A stretch of 42,396 nucleotides of DNA from a virus: the IMG/VR virus record IMGVR_UViG_3300044737_000120, positions 1 to 42,396 of that record. The stretch is one strand, 5' to 3'. The position numbers were made by a program, and so were the translations under genes. Below, one piece after another: positions 1 to 42,396 of the stretch (position 1 is the first letter of the stretch; every line of letters starts with the position of its first letter). The notes under the pieces were generated by a model that did not search any database, was not told the origin of the DNA, and worked only from the letters and a program-made list of their open reading frames with translations.

Positions 1-3000
1 TCAGATCGGGATTGCGATCTGCCCTCGGAACCGAGCATCGTTCGTAACCGATGGAAAGGTCGTCTCCGGCTCAGTGAACAGTTTGATGACGGTCCCGCTG
101 GCCGCCACCGCAGCATGGCCGCGCGCCCAGGAAGTTCCGTCGAACCAGGCGATAGGCACCTTGGCGTTGCGAGCAGCCGTGAACCCGCCCGGCATCACGA
201 ACTGCACGAACGTCGGAGCAACCGTCGTTGTGCCCACGATATCAAACCCGACCGTCAACACCTTGCCGACCAGAAAATACCAGAGCGCAAGCACGTCACC
301 AGTGTGAACGATCCAACTGCCGCCACCGCCGCCCGTGAAGTTGCTGCCGTTGTACGCAACGTCGACCCACACACCCATTCCAATAGCGCGGCCCTGTTCC
401 TTGATCGGGTTAGTGACCTGCAGATCGTTCGTCGCGACGGCTCCAGGAAACGTGGCGTTCCCCGAGCTGTCGATCGACATGCTCACTGCCCCCGGTCTGA
501 GGATGCGAAACGTCCCGCTGAAGTTATCGATCTCGTGCGTCGTAGTGCCGCCCAAAATGACTCGCGGCGTGCCGGCAAAGACTCCGACCCAGACGTTGGC
601 GTCGGCGTGGGTTTCGGTGGCAAGCGCCCCGCTGAACTTCGCCCCGGATCCGGCAACCTCCAGTGATGCTGCTGGCGCTGACGTGCCGATGCCGAAGGTT
701 CCGGGCAACGACGTGTGAATCAGCACCCGCCAGACCGCCGCCGTCGCGTCGTAGCGCAACGAAATTCGATTGCCAGGACCAAGGGAGAAGGACGCCGGCC
801 ATCCGGTCGGAAACGAGACGGTGCTTCCGGCGGGAGCTCCACCGATTGCCGACCCAGCGGAGGCGATCCACAGCGAGCCGGAACCCGTGTTGATGACATC
901 AACGACACGGCCCTCGTACAAGCCAACTGTCCCGGCGTCGGCCAGGCTGTTCAGCTTCCAGTCGCCGGCGGCCGTGTCAGCGTAGATCGCACTGACGTTG
1001 CCGAAGATCGTCGCATTCACCCACGCGCCGGCGCCGGTGAAGTTCGCCCGTTGAAGCGGTTGGTAGGGCTGGGTGCCGGGCGAGCCAGTTGGAAGCGCGA
1101 TGCTTGTTCCGAGAAACAGCGTCTGTGCGAGGGACACAGCGCCGGTGGGAGAAACGACGCGGATCTCGATGCGCGCCCTGGTCGTGGTCGATGCCACACC
1201 ACCGCTGACCGAGCCGTCACCTACGATCGCGCGGTACTTGAAATCGTTGAACGGCAGCCCCGCGGCCGCCGTTGGCATTACCCCGATCTCGCGCGTCAGC
1301 GGCGGCGTGGTCTTGAAGTTGTCGGTCTTGACGAGCGGCGTGTAGCCGGTGACCTTGATCGCGGAGACGTAAGGGTACGTTGCGCCGGTGCGCGTTGCGA
1401 TCTTCACCTCCGTTACGACGCCGGAGACCGGCAATCCAGTGTTTCGGATGAACCAATAGCGATGCGCGGCGCTGGAGAACCGGCGCACCATCAGCACGAG
1501 AGCTTTGAAGTCTGAATCCGCCGTCCCCGATGACTGACCATCGACGGTCCATGGTCCTGACGTCCCGGTGTCCGAGTAGCAGACCTCCACGGACTTGATT
1601 TCACCGTTGAACGGATCGTCACCACCGGCAAGCTGATCACCGCAGGTGAGACTGGAGTGGTGGATGAAGAACTCGTGAGGATTGATCGCGGCCCCAGCGT
1701 CGACGATCAGACCGGATCCAGCTCCGCCCCACGTCGCGGCCGCGAGCGCGGTATCGCCATCCTGAATCCGTGCGAGCGTGACCGACGACATCCCCGAGTG
1801 CGACCACCCGGCATAGGTCGCGTAGCTGCGGACCGGTGGCGGATCACAGTAGATGCCGTTCGCGCCGCTGTAGATGTCGCCCGGCGCTTCCGGCGCATTC
1901 GGGTTGAACATCGTCGCGGATCCGGAGAGGGCGGCGCTCAGCGCGCGCGTGATGCTGACGGTGTAGAGGCTGACCGCAACGACCGCCGCGATGCCCGCCG
2001 GCACCGGGATTTCGATCGGACCCACGCTCACCACTGGCATCTCGATCGACGGACCGCCGTTGATCGAGTAGACCGCCCTGGTGCCGGCGTAGTACGACGA
2101 GATCGCCGGCGTGAAAGCGACGCGCAGCTTCGCGGCAAAGATGCCCGGCTGCGGCTGATCGACGAGCGGCGTGAGAACGAGGCCGGTCGGAGGATCCGGG
2201 GCATACGGATCCTGCAGCGTGGATCCGACCTTCGCCGGCGCCGTCGACGCAGCGCCCGCCCACTTGCGCGCGTCGATCAGCTCGAGCTCGACGTCGTAGG
2301 TTCCGTTGGAAGGCTTGCCGCGGGCCATGATCCGGAAGTTGTCGACGATGCCGCGCGCTGGTACCGATTGTGTGACGACATCGCCGATGAGGCGCGGCCC
2401 GCCGGCGTTGGCCAGCCACTTCCCTTTGATTCGATACGCCTGGTAGCTGTAGAGCAGATACCCGAGCTTGAGGTTGACAATCGCCGGATTGTGGATCTGT
2501 GGAAACTTGTACGTGACCGGCACCTCGGTCTCCGTTCCAGCGATGAGCCCCGCGGTTCGGAGCGTGAGCGACTTCGTCTTCCAGACGCCGAACGGATCGG
2601 TCGTATCCGTGTACTCGATGGTCACGCTGTTGACCATCTGATCCGGATCCGCGACTTGTCCCGCCTCGACCTCCACGCCTGCGGCGAAGTGAGAGTCGTC
2701 GTAGCTGGCCACCGGAGCAGTGTTGCGATCGGCGATCGCGGTGAGTTGATTGCCGGCGGCGTAGGGCAGCCAACCATCCCACAGCAGAGCGAACATCTTT
2801 CTGCACTCGCGAGTGTTGGCGCTGAGCAACATGTGCGACTCGTACTGCGTCGACGGCGTCGCTGCGGCGGCGGCCTGAAACGACGGCTCGTTGATGCGGG
2901 ACGGCCGCATGCGGCCGCCTGAAGGATCGAGCGCCCAGAACCGCGCCTGCCAGACGGGGGTCACTGTGTACTGAACTAGGCCGGTCGTCGTGTTGAGCAT

Positions 3001-3564
3001 TCGGCTTCCGCGGAAGCGGTATTTGATCTTCGGAATCCCGAAGCCCCAGGCGAGGCTCACGTTCTGCCAGCACTCGATCGCGTGGCAGATGCCGCGGCGC
3101 TTCCCCGTCTTGTCGGTGATGACGAGCGTTTCGGTCCAACTGCCGCCAGCGGCCGCGATGACCGCGGCCAACGGCGCGTGCGCAGTCTGCGTCAACGCTC
3201 CGCTGTAAAAGGTTGATGTGAAGTTCGGGCTTGTGAACGGGCCGCTGTCGGTGAAGATCCCGACCAGCCCGTCGCACTCGCCGGCCTGCTCACCGCCGTA
3301 GATCGTCGCTTCTCGCTCCCCCAACGCGAGCGCTCTTACGACCCACAGGTCATTGCCGTTCTGAAATGCGAAGCGGATGCTCCCTTCCGTCTCGACGAGG
3401 CCGAAGGCAAATTGCATCGGCTTGTCGTTGTCGTCCGCGCCACCGGGAAGCGAGATCGACACGCCGGCGATCCGCTCAGGCACATAGGGGCTCGGCGTGC
3501 CGAGCGTCGGTGCTGTATGGGAGCGATCGGGCGGCTGGATGACTGCGCGGCGGCGTTCGGTCAT
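1..3564 (-). CDS. tail tip / central hub and receptor-binding protein
   Basis: A 1187-residue protein, last gene of the tail operon, probably forming the tail tip and carrying the host-contact region. Residues about 1-470 are beta-rich and ungapped, as in tip/hub proteins that follow the minor tail proteins of siphophages and gene transfer agents. The middle has fibronectin-like stretches (proline-rich, around the PYAPDPPTGL segment). The C-terminal third has the fibre-type motif GIGTSAPAASLEVAGSG and a glycine-rich terminal domain typical of receptor-binding ends. I chose the ATG at 3564 because it overlaps the upstream stop as ATGA; the open frame continues upstream to 3630 only as a shadow. 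No peptidase or hydrolase motif was recognised. The product is inferred from position and composition, not from a clear family match. Confidence 0.75.
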   Translation of the reverse strand: MTERRRAVIQPPDRSHTAPTLGTPSPYVPERIAGVSISLPGGADDNDKPMQFAFGLVETEGSIRFAFQNGNDLWVVRALALGEREATIYGGEQAGECDGLVGIFTDSGPFTSPNFTSTFYSGALTQTAHAPLAAVIAAAGGSWTETLVITDKTGKRRGICHAIECWQNVSLAWGFGIPKIKYRFRGSRMLNTTTGLVQYTVTPVWQARFWALDPSGGRMRPSRINEPSFQAAAAATPSTQYESHMLLSANTRECRKMFALLWDGWLPYAAGNQLTAIADRNTAPVASYDDSHFAAGVEVEAGQVADPDQMVNSVTIEYTDTTDPFGVWKTKSLTLRTAGLIAGTETEVPVTYKFPQIHNPAIVNLKLGYLLYSYQAYRIKGKWLANAGGPRLIGDVVTQSVPARGIVDNFRIMARGKPSNGTYDVELELIDARKWAGAASTAPAKVGSTLQDPYAPDPPTGLVLTPLVDQPQPGIFAAKLRVAFTPAISSYYAGTRAVYSINGGPSIEMPVVSVGPIEIPVPAGIAAVVAVSLYTVSITRALSAALSGSATMFNPNAPEAPGDIYSGANGIYCDPPPVRSYATYAGWSHSGMSSVTLARIQDGDTALAAATWGGAGSGLIVDAGAAINPHEFFIHHSSLTCGDQLAGGDDPFNGEIKSVEVCYSDTGTSGPWTVDGQSSGTADSDFKALVLMVRRFSSAAHRYWFIRNTGLPVSGVVTEVKIATRTGATYPYVSAIKVTGYTPLVKTDNFKTTPPLTREIGVMPTAAAGLPFNDFKYRAIVGDGSVSGGVASTTTRARIEIRVVSPTGAVSLAQTLFLGTSIALPTGSPGTQPYQPLQRANFTGAGAWVNATIFGNVSAIYADTAAGDWKLNSLADAGTVGLYEGRVVDVINTGSGSLWIASAGSAIGGAPAGSTVSFPTGWPASFSLGPGNRISLRYDATAAVWRVLIHTSLPGTFGIGTSAPAASLEVAGSGAKFSGALATETHADANVWVGVFAGTPRVILGGTTTHEIDNFSGTFRILRPGAVSMSIDSSGNATFPGAVATNDLQVTNPIKEQGRAIGMGVWVDVAYNGSNFTGGGGGSWIVHTGDVLALWYFLVGKVLTVGFDIVGTTTVAPTFVQFVMPGGFTAARNAKVPIAWFDGTSWARGHAAVAASGTVIKLFTEPETTFPSVTNDARFRGQIAIPI

Positions 3565-4175
3565 AGCAGCGTCACCGACGTCGTGAGTTGCAGCGGCTGG
3601 CCGAGCACCCAGACGTCTCCCTCCTCCCACGATTCGTGGAACTCCTGCGGATAGTCGTAGAGCGCGGCGAAACGCCGGCGACCGGTGACTGCGGAGAACG
3701 ACAGCGTCGGCCCGGCCGGCTGCGTGCCGAGGCCCGTGAAGGTGACGTTGTCCGCCCCCTCGGCGCCGGCTCCCGCGTTGAGCGCGTAGCGCGAGCTCGC
3801 GATCACCGCTCCCGCGCCGTCGTACAGAGTCGGCGTCACCACCTGGCTCGCCGGCAGCGTGTAGACCAACTGATTGAGAACGACGTCGGCCGCCTTGATC
3901 TTGGGAATCGTCCGGTTCGACCAGAAACAGAAAAAGGAGAAGTAGGTCGCCGCGTTGGCCAGGAAGTGATCGCGCAACGTGTCGAGCTCCGCCATGCTCA
4001 GCACGTCCGAGAAGTAGCTGATCTTGTACTGGACGTAAGGGTGCGGCACGTTGATCTGCGGATCCCCGAACTCGGCGTCGACGCGCTCCTGCGCGACGAT
4101 CGCCCGGCGCGTGTACGCCTGGCCGGCCGTTCTCGACGAGGGCGCGATATCAGGGAACGCCGTGCCACGAATCAC
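3561..4175 (-). CDS. minor tail protein, DUF2460/GTA gp12-like
   Basis: A 204-residue minor tail protein between the tape measure and the tip. Architecture resembles the DUF2460 group: an N-terminal part with a helix and an aromatic strand (FFCFWSNRT), a central stretch of strand-forming segments (LVYTLPASQ, then a VIASSRYALN turn), and an ending in which RRFAALYDYP resembles the RF-type closing strand. It starts with GTG in a GTGA overlap with the gene before it and ends in an ATGA overlap with the tip gene, so the three are probably translated in series. In gene transfer agents such proteins form the distal tail ring below the tube. The family assignment is by pattern and place, so moderately sure. 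Confidence 0.6.
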   Translation of the reverse strand: MIRGTAFPDIAPSSRTAGQAYTRRAIVAQERVDAEFGDPQINVPHPYVQYKISYFSDVLSMAELDTLRDHFLANAATYFSFFCFWSNRTIPKIKAADVVLNQLVYTLPASQVVTPTLYDGAGAVIASSRYALNAGAGAEGADNVTFTGLGTQPAGPTLSFSAVTGRRRFAALYDYPQEFHESWEEGDVWVLGQPLQLTTSVTLL

Positions 4176-4669
4176 ACCCCACCTCCGAAGAGCAGCTTGT
4201 TGCTCGAAGGAGGAGCTTCGTGCGCCGTCAGGACGTCGCCGAAGTTGATGTCAGGCGATGGCCCCTCGCGGCCGTCGTCAGACCTGCAGCCGATCTCGAC
4301 ACGCGGGCCGAGGAAGCGCGACTTCGCCGTGAAGCCTTCGAGCCACGGCTCAGTGCCGGCGATCGTGAAGTCGGCGTTGAAGTGGACCTTGGTGATGACG
4401 ACGTCCTTGCGCCGCTGCGCGGGATCGTTGACCAGGTCGTTGAGCAGGTTGTCGGCGTTGTCGAACGTTAGCGTCGCGCGGACCGCGGCGCCGTCCGAGG
4501 TCTCGCTCACATCCGATAGCTTGAACGGCCGAAACAGGTACGTCTGACCGCTCACAGTGAGGCCCGCCGGATAGTTCGTGTAGCGCCTGGTCGGCGTCGC
4601 GCTGATGGTGACGAGGTAGGCCGCCGACTGGCGGCGGTCTGCGTAGCGAGCGATGACGAGTGGATCCAT
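4172..4669 (-). CDS. minor tail protein, DUF2163/DUF1833-like
   Basis: A 165-residue protein directly after the tape measure gene, with a start 15 bases below that gene's stop. The sequence is beta-rich: YLVTISATPTRRYTNYPAG, then SGQTYLFRPF, then a run ending ATLTFDNADNLLNDL. This ordering of short strands (a literal value, a coordinate such as FRPF, then a TFDNAD segment) is seen in minor tail proteins of siphophages that sit between tape measure and tip. It overlaps the next gene as GTGA. No Shine-Dalgarno stronger than GATCGG precedes the ATG. Function is inferred from position; the DUF label is tentative. Confidence 0.5.
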   Translation of the reverse strand: MDPLVIARYADRRQSAAYLVTISATPTRRYTNYPAGLTVSGQTYLFRPFKLSDVSETSDGAAVRATLTFDNADNLLNDLVNDPAQRRKDVVITKVHFNADFTIAGTEPWLEGFTAKSRFLGPRVEIGCRSDDGREGPSPDINFGDVLTAHEAPPSSNKLLFGGGV

Positions 4670-4684
4670 TGCCGATCAAAGTCC

Positions 4685-7600
4685 CTATACGTTGAACAGA
4701 TGCACGGCCACCTCGGGGTGGTCGCGCAGCGTCTGGAACACTGCTTCCTGCAAGGTGAAGCCGACCGAGCGCAGAAACTCGGCGCCGTCGCCTTCGATGA
4801 TGAGCGAGCGATTCGCGATCGCCGCGCGCGTGCGCCGCATCTCATCGCCCAGGGCGTTGATCGCTTTCACGATCTCCGCGCTGCGATCGTCCGAGTTGTT
4901 CCCTTGCCACTTCTCGATCAGCTCCTTTCGACGCTCGGCCATGTGCTCCATGAACGAGCGAGCCCAACTCGCTCTGTCCGCGTTCGAGTCGAGGATCGCC
5001 GGCGACACGGCGAAGGCGTGAACGGTGAGATCGTCGACGCCGAGGCCCTTGGACAGCCGGTCGATCGAATCGACGATCGCGGCCGCGCCGCCGGTCGTAC
5101 CGATCGCGATCGGTCCGTCGTCGAGCGCCGAGCGGAAGGCGTCGTACAGCGACAGACCGCCGACGTCGTCGCCCGGACCAGGCGGCGGGATCGGCGTCTT
5201 GTCGATCGGGTTGCCGTTATCGTCGATCCCCGATCCACCGCCGCCCGTCGCCGGCGTGCCGCGACCGGTACCAGGGCCGCGCCCCATCAGGTCGTTCGAT
5301 GCCCGCATCAGATTGTTCGATGCCGTGTTGAGCAGCTCGAAGGCGGAGTGCTGTTCGGCGATCAGATCGCCGCGCCCCTTCGCGTAGTCGGCGCCGGCGA
5401 GCGTGCGGACCTCGTCGATGATCTGTTCGAGCTGATTGCGGTTCTGCGCGTTGTCGCCGGCCAGGCCGAGCGCCTGCTGGCCGTACTGCTCGATCTGCTG
5501 AACTAGGTCCGCCACGTGCTGCGGGTCTTTCGTGGTCTGGAGCTCCGTCTCCAGCTCGCCCATCCGCTTGTAGTAGTAATTGAGCTTGTCCTGATCGCCC
5601 ATCCCGGCGAGCTTGACCTGCTCGTCGAAGCTGTCGAGCGACGCGAAGGTCGACTTCTCCAGCTCGTCGATCTTCTGGAAGCCGGCCACGAGGCCTTCGA
5701 AGAACTGACCCGAGAGGCTGTTGAGCTTCTCCATCGCCGCGAGCTGGTCGTCGACGTCGAGCAGCTTCGGAAGCGAGGCGACGACGCCGGCGATTTCCGC
5801 CTTGAGGTCGACCACGTGACTGAGCGGCGTGGCCGTCTCCGCCTTCCTCGCCTCGCGCTCGACTGAGCCGGGGATCAGAGAAGCGGGGTCGCCGAACTCG
5901 CCGATCGTCTTCTTGATGGCGGCGAAGGAGACGAGCGCGGAGACGTAGGCCATCACCGCGTCGCGGAGCTCGGTGCCCTGCATCGTGCCCCAGTACGTCA
6001 TGATCTGCGTGATGCGGTTCTGCCCTTCACCCATCGCCGCCAGACCCGCACGCAGCGCCGGCTCGTAAGCGGAGAAGGCTGCCTTCGGCAGCTTGTTGGA
6101 GAGGAAGTCGCTGAGCGACTGCAGCGCCCCTTCGTCGGTAATGTCTTTGCTCTCCGTCCCGCCGCTGAGCGTGAGCGTCGGATGGAAGGCCTTGAGCTTC
6201 TCCTTCACCTCGTCAGGGAAGAGATCGATGATGTTTTGGTAGCCCTTCATCGTCTCTTCCGCTTTGCGGTGAACCTGCGCGATCAGATCCGCGCGTGCCG
6301 CCGGCGAGATGCCCTTCTCCTGGAGATCAATCGACGAGCCGCCGCCGAGGTCCTGCGTGGTCTGGTTCTCGCCGTATTTCGAGGTGTACGGGCCTCGCAG
6401 GTTGTCCAGCGTCAGACCGTGCATCGCGATCGTGATGCTGTCTTTGCCGGCAGGCATGAGTGAACCGATGTAGCTGCCAAGCATCGAACCAATCACTGAT
6501 CCGATTTCCGCTCCGATCGCCGTCCCGATGCCTGGCAACGCCGATCCGATAATTCCGCCGGCGATGGATCCCACACCTCCGCCGATCGCGCCGCCCTGCT
6601 GGGCCTTGTTGTTGGGGCCAAAGAAGCCGCCAACGAACGATCCGATGCCGGCGCCGGCAAGGAACTTGTCGAGCGTGCCGCCCGTCTGGAAGGTCGCCTC
6701 GATCTGCTTGAACGAATCGAGGACCGATCCGCCGTGCAGCGGCGCGCTCACCGCGTCGGCGAACACCTTCGACCACTTCTGCCCGAGGTCGTGTACCAGC
6801 GCGTCGGCGCTGGCACCGAGATGCGCGTTGCCGTCCGCGATGTCGGCGAAGTACTTCTCGATCGCCGACTGCGTTGCGTCGAGCGCGCCGATGACGGTGT
6901 CCTGCAGAGTGATCCCGATCTTCGGAATGATCTCGTCTTTGCGTTTGTCGAGATCGTGCAGCCACTCGTCCGTGCCGGCGATGAGCGCCTGGCGCGCATG
7001 GAACGCCGCCTCCTCTGCTGCGCGGTTCTTCTGAATCCTCGCCTGCTCGATGACGGCCAGCCGCTGCTCACGCAGCCCCTTCATCTCGTCGCCGGCGAGA
7101 TCGATCTGCGCCCGCTTATCCTCTTCGGCCGCCCACCGGTCATTCGCCGCGATGCGTGTGGCGAGCTCGCGGTCGACCGAGTTCACGATCCGATCGATGC
7201 GCTGATTCTCGATCTCCGTGTCCGCGTCGATCTTGATCTGCCGCTCCAGCTCGACCGTTCGCTTGGCCGCCTGCAGCGTCTGATCGTTGATCTTCGTCAG
7301 GCTCGCCGCCGCATCGTCGACGAGCTTCTTCTTATAGAAGTCCTCGACCTGCTTTTCGAGGGAGGTCCACTCTGCGGCGATCGACGGAAACTTGCTCTTC
7401 ACGTCGTCGATCTCCCGCAGCGCATCGAGCTTCGCGTTGACGTTCGAAGTCTCGTAGTCGCCCTGCTTGGCCGGCGCGTACTTGGTCGACAGCTTCTCGC
7501 GCGCGGCCTGGAATTCCGTCACATACTTGTTGACCGCGTCGCCCTCTTTGAAGTCGAAGGTGAGGTTGATATCGTGGAGGTCACCCTTCCAATCTTCGTT

Positions 7601-9532
7601 GGCGTCCGCGAGCGCTTTGTGCGCCTTTCGATAGTGGTCGATCGCCTGCAGCCGCTCGATAGTCAGTTGCCGCAGCGCGTGCGCGAGAGGATCGTTGCCG
7701 GTACCCCCCACAGCGCCAACGTGAAACTGCTCCATGAACTTCTGAAAATCGGCGAGCTTGTTCGCCGCGGCCGCGTCTTCTTCTTCTTCCTGCGGCTTTT
7801 TCTTCGTCTTCAGCGTCGGGAGGTCATCCGTTTTCGGCGGCGGGACTTTCTTGAACTCGCTGAAGAAGTTCGTCGGATTGCGGGTGCGCGGGCTCGAAGG
7901 CGACGCAAACGGATCCAGATCGCCACCCAGAAATCCGTAGCCTAGCTGGAACACACCTTTTCCGATGTCCCACTTCTCTCTGTTGAATCGCGAGAGGCCG
8001 GGCGATGAGTCGATGATGCTCTGCTTCTTGTTCTCCAGATCCAGCATCTGCAGAAACGGCGTGAGAGGGGGAACCAGGATCGACGCGGCCATGGTGCGCT
8101 TGCTCACCCATCCGCCGAATGTCGACTCCATCTCCTCGCCGAAAGCCTTCATGAAGTCATTCGTGCCCCCCGGCTCGATGATCTTCTTGACGATGCTGAC
8201 GGTGAACGTCGCTCCTTTTGCGAGTGTCTCAGCAACGGCCGTGATCGCCCTCACCAGCTCAGGGTTGAAGGTCGCTCTTCCCCATTTATCGACCTGCACG
8301 ATCGAGTCGCGCAGAGTGAGGATGTCGCCGGTCAGCTCTTTCGTCGCTCCCTCTGTGCCTTCGCCGAGCAGCTGCTGCCAGGCGTCGTGCAGGTTCGACA
8401 GCGCGCCGGTGTAGGTGTTCATCGCTTTCTGGCCGGCCAGCGCGAATGCTCCGAGCCGTTCCTGCAGCTCCTGGATCAGGCGGCCCTGGTTATGCCACTC
8501 CGCCATCTGCTCGCGCGCCTGCTCGTTGGTGCCGAACTCGGAGAGCAGCGCGGCCGCGAAACGCGCGTGCCGCGGATCCGCGCGGCCAGTGAGCAGCGCG
8601 CGAAGGTTGTTGGGGATCTCTTCCGGCGTCAGACCGAACGCCACAGCGCCCTGCGCAAAGGAGGCCGTGAATTTGGCCAGATCCTTGTTGCTGGCGACTT
8701 TCCCAGTTTCATCGGTCAGATACTGCAGCTCGTAGGCGAGCGAGCGGCGCGTAGCGTCCTGCATCTGAGAAAACAGAAGCGTTGTTTCGAGCGTCTTGAC
8801 CTTGATTTTTTCCGTCAGATCGACGCCAACTTGCTGCGCAGCATTGAACGCCTCGGCGCCTTTGAGGAGCCGCCCCTGCGCGTCGTAGATGTTCGCGAAC
8901 GTGCTGATGATGGCGGCCGAGCCGATGCGCGTTTGCTCGAGCTCGGAGTTGAAGTTCACCCCCTCCATCACCAGCTTTCGCGCTTCGCCGATCGTCTCGC
9001 GAACGACCCACGCGCCGAAGAAAGCCTTGACCATCGTCGTGGCCGATTCGAGGCTCGAGGAGATGGAGTTGATGCCGGACACCGTCGCGGCGCTGTCGTT
9101 GGCGATCTTGTCCAGCGTCTGCTGCAGCTGCGCCTGCGCGCGCTGAGCGTTCGCCGCGGCGGTCGCGGATTGATTCTGCGCGGTGCTGAGGCGCGCGGCC
9201 GCCAGAGCGGCCGCGTTCGCGGCTGTCGCCTCGGCGGTCGTAGCTCGTGCTTCGGCCGCCGTCGCGTTTGCGGCTGCGGCCGCAGCTTTCGACTGCGCTG
9301 TGGTCGTGTTGATCTGCGCCGTCTTCGCCTTCGCGGCGGCTTCCGCGGCCGCGGCTTCATTTCTCTCTTTATCTCCAAGCTGCTGGAGGGACGCCACGAG
9401 CTGCTGCACGGCGGGCGCGCCATCCTTCATCGCGGCCTGAATCTGCCGCGTGAGCTCGATGTCGCGCGTCACGCCGGCCATATAACCGGCGTCGTCGTAC
9501 TGCATCCGCACCGCTACGACGTGCTCGCTCAT
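4685..9532 (-). CDS. tail tape measure protein
   Basis: A 1615-residue protein, the longest in the window, which fixes tail length and occupies the tail lumen. Residues about 45-150 are an alanine-rich coiled coil (long AAAEAAAKA-type runs). A tape-measure-type domain follows (about 155-400). Residues about 955-1025 form a glycine-rich hydrophobic zipper (GAIGGGVGSIAGGIIGSALPG and repeats), the usual membrane-inserting segment of tape measures. A charged coiled coil occupies much of 600-900. The start ATG follows the strong site GGGAGGGGA. It lies directly after the frameshifted chaperone pair, the standard siphophage order. By the common rule of about 0.15 nm per residue the tail would be near 240 nm if the whole chain is extended, which is an inference. 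Confidence 0.92.
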   Translation of the reverse strand: MSEHVVAVRMQYDDAGYMAGVTRDIELTRQIQAAMKDGAPAVQQLVASLQQLGDKERNEAAAAEAAAKAKTAQINTTTAQSKAAAAAANATAAEARATTAEATAANAAALAAARLSTAQNQSATAAANAQRAQAQLQQTLDKIANDSAATVSGINSISSSLESATTMVKAFFGAWVVRETIGEARKLVMEGVNFNSELEQTRIGSAAIISTFANIYDAQGRLLKGAEAFNAAQQVGVDLTEKIKVKTLETTLLFSQMQDATRRSLAYELQYLTDETGKVASNKDLAKFTASFAQGAVAFGLTPEEIPNNLRALLTGRADPRHARFAAALLSEFGTNEQAREQMAEWHNQGRLIQELQERLGAFALAGQKAMNTYTGALSNLHDAWQQLLGEGTEGATKELTGDILTLRDSIVQVDKWGRATFNPELVRAITAVAETLAKGATFTVSIVKKIIEPGGTNDFMKAFGEEMESTFGGWVSKRTMAASILVPPLTPFLQMLDLENKKQSIIDSSPGLSRFNREKWDIGKGVFQLGYGFLGGDLDPFASPSSPRTRNPTNFFSEFKKVPPPKTDDLPTLKTKKKPQEEEEDAAAANKLADFQKFMEQFHVGAVGGTGNDPLAHALRQLTIERLQAIDHYRKAHKALADANEDWKGDLHDINLTFDFKEGDAVNKYVTEFQAAREKLSTKYAPAKQGDYETSNVNAKLDALREIDDVKSKFPSIAAEWTSLEKQVEDFYKKKLVDDAAASLTKINDQTLQAAKRTVELERQIKIDADTEIENQRIDRIVNSVDRELATRIAANDRWAAEEDKRAQIDLAGDEMKGLREQRLAVIEQARIQKNRAAEEAAFHARQALIAGTDEWLHDLDKRKDEIIPKIGITLQDTVIGALDATQSAIEKYFADIADGNAHLGASADALVHDLGQKWSKVFADAVSAPLHGGSVLDSFKQIEATFQTGGTLDKFLAGAGIGSFVGGFFGPNNKAQQGGAIGGGVGSIAGGIIGSALPGIGTAIGAEIGSVIGSMLGSYIGSLMPAGKDSITIAMHGLTLDNLRGPYTSKYGENQTTQDLGGGSSIDLQEKGISPAARADLIAQVHRKAEETMKGYQNIIDLFPDEVKEKLKAFHPTLTLSGGTESKDITDEGALQSLSDFLSNKLPKAAFSAYEPALRAGLAAMGEGQNRITQIMTYWGTMQGTELRDAVMAYVSALVSFAAIKKTIGEFGDPASLIPGSVEREARKAETATPLSHVVDLKAEIAGVVASLPKLLDVDDQLAAMEKLNSLSGQFFEGLVAGFQKIDELEKSTFASLDSFDEQVKLAGMGDQDKLNYYYKRMGELETELQTTKDPQHVADLVQQIEQYGQQALGLAGDNAQNRNQLEQIIDEVRTLAGADYAKGRGDLIAEQHSAFELLNTASNNLMRASNDLMGRGPGTGRGTPATGGGGSGIDDNGNPIDKTPIPPPGPGDDVGGLSLYDAFRSALDDGPIAIGTTGGAAAIVDSIDRLSKGLGVDDLTVHAFAVSPAILDSNADRASWARSFMEHMAERRKELIEKWQGNNSDDRSAEIVKAINALGDEMRRTRAAIANRSLIIEGDGAEFLRSVGFTLQEAVFQTLRDHPEVAVHLFNV

Positions 9533-9550
9533 TCCCCTCCCGCCCGCCCT

Positions 9551-9946
9551 TTACTTCTTCTTATTCGCTGCCTCGCGCATCCGCTCGTTGAGCTGCGCGA
9601 CCCACCAACGCTCGAACGCCTGCAACTTCCGAAAGACGTCGTCCTCGTCTTCTTCGTCGACGTCGTTCGCCCTCATCACCCGATCGAGCTCGCGGCCGTA
9701 CTTGAAGCCGACGACCCCGCCCATTCCCGCCACCTCCACCTGCGAGAGCATGTCGAGGCAGACGTCCCACGCCTTCCCGTTCTGTGGCCAGAGAAAGCCG
9801 TCCGGGCCGCCGGCGTCGATCGACGTCGCCGGCGGCGGGAGCTTTCCCGTGCGTTTCAGCTCGGCCGCGCGCCGCTTGGCTTCCGCGATGCGCGACTTCA
9901 CGTCTCCGCTGGCTACTCCGAAGAACCGGGCGGCGTGGGCGAGGAG
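9551..9946 (-). CDS. tail assembly chaperone, -1 frame extension (gpT-like)
   Basis: The open frame continuing in -1 phase from the chaperone gene upstream, 131 residues after the shift, beginning LLAHAARFFG and ending with a basic tail AANKKK. It has no ATG or Shine-Dalgarno of its own near its beginning; the first in-frame alternatives (a GTG in GDVKS, then internal ATGs) lack ribosome sites. It would be made only as the C-terminal part of a fused protein of about 341 residues. In lambda the gpG-gpGT pair works this way: the fusion bridges the tape measure and tube subunits during tail assembly and is absent from the virion. Position just before the tape measure matches. The middle contains a conserved-looking acidic stretch DVDEEDEDDV. 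Confidence 0.75.
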   Translation of the reverse strand, partial: LLAHAARFFGVASGDVKSRIAEAKRRAAELKRTGKLPPPATSIDAGGPDGFLWPQNGKAWDVCLDMLSQVEVAGMGGVVGFKYGRELDRVMRANDVDEEDEDDVFRKLQAFERWWVAQLNERMREAANKKK

Positions 9947-10575
9947 TTTTTTACTTCCGCCCCCTTCGACGTCATCAGCTCCTGAGCGCGATCGAACACG
10001 TAATTGAACATGCGCTGATTGGCCGGGACCATCCGCTTTTCGGTCTTCTGCACACCGCCCTCGATGAGCGGCTCTTCGACCAGCGCCATGCGAGATTCGA
10101 TGATGCGCGTCGCTTCGCCGCCATCCCGATCGGGCACGATGTTCTCGACCTTGATCTCCCGCTCGACCCACCTGGTTACCTTGACTTCGACCTCGGCCAG
10201 GTGCATCGACGTACCGCCGAGGAAGGCCTCGATCTCATCGTCCGTGGTGAGCTCGATGAGCTTCCAGTTGCCATCGGCGTCGGTCGGATCCACGGCGTCG
10301 ACGAGGTTCGTAACCTTGAAGACGCAGTGCTTCCGGATCATCGCGATCCGATTCTTGTTCGACTGCTCGATCGACGTCTCGATCTCGATCGGCTTGCTGT
10401 CATCGCCGAGCTTGAGCGAGCCGTCGTCGTTGCGCTCGAAGCGAAGCGCGTTGTACTCGTCCTGGAACTTGCCGACTTCGGCCGCGCCCATGGGGTAGAT
10501 GTGAATGGTGCCGCCGTCCGGATGATCGTCCGCGACGGCGACGCCAGGCTTGCGAAAGGTGCGAATCTTGGCCAT
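9913..10575 (-). CDS. tail assembly chaperone (gpG-like)
   Basis: A 220-residue protein between the tail tube and tape measure genes. Start ATG at 10575 is preceded by AAGGAAAATTCAG, a good site; the open frame upstream to 10848 is only a shadow over the tube gene. The sequence (MAKIRTFRKPGVAV, then acidic and helical segments) is not a family I recognise on its own. Place, size and an overlapping second frame joined by a canonical slippery site identify it as the first of the two tail chaperones. The frame ends shortly past the slippery site with TPPGSSE, so most ribosomes would make this short form. It should act in the cytoplasm, keeping the tape measure soluble while the tube polymerises. 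Confidence 0.78.
   Translation of the reverse strand: MAKIRTFRKPGVAVADDHPDGGTIHIYPMGAAEVGKFQDEYNALRFERNDDGSLKLGDDSKPIEIETSIEQSNKNRIAMIRKHCVFKVTNLVDAVDPTDADGNWKLIELTTDDEIEAFLGGTSMHLAEVEVKVTRWVEREIKVENIVPDRDGGEATRIIESRMALVEEPLIEGGVQKTEKRMVPANQRMFNYVFDRAQELMTSKGAEVKNSSPTPPGSSE
9946..9952 (-). promoter_or_regulatory. programmed -1 frameshift slippery heptamer A AAA AAC
   Basis: On the minus strand the chaperone frame reads GTA AAA AAC, giving the X XXY YYZ heptamer A AAA AAC exactly in phase. A purine-rich Shine-Dalgarno-like run, AAGGGGGCGGA, lies a few bases upstream, resembling the stimulator upstream of the dnaX site. A shift by -1 continues into the 131-residue open frame down to the tape measure gene. 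Confidence 0.8.
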
Positions 10576-10613
10576 CTGAATTTTCCTTTTTGCGCGAGAG
10601 TGGTGACGGCGAG

Positions 10614-11570
10614 CTAGTCGTAGCTCGCCGTCGTGTTGACGTGGGTGAACTTGATCGGCGTGTCCGTGACGTTGGTCTTCCGCACCGCGTTGAACTTGAA
10701 CTCCTGCGTCACGCCTTCGCTGTCGGTGATCTTGGGCCCCATCGATTCGAGCTCGACCTCCGGCATGAGGCCTTCGACCGAGTTGTTGTCGGTGTCGATC
10801 AGCGCGAACTTGAGCGGAGTGAGCGTGCCGGAGCGGACGCGAGCCCAACGCGTGTCCGACTCGAAAAAAAACTTGACCGTGCCGGTGACCGTCTTCTCGC
10901 CGGCGCGCTGCTCGGTCGCAATCGACCCCTGCCCGGTGGGCCGCTTCTGCACGTTGCTCGTGACGCAGTCGACGGTCATCGAAACGGTGTCGGCCCCATC
11001 GAGCCCGTTATCGAGAATCGTGAGCGACGTGTAGTCGAGCGTCGGCGCAACAAGCTCGGTCGACGTGGAGTCGAGGCTCGTCCCGCTGCCCGGGAAGTTC
11101 ACCTTGCCCGAGCCGACCAGCTTCTGGCCCACCTCGCAGATGCCTTCGGTGGCCAGCGAGAAGTGCAGCTCGGTCGTGACCATGTCGAAGAACTGATAGA
11201 AGAGCGGGTTCGGGATCAACCCAAGCTCGTAGAGGTAATAAAGCGTCGTCCGGTTCGGCTTGGCGACGTGCGTGTACGGTGCGCTCGATCCCGTCGTCGT
11301 CAACTGCCCGCACCAGGCCTTCGTCTGGTACGGCATGAAGTTGAGGTTGGGAACGGTCTTGTTCCCGGCACCCTCCACCTTCTTGTTGCCGCGTCCGGAC
11401 TGCCGCTGAAAGCCGTCCGCCTGGACCTGACCGTTTTTGAGTAGTCCCTGATTGAACGGCAGCTCGAAATCGGATCCGCGCGGGACGAGGATCCCGTTCG
11501 GAGTACCCGGCACGGTGCCGGCCACGAGCTGACGAAAGAGCTGCACTTGTACGTCGTTGTTGAGAATCAT
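10614..11570 (-). CDS. major tail tube protein
   Basis: A 318-residue protein placed directly before the tail chaperones, as tail tube genes are. The sequence has alternating strands rich in T, V and G, with segments such as DTVSMTVDCVTSNVQKRPTG and TVTGTVKFFFESD that fit the tail tube fold of siphophages and gene transfer agents. The start ATG at 11570 follows GAGGGAGGCCAG, a strong site expected for an abundant virion protein. The 16-bp palindrome at 11598-11613 lies in its leader. Tube subunits would stack as hexamers over the tape measure. The family call is by position and pattern. Confidence 0.75.
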   Translation of the reverse strand: MILNNDVQVQLFRQLVAGTVPGTPNGILVPRGSDFELPFNQGLLKNGQVQADGFQRQSGRGNKKVEGAGNKTVPNLNFMPYQTKAWCGQLTTTGSSAPYTHVAKPNRTTLYYLYELGLIPNPLFYQFFDMVTTELHFSLATEGICEVGQKLVGSGKVNFPGSGTSLDSTSTELVAPTLDYTSLTILDNGLDGADTVSMTVDCVTSNVQKRPTGQGSIATEQRAGEKTVTGTVKFFFESDTRWARVRSGTLTPLKFALIDTDNNSVEGLMPEVELESMGPKITDSEGVTQEFKFNAVRKTNVTDTPIKFTHVNTTASYD

Positions 11571-11597
11571 CTGGCCTCCCTCGCTTCACTCCCACCA

Positions 11598-11613
11598 GCC
11601 GCCACGTGGCGGC
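11598..11613. repeat. 16-bp perfect palindrome before the tail tube gene
   Basis: GCCGCCACGTGGCGGC is a perfect palindrome in the 68-bp gap between the 158-residue protein gene and the tail tube gene. In RNA it would form a short hairpin 28 bases upstream of the tube start, clear of the ribosome site. It has no T-run on either strand, so it is not a normal intrinsic terminator. It could protect the mRNA 5' end or, less likely, bind a protein. Confidence 0.5.
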
Positions 11614-11638
11614 CGCCAGGCTGTTGGTTGTTGAACAG

Positions 11639-12115
11639 CTATCCCGTGACGAGCGTCGTCCCCGGTCTTCCTTTGCGTGCGGTCGCCGGCGCCGCCGTCG
11701 GCTTCGTATCCGCCGGCGCCGTGGATCCGGTTCCGGCCTGCTCGCCTTCTCCGCCGGCGCTACCGTTCGATGTTGACGTCGTTCCGGCGCTGCTGGGGTC
11801 GTCCGGCTTCTTCTCGCCGGCCGCGACGTTTGGCGTCACCGCATCGCCCGCGCGGTGCTCCATGATGTACTCCTCCGACGCGATGACAATCAGCGGCGGC
11901 TTTTTCCTGTCGGTGACGATGCCGGCGACGGTGGCGGTGACCGGTCCGGTCAGAGCGCCGCGGCGGAAGTAGAGATTGGGGCCGTGCATCACGAACTCCT
12001 TCGGCCCGGGATTCTTCTCGTCATCGACGTACAGCAACCACACGTTCTCGGCTTCGTCTGCAGCCGGAGCGGCGGTGTCGATCGACGCGGGTGCGGTGGT
12101 GGCGGTTTCGCTCAT
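11639..12115 (-). CDS. hypothetical tail-region protein with disordered C-terminus
   Basis: A 158-residue protein between the tail completion and tube genes. The N-terminal 25 residues and the last 60 are low complexity (T, A, S, G, P and E), while residues about 25-95 look folded: WLLYVDDEKNPG, then FRRGALTGPVTATVAGIVTD. Start ATG at 12115 follows GGAGGAACTTGAATC. I do not recognise a family. Small tail proteins with a beta domain and a disordered linker are often fused to, or decorate, the tube in siphophages; that is a guess from position only. Confidence 0.5.
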   Translation of the reverse strand: MSETATTAPASIDTAAPAADEAENVWLLYVDDEKNPGPKEFVMHGPNLYFRRGALTGPVTATVAGIVTDRKKPPLIVIASEEYIMEHRAGDAVTPNVAAGEKKPDDPSSAGTTSTSNGSAGGEGEQAGTGSTAPADTKPTAAPATARKGRPGTTLVTG

Positions 12116-12151
12116 GATTCAAGTTCCTCCAATCGAAATTGATGGTGTGCG

Positions 12152-12631
12152 TTAAAGCGGCGGCGTGGTGAACATCTCCGTATCTCCCTCGAGGACGATC
12201 TGATGCTGAACGCGCGCGACGTCGAAGCCGCGCCCAACGAAGGCGATGTCGATGACGTTGAATGGGCTGATCATTCCCGGCGCTCTCCAGCCGTCGAAGA
12301 TGTTCGCGACGTCCTGGCAGAGGTCCCATCCGCCGACGCGGCCGTCTTCCGTCGACGATGCGTAGCTCTCGGTGACGATCGAAAACACCGGCTGAAATTT
12401 GTAGAGCTTCCTCCGGCTCCCCACCGTGATGCGTCGGCGGCCGTCGACCATCCTGTTCGGCATCCGCGCGTGGATCCCGAACACGCCCGGCAGCAGCAGC
12501 CCTTCGCTGTTCATCGCATCGTGGAGCGAGTCAGCCGTCGTGATGAGCGGCAGCTGCGTCTCACTCATGAACGCGCGAACGCGCGTCGGCGCGTCGACGA
12601 GGAAGAACTGCGAGAAGCGGAGCTCAGCCAC
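12152..12631 (-). CDS. tail completion/terminator-like protein
   Basis: A 159-residue protein at the junction of head-connector and tail genes, where tail terminator or head-tail joining proteins sit. It has strand-rich segments (VFGIHARMPNRMVDGRRRITVGSRR, VFSIVTESYAS) and an aspartate-containing loop ending FDVARVQHQIVLEGD that fit the terminator fold, but I recognise no named family. The GTG start at 12631 is preceded by AGGAGCGGCGC, a good site. No other minus-strand gene lies in the 378 bases upstream; that interval carries a plus-strand gene instead. Confidence 0.5.
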   Translation of the reverse strand: MAELRFSQFFLVDAPTRVRAFMSETQLPLITTADSLHDAMNSEGLLLPGVFGIHARMPNRMVDGRRRITVGSRRKLYKFQPVFSIVTESYASSTEDGRVGGWDLCQDVANIFDGWRAPGMISPFNVIDIAFVGRGFDVARVQHQIVLEGDTEMFTTPPL

Positions 12632-12656
12632 GCGCCGCTCCTGCTACGATGGGCTG

Positions 12657-13037
12657 ATGATGCTGCCCGCAGACATGCGATTCGGATCGCTCGCGATCCA
12701 CGCGAACTGGCCTGAGGACAAACGATGGATCGAGGCCAACAGCGATCCTTTGTTGACGATAAGGCGCTTGCTCGATGACGTCATCCGGCAAACCGGTATC
12801 CCCGCCAACCGGCTGGCCATCCAGATAACGACTGACCATTTTGAAGCTCTCGCGACGCACCCGGCGATGCTGGCGCGCGTCGTGTTGTTTCCCCACAAAC
12901 CGCACCTCGACCACGCGCACCTCCGCGACCTGCTGGACATCGGATACGTTGTCGTCGTCGATAACGATTCGACCATCAAGCCGTTTGAGATCCTCGCGCT
13001 GAACAGAGGTCACTTCGAGCCTCCGATCGGCGGCTGA
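12657..13037 (+). CDS. stand-alone capsid-fragment-like protein, opposite to the late operon
   Basis: A 126-residue open frame in an otherwise empty 378-bp interval of the minus-strand operon. Codon third positions are mostly G or C and the translation looks like a real protein. The stretch NSDPLLTIRRLLDDVIRQTG, then HPAML, aligns by eye with the major capsid protein of this phage (NSDPIALLSPYITRVALSCG, then HPKVL), with about the same spacing. It lacks the rest of a capsid protein. Starts are ATG at 12657 or 12675; neither has a clear ribosome site, and a TACGAT hexamer lies 7 bases before the first. The gene ends 28 bases inside the end of the endolysin gene, tail to tail. Function unknown. 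Confidence 0.6.
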   Translation: MMLPADMRFGSLAIHANWPEDKRWIEANSDPLLTIRRLLDDVIRQTGIPANRLAIQITTDHFEALATHPAMLARVVLFPHKPHLDHAHLRDLLDIGYVVVVDNDSTIKPFEILALNRGHFEPPIGG

Positions 13038-13738
13038 TCAGCAGCCGATTGACTGCCGATCGGCAGCTCGACCAGGTGCTGATCGAGCATCCGCCGCAGC
13101 AGCACGGCCGCGCCGGTCTGTCCGGAAATCGCCCGCGGATCGAAAACGCGATCGCTCGTGAACTTGCCGCGCGCGTAGATCTGCGAACCGCCCCACAGGT
13201 ACGGCGAGGCGACGCTATGCGCGCGGTAGCCGAAGCCGTTGTAGCGCTCGAACTCGTAGAGCGTGCCGGCGATCGTCCAGTCGGTCCAGACGTCGAAGTG
13301 CTCGAAGCGGAGCGCGTCGACCGCGCTCTCCTCCCATCCGAACGGCGGCTTGCCGGTGAGCGGCCGCTTCTTCGGCTCGTTGACCGTGCGCGCGGTGAGC
13401 GGATCCCCGTTGTGGAGATGGCAGTTGAAGTTGCCGTCGCACTCCATCGTGTGGATCAGCGCGACGACGTACCACGGCACGTTTGTCCTGGCCGAGACCT
13501 TCTCGTACCGGTCGCGGTGCTTCATCATCCGCGTGATCGTGGCCTCGACCTCGGCCTTGCGCGCGTCGGCGAGCTGGCACGCGGCGAACTTCTTTTCGTA
13601 GTCGTCGCGCAGCTCCTCGGTCAGTTGCATTTCCACTCCCTCCCAGCACGCCCAGTGGACGGATGTCGCCGGATCGCAAGCCGCTGGCGGCATCGCGGCC
13701 GCGGCGATGAAGATGATGTGAACCAGTCCGATCCCCAT
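13010..13738 (-). CDS. endolysin, lysozyme-like phage lysin family
   Basis: A peptidoglycan-degrading protein of the phage lysin family marked by VPWYVVALIHTMECDGNFNC, HLHNGD, GKPPFGWEESAVDAL, and a distal SPYLWGGSQIYARGKF. Glu-99 (in MECDGNF) is the likely catalytic acid. Two starts are plausible. ATG at 13738 gives 242 residues with an N-terminal hydrophobic stretch (GLVHIIFIAAAAMPPAAC) that could act as a signal or anchor. ATG at 13630 gives 206 residues and has the better ribosome site GGGAGGGAGTGGAA. I annotate the longer one because it follows the gpG stop by four bases, and the hydrophobic stretch has no coding role otherwise. It lies between gpG and the tail genes, not beside the membrane-protein cluster at 23.9-25.3 kb. 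Confidence 0.85.
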   Translation of the reverse strand: MGIGLVHIIFIAAAAMPPAACDPATSVHWACWEGVEMQLTEELRDDYEKKFAACQLADARKAEVEATITRMMKHRDRYEKVSARTNVPWYVVALIHTMECDGNFNCHLHNGDPLTARTVNEPKKRPLTGKPPFGWEESAVDALRFEHFDVWTDWTIAGTLYEFERYNGFGYRAHSVASPYLWGGSQIYARGKFTSDRVFDPRAISGQTGAAVLLRRMLDQHLVELPIGSQSAADQPPIGGSK

Positions 13739-13742
13739 GGCG

Positions 13743-14390
13743 TCACGCTGACCCTCCGGAATCGAACATCCCGTAGTGCTGAATGACCCGCCCTTCGAAG
13801 TAGGCGATGTCGGCCGGCGCGTAGCCGAGCCACGGCCGCTCCGGCTCAGTGATCGACGAAACGAGCTGGAACAGGAACTCCAGCTCGCCGCCTTCGAGCC
13901 GCTGCGCCAGGAACGCGTTCCCCATCTCGCTGACGAACAGAAACGCGTTCGGATACTGATCTCGAATCGAGACCCCGGCCTTGTAGCTGTTCGCGATCGC
14001 ATCGGTCAGTGGGATGGCGAGCGCCTTATGACCAGGCTTCGGATAGATCGTCTTTCCTTCCTGATGAACGGCCGCACGGATGTCGTCCGAGTACAAAGAA
14101 AACTCGTGGGCTGTGTAGTCATAGGTGGCCGACGCGATCATCTTGCCGGTGCGATTGAGCGTGTTGCCGGTGCGATTGAGCGTGTGACGACCGACGCCGG
14201 CAGCACGCGCGGAGACCGGCCACGGCGTTCCGTCCGGAGCGACTCCGCCCGCGGCCCGGATCTGCGTCTGGAGAATCACCTCCTCGCCGAAGTCGAGCCA
14301 GACGGGCTGCAGGTTCTGCCCGCGCTCGCGCGCCTTGACCAGCATCGCTTCGATCGATTCGAAGCCGGTCGTCGTCAGTCCGCTCGCCAT
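13743..14390 (-). CDS. virion morphogenesis protein (Mu gpG-like)
   Basis: A 215-residue protein of the phage virion morphogenesis group, Mu gpG family. The family pattern is visible as GTPWPVSARAAG, LNRTGKMIASATYDYTAHEFSL, then EGKTIYPKP and, near the end, a PERPWLG motif. The ATG at 14390 overlaps the gp36 stop as TGATG. A 21-bp tandem duplication adds a second copy of TLNRTGN/K at residues near 70-83. In Mu this protein has a role at the head-tail joining step. The endolysin starts four bases after its stop. The fit is good, but the sequence is divergent. Confidence 0.8.
   Translation of the reverse strand: MASGLTTTGFESIEAMLVKARERGQNLQPVWLDFGEEVILQTQIRAAGGVAPDGTPWPVSARAAGVGRHTLNRTGNTLNRTGKMIASATYDYTAHEFSLYSDDIRAAVHQEGKTIYPKPGHKALAIPLTDAIANSYKAGVSIRDQYPNAFLFVSEMGNAFLAQRLEGGELEFLFQLVSSITEPERPWLGYAPADIAYFEGRVIQHYGMFDSGGSA
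14143..14184. repeat. 21-bp tandem duplication inside the gpG-like gene
   Basis: Two adjacent identical 21-bp copies, 14143-14163 and 14164-14184, each beginning TTGCCGGTGC and ending TTGAGCGTG on the plus strand. They add seven residues in phase (NTLNRTG repeated). Identical copies suggest a recent slip or selection to keep them. Confidence 0.9.
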
Positions 14391-14896
14391 CAGATGAACC
14401 CTCCGAGGTTCGTGCGGGTGACCCGCGGCTCATCGCTCTCGGCCCACGCTTCGGCGCCGGACGGAATGGCAACGTCGCGCGGCTTGGCCACGCCGAGCGT
14501 CTGGCGGTTCTTTGAATCGCCGGAGATGATCAGCAGCCAGGCGTCGTTCGCCTTCTTGATGCTGGCGTAGTAGGTCGAGCGATCGCCGGCGTTGAGGATC
14601 TGCGGCCGGCGCTGCAGGAGCTTGTACATCGTGAGATCGAGGACCTTCCCGATGATGTAGCTCTGCAGCTCCTCGGCCTCTGCCGTCGTCGCGCTGTCAC
14701 GCGCGACGATCGGCGTCGCGTAGTACGCACTCGCCGCCATGTGGATGTCCGCCTCCGCCTCGCTGATCCTGGCGTCGACCACAGTCCAATCCGGACCGCT
14801 GGTATACGGCGGCTGATCGACCGTGATCTTCGTCAACTGGTCGGCGTCGAAACGCCGCAGGAGGTCTTGCGGCACGATTCCATAGGCGGATGACAT
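14390..14896 (-). CDS. Mu gp36-like protein (DUF1320)
   Basis: A 168-residue protein of the Mu gp36 (DUF1320) family, seen in Mu-like head modules just downstream of the capsid gene. The diagnostic parts are the N-terminal ATPIVARDS... helix region and the helical segment SYIIGKVLDLTMYKLLQRRP, followed by RSTYYASIKKANDAWLLIISG. In Mu-like phages it belongs to the head-completion group and is thought to sit at the neck. The stop overlaps the gpG start as TGATG. No convincing ribosome site precedes the ATG at 14896, so it may be coupled to the gene before it, whose stop is 19 bases away. Confidence 0.78.
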   Translation of the reverse strand: MSSAYGIVPQDLLRRFDADQLTKITVDQPPYTSGPDWTVVDARISEAEADIHMAASAYYATPIVARDSATTAEAEELQSYIIGKVLDLTMYKLLQRRPQILNAGDRSTYYASIKKANDAWLLIISGDSKNRQTLGVAKPRDVAIPSGAEAWAESDEPRVTRTNLGGFI

Positions 14897-14915
14897 GGCG
14901 GCGATCGTCCTTTGG

Positions 14916-15320
14916 CTACTTCGCGGTCAGCTCGTCGATCGCCGCCTGCTTCTTGGCGAATGCGTCGGCGATCGCCGTCTCGACGGCGTCGACGGTTGCC
15001 GCCGCGCGGAGCGCGTCGAGTCCCTTGTAGTCGTTGCCGGCGAACGAGTAGGTCGAACCCTCGTTGGTGATGAGGCCCAGCCTCTGCGCCAGGCCGATCA
15101 GACGATCGACGACCTTCTCACCGACCTGCGCCGGCGAGAGCGGCGCTGCCGTATCGCGGATCATCCCGTCGCCGAGCAGCATCTGCTTGAGACGCGGGTC
15201 GAGCTCCTTCTCGTTGATCTCGTCGCCGACCTTGCGAACGTCGGTGGCGCTGAACGACACGGTTCCGTGGATAACCTCGAAGACGACGTCAGCAACCTCG
15301 CCCTCTTTCTTCTTTGCCAT
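14916..15320 (-). CDS. hypothetical protein (Mu gp35 position)
   Basis: A 134-residue protein directly after the capsid gene on the minus strand, in the slot of Mu gp35. It begins MAKKKEGEVADVVFEVIHGTVSFSATDVRKVGDEINEKEL and ends in an alanine-rich helix (TIADAFAKKQAAIDELTAK). The start follows GAGGAGAGAAGTC, a good site. I recognise no family motif. Small proteins here often act in head completion or as coupling adapters; the role is inferred from position. Confidence 0.55.
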   Translation of the reverse strand: MAKKKEGEVADVVFEVIHGTVSFSATDVRKVGDEINEKELDPRLKQMLLGDGMIRDTAAPLSPAQVGEKVVDRLIGLAQRLGLITNEGSTYSFAGNDYKGLDALRAAATVDAVETAIADAFAKKQAAIDELTAK

Positions 15321-15355
15321 GACTTCTCTCCTCAGATTCGTCTTGAAGCGGTGAG

Positions 15356-15394
15356 GGTGCGAGGTGCGGCCATGCGTAGCGCCGCACCTGCACC
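15356..15394 (-). terminator. strong hairpin after the capsid gene (no T-run)
   Basis: Downstream of the capsid stop on the minus strand, the arms AGGTGCGGC (15362-15370) and GCCGCACCT (15381-15389) pair perfectly, extended by GGTGC (15356-15360) with GCACC (15390-15394) around one bulged base. That gives 14 pairs and a 10-base loop. No U-run follows, so it is not a classic terminator. It may act as a 3' stabiliser for the abundant capsid message or partly attenuate the genes beyond. Confidence is in the structure, not the role. Confidence 0.55.
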
Positions 15395-15411
15395 GGAAAA
15401 AGGAGCAGGAG

Positions 15412-16416
15412 CTACGAGACCTCGGCCTGACCCGTCACGTTCTTGATGAGCACCAGGCGCTTCTGGGAGATCTGCGTCACGCCCCAGTTGTCCTTGGTCA
15501 CCTTGACCGTGGCCGGACCGCCGCCCACGGTCTGATCGATGTACTCCTCGACCTCGGGGAACTCATCGTGACGAACGACCGCGCCGGGAAGCGGAGTGTC
15601 GGGATCCGACTGCGCCGGCGCCGGCGGGCCGATGATGATGCAGTCGTTCCAGACGCGCGCCGCGACGTTGTTGTCGGGCGTGGTCTCGTCGATCGTCACA
15701 AAGTAGGACGACACCAGCTTGTCGACCTTCTTCGTGCCGAGGATCTCGGCGATCCGCTCCTTGCTCGGCTCTTTGCCGGTAGTGCCAACCGCGCGGTTGA
15801 GCACCTTCGGATGGTTCTTGAAGGTGAGCCAGGCGATCGGCGAGAACCACACGCCCATATCCTCCTCGTCGAGACCGCACGAGAGCGCGACGCGCGTGAT
15901 GTACGGGCTGAGGAGCGCGATCGGATCGGAGTTGGTGTAGTCGCTGAAGAGATTACCGCCGGCCAGCGTGGTCACGTAGCCAGACGCATAGTTGGCCGCG
16001 TTCTGCAGCCGCGTGGCCACAGCGACCTCCATGCCGAGCTGCACGACGCGCTCGCCGCGGAGGGACTTCTTCTCGACATACGTCTCGCGATCGTCCTCGC
16101 TGATTTCCTTTAGCTCGCGGTCGAGGATGGCCACCTCGACCTCGTACTGCGCGGTAGCGAACGTGCCGCTCGAGTTGTTCACATCGATGCGCAGGCGTTT
16201 CGCGCCCATGCCGATGCGCAGCTTGTCGATCGGGATGTACGGGTCCGGAGACCAGTTCGTGTATTTGCCCGCTTCCTTGGGCGAGCGGACGATCGGATAG
16301 ATGTCCTTGATGCCCTGAAGCTTCGGCGCGCGATAGCCGTTGGCCAGCGCCGTGATGTGCGGATCCACCTGCCGCAGGTTGCCGAGCTTGTCGGCCGCCA
16401 AAAGTACCTTGCCCAT
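15412..16416 (-). CDS. major capsid protein
   Basis: The major head protein, 334 residues, at the centre of the head module between decoration and gp35/gp36 genes. It fits the capsid group of Mu-like and gene-transfer-like phages: an N-terminal extended arm, then IDVNNSSGTFATAQYEVEVAILDRELKEI, then GGNLFSDYTNSDPIALLSPYITRVALSCG, and the HPKVLNR stretch, with a C-terminal SSYFVTIDETTPDNNVAARVW region followed by a barrel-like domain. The start follows GGGAGGGTGTGAG, a strong site. A head-protease gene lies upstream, so the N-terminus may be processed. Function is well supported by context. Confidence 0.88.
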   Translation of the reverse strand: MGKVLLAADKLGNLRQVDPHITALANGYRAPKLQGIKDIYPIVRSPKEAGKYTNWSPDPYIPIDKLRIGMGAKRLRIDVNNSSGTFATAQYEVEVAILDRELKEISEDDRETYVEKKSLRGERVVQLGMEVAVATRLQNAANYASGYVTTLAGGNLFSDYTNSDPIALLSPYITRVALSCGLDEEDMGVWFSPIAWLTFKNHPKVLNRAVGTTGKEPSKERIAEILGTKKVDKLVSSYFVTIDETTPDNNVAARVWNDCIIIGPPAPAQSDPDTPLPGAVVRHDEFPEVEEYIDQTVGGGPATVKVTKDNWGVTQISQKRLVLIKNVTGQAEVS

Positions 16417-16475
16417 CTCACACCCTCCCAGTTTCCCGCCCTTGATGAGCGAAACGAATGCGTTGTTGGAGAACC

Positions 16476-16853
16476 TCAGATCTTGTACTGGACGCGTCGC
16501 ACCATCACGACGTCGCCAGCGGTCACGCCCTGCTCTTCGGCGATCGCGTTGACATAGTTGCCGGCGACCGCGGTGATGCCTTTCCCGTTGGCGTCGGCCG
16601 CGATCTCCGCGCCTTTGGCGAACGCCGTTCCGACGATGAGAGGGAACACGCCCTCGACGCCGATGGTCGCCTCCTTGCCGGCGGCGACGTCGGCCGTCGA
16701 GAGATCGCCGAAGCGAGAGATGCCGAGTGCGCGCGCGCCGGCGCCGATCGGATTGCCGTTCTCCCCGGCGAACAGGCCGCGCGCCAGCGCGGCGGTCGGA
16801 ACGCGCGTCAAGCTCAGTAAATCGATTTCAGCAGCGATTGAAAAGTTAGGCAT
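16476..16853 (-). CDS. capsid decoration protein, DUF2190-like
   Basis: A 125-residue beta-rich protein directly before the capsid gene. The segments GVFPLIVGTAFAKGAEIAADANGKGITA and GDVVMVRRVQ match the DUF2190 group, small trimer-forming proteins placed next to capsid genes that stabilise the head from outside. It is glycine- and alanine-rich with no cysteine. The start follows GGAGGAAGCAA. Family match is by pattern. Confidence 0.75.
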   Translation of the reverse strand: MPNFSIAAEIDLLSLTRVPTAALARGLFAGENGNPIGAGARALGISRFGDLSTADVAAGKEATIGVEGVFPLIVGTAFAKGAEIAADANGKGITAVAGNYVNAIAEEQGVTAGDVVMVRRVQYKI

Positions 16854-16895
16854 TTGCTTCCTCCGTTATCCGGTTTGTTGTCGGTTCTTTTTGGG

Positions 16896-17702
16896 TTACA
16901 CCGCGGCGGCTTTGTTCGCCGCAGCCCGCTCAGCGGCTTTGCGCAGATCGTTGGCCTCGTTGTAGCGGCTGACCGGCCATTCCTTTTCGGCCAGGATCGC
17001 CATCGTCGCTTCGTGGTTGGCGGCGCCGTCTTCCGTCACCGAGCGCGTCTCGCCGGCGATCTGCATCGTGCGTGCGCCCGCGGCCTTCAGTTGCGGCGCC
17101 GGCGGCGCAGTCTCGCGGCTGGCCGAGACCCGAACGACGGGCTGGCGCTTGGAGAGGTTCGCTTCGATCGCGGCGAAGTTTTCCGGGCTCGAAGCCGCGA
17201 TGCGGCGGAGCTCCGGCGCCTCACTCTCGTTGAAGCGATCGGCGAACTTGACGAGCAGGCTATCGACCTTCGTCTTCTCGTCGTTCACCCGCGCGGCCGC
17301 GATCTCGGCTCGCGCCGCATCGAGCTCGCTGCGCGGAACGCGCTCGGTCATCAGACCCACCAGGGCCGCGGCGAACGCCGCACGCTTGGTGCCCTTCTCC
17401 ATGCCGACGATCGTCAGCAGGTTCTCCGGGACGTCGTCCGACTCGGCGGCGATCTTGGCGGCCGCGAGCTGCACGACGCCTTCCGGGATCTCGAGACCGC
17501 CGGCGATGAGCGCCTGCAGGATCGTGGCGTTCTTCGGCAGCGACTTCGCGAATTCCGATGACGCGGCTGCCGGATCCGCGCCCTCGGCCATCACTTCGAC
17601 GAACTTGGCGCGCGCCTTGTCGATGTGCCCGAGCAGCTCGTCGGGGCTGTGGCACCACAGGCTGTCCAGAAAATTGATGAGAATCGAAACCCACTTTTCC
17701 AT
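16896..17702 (-). CDS. internal start: scaffold protein (Mu gpZ-like)
   Basis: Inside the protease gene, an ATG at 17702 (MEKWVSILINF) follows GGGAGGAACG, a strong ribosome site in the middle of an open frame. It would give a 268-residue protein with the same C-terminus as the protease. In Mu, gene Z is made in exactly this way from within gene I and provides the scaffold. The region is helical and charged, rich in A, E, R and K, as scaffolds are. The start is seen in the sequence; the role is transferred from Mu. Confidence 0.65.
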   Translation of the reverse strand: MEKWVSILINFLDSLWCHSPDELLGHIDKARAKFVEVMAEGADPAAASSEFAKSLPKNATILQALIAGGLEIPEGVVQLAAAKIAAESDDVPENLLTIVGMEKGTKRAAFAAALVGLMTERVPRSELDAARAEIAAARVNDEKTKVDSLLVKFADRFNESEAPELRRIAASSPENFAAIEANLSKRQPVVRVSASRETAPPAPQLKAAGARTMQIAGETRSVTEDGAANHEATMAILAEKEWPVSRYNEANDLRKAAERAAANKAAAV

Positions 17703-18302
17703 CGTTCCTCCCATTGATGCCGCCAGGCGGCGTGATTCGAATCGTGCTGCGGCCAGCGCGGCCGTCAATGGCGGCTGGTCGTTGGTTCGCGGTGTGTTGG
17801 TGAGCGCCCAGGAGTCGAGCGAGGTGACGATCAGCGTCTTGTCCTCGAAGTAGACGACCGGCGAGAAGTACCGGTACTCGCCCTTCCGCAGGTAACTGTC
17901 CGCCGTTGCCGTCCACCGGATCCCGGTCGCCCAAAGACCCTGCCCGTCAATCCTGAATCCCGAATACGGGGCCCAGCCGGCCGCCGGCGCCTGAATGCCA
18001 GTCTTCGCGGCATAGAGCGACTGATGGTGATAGTCGCAATGAATGTCGATGCCGCGCTCGCCGATCTCCGCGACGACCAGCTCGAGGGCGGCCTTCGGCG
18101 TGTTGAGGGTGATGTCTTCCAGCACCCAGACGGGCGAGGGAAGAAGGAGCAGCTCGGTCGGCGGATCGCCGCCCAGCGCCTCGGCCGCGAGCTTCCGATC
18201 GGCGGCGATGAGCTGCCACGGGCCGACGGCGATCGACAGCCCCCCTCCGACGCTCGCAACGGCCGATTTCCGATCACCCTGCACACCCACCCCCGTAGTC
18301 AT
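16896..18302 (-). CDS. head protease-scaffold protein (Mu gpI-like)
   Basis: A 468-residue protein of the Mu-type head protease group. The N-terminal 200 residues are the protease: ALELVVAEIGERGIDIHCDYHHQSLY (about 72-97) carries the conserved HCDYHHQS histidine/serine region, followed by AAGWAPYSGFRIDGQGLW and a later YFSPVVYF strand. The remaining helical part is the scaffold, also made separately from the internal start. A twice-repeated 11-bp unit with GGTGGG lies just before the ATG at 18302. It should act inside the assembling prohead and digest itself and the scaffold before DNA entry. Confidence 0.82.
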   Translation of the reverse strand: MTTGVGVQGDRKSAVASVGGGLSIAVGPWQLIAADRKLAAEALGGDPPTELLLLPSPVWVLEDITLNTPKAALELVVAEIGERGIDIHCDYHHQSLYAAKTGIQAPAAGWAPYSGFRIDGQGLWATGIRWTATADSYLRKGEYRYFSPVVYFEDKTLIVTSLDSWALTNTPRTNDQPPLTAALAAARFESRRLAASMGGTMEKWVSILINFLDSLWCHSPDELLGHIDKARAKFVEVMAEGADPAAASSEFAKSLPKNATILQALIAGGLEIPEGVVQLAAAKIAAESDDVPENLLTIVGMEKGTKRAAFAAALVGLMTERVPRSELDAARAEIAAARVNDEKTKVDSLLVKFADRFNESEAPELRRIAASSPENFAAIEANLSKRQPVVRVSASRETAPPAPQLKAAGARTMQIAGETRSVTEDGAANHEATMAILAEKEWPVSRYNEANDLRKAAERAAANKAAAV

Positions 18303-18307
18303 CGATC

Positions 18308-18329
18308 AAAACCCACCTAAAACCCACCT
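18308..18329. repeat. 11-bp tandem repeat carrying the ribosome site of the protease gene
   Basis: Two exact 11-bp copies, AAAACCCACCT at 18308-18318 and 18319-18329 on the plus strand; on the minus strand the unit reads AGGTGGGTTTT. The copy nearer the gene supplies the only plausible ribosome site (AGGTGGG) before the protease ATG. The other overlaps the stop of the upstream gpF-like gene. Duplicate sites could raise initiation or be simple slippage. Confidence 0.8.
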
Positions 18330-19632
18330 AAACGCTCGCGTGCGGCGCGAACGCGGCATCCAGCGCCACCGCTGCCACGCTGATTGCCGGAGCGCCCGGA
18401 TACGCCGTTTTTGACGCATCCCGCGCCGCTTTCGTCGTCCGCGGCGCTTTTGAAAAGACCAGGTACCCCTTCCGAAGCTTTTCGATCTCGGCAGCCGAGC
18501 TCACCCCGCCCCGCGCGATCCAGCCGCTCGGCGCCTGGTCGGCCCAGATCCAGACCGTCTCGCCGGCGACATCGAACGCGCCGAAGAATCGCTTGACCAC
18601 CTCGACGCCTTCATCGGTTGCAAATGGAACGAACCACACTTCAGCCGGCTCGGTCAGCAGATCCGGCAGCAGCGCCGCCAGCTCTGGCTCGGTGTCGCCG
18701 AAGATCGCGTCATAGCTGCCGCGGTTGACGACGGCGCCGTCGCCGAACATGTCGGGCACGAACGTCGACTCCAGCTCGTCCGGCATGCCGGTGGCCTCGC
18801 GCAGCGCCTCCCACCCCTCTTCCGCGTCGGCCGCGGCCGCGAGCTCCGGCGCCTCGACGATTTCCTCGGCCGCCATCTCGCCGAGCGGCCCGAGGCTGTA
18901 GGTCTCCGCGTCGCCAGCGGTCAGCTCGCTGGTGAGCTTCGTGAGCTCCTCGATCAGTTGCCGGCCATCGGTCGCGAGCAGCGACGGCTGCATGTCGAAG
19001 CCGGCGTCGGGGATCATTTGCGTGCCTTCGATGACGGCGTACTCCTCATCTTCGGAGGTCAAGATCACCTTGCCGCCCTTCTCTGCGAAGGCGGCAGCCT
19101 GCTCGCGCGTCATCGACACGAGCGCGAGGTGTCGTTCGTTGAAGTGGTTCGGCGGCGCGATGTGGTTCCACCCGGGCCAATCCGCTTCGGCCATGAATCC
19201 CTGGAGGCTGAAGCAAATCGCGGTGGTCTTCGCATCGCTCGGCCCGAGCGGATACATCCAGATCGGGCGCTGATCCGCGACGGCGCGCATCTTCTCGATG
19301 CGCGCGCTCGAGTAGGCGACCGCTGTCGCCTGGCGAATGACGAGGTTCTGCCGCGCGACCGGAAGGATCGATCCGCCGTTGGCGGCCGCCGCTTTCGCGT
19401 AGTCGGCGCGGAACTGCGCGGGCGTGGTGCCGTTGCGCAGCGCGTCGTCGATCATGCGATGCGTCGCTACGACCTCAGCCTGGCGCGCGAGACCGCTGAC
19501 GTAGAACGAACGCAGCCGAGCATCAGAGGAGAGTTTCGCCACCGCCGCATCGGTCATCGGCACACGCGAGCGGTGATACGCGACCGCCTCGCTGAAAAAG
19601 CGATCCATCCGCTGGAGGCTAGGAGTCGGCAC
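18328..19632 (-). CDS. head morphogenesis protein (Mu gpF-like) with C-terminal BECR-like domain
   Basis: A 434-residue protein of the Mu gpF family, which helps assemble the head at the portal vertex. The N-terminal region (to about 200) has the helical arrangement and the central WPGWNHIAPPNHFNERHLALV motif of the family. After an acidic alanine-rich linker, residues about 300-410 form a separate domain: LAALLPDLLTEPAEVWFVPF, then VEVVKRFFGAFDVAG and TVWIWADQAPSGWIAR. That order of strands resembles the BECR (barnase/EndoU/colicin/RelE-like) nucleases seen fused to phage head proteins. GTG start at 19632 follows CAGGAGGTGGCCA. No active site is proven. Confidence 0.8.
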   Translation of the reverse strand: MPTPSLQRMDRFFSEAVAYHRSRVPMTDAAVAKLSSDARLRSFYVSGLARQAEVVATHRMIDDALRNGTTPAQFRADYAKAAAANGGSILPVARQNLVIRQATAVAYSSARIEKMRAVADQRPIWMYPLGPSDAKTTAICFSLQGFMAEADWPGWNHIAPPNHFNERHLALVSMTREQAAAFAEKGGKVILTSEDEEYAVIEGTQMIPDAGFDMQPSLLATDGRQLIEELTKLTSELTAGDAETYSLGPLGEMAAEEIVEAPELAAAADAEEGWEALREATGMPDELESTFVPDMFGDGAVVNRGSYDAIFGDTEPELAALLPDLLTEPAEVWFVPFATDEGVEVVKRFFGAFDVAGETVWIWADQAPSGWIARGGVSSAAEIEKLRKGYLVFSKAPRTTKAARDASKTAYPGAPAISVAAVALDAAFAPHASV

Positions 19633-21256
19633 TGGCCACCTCCTGGTGCACGTCGGCGACGCCGATGACGGCGTTGGTCACCATCACGTCGCGCGCGAGC
19701 GATGCGAACTTGCGCGGCTTGCCGATGTCCGGATACGACTCCCAAAGCGCCGCGGCCATCTCCTCGAGGGGGATGTCGCTGTTGATGATGTCGTGGATGT
19801 CAGCGCCGGCGGCCGCGAACTGCCGCTGCGCCAGCGCCGCGCCGACACGCTCGACGTCCTCGTGCGTTTTCAGCGGGTGTGCAGCCGGCACTGGCACCGC
19901 GGCGGCAACTCGCCGGCGAGGCCGCCGCGAAGCGTCGAGCGCCTCGGCGTCCTGCGCGTCGGTGTCGCTTGCGTTGTCTGCCGGAACGGTGTCGGCGCCC
20001 GGCGCGGCGACGCGTTTGACGATCTTCGCGATCCCGAACTCCTCCTGGATCTGCTGCGGATCGATCGCGTCGCCGGTCGCTGCCAGGAGCGAGTTCACCA
20101 TCACCATCGAGCGGCCGCGGGCAATGACGTCGATCGGCGGTTCGAACTTGAGCTTCCACGTGGGGCAGAACTCCATCGCCACGTCGTAGCCGAACTTGAG
20201 TGTCGCCCGGACCTTCACGACGTCGCGCCGGAAGGTTTCCATCACGCCGCGCGATCCGCGTTTGATCAACTTCTCCGCGACGCGCTGCGCCCCCTTGCCG
20301 GCCAGCGTTCCGGTTCCGGCTTTCGCTCGCGTGATCAGATCGTGCCCGGTGAAGATGATCGAGGCGTTGTCGTCGCAGCGCGAGACCATCTTCTCGAAGA
20401 TGTCGACAGTGCCGGAGCTGCTCGCATCTTCGATGCGAACCTCGGTCCCTTTCGGGAACGCGCCCTTCGCGCTCCGACCCAGCTTGCGCAAGGCGATGAG
20501 AACGGCGTCACGATCCTTCGGATCTTCAATGAATGCGAGGATCTGCGGCAGACCCCAGACGTCGGAGAGCTCGAGCCAGTTGGCCATCGAGTAGTGCTTC
20601 CACGCGTAGTCCCACAGGATCGACTTCCACGTTCCGCCTTGGCGCGGCGAACCAGGCCGGATCTTCGCGCTGTGGATAACCCACATATTCGCCGCGAGCT
20701 CCTCGCCGAATGACGGCTGCGCTTTGGTGAGCACTCGCAGCGTCGAGTTCATCGGATCCCAGTACTGGCGGACGACGTCCGGCAGCTCCCACCCCTTGAG
20801 ATCCTTCGTCGCCAGGTCCCATACGTTCTCGGCCCAGCCGAACGGCCCGTAATCGCCCCACAGGAGCGCGCTGATCATTTCCCCCACCGGCAGATCGGTG
20901 AGCTGTTCCTGAAGATCCGCGGCCACCTTCGCTGCCATGCGCTTGTCGGCGCGGCTCTGCTTATCGCGCGGCACGACCTCCCAGTCGTTGCCGGAGATCG
21001 AGTCGCTGTAGTCGCGCCAGGCGCCGGCGAAATGCGAGTCGTTGTCGAGCACGCGCTGGCAAAGGAGTTGCGTCTGTGAAACCGAGAGCCGCCCGGCGAT
21101 CGCCATGGCGATGAACTCCGGCTTGATCTCATCCTGGATCCGGCGATTGGAGAACTGATCGTAGTCGCGGCCGATCGGTGAGACCGTGGCCTGCGGCATC
21201 GCTTCGTAATCGAAGCGGCGGCCGTAAGCGTCGACGACAAGCGATGTCTGCGGCAT
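19619..21256 (-). CDS. portal protein, DUF935 (Mu gp29-like)
   Basis: A 545-residue portal of the DUF935 family, the twelve-subunit ring for DNA entry and tail attachment. Matching parts are YGPFGWAENVWDLATKDLKGWELPDVV, then KYSMANWLELSDVWGLPQILAFIEDPKDRDAV, and a TGTLAGKGAQRVAEKL stretch, ahead of a family-typical EFGIAKIVKR ending. The C-terminal about 100 residues, rich in arginine and alanine, vary. The start ATG overlaps the terminase stop as TGATG and the end overlaps the gpF-like start, so portal, terminase and gpF are coupled. Confidence 0.88.
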   Translation of the reverse strand: MPQTSLVVDAYGRRFDYEAMPQATVSPIGRDYDQFSNRRIQDEIKPEFIAMAIAGRLSVSQTQLLCQRVLDNDSHFAGAWRDYSDSISGNDWEVVPRDKQSRADKRMAAKVAADLQEQLTDLPVGEMISALLWGDYGPFGWAENVWDLATKDLKGWELPDVVRQYWDPMNSTLRVLTKAQPSFGEELAANMWVIHSAKIRPGSPRQGGTWKSILWDYAWKHYSMANWLELSDVWGLPQILAFIEDPKDRDAVLIALRKLGRSAKGAFPKGTEVRIEDASSSGTVDIFEKMVSRCDDNASIIFTGHDLITRAKAGTGTLAGKGAQRVAEKLIKRGSRGVMETFRRDVVKVRATLKFGYDVAMEFCPTWKLKFEPPIDVIARGRSMVMVNSLLAATGDAIDPQQIQEEFGIAKIVKRVAAPGADTVPADNASDTDAQDAEALDASRRPRRRVAAAVPVPAAHPLKTHEDVERVGAALAQRQFAAAGADIHDIINSDIPLEEMAAALWESYPDIGKPRKFASLARDVMVTNAVIGVADVHQEVASADS

Positions 21257-23016
21257 CAGACGAAGCTCCGCAGGTAGTGGTCATCATCATCGCGGCCGCC
21301 ATGTGTGTCGGCGACGTCGTCGGCGCTGAAGAACGCGAAGGGCTGGATCGACGGCGCGACCAGGCGCGCCAGCACGGCCGACATGCCGGCCATGCCGAAG
21401 TGATTCTCGACGCCGTCGATGAAGTTGTGGATCTCGTTGCCGGCCGCGCTCTTGGTCGGAACCTTGCGGAGGTTCTTGAGGTGATCGGCAACGAGCTCCA
21501 TCGTGCGCGTCCGCTCGTTCGGCAGCAGCAGGCCGTGATCGGGATGCGTCGACTCGGCGCAGAACTTCGCCAGGGCAACGTTGCGGTCGACCTTCACGCA
21601 GAGGTATTTCGGACCGCGCGGATTCTGAGCCCCCCCGATCGTGTCTTCCTCGACGAGCTGCTCTTCGATCATCGTGAGCTCGTGCCCGTTGGCGAAGTCG
21701 AGCAGCGCGACGTTCTTCGGAAAGCGGTACGCGAGCTTCCGCGAATCGGTGAGCAGCGGCTTCTTGTCAATGACGCCGAAGCGCGGCTGCAGCTTTTCGA
21801 TGAGCTGCGTTGTCCGCTCCACCCACGAGTCCGAGTTCATCTTCTCGGCCCACGCCAGGCGGCGCGTTCCATCCGCCAGAAACTCCTCGGCCCAGAACCA
21901 ACACGCGTTGCCGGCGTCGACGCCGAAGAAGATCGGGCGAGAGGTGCGCTCGAGCTTGAGCACGTAGTCGCGCTCCATTCGCCGCAGCTCGACGTCGCCG
22001 ATCGGCTGCATCGCGCCGGCGTTCGGAAAGCCTCGCTTCGAGCGGTCGAAGATCGCCATCTCATCCGGATCCCCGCTTTCGACCGCGGTCAGGTAATCCT
22101 TCATGATGAGATTCGCGTCGATCGCGCCCATCGCCAGCGCGGAGATCCGGAACGAATACAGTCCGTCTTTTTCCCGCTTCGGATGCGTGGCAACCCACTC
22201 TGAGTTGCCAACGATGTCGAGCTTCTTGTGGCAGCCGGGGCAGACGCGCACCCATGTGCCGTTGAACACCTTCATGCAGTCGGGGAACGACTCCTCGAGA
22301 CAGATGTCCGCGCGGCCGCACGATACGCACTTGACGAGAAGGCGCCGCTGCGAGCCGTCATCGAACGCCTTGTGAATGCCGGCGCCGTCCGCGTAGGGAG
22401 CTGAGAAGCGGATGGCGACGCGCAGCTTCGAATGCGTCATGCGCCCCTTGGTCCAGCGCGCGACGTTGGCGGGGATCTGGTCGAACTCGTCGAGGAGCTG
22501 CAGGTCCTGCGGATTGGCGATCGCACCTTTGAGCGTGGCGAGACCTTTGAGGTAGAGATACTTCCCGTCGCCGAGTTCTTTGAGTACTCCGCGGTCGACG
22601 CCGGCGTCTTTCATCCGGCCGGCCAGGAAGAGCGAGCGCTCGATCGTCGGATTGAAGCGCGCCGCGCCGAACTCGCTGGCCATCTTGTCGTCGGGGAAGA
22701 AGTAGCCGACGTTGTAGCCGAGCTCCGCGACCGCCCACAGCGCCACACCGATCGCCAGCGTCGAGAAGCCGATCTGCTCGGCCTTCACGATCGCCATCCG
22801 CGCGTCGCACACTTGATCGACGATCAACCGCTCGATCAGCCGGACGATGTAGAGCAGCGGCTCGTGACCTTTGAACGAGAAGAGACCGGAGTCGGTGTGG
22901 ATCTCCTCCTGGAGGAAACGCTCGAGCGAGCGCTTCGGTTTCTTCGACGCTTCAGCCGCGCGGCCGCGCGACTTCGGCCGATCGATGATGTCCTCCAGGA
23001 GGCGGTCGCTGCTCAT
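21256..23016 (-). CDS. terminase large subunit (GpA-type)
   Basis: The 586-residue packaging motor and nuclease. The ATPase part has a Walker A variant KAEQIGFST (residues 78-86, no usual GKT, as in lambda-type terminases) and a Walker B LLDEFD (174-179). A zinc ribbon with CVSC at 230-233 and CPGC at 259-262 follows, as in gpA-type enzymes. The nuclease part starts near FFGVDAGN (Asp-367) and ends with helical segments. The start ATG overlaps the small-subunit stop as ATGA. Mu-like phages pack by headful from the integrated or replicated copies; that behaviour is family knowledge. Confidence 0.9.
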   Translation of the reverse strand: MSSDRLLEDIIDRPKSRGRAAEASKKPKRSLERFLQEEIHTDSGLFSFKGHEPLLYIVRLIERLIVDQVCDARMAIVKAEQIGFSTLAIGVALWAVAELGYNVGYFFPDDKMASEFGAARFNPTIERSLFLAGRMKDAGVDRGVLKELGDGKYLYLKGLATLKGAIANPQDLQLLDEFDQIPANVARWTKGRMTHSKLRVAIRFSAPYADGAGIHKAFDDGSQRRLLVKCVSCGRADICLEESFPDCMKVFNGTWVRVCPGCHKKLDIVGNSEWVATHPKREKDGLYSFRISALAMGAIDANLIMKDYLTAVESGDPDEMAIFDRSKRGFPNAGAMQPIGDVELRRMERDYVLKLERTSRPIFFGVDAGNACWFWAEEFLADGTRRLAWAEKMNSDSWVERTTQLIEKLQPRFGVIDKKPLLTDSRKLAYRFPKNVALLDFANGHELTMIEEQLVEEDTIGGAQNPRGPKYLCVKVDRNVALAKFCAESTHPDHGLLLPNERTRTMELVADHLKNLRKVPTKSAAGNEIHNFIDGVENHFGMAGMSAVLARLVAPSIQPFAFFSADDVADTHGGRDDDDHYLRSFV

Positions 23017-23654
23017 CGGCGCGTCGCCTCCTGAACGATTTCATCGGTGCGGCCATCGACGATCTTCGCCAGCTTCTCGGCGAGCTCCGGATGTCCCTTG
23101 AGCTCTTTCCGGAGATCGTCTTTCACGCGCATCGCGCCGCGGCGGATGTCTTTCTCCACCGAGCGCCGCGCCCGCTCGCGCGAGGCCGCCGACGAGTTGA
23201 GGCGCGACTGCATGTTGATCTTCAGCAGGTCGTCCTTGCCCAGAGCGTCGCCGCTGAGCAGTTTTTCGAACACCGTCGCCTGGGCCAGCTCGCCAGCGAC
23301 GCTGGTCAGCATCAGCCCGTCCTCTTCGATGCTCGCTTTGAGCGCTCGGGCGAGACTCAGCATCGTGTCCTGCTCGACGATGTGCCGCTCGAACTTGTCG
23401 TACCAGCGTTGCAGCGCCGACCAGCTCAGATGCCCGAACTCCGGATGCTCTTCGTGGATCCATTCGAGCTTCTGCTCGATCGACCACTTCGGCTGCGCGT
23501 AATAGAGGTCGGTGACGATCTTCCGGAGGTCCGGCGAATCGTCGACGGTGCTGTGATTGCGCCGGCCGATCACGGCCGGACCGTCCGGATTGCCGCGCGT
23601 CTTTTTCGCGCGCGGCTTCGCCGCCGGCTTCCTGCCTTTGCGACTAGTCGCCAT
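23013..23654 (-). CDS. terminase small subunit-like, Mu gp27 (DUF3486)
   Basis: A 213-residue protein of the Mu gp27 (DUF3486) family, the proposed small terminase that recognises phage DNA. Residues 2-40 are basic and disordered. Then DLYYAQPKWSIEQKLEWIHEEHPEFGHLSWSALQRWYDKFER gives a helix-turn-helix-like region, and the rest is helical. Start ATG at 23654 follows AGGAGTCCGATCGCG; the frame before it is a shadow. It overlaps the small membrane protein stop by 11 bases and joins the large subunit by ATGA. Confidence 0.82.
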   Translation of the reverse strand: MATSRKGRKPAAKPRAKKTRGNPDGPAVIGRRNHSTVDDSPDLRKIVTDLYYAQPKWSIEQKLEWIHEEHPEFGHLSWSALQRWYDKFERHIVEQDTMLSLARALKASIEEDGLMLTSVAGELAQATVFEKLLSGDALGKDDLLKINMQSRLNSSAASRERARRSVEKDIRRGAMRVKDDLRKELKGHPELAEKLAKIVDGRTDEIVQEATRR

Positions 23655-23928
23655 CGCGATCGGACTCCTGATCGAACTCGCTGCCCGGATCCGGCGCGGC
23701 AACGAACGGTTTGAACTTGAAGTGACGCGCCAGCTCGATCTGCAGGTAATTCATCATCTGCAGCGCTTGACGCACATCGTTGCGCAGCCCGCGCAGCTGC
23801 TTATGGGTGACGTAGTTCTTCGCCAGGTCCAGCTTGATGGTGTCCACGTCGTTGCGCAGGCTGCGCAGAAACCACGCGGCCACGGCGAGCGCTGCGGCGA
23901 GTAACGTCTGGATCAGCCAATCCGGCAC
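23644..23928 (-). CDS. small single-pass membrane protein (Mu gp25-like)
   Basis: A 94-residue protein with a transmembrane helix at residues about 5-22 (LIQTLLAAALAVAAWFL), then a helical coiled region (NDVDTIKLDLAKNYVTHKQLRGLRNDVRQALQMM) and an acidic tail. Size, one membrane pass plus coil, and position just before gp27 match Mu gp25/DUF2730 members. Function in Mu is unclear; some such proteins are linked to lysis or membrane scaffolding. Overlaps the small terminase gene. Confidence 0.65.
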   Translation of the reverse strand: MPDWLIQTLLAAALAVAAWFLRSLRNDVDTIKLDLAKNYVTHKQLRGLRNDVRQALQMMNYLQIELARHFKFKPFVAAPDPGSEFDQESDRDGD

Positions 23929-23943
23929 AGTCGCGCTCTCCCT

Positions 23944-24099
23944 TCAGTTCCAGATGAACTTCACAGCTGCACCCAGCGGAAACGCGAGCGCCGCAAGAGC
24001 GCAGCGCGTGAAGTGGCGGACCGCAGCGTCGGAGTTGTGATAGGTGGTCATGGCCTGGCCGATGAGCGACACCTTTTTCGTCTCCACTGTTCGGGTCAT
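23944..24099 (-). CDS. small membrane protein
   Basis: A 51-residue protein with a basic N-terminus (MTRTVETKKVSL) and a C-terminal hydrophobic helix (CALAALAFPLGAAVKFIW). Start ATG at 24099 has a good site GGAGTGGAA; longer starts (24123, 24189) do not. It lies between the larger membrane protein and the gp25-like gene, so it may belong to the lysis/membrane cluster, for example as a holin accessory. No family recognised. Confidence 0.55.
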   Translation of the reverse strand: MTRTVETKKVSLIGQAMTTYHNSDAAVRHFTRCALAALAFPLGAAVKFIWN

Positions 24100-24137
24100 T
24101 TCCACTCCACGCTCCGCACTCATGCCGCGCACGCGGT

Positions 24138-24698
24138 TCACCGCTGCCTCGACGCGTCGAGATCCCGGAACGGAGAAGCAGCCTCGCAACGCCGCACCAC
24201 GCGCTGCTGGTCATCGGTCGAAACCCAGATGAAGCCGTGACGCGGATCCTGCGGGTCGTCGTGATCGCCCCACTCCGGATCGTCGTAGCGGAAGCGCAGG
24301 CGCTGATCGGCATCCTTCGCCACGACCTCACCGGTGAGGAAAAGACCGTGCGCCTGGTTGCGGTCGAACAGGCACGCGCGGTACCGCACGTGATCGACGT
24401 CGACGCTCGCGCAGCTATTGCCGCAGAAGAGCGCCGCGATCACGGCGGCGATCGACAGCAGCGGTTTGAGCGGCGGCTTGCCGGCGAACGTCAGCGTATC
24501 GGGCGCGCCGGCGTCGGTGTTCGTCGTATAGAACGTCCGGAAGATCACCATCGCCGCGGCGCCGGCGAACGTGAACCACGGCGCCAGGTGCGCGAGTTTC
24601 GGCGGCAGCTTGTCGGCCAACGTGGCGATGCTGATGATGGCGACGAGGATCGCCGTCACGTTGATCTTGCTGCCGAGGAAGTGCTTGGTCATGTTCAT
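24138..24698 (-). CDS. multi-pass membrane protein, candidate holin
   Basis: A 186-residue protein with three likely membrane segments: about 12-28 (INVTAILVAIISIATLA), 38-58 (LAPWFTFAGAAAMVIFRTFYT) and 80-97 (LLSIAAVIAALFCGNSC). A soluble C-terminal half follows (ASVDVDHVRYRACLFDR, then LFLTGEVVAKDADQRLRFRYDD). Start ATG at 24698 follows GGAGAATCCCACG. It sits between a lipoprotein and two small membrane proteins. The first two segments fit a holin, but the long soluble tail is unusual. Function is inferred, not recognised. Confidence 0.55.
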   Translation of the reverse strand: MNMTKHFLGSKINVTAILVAIISIATLADKLPPKLAHLAPWFTFAGAAAMVIFRTFYTTNTDAGAPDTLTFAGKPPLKPLLSIAAVIAALFCGNSCASVDVDHVRYRACLFDRNQAHGLFLTGEVVAKDADQRLRFRYDDPEWGDHDDPQDPRHGFIWVSTDDQQRVVRRCEAASPFRDLDASRQR

Positions 24699-24724
24699 CG
24701 TGGGATTCTCCGGACGGTGAATCA

Positions 24725-24804
24725 CGTTCGCGTCGCGCTGCCGCTTGCGCGACCACCCGTCACGCCCGCCCTCTCGCGACCGGACGGCAGCAGCGACGCG
24801 AACG
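24725..24804. repeat. long inverted repeat between lipoprotein and membrane-protein genes
   Basis: Arms CGTTCGCGTCGC (24725-24736) and GCGACGCGAACG (24793-24804) pair perfectly over 12 bases. They are continued inward by CTGCCG (24738-24743) and CGGCAG (24785-24790). The loop of about 40 bases contains further G/C-rich pairing. It fills nearly the whole gap before the candidate holin and stops short of its ribosome site. No U-run follows. Confidence 0.7.
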
Positions 24805-24808
24805 AGGC

Positions 24809-25270
24809 TTAGAGCTGTTCGGTGTGCGCCTTCGGAGGCGTGAGCGCTTTGACCTGCGCGGCGATCGTGTCGATGAACGTGCCGACGAGCACCTTGGCCG
24901 TTGCCTCATCCAGGAGCGGCACGCCGTTCGACGTCGCCGACTTGACCAGGCTCGCCGAGGCTCGACTGACCAGCTCATCGCGAACCGGCTTCCATGCGGC
25001 GGGATCCGCGGCCAGACTGAACGTGCCGCCGTCGAGCGCGGGATTGATGACAGAAGCGTCGAGCTCCGCCAGGGCGAGCGTCGTCACGCTTGCCGGAACT
25101 CCGTGCTGCTGGAGCGCGATCGTGATGCCGGCGCGGCCGATCGAGCGTGCCACCTCGATCGCAGCGCGAGCATCCGGATTGATCTGTGGCGCGTTGCCGG
25201 AGCTTGCGCAGCCCAACAGGGTGAAGGATGCGATCGCGGCGATCGCCAGGATGATGAAGAGTCGTGTCAT
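24809..25270 (-). CDS. lipoprotein, o-spanin candidate or surface protein
   Basis: A 153-residue lipoprotein with N-terminus MTRLFIILAIAAIASF and lipobox TLLGC (Cys-21), then a helical domain (INPDARAAIEVARSIGRAG...LAADPAAWKPVRDELVSRASASL). Start ATG at 25270 follows GGGAGGCAACACC; the 25285 start has no site. The ribosome site is part of a strong stem-loop shared with the end of the gene upstream. It is a little long for a classic o-spanin, but its place in the membrane-protein cluster makes lysis or superinfection exclusion plausible. No family match. Confidence 0.65.
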   Translation of the reverse strand: MTRLFIILAIAAIASFTLLGCASSGNAPQINPDARAAIEVARSIGRAGITIALQQHGVPASVTTLALAELDASVINPALDGGTFSLAADPAAWKPVRDELVSRASASLVKSATSNGVPLLDEATAKVLVGTFIDTIAAQVKALTPPKAHTEQL

Positions 25271-25339
25271 GGTGTTGCCTCCCACTCATCCGCCGCGGCG
25301 CTGAAAAGCGCCCGGCGGATGTGCGCGAGGCAACACCTA
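25268..25339 (-). promoter_or_regulatory. stem-loop hiding the ribosome site of the lipoprotein gene
   Basis: On the minus-strand RNA, GGTGTTGCCTC just after the stop codon (25337-25327) pairs with GAGGCAACACC (25281-25271), which contains the ribosome site and abuts the ATG. Inside, CATCCGCC/GGCGGATG and GGCGCT/AGCGCC form a second stem with a TTTT loop (25287-25321). The stop codon of the upstream exported-protein gene is at the stem's foot, so ribosomes reaching it would open the structure. This suggests strict translational coupling. Confidence 0.75.
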
Positions 25340-26239
25340 GAACGGCAGCACGCGCGCGTTGCCGTTCGTCGACGTCGAGTTGACCAGCGCGCCGTACACA
25401 TTCGCGGCCGCGCAGAAGGAGCAATTCGGAACGCCGAAGTTCGACTTCACCGAGCGGATCACCGCATGCCCGCTCTGAAACTGCGTCTTGAATGTCTGGA
25501 GCGTGATCGGCGCCTGGCAGCTCACGCGTTCAGGGATCTCGTTCAGCTTCTCGCCGTCGGGCCCGTAGAACGTCACCTCGATCGTTCCCTCGCTGCCCGG
25601 AAATCCGCACAGCGCGCGGAGCTGCTGGCGGTCGCTATTCGTCAGCGCCTCATCGAGGCCGATCGTTGTCTCCTGACCTGGCACCGCGGCGCCGAGGGCC
25701 GGCACCTTGTAGCTCGACTCCGTCTTCCCGTCGCTGAAGTGCAGCATCGAGTAGACGCTCCACTCGGCGAGTGCGTGCTTGGCCACGCGCTGCTCTTCGA
25801 CGAGAGCGATGTACGCCTCGCGAAAACTCTTGTGCTGCTCGCCGGCGAGCTCCGTCTCCGCCTGGGCCTTCGCGTCGGCCGCCCACTTGTCGATCGACGC
25901 GAGGATCACCGCGTCCGACGCGGGCGCCGCGACGAGCGAATAGTCCGGCTGGCCGCCGCAGAAGATCGTGCGCGTCGCATCCTCGAAGTAGCGCGAGCCG
26001 CCTGGGCCCACGCTGATCGGTGTCCCCTGGCACTGGCTCAGCGTCAGGTTCGTCGACGTCGTAGCAGCGCGCGGCGCCGTCACGCCGATGTCAGTCGTGT
26101 ACAGGCCGCCGCCTGCGAGCACGATCATCTTCGACGGCACCGGCTGCGCGATCGCCGCAGTGCTGATCAAAAGAGAAAGGCACACCGCCACGACGAACGA
26201 TGTGCCTCCAGAAACGGATCCCATGAACCCTCGCTTCAT
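25337..26239 (-). CDS. secreted protein of unknown function
   Basis: A 300-residue exported protein. Signal peptide about residues 1-31 (MKRGFMGSVSGG, hydrophobic SFVVAVCLSLLISTAA, cleavage near AIA-Q). The mature part has four-plus cysteines (for example CQGTP, IFCGGQ, LCGFPG, VSCQAP, CSFC) that could form disulfides. It has a helical middle (ILASIDKWAADAKAQAETELAGEQHK...) and a strand-rich end (GTIEVTFYGPDGEKL). ATG at 26239 follows GGGAGGGTGTG. A perfect hairpin lies 23 bases before the start. Phage late operons rarely carry such a host-type secreted protein. Function not recognised. Confidence 0.6.
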   Translation of the reverse strand: MKRGFMGSVSGGTSFVVAVCLSLLISTAAIAQPVPSKMIVLAGGGLYTTDIGVTAPRAATTSTNLTLSQCQGTPISVGPGGSRYFEDATRTIFCGGQPDYSLVAAPASDAVILASIDKWAADAKAQAETELAGEQHKSFREAYIALVEEQRVAKHALAEWSVYSMLHFSDGKTESSYKVPALGAAVPGQETTIGLDEALTNSDRQQLRALCGFPGSEGTIEVTFYGPDGEKLNEIPERVSCQAPITLQTFKTQFQSGHAVIRSVKSNFGVPNCSFCAAANVYGALVNSTSTNGNARVLPF

Positions 26240-26261
26240 CACACCCTCCCACCCGAGTTCA

Positions 26262-26285
26262 GGCGGGCGCCGCCCGGCGCCCGCC
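26262..26285. repeat. perfect 10-bp hairpin before the secreted-protein gene
   Basis: GGCGGGCGCC (26262-26271) and GGCGCCCGCC (26276-26285) pair perfectly around a 4-base loop. It lies in the 182-bp gap between the HTH/zinc gene and the secreted-protein start. It has no T-run on either strand. The rest of that gap shows no gene. Confidence 0.75.
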
Positions 26286-26421
26286 ACTTCAACCGAAGCT
26301 CAACACACGAGACTCAGAACAATCACGGTGCTCACGGTAGGGCTTGACTGCGAGGTTGGGTAGGAGTTCATCGACTCCAGCGGCTCAGGCGATTCCAGCG
26401 ACACTTTTTTTCGCGAACTGG

Positions 26422-26811
26422 TCAGTTTGGCCGCTGAACAGCCTCGCGAGCGGCCGCGATCGCCGACTGGCGGAAGCGTTCTTCCAGGAAGCGATCAACG
26501 TCCTCGTCGCGAAATCGCAGCTCTTTACGACGCCAGCGCGGCGGCGTCATCACGGCTCCGTCGATCGGACATTTGATCTTCCGGCTTTCGAAGCGGCGCT
26601 GAACGCTCACGCGCGCCTGGCACTTCTCACAGCGGAACGATGAGCGGCACGGGCCATCGAGACTCATGTCGACGCCGACGAGCTCGCGAGTTTCGTAATA
26701 TGCCGCGACCATGTCGGCCGACACGTGCAGGCGTTTCGCAACTTCTGAGACCGTCCGCAGCGGCGCAGCCAGCCACGGTGATCGATCGCTTCCCCCCGGA
26801 GATCCCGCCAC
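26422..26811 (-). CDS. HTH regulator with inserted zinc ribbon, candidate late activator
   Basis: A 129-residue DNA-binding protein. Residues about 18-47 (LRTVSEVAKRLHVSADMVAAYYETRELVG) form a MerR/excisionase-like helix-turn-helix. CEKC (62-65) and CPIDG form a small zinc-ribbon-like insert. The end (ELRFRDEDVDRFLEERF) is the second half of the excisionase-type helix pattern. It lies at the head of the late genes, where Mu has Mor and C, so a late transcription activator is a reasonable guess. It is not of the Mor/C family by sequence. The GTG start at 26811 lacks a ribosome site but has TACAAT seven bases upstream. Confidence 0.6.
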   Translation of the reverse strand: MAGSPGGSDRSPWLAAPLRTVSEVAKRLHVSADMVAAYYETRELVGVDMSLDGPCRSSFRCEKCQARVSVQRRFESRKIKCPIDGAVMTPPRWRRKELRFRDEDVDRFLEERFRQSAIAAAREAVQRPN

Positions 26812-26818
26812 GATTGGA

Positions 26819-26824
26819 ATTGTA
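26819..26824 (-). promoter_or_regulatory. -10-like hexamer TACAAT for a possible leaderless transcript
   Basis: On the minus strand TACAAT ends seven bases before the GTG at 26811, so a normal start point would fall at the codon itself. No convincing -35 was seen at 17 bases upstream. There is no Shine-Dalgarno before this GTG, which supports a leaderless message. Confidence 0.4.
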
Positions 26825-26860
26825 ACGGCGAAGAGCGGGTGGAACTATTTCATGGCCGAT

Positions 26861-27304
26861 TCAGCGAGACGTAAACTTCGCGAGAGTGCCGCGAGCCTTC
26901 TCAGTCAACACCCCATTCGCTTCAGCGTCCGTTTCCTTGATGACGGTCACCGCGTCCGCGGAGGTAGGATCGTCGCCTGCGTTATCGAGGAACCGCACGA
27001 CTGCCGACTGATTGGGGAAATTCGCGTCGAAGCCGCCACCACGCGAGTAGGACGTTTGGGTCTGCTGACTGGTGAGTACGAAGTAACGAAAGCCGTGTTC
27101 GAGCGCGATCTCGGCGGCACGCCGCAGCATGAAGACAGAAACCCGGTCGTTGCGCGTGAATCCGTTGCCCTGGAAGCGAATCTGGTAGCTCCGCGGACTG
27201 AGCTGCGTATCCGAGTAGCCGCCGGTGGCTCCATGGCTTTGGTACGAAGTTGCGCAGCCAGCCAAGACAAGAGCGACGACCGATGCCGTGAGTAGATATC
27301 TCAA
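26861..27304 (-). CDS. CC0125/CC1285-family lipoprotein
   Basis: A 147-residue lipoprotein with lipobox LAGC (Cys-17). The mature part matches the CC0125/CC1285 pattern: GGYSDTQLSPRSYQIRFQGNGFT, then MLRRAAEIALEHGFRYFVL. These are chromosomal lipoproteins in diderm bacteria, so this looks like a host gene picked up by the phage. Start is TTG at 27304, after AAGGAAGAGAACG. It diverges from the plus-strand peptide gene. Its role is unknown in the family; surface or envelope. Confidence 0.72.
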   Translation of the reverse strand: MRYLLTASVVALVLAGCATSYQSHGATGGYSDTQLSPRSYQIRFQGNGFTRNDRVSVFMLRRAAEIALEHGFRYFVLTSQQTQTSYSRGGGFDANFPNQSAVVRFLDNAGDDPTSADAVTVIKETDAEANGVLTEKARGTLAKFTSR

Positions 27305-27395
27305 CGTTCTCTTCCTTCTACGGTTTCGGTGGAGTGTAGTCGATGCCCATCAACTTCGCGGGTAGGGGAAGTGCCCCCCAAATCCTCTCCTCTAA

Positions 27396-27418
27396 GAAGG
27401 CGCCTTCGTGTCTATAAA
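27396..27418 (+). promoter_or_regulatory. palindrome and -10-like box before the peptide gene
   Basis: In the 167-bp divergent gap between the lipoprotein (minus) and the peptide gene (plus), GAAGGCGCCTTC is a perfect 12-bp palindrome at 27396-27407. TATAAA follows at 27413-27418, about 54 bases before the peptide ATG. No TTGACA-like -35 was seen, so a bound activator at the palindrome, or a repressor, is possible. The rest of the gap has no gene. Confidence 0.45.
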
Positions 27419-27471
27419 GGATGTTCCGGCCGGCAATCCAGCCGCGACCGGCAACTGACAGGAGGCGTTTC

Positions 27472-27651
27472 ATGTTCAAGTCCAAGGGCCGTATTTCCGC
27501 ACTTCTACTCGTTGTTCTGTTCTCTGCCAACATCGCGGCCGCGGCACCGCGGCGAGACACTGGCGAAACGGGGGTGTTTGCTAAGCTCATTCATCTCGTC
27601 AAAAAGCTGCTGCCGTCTCCCGCGGACGAGCCCACCTTCCCTCGACCGTAG
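27472..27651 (+). CDS. small secreted cationic peptide
   Basis: A 59-residue gene, too short for a clear database match but well formed. AGGAGG lies 6 bases before the ATG, there is a signal peptide (MFKSKGRISALLLVVLFSAN, then IAAAA), and the mature chain of about 34-36 residues begins PRRDTGETG. The core GVFAKLIHLVKKLLPSP is amphipathic and positively charged, like membrane-active peptides. The end is proline-rich. It has its own terminator. It reads opposite to the surrounding minus-strand genes, as a moron would. Secretion is supported by the signal; the membrane-active role is a guess. Confidence 0.65.
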   Translation: MFKSKGRISALLLVVLFSANIAAAAPRRDTGETGVFAKLIHLVKKLLPSPADEPTFPRP

Positions 27652-27666
27652 CGACATATCTTGGGA

Positions 27667-28764
27667 TCAGAGCGGCGGCTCGTAACGGACCGCCGCTCTG
27701 GTTTTTGATGCTTCGATGAACTGACGCACATGCGGAATCACCGCTTGTCGAATTCCTTCCGGAGATCTCCTGACAAATGATTCCTGAAGGTTAGCAAGAG
27801 CTCTCAGCACCTCGCGATTCATGCCGGCGTCTTCGAACGCTCGCATGATTCGGCGGCTCACGCGTCGCGCCTCTCTGCCGCGGTCTAGAGCGAGCAGCAC
27901 GTCAACTCGATCAAGCTCACAGAGCGCCTCGTCGAGACGCATGGACAGTGCGGCAAATTGCGTAGCGACGCGTTGAAGTAGTTCGCAGGCCCCACGAAGG
28001 TCGCCTTCCGCCATCAGCACCTTCGCCACGCCCCACTCCGATTTCACGGCGTCAGCTGTTTGGCCACAGGAAGTGAACCGCTCCCTCGCGCGCAAGTAGT
28101 AGGCCCGAGCTCCGGCAAAGTCTCCGAGCATTCTGAACGAGATCGCGATCGTGGAAAACATCACCCCGAAGGCCGCTGCACTCTTGACGTCGGTGTCTTC
28201 GCCCAGGTCCCGCGCGAGATCGCGCCAAACTGCCAGGGCTTCAGCCGCGCGTCCTGCCTGGTTAAGGATAACCGCCTCGATCATCCTGGCATTCACGAAC
28301 TGTTGCTTCTCGCCAAGGCCAAGAAAAATCTTCGCAGCCTCACGTACCTGAAAAATCACCTCCAGCCCTCGCCTCACTTGTTGGAGCACGTTCGCATGCG
28401 TAAGGATCAACCTCGCGTGATCGAATGGCGGCGACCCGGCGCTCGCCAGATGCTCGTGAGCCGTCATCACCGCGCCCATCGCTTCATCGTGAAGGCCCAC
28501 GAAAGCGAGTGATTCAGCGTGCTCACGCCAAGCGTTCGACCGAAGCAAGAGTGATGCAGGCTTGTCATCAAGATGGCCGGCGGCGGCCACAGCCAGCCGC
28601 GTCAGTGCGAGGGACATTTCCGGATCGGCCCGCGCTACCGCTCGCGCACGCTGAATGCACGCGGACACCGCGGCATCAGCGCCGCCGCCGATCGGCGACA
28701 TCCACGCCTCGGCCTGTTTGAGTGCAGCAATAATGACCTCACTAGCCGCGTCTCGATGATCCAC
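27667..28764 (-). CDS. TPR-repeat protein paired with the XRE regulator
   Basis: A 365-residue helical protein with tandem TPR-like repeats. Examples are EHAESLAFVGLHDEAMGAVMTAHEHL, ARMIEAVILNQAGRAAEALAVWRDLARDL, MLGDFAGARAYYLRARERF, and VAKVLMAEGDLRGACELLQRV. The GTG at 28764 follows GAGGAG and lies inside the end of the XRE gene, a 23-base overlap; the frame upstream is a shadow. No catalytic motif. Paired HTH and TPR proteins often work as a regulator with a partner or peptide-sensing arm, so it may tune the repressor. The last codons form part of the terminator of the opposing peptide gene. Confidence 0.72.
   Translation of the reverse strand: MDHRDAASEVIIAALKQAEAWMSPIGGGADAAVSACIQRARAVARADPEMSLALTRLAVAAAGHLDDKPASLLLRSNAWREHAESLAFVGLHDEAMGAVMTAHEHLASAGSPPFDHARLILTHANVLQQVRRGLEVIFQVREAAKIFLGLGEKQQFVNARMIEAVILNQAGRAAEALAVWRDLARDLGEDTDVKSAAAFGVMFSTIAISFRMLGDFAGARAYYLRARERFTSCGQTADAVKSEWGVAKVLMAEGDLRGACELLQRVATQFAALSMRLDEALCELDRVDVLLALDRGREARRVSRRIMRAFEDAGMNREVLRALANLQESFVRRSPEGIRQAVIPHVRQFIEASKTRAAVRYEPPL
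27669..27706 (+). terminator. intrinsic terminator of the peptide gene
   Basis: Arms AGAGCGGCGG (27669-27678) and CCGCCGCTCT (27690-27699) pair perfectly over 10 bases with an 11-base loop, followed on the plus strand by GGTTTTT. It lies 17 bases beyond the peptide stop. On the minus strand it overlaps the last codons of the TPR gene and has no U-run there. Confidence 0.9.
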
Positions 28765-29320
28765 TGGCTCCTCGTTTTCTGGACGCTGATCGCCTGCCTG
28801 CGCTGGCTGACGAAGCTGGAGTCGCGACGTCCGCCAGCCGATGCTGGGTGGCGATGTGATCAAGGAAAATTTGCTTCGCGTCTGGATGCAGCTGCTCGAA
28901 GCGGCCGATCAGATCGTCAGCCCAACTCGCTGACGCGGCGCGCTGAGTCTCGACGATCATGCCGCCCTGGTCGTCCTCGCGAAACTTCACGGCGAGGAGC
29001 AACTGCGCGATGTTGCTCGCGAGGATTCGCGCGTCCTTTGCCAGCGCGTTGAGCTTCTTCGCCTCGCCGCGCTTCACGCGCACCAGTGCGCGCCCCAGCG
29101 GAAGCTCCCGAATGTCGAGGTAATCGACGATCTTCTCGATGAACGAAAGGGAGACGTTTTCGCCAGCCTCAACTAAGGCGACTTGCCGGAGGCTCATCCC
29201 GGCGTTTTCAGCAAGCTCACGTTGAGTGACCCCTCTTGCGTTCCGAGCCTCTTTGATCGCCTGACCGAGCTCGTAGAACGGCGCGAGGTCCCGCGGCGGC
29301 ATCTGCACCTGACTCTTCAA
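28742..29320 (-). CDS. XRE-family repressor candidate
   Basis: A 192-residue regulator. An XRE-type helix-turn-helix lies near the N-terminus (LGQAIKEARNARGVTQRELAENAGMSLRQVALVEAGENVSLSFIEKIVDYL, about 18-70), followed by a helical arm and a disordered S/R/A-rich C-terminus. It is placed like the lysogeny repressor, next to and diverging from the early operon. The track start is TTG at 29320, with no ribosome site but a good promoter upstream. ATG at 29302 is an alternative (AGGTG a few bases before). Its stop is inside the TPR gene start, so the two are translated as a pair. Confidence 0.75.
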   Translation of the reverse strand: MKSQVQMPPRDLAPFYELGQAIKEARNARGVTQRELAENAGMSLRQVALVEAGENVSLSFIEKIVDYLDIRELPLGRALVRVKRGEAKKLNALAKDARILASNIAQLLLAVKFREDDQGGMIVETQRAASASWADDLIGRFEQLHPDAKQIFLDHIATQHRLADVATPASSASAGRRSASRKRGASGSSRRG

Positions 29321-29329
29321 CGTGACTGA

Positions 29330-29358
29330 AAGATACGACCGTCTTTCGCGATCGGCAA
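29330..29358 (-). promoter_or_regulatory. repressor promoter
   Basis: On the minus strand TTGCCG (-35) and TATCTT (-10) are separated by exactly 17 bases. They drive the XRE gene. The expected start point falls within a few bases of the TTG at 29320, so the message may be leaderless. Confidence 0.6.
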
Positions 29359-29366
29359 GGATTTAC

Positions 29367-29396
29367 TTGACGCAACGATTTGCAGTATGCAAGTAT
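29367..29396 (+). promoter_or_regulatory. early promoter
   Basis: TTGACG (29367-29372, 5 of 6 to consensus) and a weaker AAGTAT (29391-29396) 18 bases on. The predicted start would be near the ATG at 29404, which also has no ribosome site. The -10 is poor, so a different start or an activator is possible. Confidence 0.5.
29380..29392. promoter_or_regulatory. operator-like inverted repeat
   Basis: TTGCA-GTA-TGCAA is a perfect 5-bp inverted repeat with a 3-base spacer, lying across the spacer and -10 region of the early promoter. A second small palindrome, GTGCAC, lies at 29397-29402. Either could be the binding site for the XRE or Cro-like protein; blocking by a repressor would silence early genes. 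Confidence 0.5.
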
Positions 29397-29403
29397 GTGC
29401 ACC

Positions 29404-29679
29404 ATGCAGCGTACCCGTTTGTACCGCTTCATGAAGGAGCACGACATCAGCGTCGGATCTCTGGTGAATACGACGAAGAACCAAATCTCCGTTCGCCAGG
29501 TCTACTACTTGCGCAGCGGAAATAGCCCGACGCTGCAGACGGCGGCACTCATTTCCAGGGCTTGCTCTTCGATCGTTCATCGCGACGTCGCGATCGAAGA
29601 GCTGTTCACGTTGCAGGCAGCAGTGGCTCGTCGGCGGCGGCGGCGTGCTGCACGCGTGCCAGTTCGGAGGCGCGCGTGA
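29404..29679 (+). CDS. Cro/Ner-like XRE regulator
   Basis: A 91-residue basic protein diverging from the repressor gene, in the place of Mu ner. It has an XRE-like domain: LYRFMKEHDISVGSLVNTTKNQISVRQVYYLRSGNSPTLQTAALISRACS, ending VAIEELF, a common ending in such phage regulators, followed by an R-rich tail. It should switch off early transcription or the repressor promoter. ATG at 29404 has no ribosome site. Its stop overlaps the next start as GTGA. Confidence 0.65.
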   Translation: MQRTRLYRFMKEHDISVGSLVNTTKNQISVRQVYYLRSGNSPTLQTAALISRACSSIVHRDVAIEELFTLQAAVARRRRRRAARVPVRRRA

Positions 29680-30170
29680 TCCGCCTCCTCGTCGCTCTCC
29701 TCGTCAACCAGTTCCCCATCGCGCTCCGCCGACGCACGGGGCTTGTAGGCACACCTTCAGCCACTTCACTGGAGGTGACACTGACGCGCGGCGCCGGCGG
29801 CGCGATGGTGCATTCGTCGAAGCCCTTCAGCCCGATTCGCTGCTCCATCTGCCACTACGGCCCCGAAGAGGGCCTTCACCGACGAATCCCGGCAACGACG
29901 AAGCTCGAACAGTTCCTTCAGCCTCACAAGTGGCGACTGACGGCAATCGGCCATTCAATGGCTCACGTCGCCAAGCACTACGGTCTCGATCCTCTCCGCG
30001 GCGATCGGTTGCTGGAGATCCGCAGGGGCCGTCGAGAAGCTACCGCCGCCGAGCAGCAGCTCATCGCGCTCGCCGTGAGCAATCTCCTTGGAGAGTTAGT
30101 CCCCCCTTCGATGCTCTTCGACGACGCCGATCCTGAGCAGGCGACGGCCGTCGTGCGGAGGCAGGCATGA
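29676..30170 (+). CDS. hypothetical early protein with zinc and HTH-like features
   Basis: A 164-residue protein starting with GTG at 29676 after GGAGGCGCGC. Residues around 57-60 give CSIC, a possible zinc motif. The C-terminal half (RLTAIGHSMAHVAKHYGLDPLRGDRLLEIRRGRREATAAEQQLI...PPSMLFDD) has the spacing of a helix-turn-helix regulator ending in a LF motif. It may be a second early regulator. The N-terminal 45 residues look loosely folded, and a start inside (ATG 29805) has no site. Family unknown. Confidence 0.5.
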   Translation: MIRLLVALLVNQFPIALRRRTGLVGTPSATSLEVTLTRGAGGAMVHSSKPFSPIRCSICHYGPEEGLHRRIPATTKLEQFLQPHKWRLTAIGHSMAHVAKHYGLDPLRGDRLLEIRRGRREATAAEQQLIALAVSNLLGELVPPSMLFDDADPEQATAVVRRQA

Positions 30171-30265
30171 GCCGCCACGCCAACGTCAATTGGGTCCTGC
30201 CCGAAGGAGAGGGCAATGTCAGCTACGACGTCGCCAAGCTCGCGGTGAAGAAGGTGGCGCGATGA
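30167..30265 (+). CDS. 32-residue early peptide
   Basis: A short open frame with ATGA overlaps at both ends: it starts inside the stop of the 164-residue gene and ends on the start of the zinc-binding gene. It reads MSRHANVNWVLPEGEGNVSY and then a basic helix ending VKKVAR. Its place between coupled genes and clean overlaps support it. Function unknown. Confidence 0.5.
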   Translation: MSRHANVNWVLPEGEGNVSYDVAKLAVKKVAR

Positions 30266-30453
30266 CCGAGCGCACGACCGTCGACGTGACGCCTTGCGCG
30301 CGTTGTGGCGAGGACCACGAGGCGCTCGCTCTTCACCGCCGATCCAAACCAATCCAGCTCGGCAACTTCCTCTACTACTTCTGGGCCCTCTGCCCCACAA
30401 CAACAAGGGTCCTCCACGTCCGAATCGCGCAGTCCGGAGCCGAGCAATCGTGA
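30262..30453 (+). CDS. small zinc-binding early protein
   Basis: A 63-residue protein beginning MTERTTVDVTPCARCGEDHEALALH. CARC with the following histidines could bind zinc. It then has LGNFLYYFWALCPTTTRVLHV, with a second cysteine, so a treble-clef/ribbon of CxxC-H-H/C type is possible. It joins the transposase start as GTGA. Function unknown; perhaps regulation of transposition. Confidence 0.5.
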   Translation: MTERTTVDVTPCARCGEDHEALALHRRSKPIQLGNFLYYFWALCPTTTRVLHVRIAQSGAEQS

Positions 30454-32753
30454 TCGACATCGCGCAACCGCCGCTCGCCGCGATCGATCCGCTGCCGGCG
30501 GATGTCGTCGCATCGCTGATGGGTCTTCACCCGCGATCGGTGCGGCGGCTGGCGACCAAAGGCACTTCGCTCCGCATTGCGCGGCGCGAGGTCAGAGGGC
30601 GTAACGCAAACGCCGTTCTGATCGAGTTCGATTCGATCCCGCCGGTGTATCAGGCGGCGTACATCAAGTCGCGCCCGGAGCTGCTCGCGTCGATCGCCGC
30701 GGCGGCGACCGCGGAGAAGCGCGAGGAGAAGTTCTCGCGCGCAACCGCGGCGGTCCGCGCGCGTGTTCTGGCGCGCGAAGAAGCGGTGATCGCCTGGCGC
30801 GCCTTTCTCGCCGGCGACGCGCGCTCGGAAGCCGAGCAGCAGGGCTTCGTCGACGCGCACCGCGATGCGTTCGTGGTCCGCGTCGACGAGAAAACCGCGT
30901 ATCCGCTGAGCATCTCCAGGCGCTCACTCGGCCGCTGGACAAAGGCGTACCGCCAGCAAGGGCGCGACGGCCTGGTCGACGGCCGCGGGCGTCCGAAAGG
31001 CACCGTCACCTTCTCCAAAGAAATCCGCGACCGCGCCGAGGAGCTGTATCTGCGCTACCCGCGCCGGACGATCGCGCAGTGCTACCGCATCCTCGGAGAC
31101 GAGGCGCCGCGCAACAAGTGGAAGCTCCCGAGCTACGACGCGATCCACGCCCATCTCTCTGGGTTGTCGCCGGCGCGCGTGCGCTATCACCGCTTCCCCG
31201 AGACACGGCACAAGGACATCCGTCCCTTCGTCATCGGCGACTACGAGTCGACGCAGGTGATGGAGATGATCGAGAGCGATCACCATCAGATCGACGTTCC
31301 GGTCAACTGTGAAGCGCCGTTCTGCGAGATCTCGCATTTCCCCTGGCTGACGGTCTGGTACGACGTCCGTTCGCGCAAGGTGCTCGACATCGAGCTCTAT
31401 GTGGATCCGCCGAACAGCCGGCACATCATGGAGTCGCTGCATCGGGTGTGGCTGCGGTACGGCCTCAATCGCTACAGCCACATCGACAACGGCGCCGACT
31501 ACATCCGCGGCCTCGGCAAGTGGGGCTGGAAGCATTACGAGGTCGGCCGCCGCGGCGCGAAGCTCCAGGAGTGCGCCGGCTTCGATCCTGAGTCGGTCAA
31601 CCGCGTGGTCGGTCCCTTCGGAGTCGAGGCGATCTTCTCGATCCCCGGCGAGCCCCAGGGAAAGATCGTCGAGCGTTGGTTCAGGACGCTCGGGATCCAG
31701 CTCTATCCGGAGTTCGAGGCGTACCGCGGCGCCCTGGGCGAGCGAAGCGATCGCGCCGAGTACTTGCGCAAGCACCCGGCCGAGTGCCCGACGCTGCGCG
31801 ATCTGCGCAACGCGCTCGATACGACGGTCGCGAAGTATCACGAGCGGCCACACCGTGGCAGCGGCATGGACGGCCGTTCGCCGAACGAGGTTTTTGCCGA
31901 CGAGTCGATCCGCTACCCGCGCCGCGATCCGGACGCCGCGGCGCTGGCCTATGCCTTCTGGCACGAGAAGGTGGGCGCGCAGGTCGGCCGCAACGGCATC
32001 GTCTTCCAGAAGCGCACCTACCGCCTCGAGCCGAAAACGCACGCCGACTACCTGCTCCAGAAGGTCGTCATCCGCTGGCACGAGGAAAAGCCCGGGATCA
32101 TCGTCGTGTGCGACGCGATGGGGCGCTTCATCGGCGTCGCGACCGACGTCACCTCCTCGGCCTCGGCGCCGAAGGGCCGCTCGCCGCAAGTCGGCGAGGC
32201 GATCGCCGGCCGCAACGCCTTCTGGAACGCCGTTAAAGGCGAATGGGAGGCGATGCATCCACGGATGCGCAATCGCCTGGCGGGCGTCGAGGCGGACGAG
32301 TACGAGCGGCTGATCGCCAAGCGTGACGAGATGTCCACGCCGGCGGCGATCGCCGTCGACGCCTCCGGCGGCTCGGTGACGATCGTCGATCGCCACCTCT
32401 CACCCCTCGCGCGCCAGGTGATCGAAGCCGAAGCGCGCATTGCCAATCCATTCGACCTCTCCGCTGCCGACCTCGCGCTCGCCGAAGTGAAAGGGACTGA
32501 ATTTGTTTCCGCAGACCTCCTCAGAGAACGCCACGCAGAGTTTTTCCTCAAACACGCGAGCGTCGACAGCGAAGAGACCGAAGAGGAGCGGCGCTACGTC
32601 GCCGAGGAGCTGAGCGCGGCCGCGCTGCGCCAGCTCAAAACGCAACGGGACGAAGAGGGGATGTGCGTCTACGACCTCGAATGCCCGAACCTGGGGGACT
32701 TCTCCAAAGACATGTGCTTCGACCACTACGAGATCGTTTTCGGCGCGAGCTGA
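30450..32753 (+). CDS. DDE transposase (MuA-like)
   Basis: A 767-residue transposase that cuts at both phage ends and joins them to target DNA. The N-terminal region has DNA-binding helix-turn-helix domains (DPLPADVVASLMGLHPRSVRRLATKG; LGRWTKAYRQQGRDGLVDGRGRPKG). The DDE core has Asp-277 (ESDHHQID), Asp-346 (HIDNG) and Glu-408 (GKIVERWF), with spacings matching MuA. The C-terminal barrel and an end domain (from about 560) would bind MuB. The GTG at 30450 overlaps the previous stop. The end has an acidic helical region and a terminal cysteine pair. Strong identification. Confidence 0.93.
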   Translation: MIDIAQPPLAAIDPLPADVVASLMGLHPRSVRRLATKGTSLRIARREVRGRNANAVLIEFDSIPPVYQAAYIKSRPELLASIAAAATAEKREEKFSRATAAVRARVLAREEAVIAWRAFLAGDARSEAEQQGFVDAHRDAFVVRVDEKTAYPLSISRRSLGRWTKAYRQQGRDGLVDGRGRPKGTVTFSKEIRDRAEELYLRYPRRTIAQCYRILGDEAPRNKWKLPSYDAIHAHLSGLSPARVRYHRFPETRHKDIRPFVIGDYESTQVMEMIESDHHQIDVPVNCEAPFCEISHFPWLTVWYDVRSRKVLDIELYVDPPNSRHIMESLHRVWLRYGLNRYSHIDNGADYIRGLGKWGWKHYEVGRRGAKLQECAGFDPESVNRVVGPFGVEAIFSIPGEPQGKIVERWFRTLGIQLYPEFEAYRGALGERSDRAEYLRKHPAECPTLRDLRNALDTTVAKYHERPHRGSGMDGRSPNEVFADESIRYPRRDPDAAALAYAFWHEKVGAQVGRNGIVFQKRTYRLEPKTHADYLLQKVVIRWHEEKPGIIVVCDAMGRFIGVATDVTSSASAPKGRSPQVGEAIAGRNAFWNAVKGEWEAMHPRMRNRLAGVEADEYERLIAKRDEMSTPAAIAVDASGGSVTIVDRHLSPLARQVIEAEARIANPFDLSAADLALAEVKGTEFVSADLLRERHAEFFLKHASVDSEETEEERRYVAEELSAAALRQLKTQRDEEGMCVYDLECPNLGDFSKDMCFDHYEIVFGAS

Positions 32754-32783
32754 GGCTCGGCGCCCACGAAAGGAGCAACTGAA

Positions 32784-33797
32784 ATGACAGTCGCAGATTT
32801 TCGGGACACCAAACAGCAAAAAGCCCCTCCGGCTGGACCCGGAGAGGCTTCACTCGATTCGGCGGTCATCGAGCTGACGAGACGTCGGGCTCAAGACCAC
32901 AAAGACACCCGAGGATACTCGGAAATTGAGCTCGCCGCCAACATCACCAAGCGGACCGGCGAGACCCTGAGCGCGGCGTCCGTCGGCGCCTTTCTGCGCA
33001 ACAAGTACGGCGCGGACGAGAGCGAAATCGCCCGGAAGATCGAGATCTACCTCGACGCCGAAGAGCAGCGCTTGAAGATCGGCGGGCCGCTGGCCTTCGT
33101 TCGCACGACGGTATTTCGCGACGTCGAACGCGCCGTTTTGATCGCAGAGAAGATGCGCATGATCGCGGTCATCTCCACCGCGGCTGGATTCGGCAAAACG
33201 ACGATCATCGGCCAGCTTCTCGAGGAGAGAAATGCGATCTACATCCCGGCCACCGATGAGTTGAGCGCGCCGTGGATGCTCAAGATGGAGCTGGTCTACC
33301 GCCTGGGTGGAGCGTCGTCGCCAAAACGCAAGGCGCTTCCCACACGCGACGTCGTTCGCATGCTGACTCGGCGCAATCGGCCGACGATCTTCGTTGACGA
33401 AGCACAGAAGATCGATAGCCAGCGCATCGACGAGCTACGGTGCATCGCCGACCAAGCTCAATGCCCGATCGTCCTGGCTGGCAACGAGAAGGTCTACGAG
33501 CGGGCCGACAGCGCCGACTCCGGGCACGCTCAATACACCTCGCGCGTAATCGCTCGCGTGCACCTCGGAGCGGAGAAGACGAAGTCCGCCGATGTGCGGC
33601 TGATCGCCTCCCAGATCGTCGACAAGGAGGCCGTCGACTCGTCGCTCGACCTCCTGCTTGCCGCCGCCAGGCGCGAAGGGACCTTCCGCACCGTCACGGG
33701 CATCCTCAACGTCGCCAAGATCCTGTTCGACACCGTCTCCCCATCCCGCGAGCAGGTGCTCAAGGCGATGGCCTACATGAAGGGCGGTGCAGCGTGA
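32784..33797 (+). CDS. target-capture AAA+ ATPase (MuB-like)
   Basis: A 337-residue ATPase that picks insertion targets, activates the transposase and gives immunity. Residues 45-90 are an N-terminal helix-turn-helix as in MuB (EIELAANITKRTGETLSAASVGAFLRNKYG). Walker A STAAGFGKTT is at 131-140 and Walker B TIFVDEAQ at 201-208, followed by an arginine-finger-like region (HAQYTSRVIARVHLG). Start follows AAAGGAGCAACTGAA. It is directly after the transposase, the Mu order. Confidence 0.92.
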   Translation: MTVADFRDTKQQKAPPAGPGEASLDSAVIELTRRRAQDHKDTRGYSEIELAANITKRTGETLSAASVGAFLRNKYGADESEIARKIEIYLDAEEQRLKIGGPLAFVRTTVFRDVERAVLIAEKMRMIAVISTAAGFGKTTIIGQLLEERNAIYIPATDELSAPWMLKMELVYRLGGASSPKRKALPTRDVVRMLTRRNRPTIFVDEAQKIDSQRIDELRCIADQAQCPIVLAGNEKVYERADSADSGHAQYTSRVIARVHLGAEKTKSADVRLIASQIVDKEAVDSSLDLLLAAARREGTFRTVTGILNVAKILFDTVSPSREQVLKAMAYMKGGAA

Positions 33798-34081
33798 AGG
33801 CCTCGACCAGGACGACCCGCCATCCCGCCATCACCAGGCCGATCCGCGCGATCGTCGTCACGTTCGACGATGCCGAGCGGCTGCCGGCTGACATGGAGAT
33901 TCAGTTCCGCGACGGAAGCGGTCTCCACGTCGCGGCGATCACCAAAGAGCAGCATCTGCTCTATCCCGACCTGACGTTCTTCCGCGGTCGCTTCGGAGAC
34001 GCTCACGAGGAGCTGGTCGTCGACGTGAGCATCGCCAGCGCTGTGATGGATCGCATCACCGGCGTGAAAGGAGGGGATTGA
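33794..34081 (+). CDS. hypothetical early protein
   Basis: A 95-residue protein beginning at a GTG that overlaps MuB's stop (GTGA). The middle is strand-rich: IRAIVVTFDDAERLPADMEIQFRDGSGLHVAAI, then FFRGRFGDAHEELVVDVSI. It has no known motif. It ends three bases before the coiled-coil protein start. Its role is unknown, presumably early. Confidence 0.55.
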   Translation: MKASTRTTRHPAITRPIRAIVVTFDDAERLPADMEIQFRDGSGLHVAAITKEQHLLYPDLTFFRGRFGDAHEELVVDVSIASAVMDRITGVKGGD

Positions 34082-34840
34082 ATGTTCAAGCTCTCCTCGC
34101 TCGCGCCGGCCATCCTCGCTCGCGCCGGCTACGTTTCCGCCGCGGAGCTCACGGCGGCGAACGAGCGAGTCCTCGATCTGAGCACGCAGCTCGCCAACGT
34201 GACGACCGCGCAGAAGGAGCTGGCGATCCTCCTCGCCGATGTGCGCGATGAGCTGGGCGCGACTGAGAAGCGCCGGCTGCAGCTGCAGGGCGATTTTGAA
34301 GCAGTGAATGCGCAGCGTCAGACGCTCGCCCGTGAGCACGACGCTCTACTCCGCGAGTCCTGCCGCAAGGACGAGACGATCGGCAATCTGACGCAGCGGG
34401 TCGACGAGCAAAACGAATTCATCGCTCAGCTGCAGCGCGAGCGGCCGCAGATGCGCCTCGTCCGCCCGGCTAGCGAGACGCGCGGCGTCGACGATGAGAG
34501 CGCGCCGGCTGACGATGAGGTGATCGTCCCCGAGCACTCCGTCGAGATGTCGGCACGGGTGATCGTCATCTCCTTCGAAGGGAAAACGTTCTGGACGCTG
34601 AGCGTTGACGATCACACCTTCAAAGTTGCCGTTCACGATAGGGCGTTCCTCAACGATCCAAGCCACAAGTTCGCGAAGGGCTCCATCATCCGCGGTCGTT
34701 TTCTCGAGACGATGCTGCGCCGCGCTGACGGCGAGCCCTACACCCGCCGGACTCTCGAAGAAGTACTCGATGTGATCCAGCCCTCTCCATCAACCACCGA
34801 ACCGCTGTTCGCCGCGGCCGCCGCGGCGGAAAGGAACTGA
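34082..34840 (+). CDS. coiled-coil early protein with C-terminal beta domain
   Basis: A 252-residue protein. Residues about 20-120 form a long coiled coil (AANERVLDLSTQLANVTTAQKELAILLADVRDELGATEKRRLQLQGDF...). After a linker the last 100 residues are beta-rich (MSARVIVISFEGKTFWTLSVDDHTFKVAVHDRAFLN, then KGSIIRGRFLETMLRR). It may act as a structural or protein-joining factor in replication, but I recognise no family. Start is immediately after the previous stop; the ribosome site is GAAAGGAGGGGATTG. Confidence 0.5.
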   Translation: MFKLSSLAPAILARAGYVSAAELTAANERVLDLSTQLANVTTAQKELAILLADVRDELGATEKRRLQLQGDFEAVNAQRQTLAREHDALLRESCRKDETIGNLTQRVDEQNEFIAQLQRERPQMRLVRPASETRGVDDESAPADDEVIVPEHSVEMSARVIVISFEGKTFWTLSVDDHTFKVAVHDRAFLNDPSHKFAKGSIIRGRFLETMLRRADGEPYTRRTLEEVLDVIQPSPSTTEPLFAAAAAAERN

Positions 34841-34844
34841 CTCC

Positions 34845-35348
34845 ATGCAACGCCTGGCTATTTGCGTCTTCTTTCTAGTGATGAGTTCCGGGACCGCTGT
34901 GGCGATCCGCGCGGAACAGAAGCAAACCTGCGTCATCCCTTTCGAATGGTGCCTGACCGGTTGCCCGGAGCTCGGCGCCTACTCGATCGAGTCGTTCTCG
35001 TCGACCTCGGATGAGCAGGCGTTCGTTGCGGCGCTGACCGGCCTGCAGCAGGAGACGGTTCGCGTGGCCATGTTCCCGGCCAACGGCAAGCACATCGTCG
35101 TCGCCTACCGCGTTCTCGCCGGCGCCGCGCCACATGCGACGGCGACGATCGGCGTCTGCCCGACGTCGACCGTGGCGCTGCATTCCTACTTCGCGATCGA
35201 GACGGCGACGGTCGAAGCAACCCGCCTCTCGATCGAGCAGCGATCGTCGATCGCGCTCTTCAGCGTCTTTCCCGTCAACACCAACGATCCGAACACGCGC
35301 GCGCTCCTCGTGGTGCGCCAGGAGGCCGAGCATGGCGACATCGATTAG
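34845..35348 (+). CDS. secreted early protein
   Basis: A 167-residue exported protein with a signal peptide (MQRLAICVFFLVMSSGTAVA, cleavage near AVA-I). The mature chain has a CVIPFEWCLTGC cluster and a later cysteine (IGVCPTST), suggesting disulfides, then a helical/strand part. It is in the early operon, so it is made soon after infection and could change the cell surface, but no family is recognised. It overlaps the next gene by 17 bases. Confidence 0.55.
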   Translation: MQRLAICVFFLVMSSGTAVAIRAEQKQTCVIPFEWCLTGCPELGAYSIESFSSTSDEQAFVAALTGLQQETVRVAMFPANGKHIVVAYRVLAGAAPHATATIGVCPTSTVALHSYFAIETATVEATRLSIEQRSSIALFSVFPVNTNDPNTRALLVVRQEAEHGDID

Positions 35349-35640
35349 TGATTTCACGCCCAGCGAGCTGCGTTCGCTCGCGACGATCGTAATGGCGATC
35401 GACGACGTCGATCCCGCTTCGCGCGAGACGGTGATCGGAGTACTGCAAACGATCGCCGGGCTGGATGAGGTATCGCAGAACGCTCTCGCCGACGTGGTTG
35501 AGCTGCTCGGGCGGGAGAAGAGGGCAGAGCGTCTCGTTGAGTACCTCTGCAGCGGGCAATCCCTTGTCGATCTTCAAGCCGAAGTTTGGGCCGCGGTGGA
35601 TGAGGACAACGCGACCAACCCCGCAGCAGTGGATGCGTGA
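35332..35640 (+). CDS. acidic helical hypothetical protein
   Basis: A 102-residue protein. ATG at 35332, after AGGAGGCCGAGC, lies inside the end of the secreted-protein gene. It is helical and acidic (ELRSLATIVMAIDDVDPASRETVIGVLQTIAGLDEVSQNALADVVELLG). No motif. It is the last gene before the inverted-repeat-flanked cassette. Role unknown. Confidence 0.5.
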   Translation: MATSISDFTPSELRSLATIVMAIDDVDPASRETVIGVLQTIAGLDEVSQNALADVVELLGREKRAERLVEYLCSGQSLVDLQAEVWAAVDEDNATNPAAVDA

Positions 35641-35694
35641 ACCGCCTGCGTCTGCGCCGCGTCCGAGACGGTCACGGCGCAGAGCGGAGGCGGT
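35641..35694 (+). terminator. G/C-rich stem-loop after the acidic protein gene
   Basis: Directly after the stop, ACCGCCT (35641-35647) pairs with AGGCGGT (35688-35694), and CTGCGCCG (35652-35659) with CGGCGCAG (35675-35682), with a small internal loop between. No T-run follows. It may slow or partly end the early transcript before the cassette. The rest of the gap (to 35781) shows no gene. Confidence 0.5.
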
Positions 35695-35781
35695 TCGTCT
35701 GCGCCGTGTTGCGCGGGTGGGAGGGGTGGCGGGGGAGCGTGGGCCGAAGCGGTGGCCGCGCAGCACGGCGGAGGCGATCAG

Positions 35782-35804
35782 GGACCTCTGCGCTTGACTA
35801 AAGC
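35782..35804. repeat. left arm of a perfect 23-bp inverted repeat
   Basis: Starts GGACCTCTGC and ends TTGACTAAAGC. Its exact reverse complement is at 36447-36469. Together they flank the exported-protein gene. The arm includes TTGACT, a possible -35 box, but no good -10 was found at the right distance. Confidence 0.95.
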
Positions 35805-35841
35805 AACTTCAACTTTTCAACAACGGGAGGGAGTGAGATTC

Positions 35842-36435
35842 ATGAGAACCAAGACGATTTTTCTTTTCCTGATGGTGATGCTCGTCAGCGTCGGCGCGTT
35901 CGCGCAGAACGATGACGAGGTGTACTACCCTGACTATGGCCTAGATGGAGGCGGCGGAGGCGGCTGGGGGATTTGCTACCGCTGCGCCATCTACGGAAAC
36001 AACACAGCGTCGTGCCTCCCGGGAGAGTTCGATCCGGAAAGACCGTTTGGTTACCCCGGCTACACAAGCTGCACGAGGCATCAAGTCCCCCCGGGATACC
36101 AAGGCCCGCCGTACTGCACGGTGTCCGGCTTCTGCCTTTCGGTGGGGGCGAACAAGGATTCGGCGTCGGAACTGGAAAGGCAGACTGTCGCAATCGCGAC
36201 GTACTTCCTGGAGTCCAAGCTCATGAAGCCGGACGACCTAAGCGACTTCATCGCCGTGACCGATTACGCGCTGCGCGATAACCCCCAAGCTTCCGGCGCG
36301 TCGAGGAAGCGGCTCGACATGTACAGGGCGAAGTTCAAACTCCTGACAGGGGATGAATTGAAGCCGGGGTACGTCCCCGTGCACCCTAAACCTCCGACAA
36401 AAGCCCCGGCCTCCATCACGGCGGCGGCGCGCTGA
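35842..36435 (+). CDS. exported cysteine-containing protein in an inverted-repeat-flanked cassette
   Basis: A 197-residue secreted protein with signal peptide MRTKTIFLFLMVMLVSVGAFA (cleavage before Gln-22). The mature chain begins with an acidic/tyrosine stretch and a glycine run (DGGGGGGWG), then has CYRC, SCLPG, SCTRH, YCTVSGFC spread as in a disulfide-bonded domain. A helical part follows (ELERQTVAIATYFLESKL...DDLSDFIAVTDYAL). The end is proline- and alanine-rich. Start ATG at 35842 follows GGGAGGGAG. The gene and its flanks are bounded by perfect 23-bp inverted repeats. Function unknown; likely host-surface or cell-interaction related. Confidence 0.6.
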   Translation: MRTKTIFLFLMVMLVSVGAFAQNDDEVYYPDYGLDGGGGGGWGICYRCAIYGNNTASCLPGEFDPERPFGYPGYTSCTRHQVPPGYQGPPYCTVSGFCLSVGANKDSASELERQTVAIATYFLESKLMKPDDLSDFIAVTDYALRDNPQASGASRKRLDMYRAKFKLLTGDELKPGYVPVHPKPPTKAPASITAAAR

Positions 36436-36446
36436 TTCAGTCACCC

Positions 36447-36469
36447 GCTTTAGTCAAGCGCAGAGGTCC
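36447..36469. repeat. right arm of a perfect 23-bp inverted repeat
   Basis: Exact reverse complement of 35782-35804: begins GCTTTAGTC and ends AGAGGTCC. It lies 12 bases after the exported-protein stop and 15 bases before the Gam start. Paired in RNA it would form a very long-range stem; paired as DNA it would mark a mobile or invertible segment of about 690 bp. Confidence 0.95.
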
Positions 36470-36483
36470 TGGAGAAGACGCCG

Positions 36484-37062
36484 ATGAAAGGGAGGGGAGC
36501 CGTGGCAAAGAAAGCGACAACGACGGAGCCGGCCGCGCCGGTAATCAAGATCACGAGTTGTGATGAGGCCGATCGCCGAGGGCTGGAGCTCGCTCAGGCG
36601 CACCTGAAGCGCGAAGCGCTGCAGAACACCGTGAACCTGGCGAAGGCGGCGATCGATCAGAAGTACGCCGAGGAGCTCGACGAGCTGGCGAACAAGGAGC
36701 ACGAGCTTCAATGCGCGCTCGACGCCTTCGCCGCGAAACACAAGCGCGCCGAAGATCTCAACTACATCGAGATCGTCAGCACCGGCGGCAGCAACGCCAT
36801 CACTTACGACGTCGACGAGGCGGACGTCATCAAGCGGATCAAACGATCCGCGACGTGGGCGCACCTGGTCAAGGTCAAAGAGTTCCTCAACAAGCGCGAC
36901 CTCGCGAAGATCCCGACGAAGCTGCACGAAAAATTCGGGTTCCGTTTCGGCCCCACCGCCGTGACCTTCAGCGTGAAGCCGAAGATCGAGGCCGTCCGCA
37001 TCCACGCGGAACGCGCGCAGGAGAAGCATGCGCGGGATAAGGCCGCCGCCCGTTCCCGATAG
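36484..37062 (+). CDS. host-nuclease inhibitor (Mu Gam-like)
   Basis: A 192-residue Gam family protein, which binds DNA ends and shields them from RecBCD-type nucleases. The pattern is ADRRGLELAQAHLKREALQNTVNLAKAAIDQKYAEELDELANKEHELQCALDAFAAKHK, the paired helices, then LVKVKEFLNKRDLAKIPTKLHEKFGFRFGPTAVTFSVKPKIE. ATG at 36484 follows GGAGAAGACGCCG; a GTG at 36502 (after GGGAGGGGAGCC) is an alternative start and has a better site. Short distance from the right inverted repeat. Confidence 0.85.
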   Translation: MKGRGAVAKKATTTEPAAPVIKITSCDEADRRGLELAQAHLKREALQNTVNLAKAAIDQKYAEELDELANKEHELQCALDAFAAKHKRAEDLNYIEIVSTGGSNAITYDVDEADVIKRIKRSATWAHLVKVKEFLNKRDLAKIPTKLHEKFGFRFGPTAVTFSVKPKIEAVRIHAERAQEKHARDKAAARSR

Positions 37063-37297
37063 CAACTCTTCCCGGCGGCGACGCCGGGCTGCACGTCAGT
37101 GAGCAGCGAAAGGAGGCACCTAGCGAACGATTCCAAAGCGAAATCCGGCCGTGGCCGCGAAGAGAAGAACGCCCCGCTTGATGTGGAAAGTCGAGTGTGC
37201 AGCGCTCAAGACCTTGCGAAAAACGCGAACCACGGCGCGGATCGATCGGAGGCGGCGTGCCGGTCCTGATGAGCAGCCAAAGAAAAGGAGATTCCCG
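37063..37297 (+). other. 235-bp stretch: hairpin and an unclear short frame
   Basis: After the Gam stop, CCCGGCG (37071-37077), loop GCGA, and CGCCGGG (37082-37088) form a hairpin with a GNRA loop. An AAAGGAGG site (near 37110) has no start codon in reach. Two short frames cross the region, one basic from GTG 37151 that continues into the next gene, the other ending on the TGATG at 37267-37271. Codon bias does not separate them, so I do not call a gene here. Confidence 0.4.
37247..37278 (+). repeat. 32-bp leader repeat, copy A
   Basis: Begins CGGAGGCGGCG and ends CTGATGAGCAGCC. It differs from the copy at 37605-37636 in 2 of 32 bases. It lies before the 89-residue protein gene. Confidence 0.85.
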
Positions 37298-37301
37298 ATG
37301 A
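37269..37301 (+). CDS. 10-codon upstream open frame
   Basis: ATG at 37269, within the leader repeat, reads MSSQRKGDSR and stops at 37299-37301, overlapping the next gene's ATG as ATGA. It could couple translation, or be chance. The same repeat lies at the start of the 120-residue protein downstream. Confidence 0.35.
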   Translation: MSSQRKGDSR

Positions 37302-37567
37302 ACGTACAGACCGTAAGAACGAAGTTTTTCTGCAGGGAAGTAACCGTCCACAACGAGTCGCCGACGAGCGGCGCCGTGGTGAAGCTGGCGGCTGTCAACA
37401 ACAGCCATCCTTCCCACGAAAACAGGCAGTCCGGGGTGTCCACCGCGAGCACGCAAGACGGCGGGCTGACGCTCTACATCAGCAACCCTCAAACGCGGGC
37501 GTTCTTCGTGGCCGGCGCCGAGTACTACCTCGACTTCACGCCGGCGCCGCCCACGGCGTCCTGCTGA
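37298..37567 (+). CDS. hypothetical early protein
   Basis: An 89-residue protein; ATG at 37298 has a good site AAAGGAGATTCCCG. It is strand-rich: TVHNESPTSGAVVKLAAVNNS, then GGLTLYISNPQTRAFFVAGAEYYLDFTPA, like a small beta-sandwich. Two cysteines (FFCRE, last ASC). No family. It lies between the two leader-repeat copies. Confidence 0.5.
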   Translation: MNVQTVRTKFFCREVTVHNESPTSGAVVKLAAVNNSHPSHENRQSGVSTASTQDGGLTLYISNPQTRAFFVAGAEYYLDFTPAPPTASC

Positions 37568-37578
37568 TTTCCTGCGAA

Positions 37579-37600
37579 ACCGCGCGGAGATCCGCGCGGT
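37579..37600. repeat. G/C-rich hairpin between small early genes
   Basis: ACCGCGCGGA (37579-37588) and TCCGCGCGGT (37591-37600) pair perfectly with only GA between, so the top pairs must be open. It lies 12 bases after the 89-residue gene's stop. No T-run follows. Confidence 0.6.
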
Positions 37601-37604
37601 CGGC

Positions 37605-37636
37605 CGGAGGCGGCGCTCCGGTCCTGATGAGCAGCC
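37605..37636 (+). repeat. 32-bp leader repeat, copy B
   Basis: Matches 37247-37278 except for two adjacent bases. It spans the first codons of the next frame (ATG 37627, MSSR...). The repeat therefore supplies the same CTGATGAGCAGCC context to two early genes. Confidence 0.85.
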
Positions 37637-37989
37637 GAAAGACCCGAATGAAGACCTTCTGTACATGCAACCACGAGAGAACACGGCACCGGCCGATGTA
37701 CGGAGACCCTTACGCCGGCTCGTGCTACGACTGCACCTGCTCGGGGATGAAGGTCGCCAGCTTCGAGCTCTTCACCAGCGAGCGGCGCATCCTAAGGAAG
37801 ATCGCGGAAGCGCAGAAGATCGGGATCCCGGAGCTCGAGCGGCAGCTCGCCGACGATCCGGCGATCGGCGCGCTGGGCGCCATCCTGCGCAATCTCAGCC
37901 TCGCGCAGTTCGTCGCGTTCGTTCGCCCGAATTCGGTCTCCGCCAGCGCGGCAGGATGCCAATACCTCCAGGAGCTGCGCCGTGGCTAG
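37627..37989 (+). CDS. small cysteine-rich protein, zinc-binding candidate
   Basis: A 120-residue protein. The N-terminal part is cysteine-rich: TFCTCNHER, then GSCYDCTCSG, a possible zinc-binding site, followed by a helical domain (RRILRKIAEAQKIGIPELERQLADDPAIGAL). The start could be ATG 37627 or ATG 37648 (MKTFC); neither has a strong site. Its stop overlaps the next start. Role unknown. Confidence 0.5.
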   Translation: MSSRKTRMKTFCTCNHERTRHRPMYGDPYAGSCYDCTCSGMKVASFELFTSERRILRKIAEAQKIGIPELERQLADDPAIGALGAILRNLSLAQFVAFVRPNSVSASAAGCQYLQELRRG

Positions 37990-38260
37990 TTTCGTTCCCG
38001 ACGCGATTCAGATGGTTCTCCTGGCCAAGATCGGCGAGCACATCGCGGTCACCCTCAACTCGCTCGCCACGGGCGACATCGCGACCGACATCACGACGAC
38101 GATCAAGCTGATCGAGCTGGCGAAGGAAGGACTGATTTGCTACTCGATGCGCGACGAGTTCGTCCGCTGCACGCCGGTCGGCCGGTTGTGGGTGTCCTCT
38201 CACGAGAATTGGCGGGCCGGGCTGCGCGGCCAGGCGACGGGTGGGGGGCGTTGGCATTGA
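37982..38260 (+). CDS. hypothetical protein, helical
   Basis: A 92-residue protein with GTG start overlapping the previous gene by eight bases. Helical with a repeated threonine/isoleucine segment (GDIATDITTTIKLIELAKEGLICYSMRDEFVRCTPVGRLWV). The end (GRLWVSSHEN) resembles the wing of a winged-helix protein. Its stop overlaps the next start as TTGA. Confidence 0.5.
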   Translation: MASFVPDAIQMVLLAKIGEHIAVTLNSLATGDIATDITTTIKLIELAKEGLICYSMRDEFVRCTPVGRLWVSSHENWRAGLRGQATGGGRWH

Positions 38261-38655
38261 CCCTCTCGCTCGATCAACTGCTGGCCATTCGCGACAGCGG
38301 GGCGCGGAACCGCGTCGCCGCTGTGCTGAATCGCATCCGTCGCTGCAAGGGGCGCGACGCCGCGGTGTCGATGCACACGATCGCCGAGGAGACGCAGCTC
38401 GATACCCGCGACATCCAGGCGATCGTGGCCTTCCTGGTCGTCGAGCGCAACGTGCCGATCGGCACCGCGGCGTCCAAGCCTTACGGCTACTTCCTGATCG
38501 TGACCGAGAAGGAGCGCCGCGAGGTCCGCAATCACTTCATCCGGCGCGGCGTGTCGACGCTCGCGCACGCGAAGGCCTACGACAACGAGCAGCTCGTCGG
38601 CCCGATCGTCGGCCAGCTCGAGCTCGCACTGAAAGAGGAGGAACCGAAACCGTGA
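38257..38655 (+). CDS. winged-helix-like early protein
   Basis: A 132-residue protein starting at TTG 38257. The part LNRIRRCKGRDAAVSMHTIAEETQLDTRDIQAIVAFLVVERNVPIGTAASKPYGYFLIVTEKE has the helix-turn-helix plus wing order of phage winged-helix proteins (SKPYGYFL is a wing). It may regulate early or middle genes, or load replication factors. It overlaps neighbours by TTGA and GTGA. Confidence 0.6.
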   Translation: MTLSLDQLLAIRDSGARNRVAAVLNRIRRCKGRDAAVSMHTIAEETQLDTRDIQAIVAFLVVERNVPIGTAASKPYGYFLIVTEKERREVRNHFIRRGVSTLAHAKAYDNEQLVGPIVGQLELALKEEEPKP

Positions 38656-38819
38656 AGATCGAAACCGAGTACATGTTCACGCTCATCGCTGCCAACGCGA
38701 TCGCCGAGGCGGAGGGGCAGCCGGTGCCGTTCGAAGACTTTGTCGAAGGGCTGCAATTGATCCGTGATCGGTTCAGCGCCCGGTACCAGGAAGCTCGTGA
38801 AGAGCTGAGGAGCCGGTGA
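38652..38819 (+). CDS. 55-residue hypothetical protein
   Basis: Starts GTG at 38652 in a GTGA overlap; VKIETEYMFTLIAANAIAEAEGQ, then DFVEGLQLIRDRFSARYQEAREEL. A short helical protein. Its stop lies one base into the next start. Function unknown. Confidence 0.5.
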   Translation: MKIETEYMFTLIAANAIAEAEGQPVPFEDFVEGLQLIRDRFSARYQEAREELRSR

Positions 38820-39001
38820 TGGGCTCGAAGTGCATCAGCTGCCTCGACGAGGTTGACCTCGCGACCTTCCTTCGCAATGACCACGTCTGCGATCGCTGCA
38901 ACGACCTGCCGCCGGCAGAGGCGTTCCGGTACCGCTCAAACACCGACGAACAAACCGCGGCGATCGCCGCAATGGAGGCGCAGCCGCCGGCAGCTGAATA
39001 G
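38819..39001 (+). CDS. small zinc-ribbon protein
   Basis: A 60-residue protein with CISC and CDRC pairs (about residues 5-8 and 24-27) spaced as in a zinc ribbon. ATG at 38819 follows GAGGAGCCGGTG. Such proteins are common in phage early operons as regulators or adapters. Function unknown. Confidence 0.55.
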   Translation: MGSKCISCLDEVDLATFLRNDHVCDRCNDLPPAEAFRYRSNTDEQTAAIAAMEAQPPAAE

Positions 39002-39006
39002 TCAGG

Positions 39007-39285
39007 ATGATGAATCTTGATGAGGTAGCGCACGCGCCGCAGCTCGATCACGAGATCCTGCTGGGTCATGGACTCGACTGGGTGACCGAGAAGCGGGTCT
39101 TCACGTGCGTGCAGTGCGGAAAGGAGATCCGCCGCGCTGTGAAAACTCTTGGTCAGCAAACGCCTCTTTCGATGGCGGGCCTGAAGCTGCGAGAAAAGGA
39201 GTGCGTGAGGACGCTCGCGCGGTTCGTCGGCACGGGTCGGTCTCGGGCGCTTTCTGAGGTTCCGAGGATGGCGAAATCGTCGTGA
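39007..39285 (+). CDS. hypothetical protein with CxxC motif
   Basis: A 92-residue protein with FTCVQCGKEIRR, a half zinc site, and a later lone cysteine (EKECVRTL). The last residues are a charged helix. It ends in a GTGA overlap with the adenine methylase. Function unknown. Confidence 0.5.
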   Translation: MMNLDEVAHAPQLDHEILLGHGLDWVTEKRVFTCVQCGKEIRRAVKTLGQQTPLSMAGLKLREKECVRTLARFVGTGRSRALSEVPRMAKSS

Positions 39286-40133
39286 CTCAGGCGACCCTCT
39301 TTGCTCCTCCTCGGCGACCCGTGATGCGGTACCACGGTGGAAAGTTTCGCATCCGCAACTGGGTGATCGCTGAGTTCCCACCGCACCGCGTCTACGTTGA
39401 ACCTTTCGGGGGAGGGGCATCGGTGCTGCTCGGTAAGCAGCGCGCTCACGCGGAGGTCTACAACGACATCGACGGCGAGGTCGTCAACGTCTTCCGTGTC
39501 CTTCGAGACGACGTCGACTCAGCTCGGTTAGAGCGGCTGCTCCGACTCACACCATTCGCTCGTGCCGAGTTAGTTGATAGCTACGAGCCGACAGACGATC
39601 GCGTCGAAGCTGCTCGCCGGATGATCGTCCGCTCGTTCATGGGGTTTTCGTCGGCATCGGTGACAAAGGAGCACCGAACCGGATTCCGAGGAAACGCCAC
39701 GAGCTCGCGAGTGACGTCGGCCGTTGATTGGACCAACTACGTCGAGCATCTTCCTTCGTTCGTCGCGCGCCTTCGTGGCGTGGCGATCGAGAACTCTGAC
39801 GCGCTCCAGGTCATCCGAAAGTACGACAGCGACGAAACGCTCTTCTATGTTGATCCTCCGTATCCATTCGACACCCGTTTCAAGGGTGCTCGGTGGGGCG
39901 ATTGTTACCGCTTCGAAATGAGCGGTCCGCAGCATCGAGTACTCGCTGAACTGCTGCGCGACGTCAGAGGCATGGTGATCGTCTCGTCGTACCCGAGTGC
40001 TCAGTACGCCCAGCTCTATAAGGGTTGGCGATGTATCCGGAAGCGCTCCTTGGCTAGCGGCCAGAATTCAAGCTCGCCGCGGATTGAAGTGCTGTGGGTA
40101 TCACCAAGCGCCGACGCCAGGAGAGCCGCGTGA
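39282..40133 (+). CDS. adenine-N6 DNA methyltransferase (Dam/D12 type)
   Basis: A 283-residue methyltransferase of the D12 class, which adds methyl groups to adenine in DNA. Motif I YVEPFGGGASVLL (about 38-50) binds S-adenosylmethionine, motif IV is DPPYPFD (191-197), and N-terminal RYHGGKFRI and internal RRMIVRSFMGF also fit. It lacks a fused restriction enzyme. In phages such enzymes protect against host restriction or regulate transcription. GTG start overlaps the previous gene; stop overlaps the next as GTGA. The target sequence cannot be read from the gene. Confidence 0.9.
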   Translation: MTQATLFAPPRRPVMRYHGGKFRIRNWVIAEFPPHRVYVEPFGGGASVLLGKQRAHAEVYNDIDGEVVNVFRVLRDDVDSARLERLLRLTPFARAELVDSYEPTDDRVEAARRMIVRSFMGFSSASVTKEHRTGFRGNATSSRVTSAVDWTNYVEHLPSFVARLRGVAIENSDALQVIRKYDSDETLFYVDPPYPFDTRFKGARWGDCYRFEMSGPQHRVLAELLRDVRGMVIVSSYPSAQYAQLYKGWRCIRKRSLASGQNSSSPRIEVLWVSPSADARRAA

Positions 40134-41005
40134 GCGTAGCGCAACTCGACGTCGCCATCGATCGGCCGCTAGCGATTGACCTCTTTTGCGGGTTTGGCGG
40201 ATGGACTAACGGCCTGCTCGCTGAGGGATGGGATGTCATCGGATTCGACATCGAACAGCACGTCTACGTCGAACACCGCTATCCCGCGCAGCTTGTGCTG
40301 CAGGACGTCCGGACGATTCATGGCGCTCAATTCCGCAGCGCTTCGCTGATCGTTGCCTCCTCGCCTTGTCAAGAGTTCAGCTACCGCGCGATGCCGTGGA
40401 AGCGCGCGAAGTCGCTCGGCCCGCCGCTTCTCGGGATGGAGCTGTTCGCTCAGGCCGCACGGATTCAGCGCGAGGCAATCGCTGCGACTGGTCGCTTCAT
40501 CCCGATGATTCAGGAGAACGTGCGAGGCGCGCAGAAGTACGTCGGGCGAGCTCGCTGGCATTACGGCTCGTTCTACCTTTGGGGTGACGTGCCGGCGTTG
40601 ATGCCGATCACGCTCGGCGGCGTCAAAGTGAAGACCATGGGCGCCGGCTGGTACCCGCCTGGTCATCCGCGTCACGTTCCAGGCCTCGGCTTCAACACCC
40701 ACGCCGATCGCCAGATGCGCACGAATGACGCGATCAAAGTGGGCGGCGCACGCGGAGACGATTGGTTCACTCATCACAACCGCGACGAGTTTGCAACGCG
40801 AGCTGGCGTGAAACAGCCCGGCATCGGCGGCGAACGCGCGAACGGCAAGGGTGATGCGTGGTTTCAGGACGGCGCAGCGCGGCACGGCTCCAAATCCTCC
40901 ACCCGCAAAGCCGCCTCGGCCCTCATCGCGAAGATCCCTCTACCGCTCGCGCGGCACATCGCACGCGTTTACTACCCAGCCGCCATTCGGGAACGTGCCC
41001 GGTGA
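40130..41005 (+). CDS. C5-cytosine DNA methyltransferase
   Basis: A 291-residue methyltransferase with motif I AIDLFCGFGGWTNGLL (15-30), catalytic motif IV SPCQEFSYR (Cys-80), motif VI ENV (129-131) and, at the end, ALIAKIPLPLARHIARVYYP, like motif X. The middle is short, so the target-recognition part is small. GTG at 40130 overlaps the adenine methylase stop; a longer frame from 40094 has no better site. The N-terminal MSVAQLDVAIDRPL is nearly identical to the first 14 residues of the DnaB encoded next. Confidence 0.82.
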   Translation: MSVAQLDVAIDRPLAIDLFCGFGGWTNGLLAEGWDVIGFDIEQHVYVEHRYPAQLVLQDVRTIHGAQFRSASLIVASSPCQEFSYRAMPWKRAKSLGPPLLGMELFAQAARIQREAIAATGRFIPMIQENVRGAQKYVGRARWHYGSFYLWGDVPALMPITLGGVKVKTMGAGWYPPGHPRHVPGLGFNTHADRQMRTNDAIKVGGARGDDWFTHHNRDEFATRAGVKQPGIGGERANGKGDAWFQDGAARHGSKSSTRKAASALIAKIPLPLARHIARVYYPAAIRERAR

Positions 41006-42396
41006 GCGTCGCGCAGCTCGACGTAGCCCTCGATCGGCCGCTGCCGCAGTCGCCTGACGCCGAGCGCGCCGTGCTGGGATCGATCCTCATCAACAACCAC
41101 GCCTTCTACCGCGTGGCCAGCACCATCACCACCGAGGATTTCTTCCGCGACGCGCACCGAACGATCTTCTCGACGATGCGCCGCCTGGCCGAGCAGAGCC
41201 GGGAGATCGACCTGTTGACGCTGCGCGAGGAACTCGCCAGGAGCGCGCAGCTCGAGCAGGTCGGCGGTACGGCCTACGTCTCCTCTCTCGTCGACGGCAT
41301 TCCAGACATCGCCAACGTCGAGCGCTATGCGCACATCGTGAAAGAGAAGTCGACGCTGCGCCGCCTCATCGTGATGGGAAACGCCGTCATGCGGGCGGCG
41401 CTCGACGCGCCGGCCGAGCCGGCCGAGGTCCTCGACATCGCCGAGCGATCGATCTATGCGATCGCCGAGGGCTCGACGGAGAAAGGCTTCGTCGCCCTCG
41501 ATCGGATCACTCGATCGAACATGAGTGCCATCGAGCAGCTCCAGCACTCCGGAAGACTGATCACCGGCATCCCCACCGGCTATGACCGCTTCAACGATTT
41601 CACCTCGGGATTCCAGCTGCAGGACCTGATCATCATCGCTGCGCGGCCCTCAATGGGAAAAACGGCCTTCGCCATGAACATCGCCAAGGCGATCGCCATC
41701 CCTGACCGCTCAGGGGATCCGCGGCCGCCAGCACAGCGGCTGTACACGGCCGGCATCTTCTCGCTCGAAATGTCGAAGGAACAGATCAACCTTCGCATGC
41801 TTTCGTCCGAGTCCGGTGTTTCAAATCACCTCATCCGCGCCGGCATGTTGAGCGAGCGAAACTGGCGCGATCTCGCCGACGCCTCGGCGCGCCTGGCGAA
41901 GGCCAAGATCTTCATCGACGACACACCCGGCGTCGACATCATGGATCTCCGCGCGAAGGCCCGCCGGCTGCAGCACGAGGCCGGGCTCGACCTGATCATG
42001 GTCGACTACCTCCAGCTGATGTCGGTGCGCGGCCGCACGGAGTCACGCAATCAGGAGGTCTCTCAGATCTCACGCGGGCTGAAGGCGGTAGCGAAGGAGC
42101 TCAACGTGCCGCTTATCGCGCTGTCGCAGCTGTCGCGCCGTCCGGAACAGCGGACCGGTGATCACCGGCCGCAGCTCTCCGACCTTCGCGATTCGGGATC
42201 CATCGAGCAGGACGCCGACGTCGTCTGCTTCATCTATCGCGATGAGGTCTACAACAAGGACACCGAGGAGAAAGGCATCGCCGAGATCATCATCGCCAAG
42301 CAGCGCAACGGCCCGATCGGCGACTTTAAGCTCGTCTTCCGAAACGACATCACCAAGTTCTTCAACTACGAGCCGACGCCGGACTACACACCATGA
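41002..42396 (+). CDS. dnaB: replicative DNA helicase (DnaB)
   Basis: A 464-residue DnaB-type helicase, complete. The N-terminal domain (LPQSPDAERAVLGSILINNHAFYRVASTITTEDFFRDAHRTIF) and linker precede the RecA-like motor: ARPSMGKTA (Walker A, 214-222), FSLEMSKEQ, LIMVDYLQLM (Walker B, 331-340), ALSQLSRRPEQR, and LRDSGSIEQDAD. It unwinds DNA at replication forks as a hexamer. A short insert (PDRSGDPRPPAQRLYTAG) lies before FSLEMS. GTG at 41002 overlaps the methylase stop. No loader gene is seen nearby. Mu uses host DnaB, so a phage copy is noteworthy. Confidence 0.95.
   Translation: MSVAQLDVALDRPLPQSPDAERAVLGSILINNHAFYRVASTITTEDFFRDAHRTIFSTMRRLAEQSREIDLLTLREELARSAQLEQVGGTAYVSSLVDGIPDIANVERYAHIVKEKSTLRRLIVMGNAVMRAALDAPAEPAEVLDIAERSIYAIAEGSTEKGFVALDRITRSNMSAIEQLQHSGRLITGIPTGYDRFNDFTSGFQLQDLIIIAARPSMGKTAFAMNIAKAIAIPDRSGDPRPPAQRLYTAGIFSLEMSKEQINLRMLSSESGVSNHLIRAGMLSERNWRDLADASARLAKAKIFIDDTPGVDIMDLRAKARRLQHEAGLDLIMVDYLQLMSVRGRTESRNQEVSQISRGLKAVAKELNVPLIALSQLSRRPEQRTGDHRPQLSDLRDSGSIEQDADVVCFIYRDEVYNKDTEEKGIAEIIIAKQRNGPIGDFKLVFRNDITKFFNYEPTPDYTP

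Follow-up and report, generated by a model that had tools for sequence, protein, structure and literature searches.

A 688-bp unit bounded by perfect inverted repeats is probably a non-autonomous mobile cassette that carries one secreted-protein gene between phages

A 688-bp unit in the early operon of a Mu-like phage is, in our assessment, probably an ultra-small mobile cassette of phages, non-autonomous and with a single secreted-protein gene as its cargo. The original prediction, made on the phage record that we analysed over its entire length of 42,396 nucleotides (the window), had listed such a cassette among several options, and this option is now supported by a relative in which the site is empty, by the presence of the unit in an unrelated phage and by arms that are invariant around a diverged cargo.

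Results

A single secreted-protein gene between two perfect arms

The unit begins with a left arm at 35782..35804 (+ strand; GGACCTCTGCGCTTGACTAAAGC, a terminal inverted repeat with the family consensus [C]AGRACCTCTGCGCTTGACTAAAGC) and ends with a right arm at 36447..36469 (− strand). As originally described, the right arm is the exact reverse complement of the left one (23/23 complementary positions, spacing 642 nt). Each arm adjoins a conserved sub-terminal sequence, AACTTCAACTTTTCAACA (35805..35822, +) on the left and CGCTGATTCAGTCACCC (36430..36446, +), which includes the stop codon of the gene, on the right. The arm pair is not due to chance, since the window holds no other near-copy of the arm and, apart from this pair, inverted repeats within 3 kb reach at most 15 bp in this genome. 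Likewise, near-copies with up to 3 mismatches were absent from 100 shuffles.

The unit contains no transposase and a single open reading frame, the cargo gene (35842..36435, +), preceded by its own ribosome site (GGGAGGGAG, 35825..35833, +), which is kept in the relatives; the prediction was right on these points as well. The product, a protein of 197 aa with six cysteines, comprises a signal peptide (MRTKTIFLFLMVMLVSVGAFAQ), a cysteine-containing N-terminal half and a proline-rich tail. Its C-terminal half is predicted to be helical by a low-confidence model, the AlphaFold model being poor (pLDDT 51). Profile searches of Pfam, PHROGs, NCBIfam and the PDB assigned the cargo to no family, and neither the cargo nor the whole unit had a match in phage and plasmid collections, deposited phage records included.

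The window encodes MuA (30294-32753), MuB (32784-33797), a Mu-like protease I protein, a Mu F-like protein and a GpA-type terminase. Note that the Mu F-like protein (18328-19632, −) ends with a PBECR2 (Barnase/EndoU/ColicinE5-RelE-like nuclease) domain that scores just below the curated cut-off. The unit lies in the rightward early operon, between the MuB-linked genes and Gam, and has the orientation of the operon, so that the cargo can be expressed from operon transcription with the help of its own ribosome site. The upstream neighbour (34845..35348, +), which is syntenic in all four Mu-like phages considered here, encodes another secreted cysteine-containing protein whose family is unassigned, while the downstream neighbour, the Mu Gam-like gene (36484..37062, +), marks the syntenic site.

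A gene for a full replicative helicase, DnaB, occupies the right end of the window (40999-42396, +). Its product is 89% identical to a chromosomal DnaB from Acidobacteriota, encoded by one genome of 6.4 Mb (G257), which points to this phylum as the probable host phylum. An otherwise unrelated viral contig (G302) carries a DnaB about 90% identical to that of the window. The 297 genomes searched in the phylum contained no cargo homologue, and neither the cargo nor the arm was found in 19 genomes of the order of G257 or in 149 of its class.

Four copies of the unit and one empty site

An exact scan of IMG/VR with the 18-bp core of the arm matched only three other contigs (G002, G003 and G004), in each of which two inverted arms, separated by about 650-730 bp, enclose the gene of a homologous secreted protein. 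The units are 688-773 bp long and have arms of 23-25 bp. The eight arms of the four phages vary at 1 position of 23. The cargo proteins are only 45-51% identical to one another, the window protein being 45-48% identical to the other three. That the arms stay identical while the interior changes is most simply explained if the arm sequence is recognised. G002 and G003 are Mu-like relatives that align with the window over about 29.7-31.2 kb, mostly at 70-80% identity, and carry the unit at the same site; all three carriers are soil phages. Scans with Gam and MuB for further relatives yielded nothing new.

An exported-protein gene framed by perfect inverted repeats of a typical length could also be an invertible segment, that is, an on/off switch in which the gene between the arms is inverted by a recombinase. 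This second option of the original prediction is very improbable. Indeed, the orientation of the gene relative to the neighbouring operon is identical in 4/4 copies, and the five phage records, some of which may be fragments, gave no match to the serine (PF00239) or tyrosine (PF00589) recombinase families in searches that were both positive in control genomes. The constant orientation together with the lack of such recombinases makes a switch unlikely.

An empty site, the search for which had been proposed at the outset, was found in a fourth Mu-like phage (IMGVR_UViG_3300024323_000012, hereafter G301; locus L035), identified through DnaB. From MuA to DnaB the gene order of G301 is that of the window, in full synteny, but the arms and the cargo homologue are absent. 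At this one empty site, the bare junction (GGAGGCAATTGCCGCCAGTGAAAGGG) reads GGAGGC-AATT-GCCGCCAGTGAAAGGG, with GGC-AATT-GCC as its core, whereas the best-preserved filled sites read GGC-GATC-[unit]-GATC-GCC. The tetranucleotide GATC is intact on both sides of the unit in two of the four filled sites, those of G003 (GGAGGC-GATC-AG[unit]CTG-GATC-ACCGC) and G004 (GGAGGC-GATC-CAG[unit]CT-GATC-GCCG), and degraded on one side in G002 (GGAGGC-GAAT...GATC-GCCG) and in the window (GGAGGC-GATC...GAGA). In the latter, the left copy of this putative 4-bp target duplication is at 35776..35779 and the degraded right copy, GAGA, at 36472-36475. The simplest reading is that the unit inserted into GGC-RATY-GCC and duplicated the four central bases, which later degraded on one side in two of the phages. 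As GATC is palindromic, the duplication can be told from a longer inverted repeat only by means of the empty site. The initial observation that no target duplication flanks the arms is thus correct for the window taken alone, with GATC on the left and GAGA on the right, but does not extend to G003 and G004, where GATC is present on both sides while G301 has a single AATT.

The window also encodes a D12-class adenine DNA methyltransferase (39282-40133, +); that the putative insertion target is GATC as well may be a coincidence.

An unrelated carrier and the divergence of the cargo

The fourth carrier, G004, is a 97-kb tailed phage of 58% GC whose backbone (terminase phrog_38, portal, primase-helicase) is unrelated to that of the Mu-like phages. 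The DNA that it has in common with them is limited to the unit and short flanks: homology extends beyond the arms over about 85 bp, including a hairpin termed H2 (see below), on one side, and on the opposite side over about 30-40 bp, as far as the next ribosome site. The unit occupies the Mu-like operon in three phages and, in G004, a different genome in which the immediate site is nevertheless the same, as judged from H2 and the short flanks. The homology past the arms also indicates that transfer was not purely arm-to-arm and that homologous recombination contributed to it. A scan for a relative of G004 with an empty site returned G004 alone. In addition, a small protein encoded at 37298-37567 (+) in the window has a 37%-identical relative in G004 (45564-46028), so that the two phages draw on a common gene pool beyond the cassette.

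We considered whether recombination, homologous or illegitimate, could have brought in the cargo as an ordinary moron, with arms that are a by-product and play no role of their own. Mosaicism is common among phages, no mobility enzyme was found for the unit, and flanks are shared with G004. Nonetheless, we regard this explanation as improbable: a by-product would be expected to decay, and yet the four phages have near-invariant arms around cargoes whose identity has fallen to the level given above, and a single 4-bp target is retained at the empty site. The related proposal that a moron had its promoter and terminator duplicated as an inverted repeat was rejected, as neither a sigma-70-like promoter nor a terminator was found at the arms. 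The label of moron may still be fair for the cargo itself.

In the three Mu-like carriers, 59-65% of the four-fold sites differ in the cargo gene, as against 33-51% in MuA, MuB, Gam and the preceding secreted gene, and the Mu-like cargo alleles are as distant from each other as they are from the G004 allele. Taken together, this excess and this equal distance suggest that the site has seen allele replacement. The cargo genes, however, display a weaker codon bias (GC3 of 0.66-0.77 versus 0.80-0.85), which inflates four-fold divergence and accounts for part, although not clearly all, of the excess; given this caveat, the case for allele replacement is suggestive only.

Hairpins at the putative insertion site

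Immediately upstream of the unit, the window contains two strong tandem hairpins (35641-35777, +; z-score −6.4). H1 (35641..35694, +) is restricted to the Mu-like relatives. H2 (35695..35777, +), an imperfect hairpin of 83 nt with a G-rich loop, has the putative insertion site (RATY) at its 3' foot. Compensatory changes keep H2 paired in the five phages, where it occurs once per genome, and in IMG/VR it was found only in these phages. H2 adjoins the unit in G004 and is present without it in G301. Either the unit targets H2, or H2, the unit and the next ribosome site travelled together to or from G004; in the latter case, homologous or illegitimate recombination would be needed beside any transposition. 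The runs of G in the loop of H2 could form a G-quadruplex.

The operon of the unit also encodes a type II hammerhead ribozyme about 150 bp 3' of Gam (37214-37282, +), which matches RF02276 with 41.3 bits, a value above the gathering score. The ribozyme is also found above threshold in G002 (L017 19365-19430), and similar DNA is present below threshold in G003 and G301.

These elements raise the question of whether the arms act in RNA rather than in DNA. The arms would then form a stem of 23-31 bp that closes off the cargo message within the operon transcript, acting as a site for RNase III, as an insulator or as a switch for the downstream ribosome site, and would constitute the third member of the H1-H2 series; the unit would have spread by homologous recombination as part of a larger module made of H2, the gene and the ribosome site. 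The unit is indeed co-directional with the operon in both contexts, the arms pair when the unit is folded as a whole, the neighbouring hairpins are strong and H2 exhibits compensatory changes, the ribozyme makes RNA processing in this operon plausible, and the block transferred in G004 takes in H2 and the ribosome region of the next gene. A structural stem, however, would be expected to drift while keeping its pairs, as H2 does, whereas compensatory changes form no clear pattern among the eight arms, whose sole variable position is unpaired in G003 (A opposite C). The arms hence look as if they were recognised as a sequence. Moreover, G301 retains H1 and H2 with no trace of an arm. On balance, a role of the arms in RNA seems rather unlikely, and we favour the mobile cassette.

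Discussion

The mobile-cassette reading can be put in the form of a scenario. The cassette would have entered the 3' foot of H2, with a 4-bp RATY sequence (GATC) as its target, and would have duplicated these 4 bp; the enzyme recognising the arms would have been supplied in trans; and the alleles would later have been exchanged between phages, partly through ordinary recombination within the ends and flanks, which are conserved. An autonomous partner or a transposase gene with the same arms was found neither in the viral contigs nor in 84,980 genomes. In these genomes the arm itself gave two single matches only, both at chance level, one of them upstream of rpoB. In the phage and plasmid collections, a query combining the arm with the sub-terminal sequence returned only plasmid matches at E=3 and no phage match.

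As for the cargo, it encodes an exported protein that diverges rapidly. Its likeliest role may be that of a moron acting at the surface or in the periplasm, for example in superinfection exclusion. Superinfection exclusion would fit best with what is established in phage biology, because the protein is exported, fast-diverging and swapped, and is encoded in the early operon of a temperate phage. It is possible, though doubtful, that the copies described here represent a distinct class of phage-restricted, hairpin-targeting cassettes with terminal inverted repeats, in which interchangeable secreted alleles of the superinfection-exclusion type move among unrelated Acidobacteriota phages by means of a transposase provided in trans by phage or host.

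How single morons enter phage genomes has mostly been deduced after the event. The present cassette, with a single gene, ends that do not vary, a relative that lacks it and a further carrier of unrelated backbone, offers a concrete and testable vehicle for them. If a transposase acting in trans does recognise the arms, the unit would be a minimal element for gene delivery in phages of a phylum that has received little study.

Several known systems resemble the unit in part. MITEs and those IS elements whose targets are hairpins or REP palindromes have terminal inverted repeats and generate a short target duplication. The unit resembles them in its terminal inverted repeats, in the lack of a transposase and in its insertion at the foot of a hairpin; unlike these elements, it has no known autonomous partner, carries a conserved protein gene, is single-copy and was found only in phages. 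The PeMobs and PeSLs of T4-type phages, reportedly described by Arbiol in 2010 and by Comeau in 2014, are said to be promoter-terminator motifs located between genes. They are similar to the unit in that conserved intergenic hairpins or regulatory sequences surround genes shuffled between phages by recombination, and dissimilar in that they do not form inverted terminal repeats around one gene; they are not known to be defined by any empty site with a short duplication.

Gene 60 of phage YungJamal is a single inserted gene flanked by a repeat of about 24 bp (PMC4351075). The repeats are imperfect (14/24 bp) and are called inverted in a figure legend and direct in the text (PMC4351075). Judging from this description, YungJamal gene 60 is, like the cargo, a single gene missing from close relatives and flanked by repeats of about 24 bp, but one copy of its repeat pre-exists at the empty site, whereas the arms of our unit are absent there and arrived with the gene.

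As far as a comparison by description goes, the nearest known kind is that of MPME1 and MPME2, ultra-small mobile elements of mycobacteriophages of about 440 bp with inverted repeats at their ends (PMC3029335, PMC4351075). The MPMEs contain one small ORF of 123 residues, add 6 unexplained bp beside IR-L and occupy several sites (PMC3029335, PMC4351075). By these descriptions, the unit differs from them in its length of 688-773 bp, its perfect arms of 23-25 bp, its exported cysteine-containing cargo (the MPME ORF is not described as exported in the portions cited), its single site per phage lineage, its probable 4-bp target duplication and the probable Acidobacteriota hosts of its phages. In particular, comparison of the filled junctions with the empty site shows 4-bp RATY on each side in place of a 6-bp addition of the MPME type. 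Since size, junction and cargo all differ in the descriptions, we set the unit apart and do not class it as an MPME. It nonetheless shares with MPME1 and MPME2 an ultra-small size, terminal inverted repeats, a single ORF, occurrence in differing phages and a definition drawn from the empty site of relatives.
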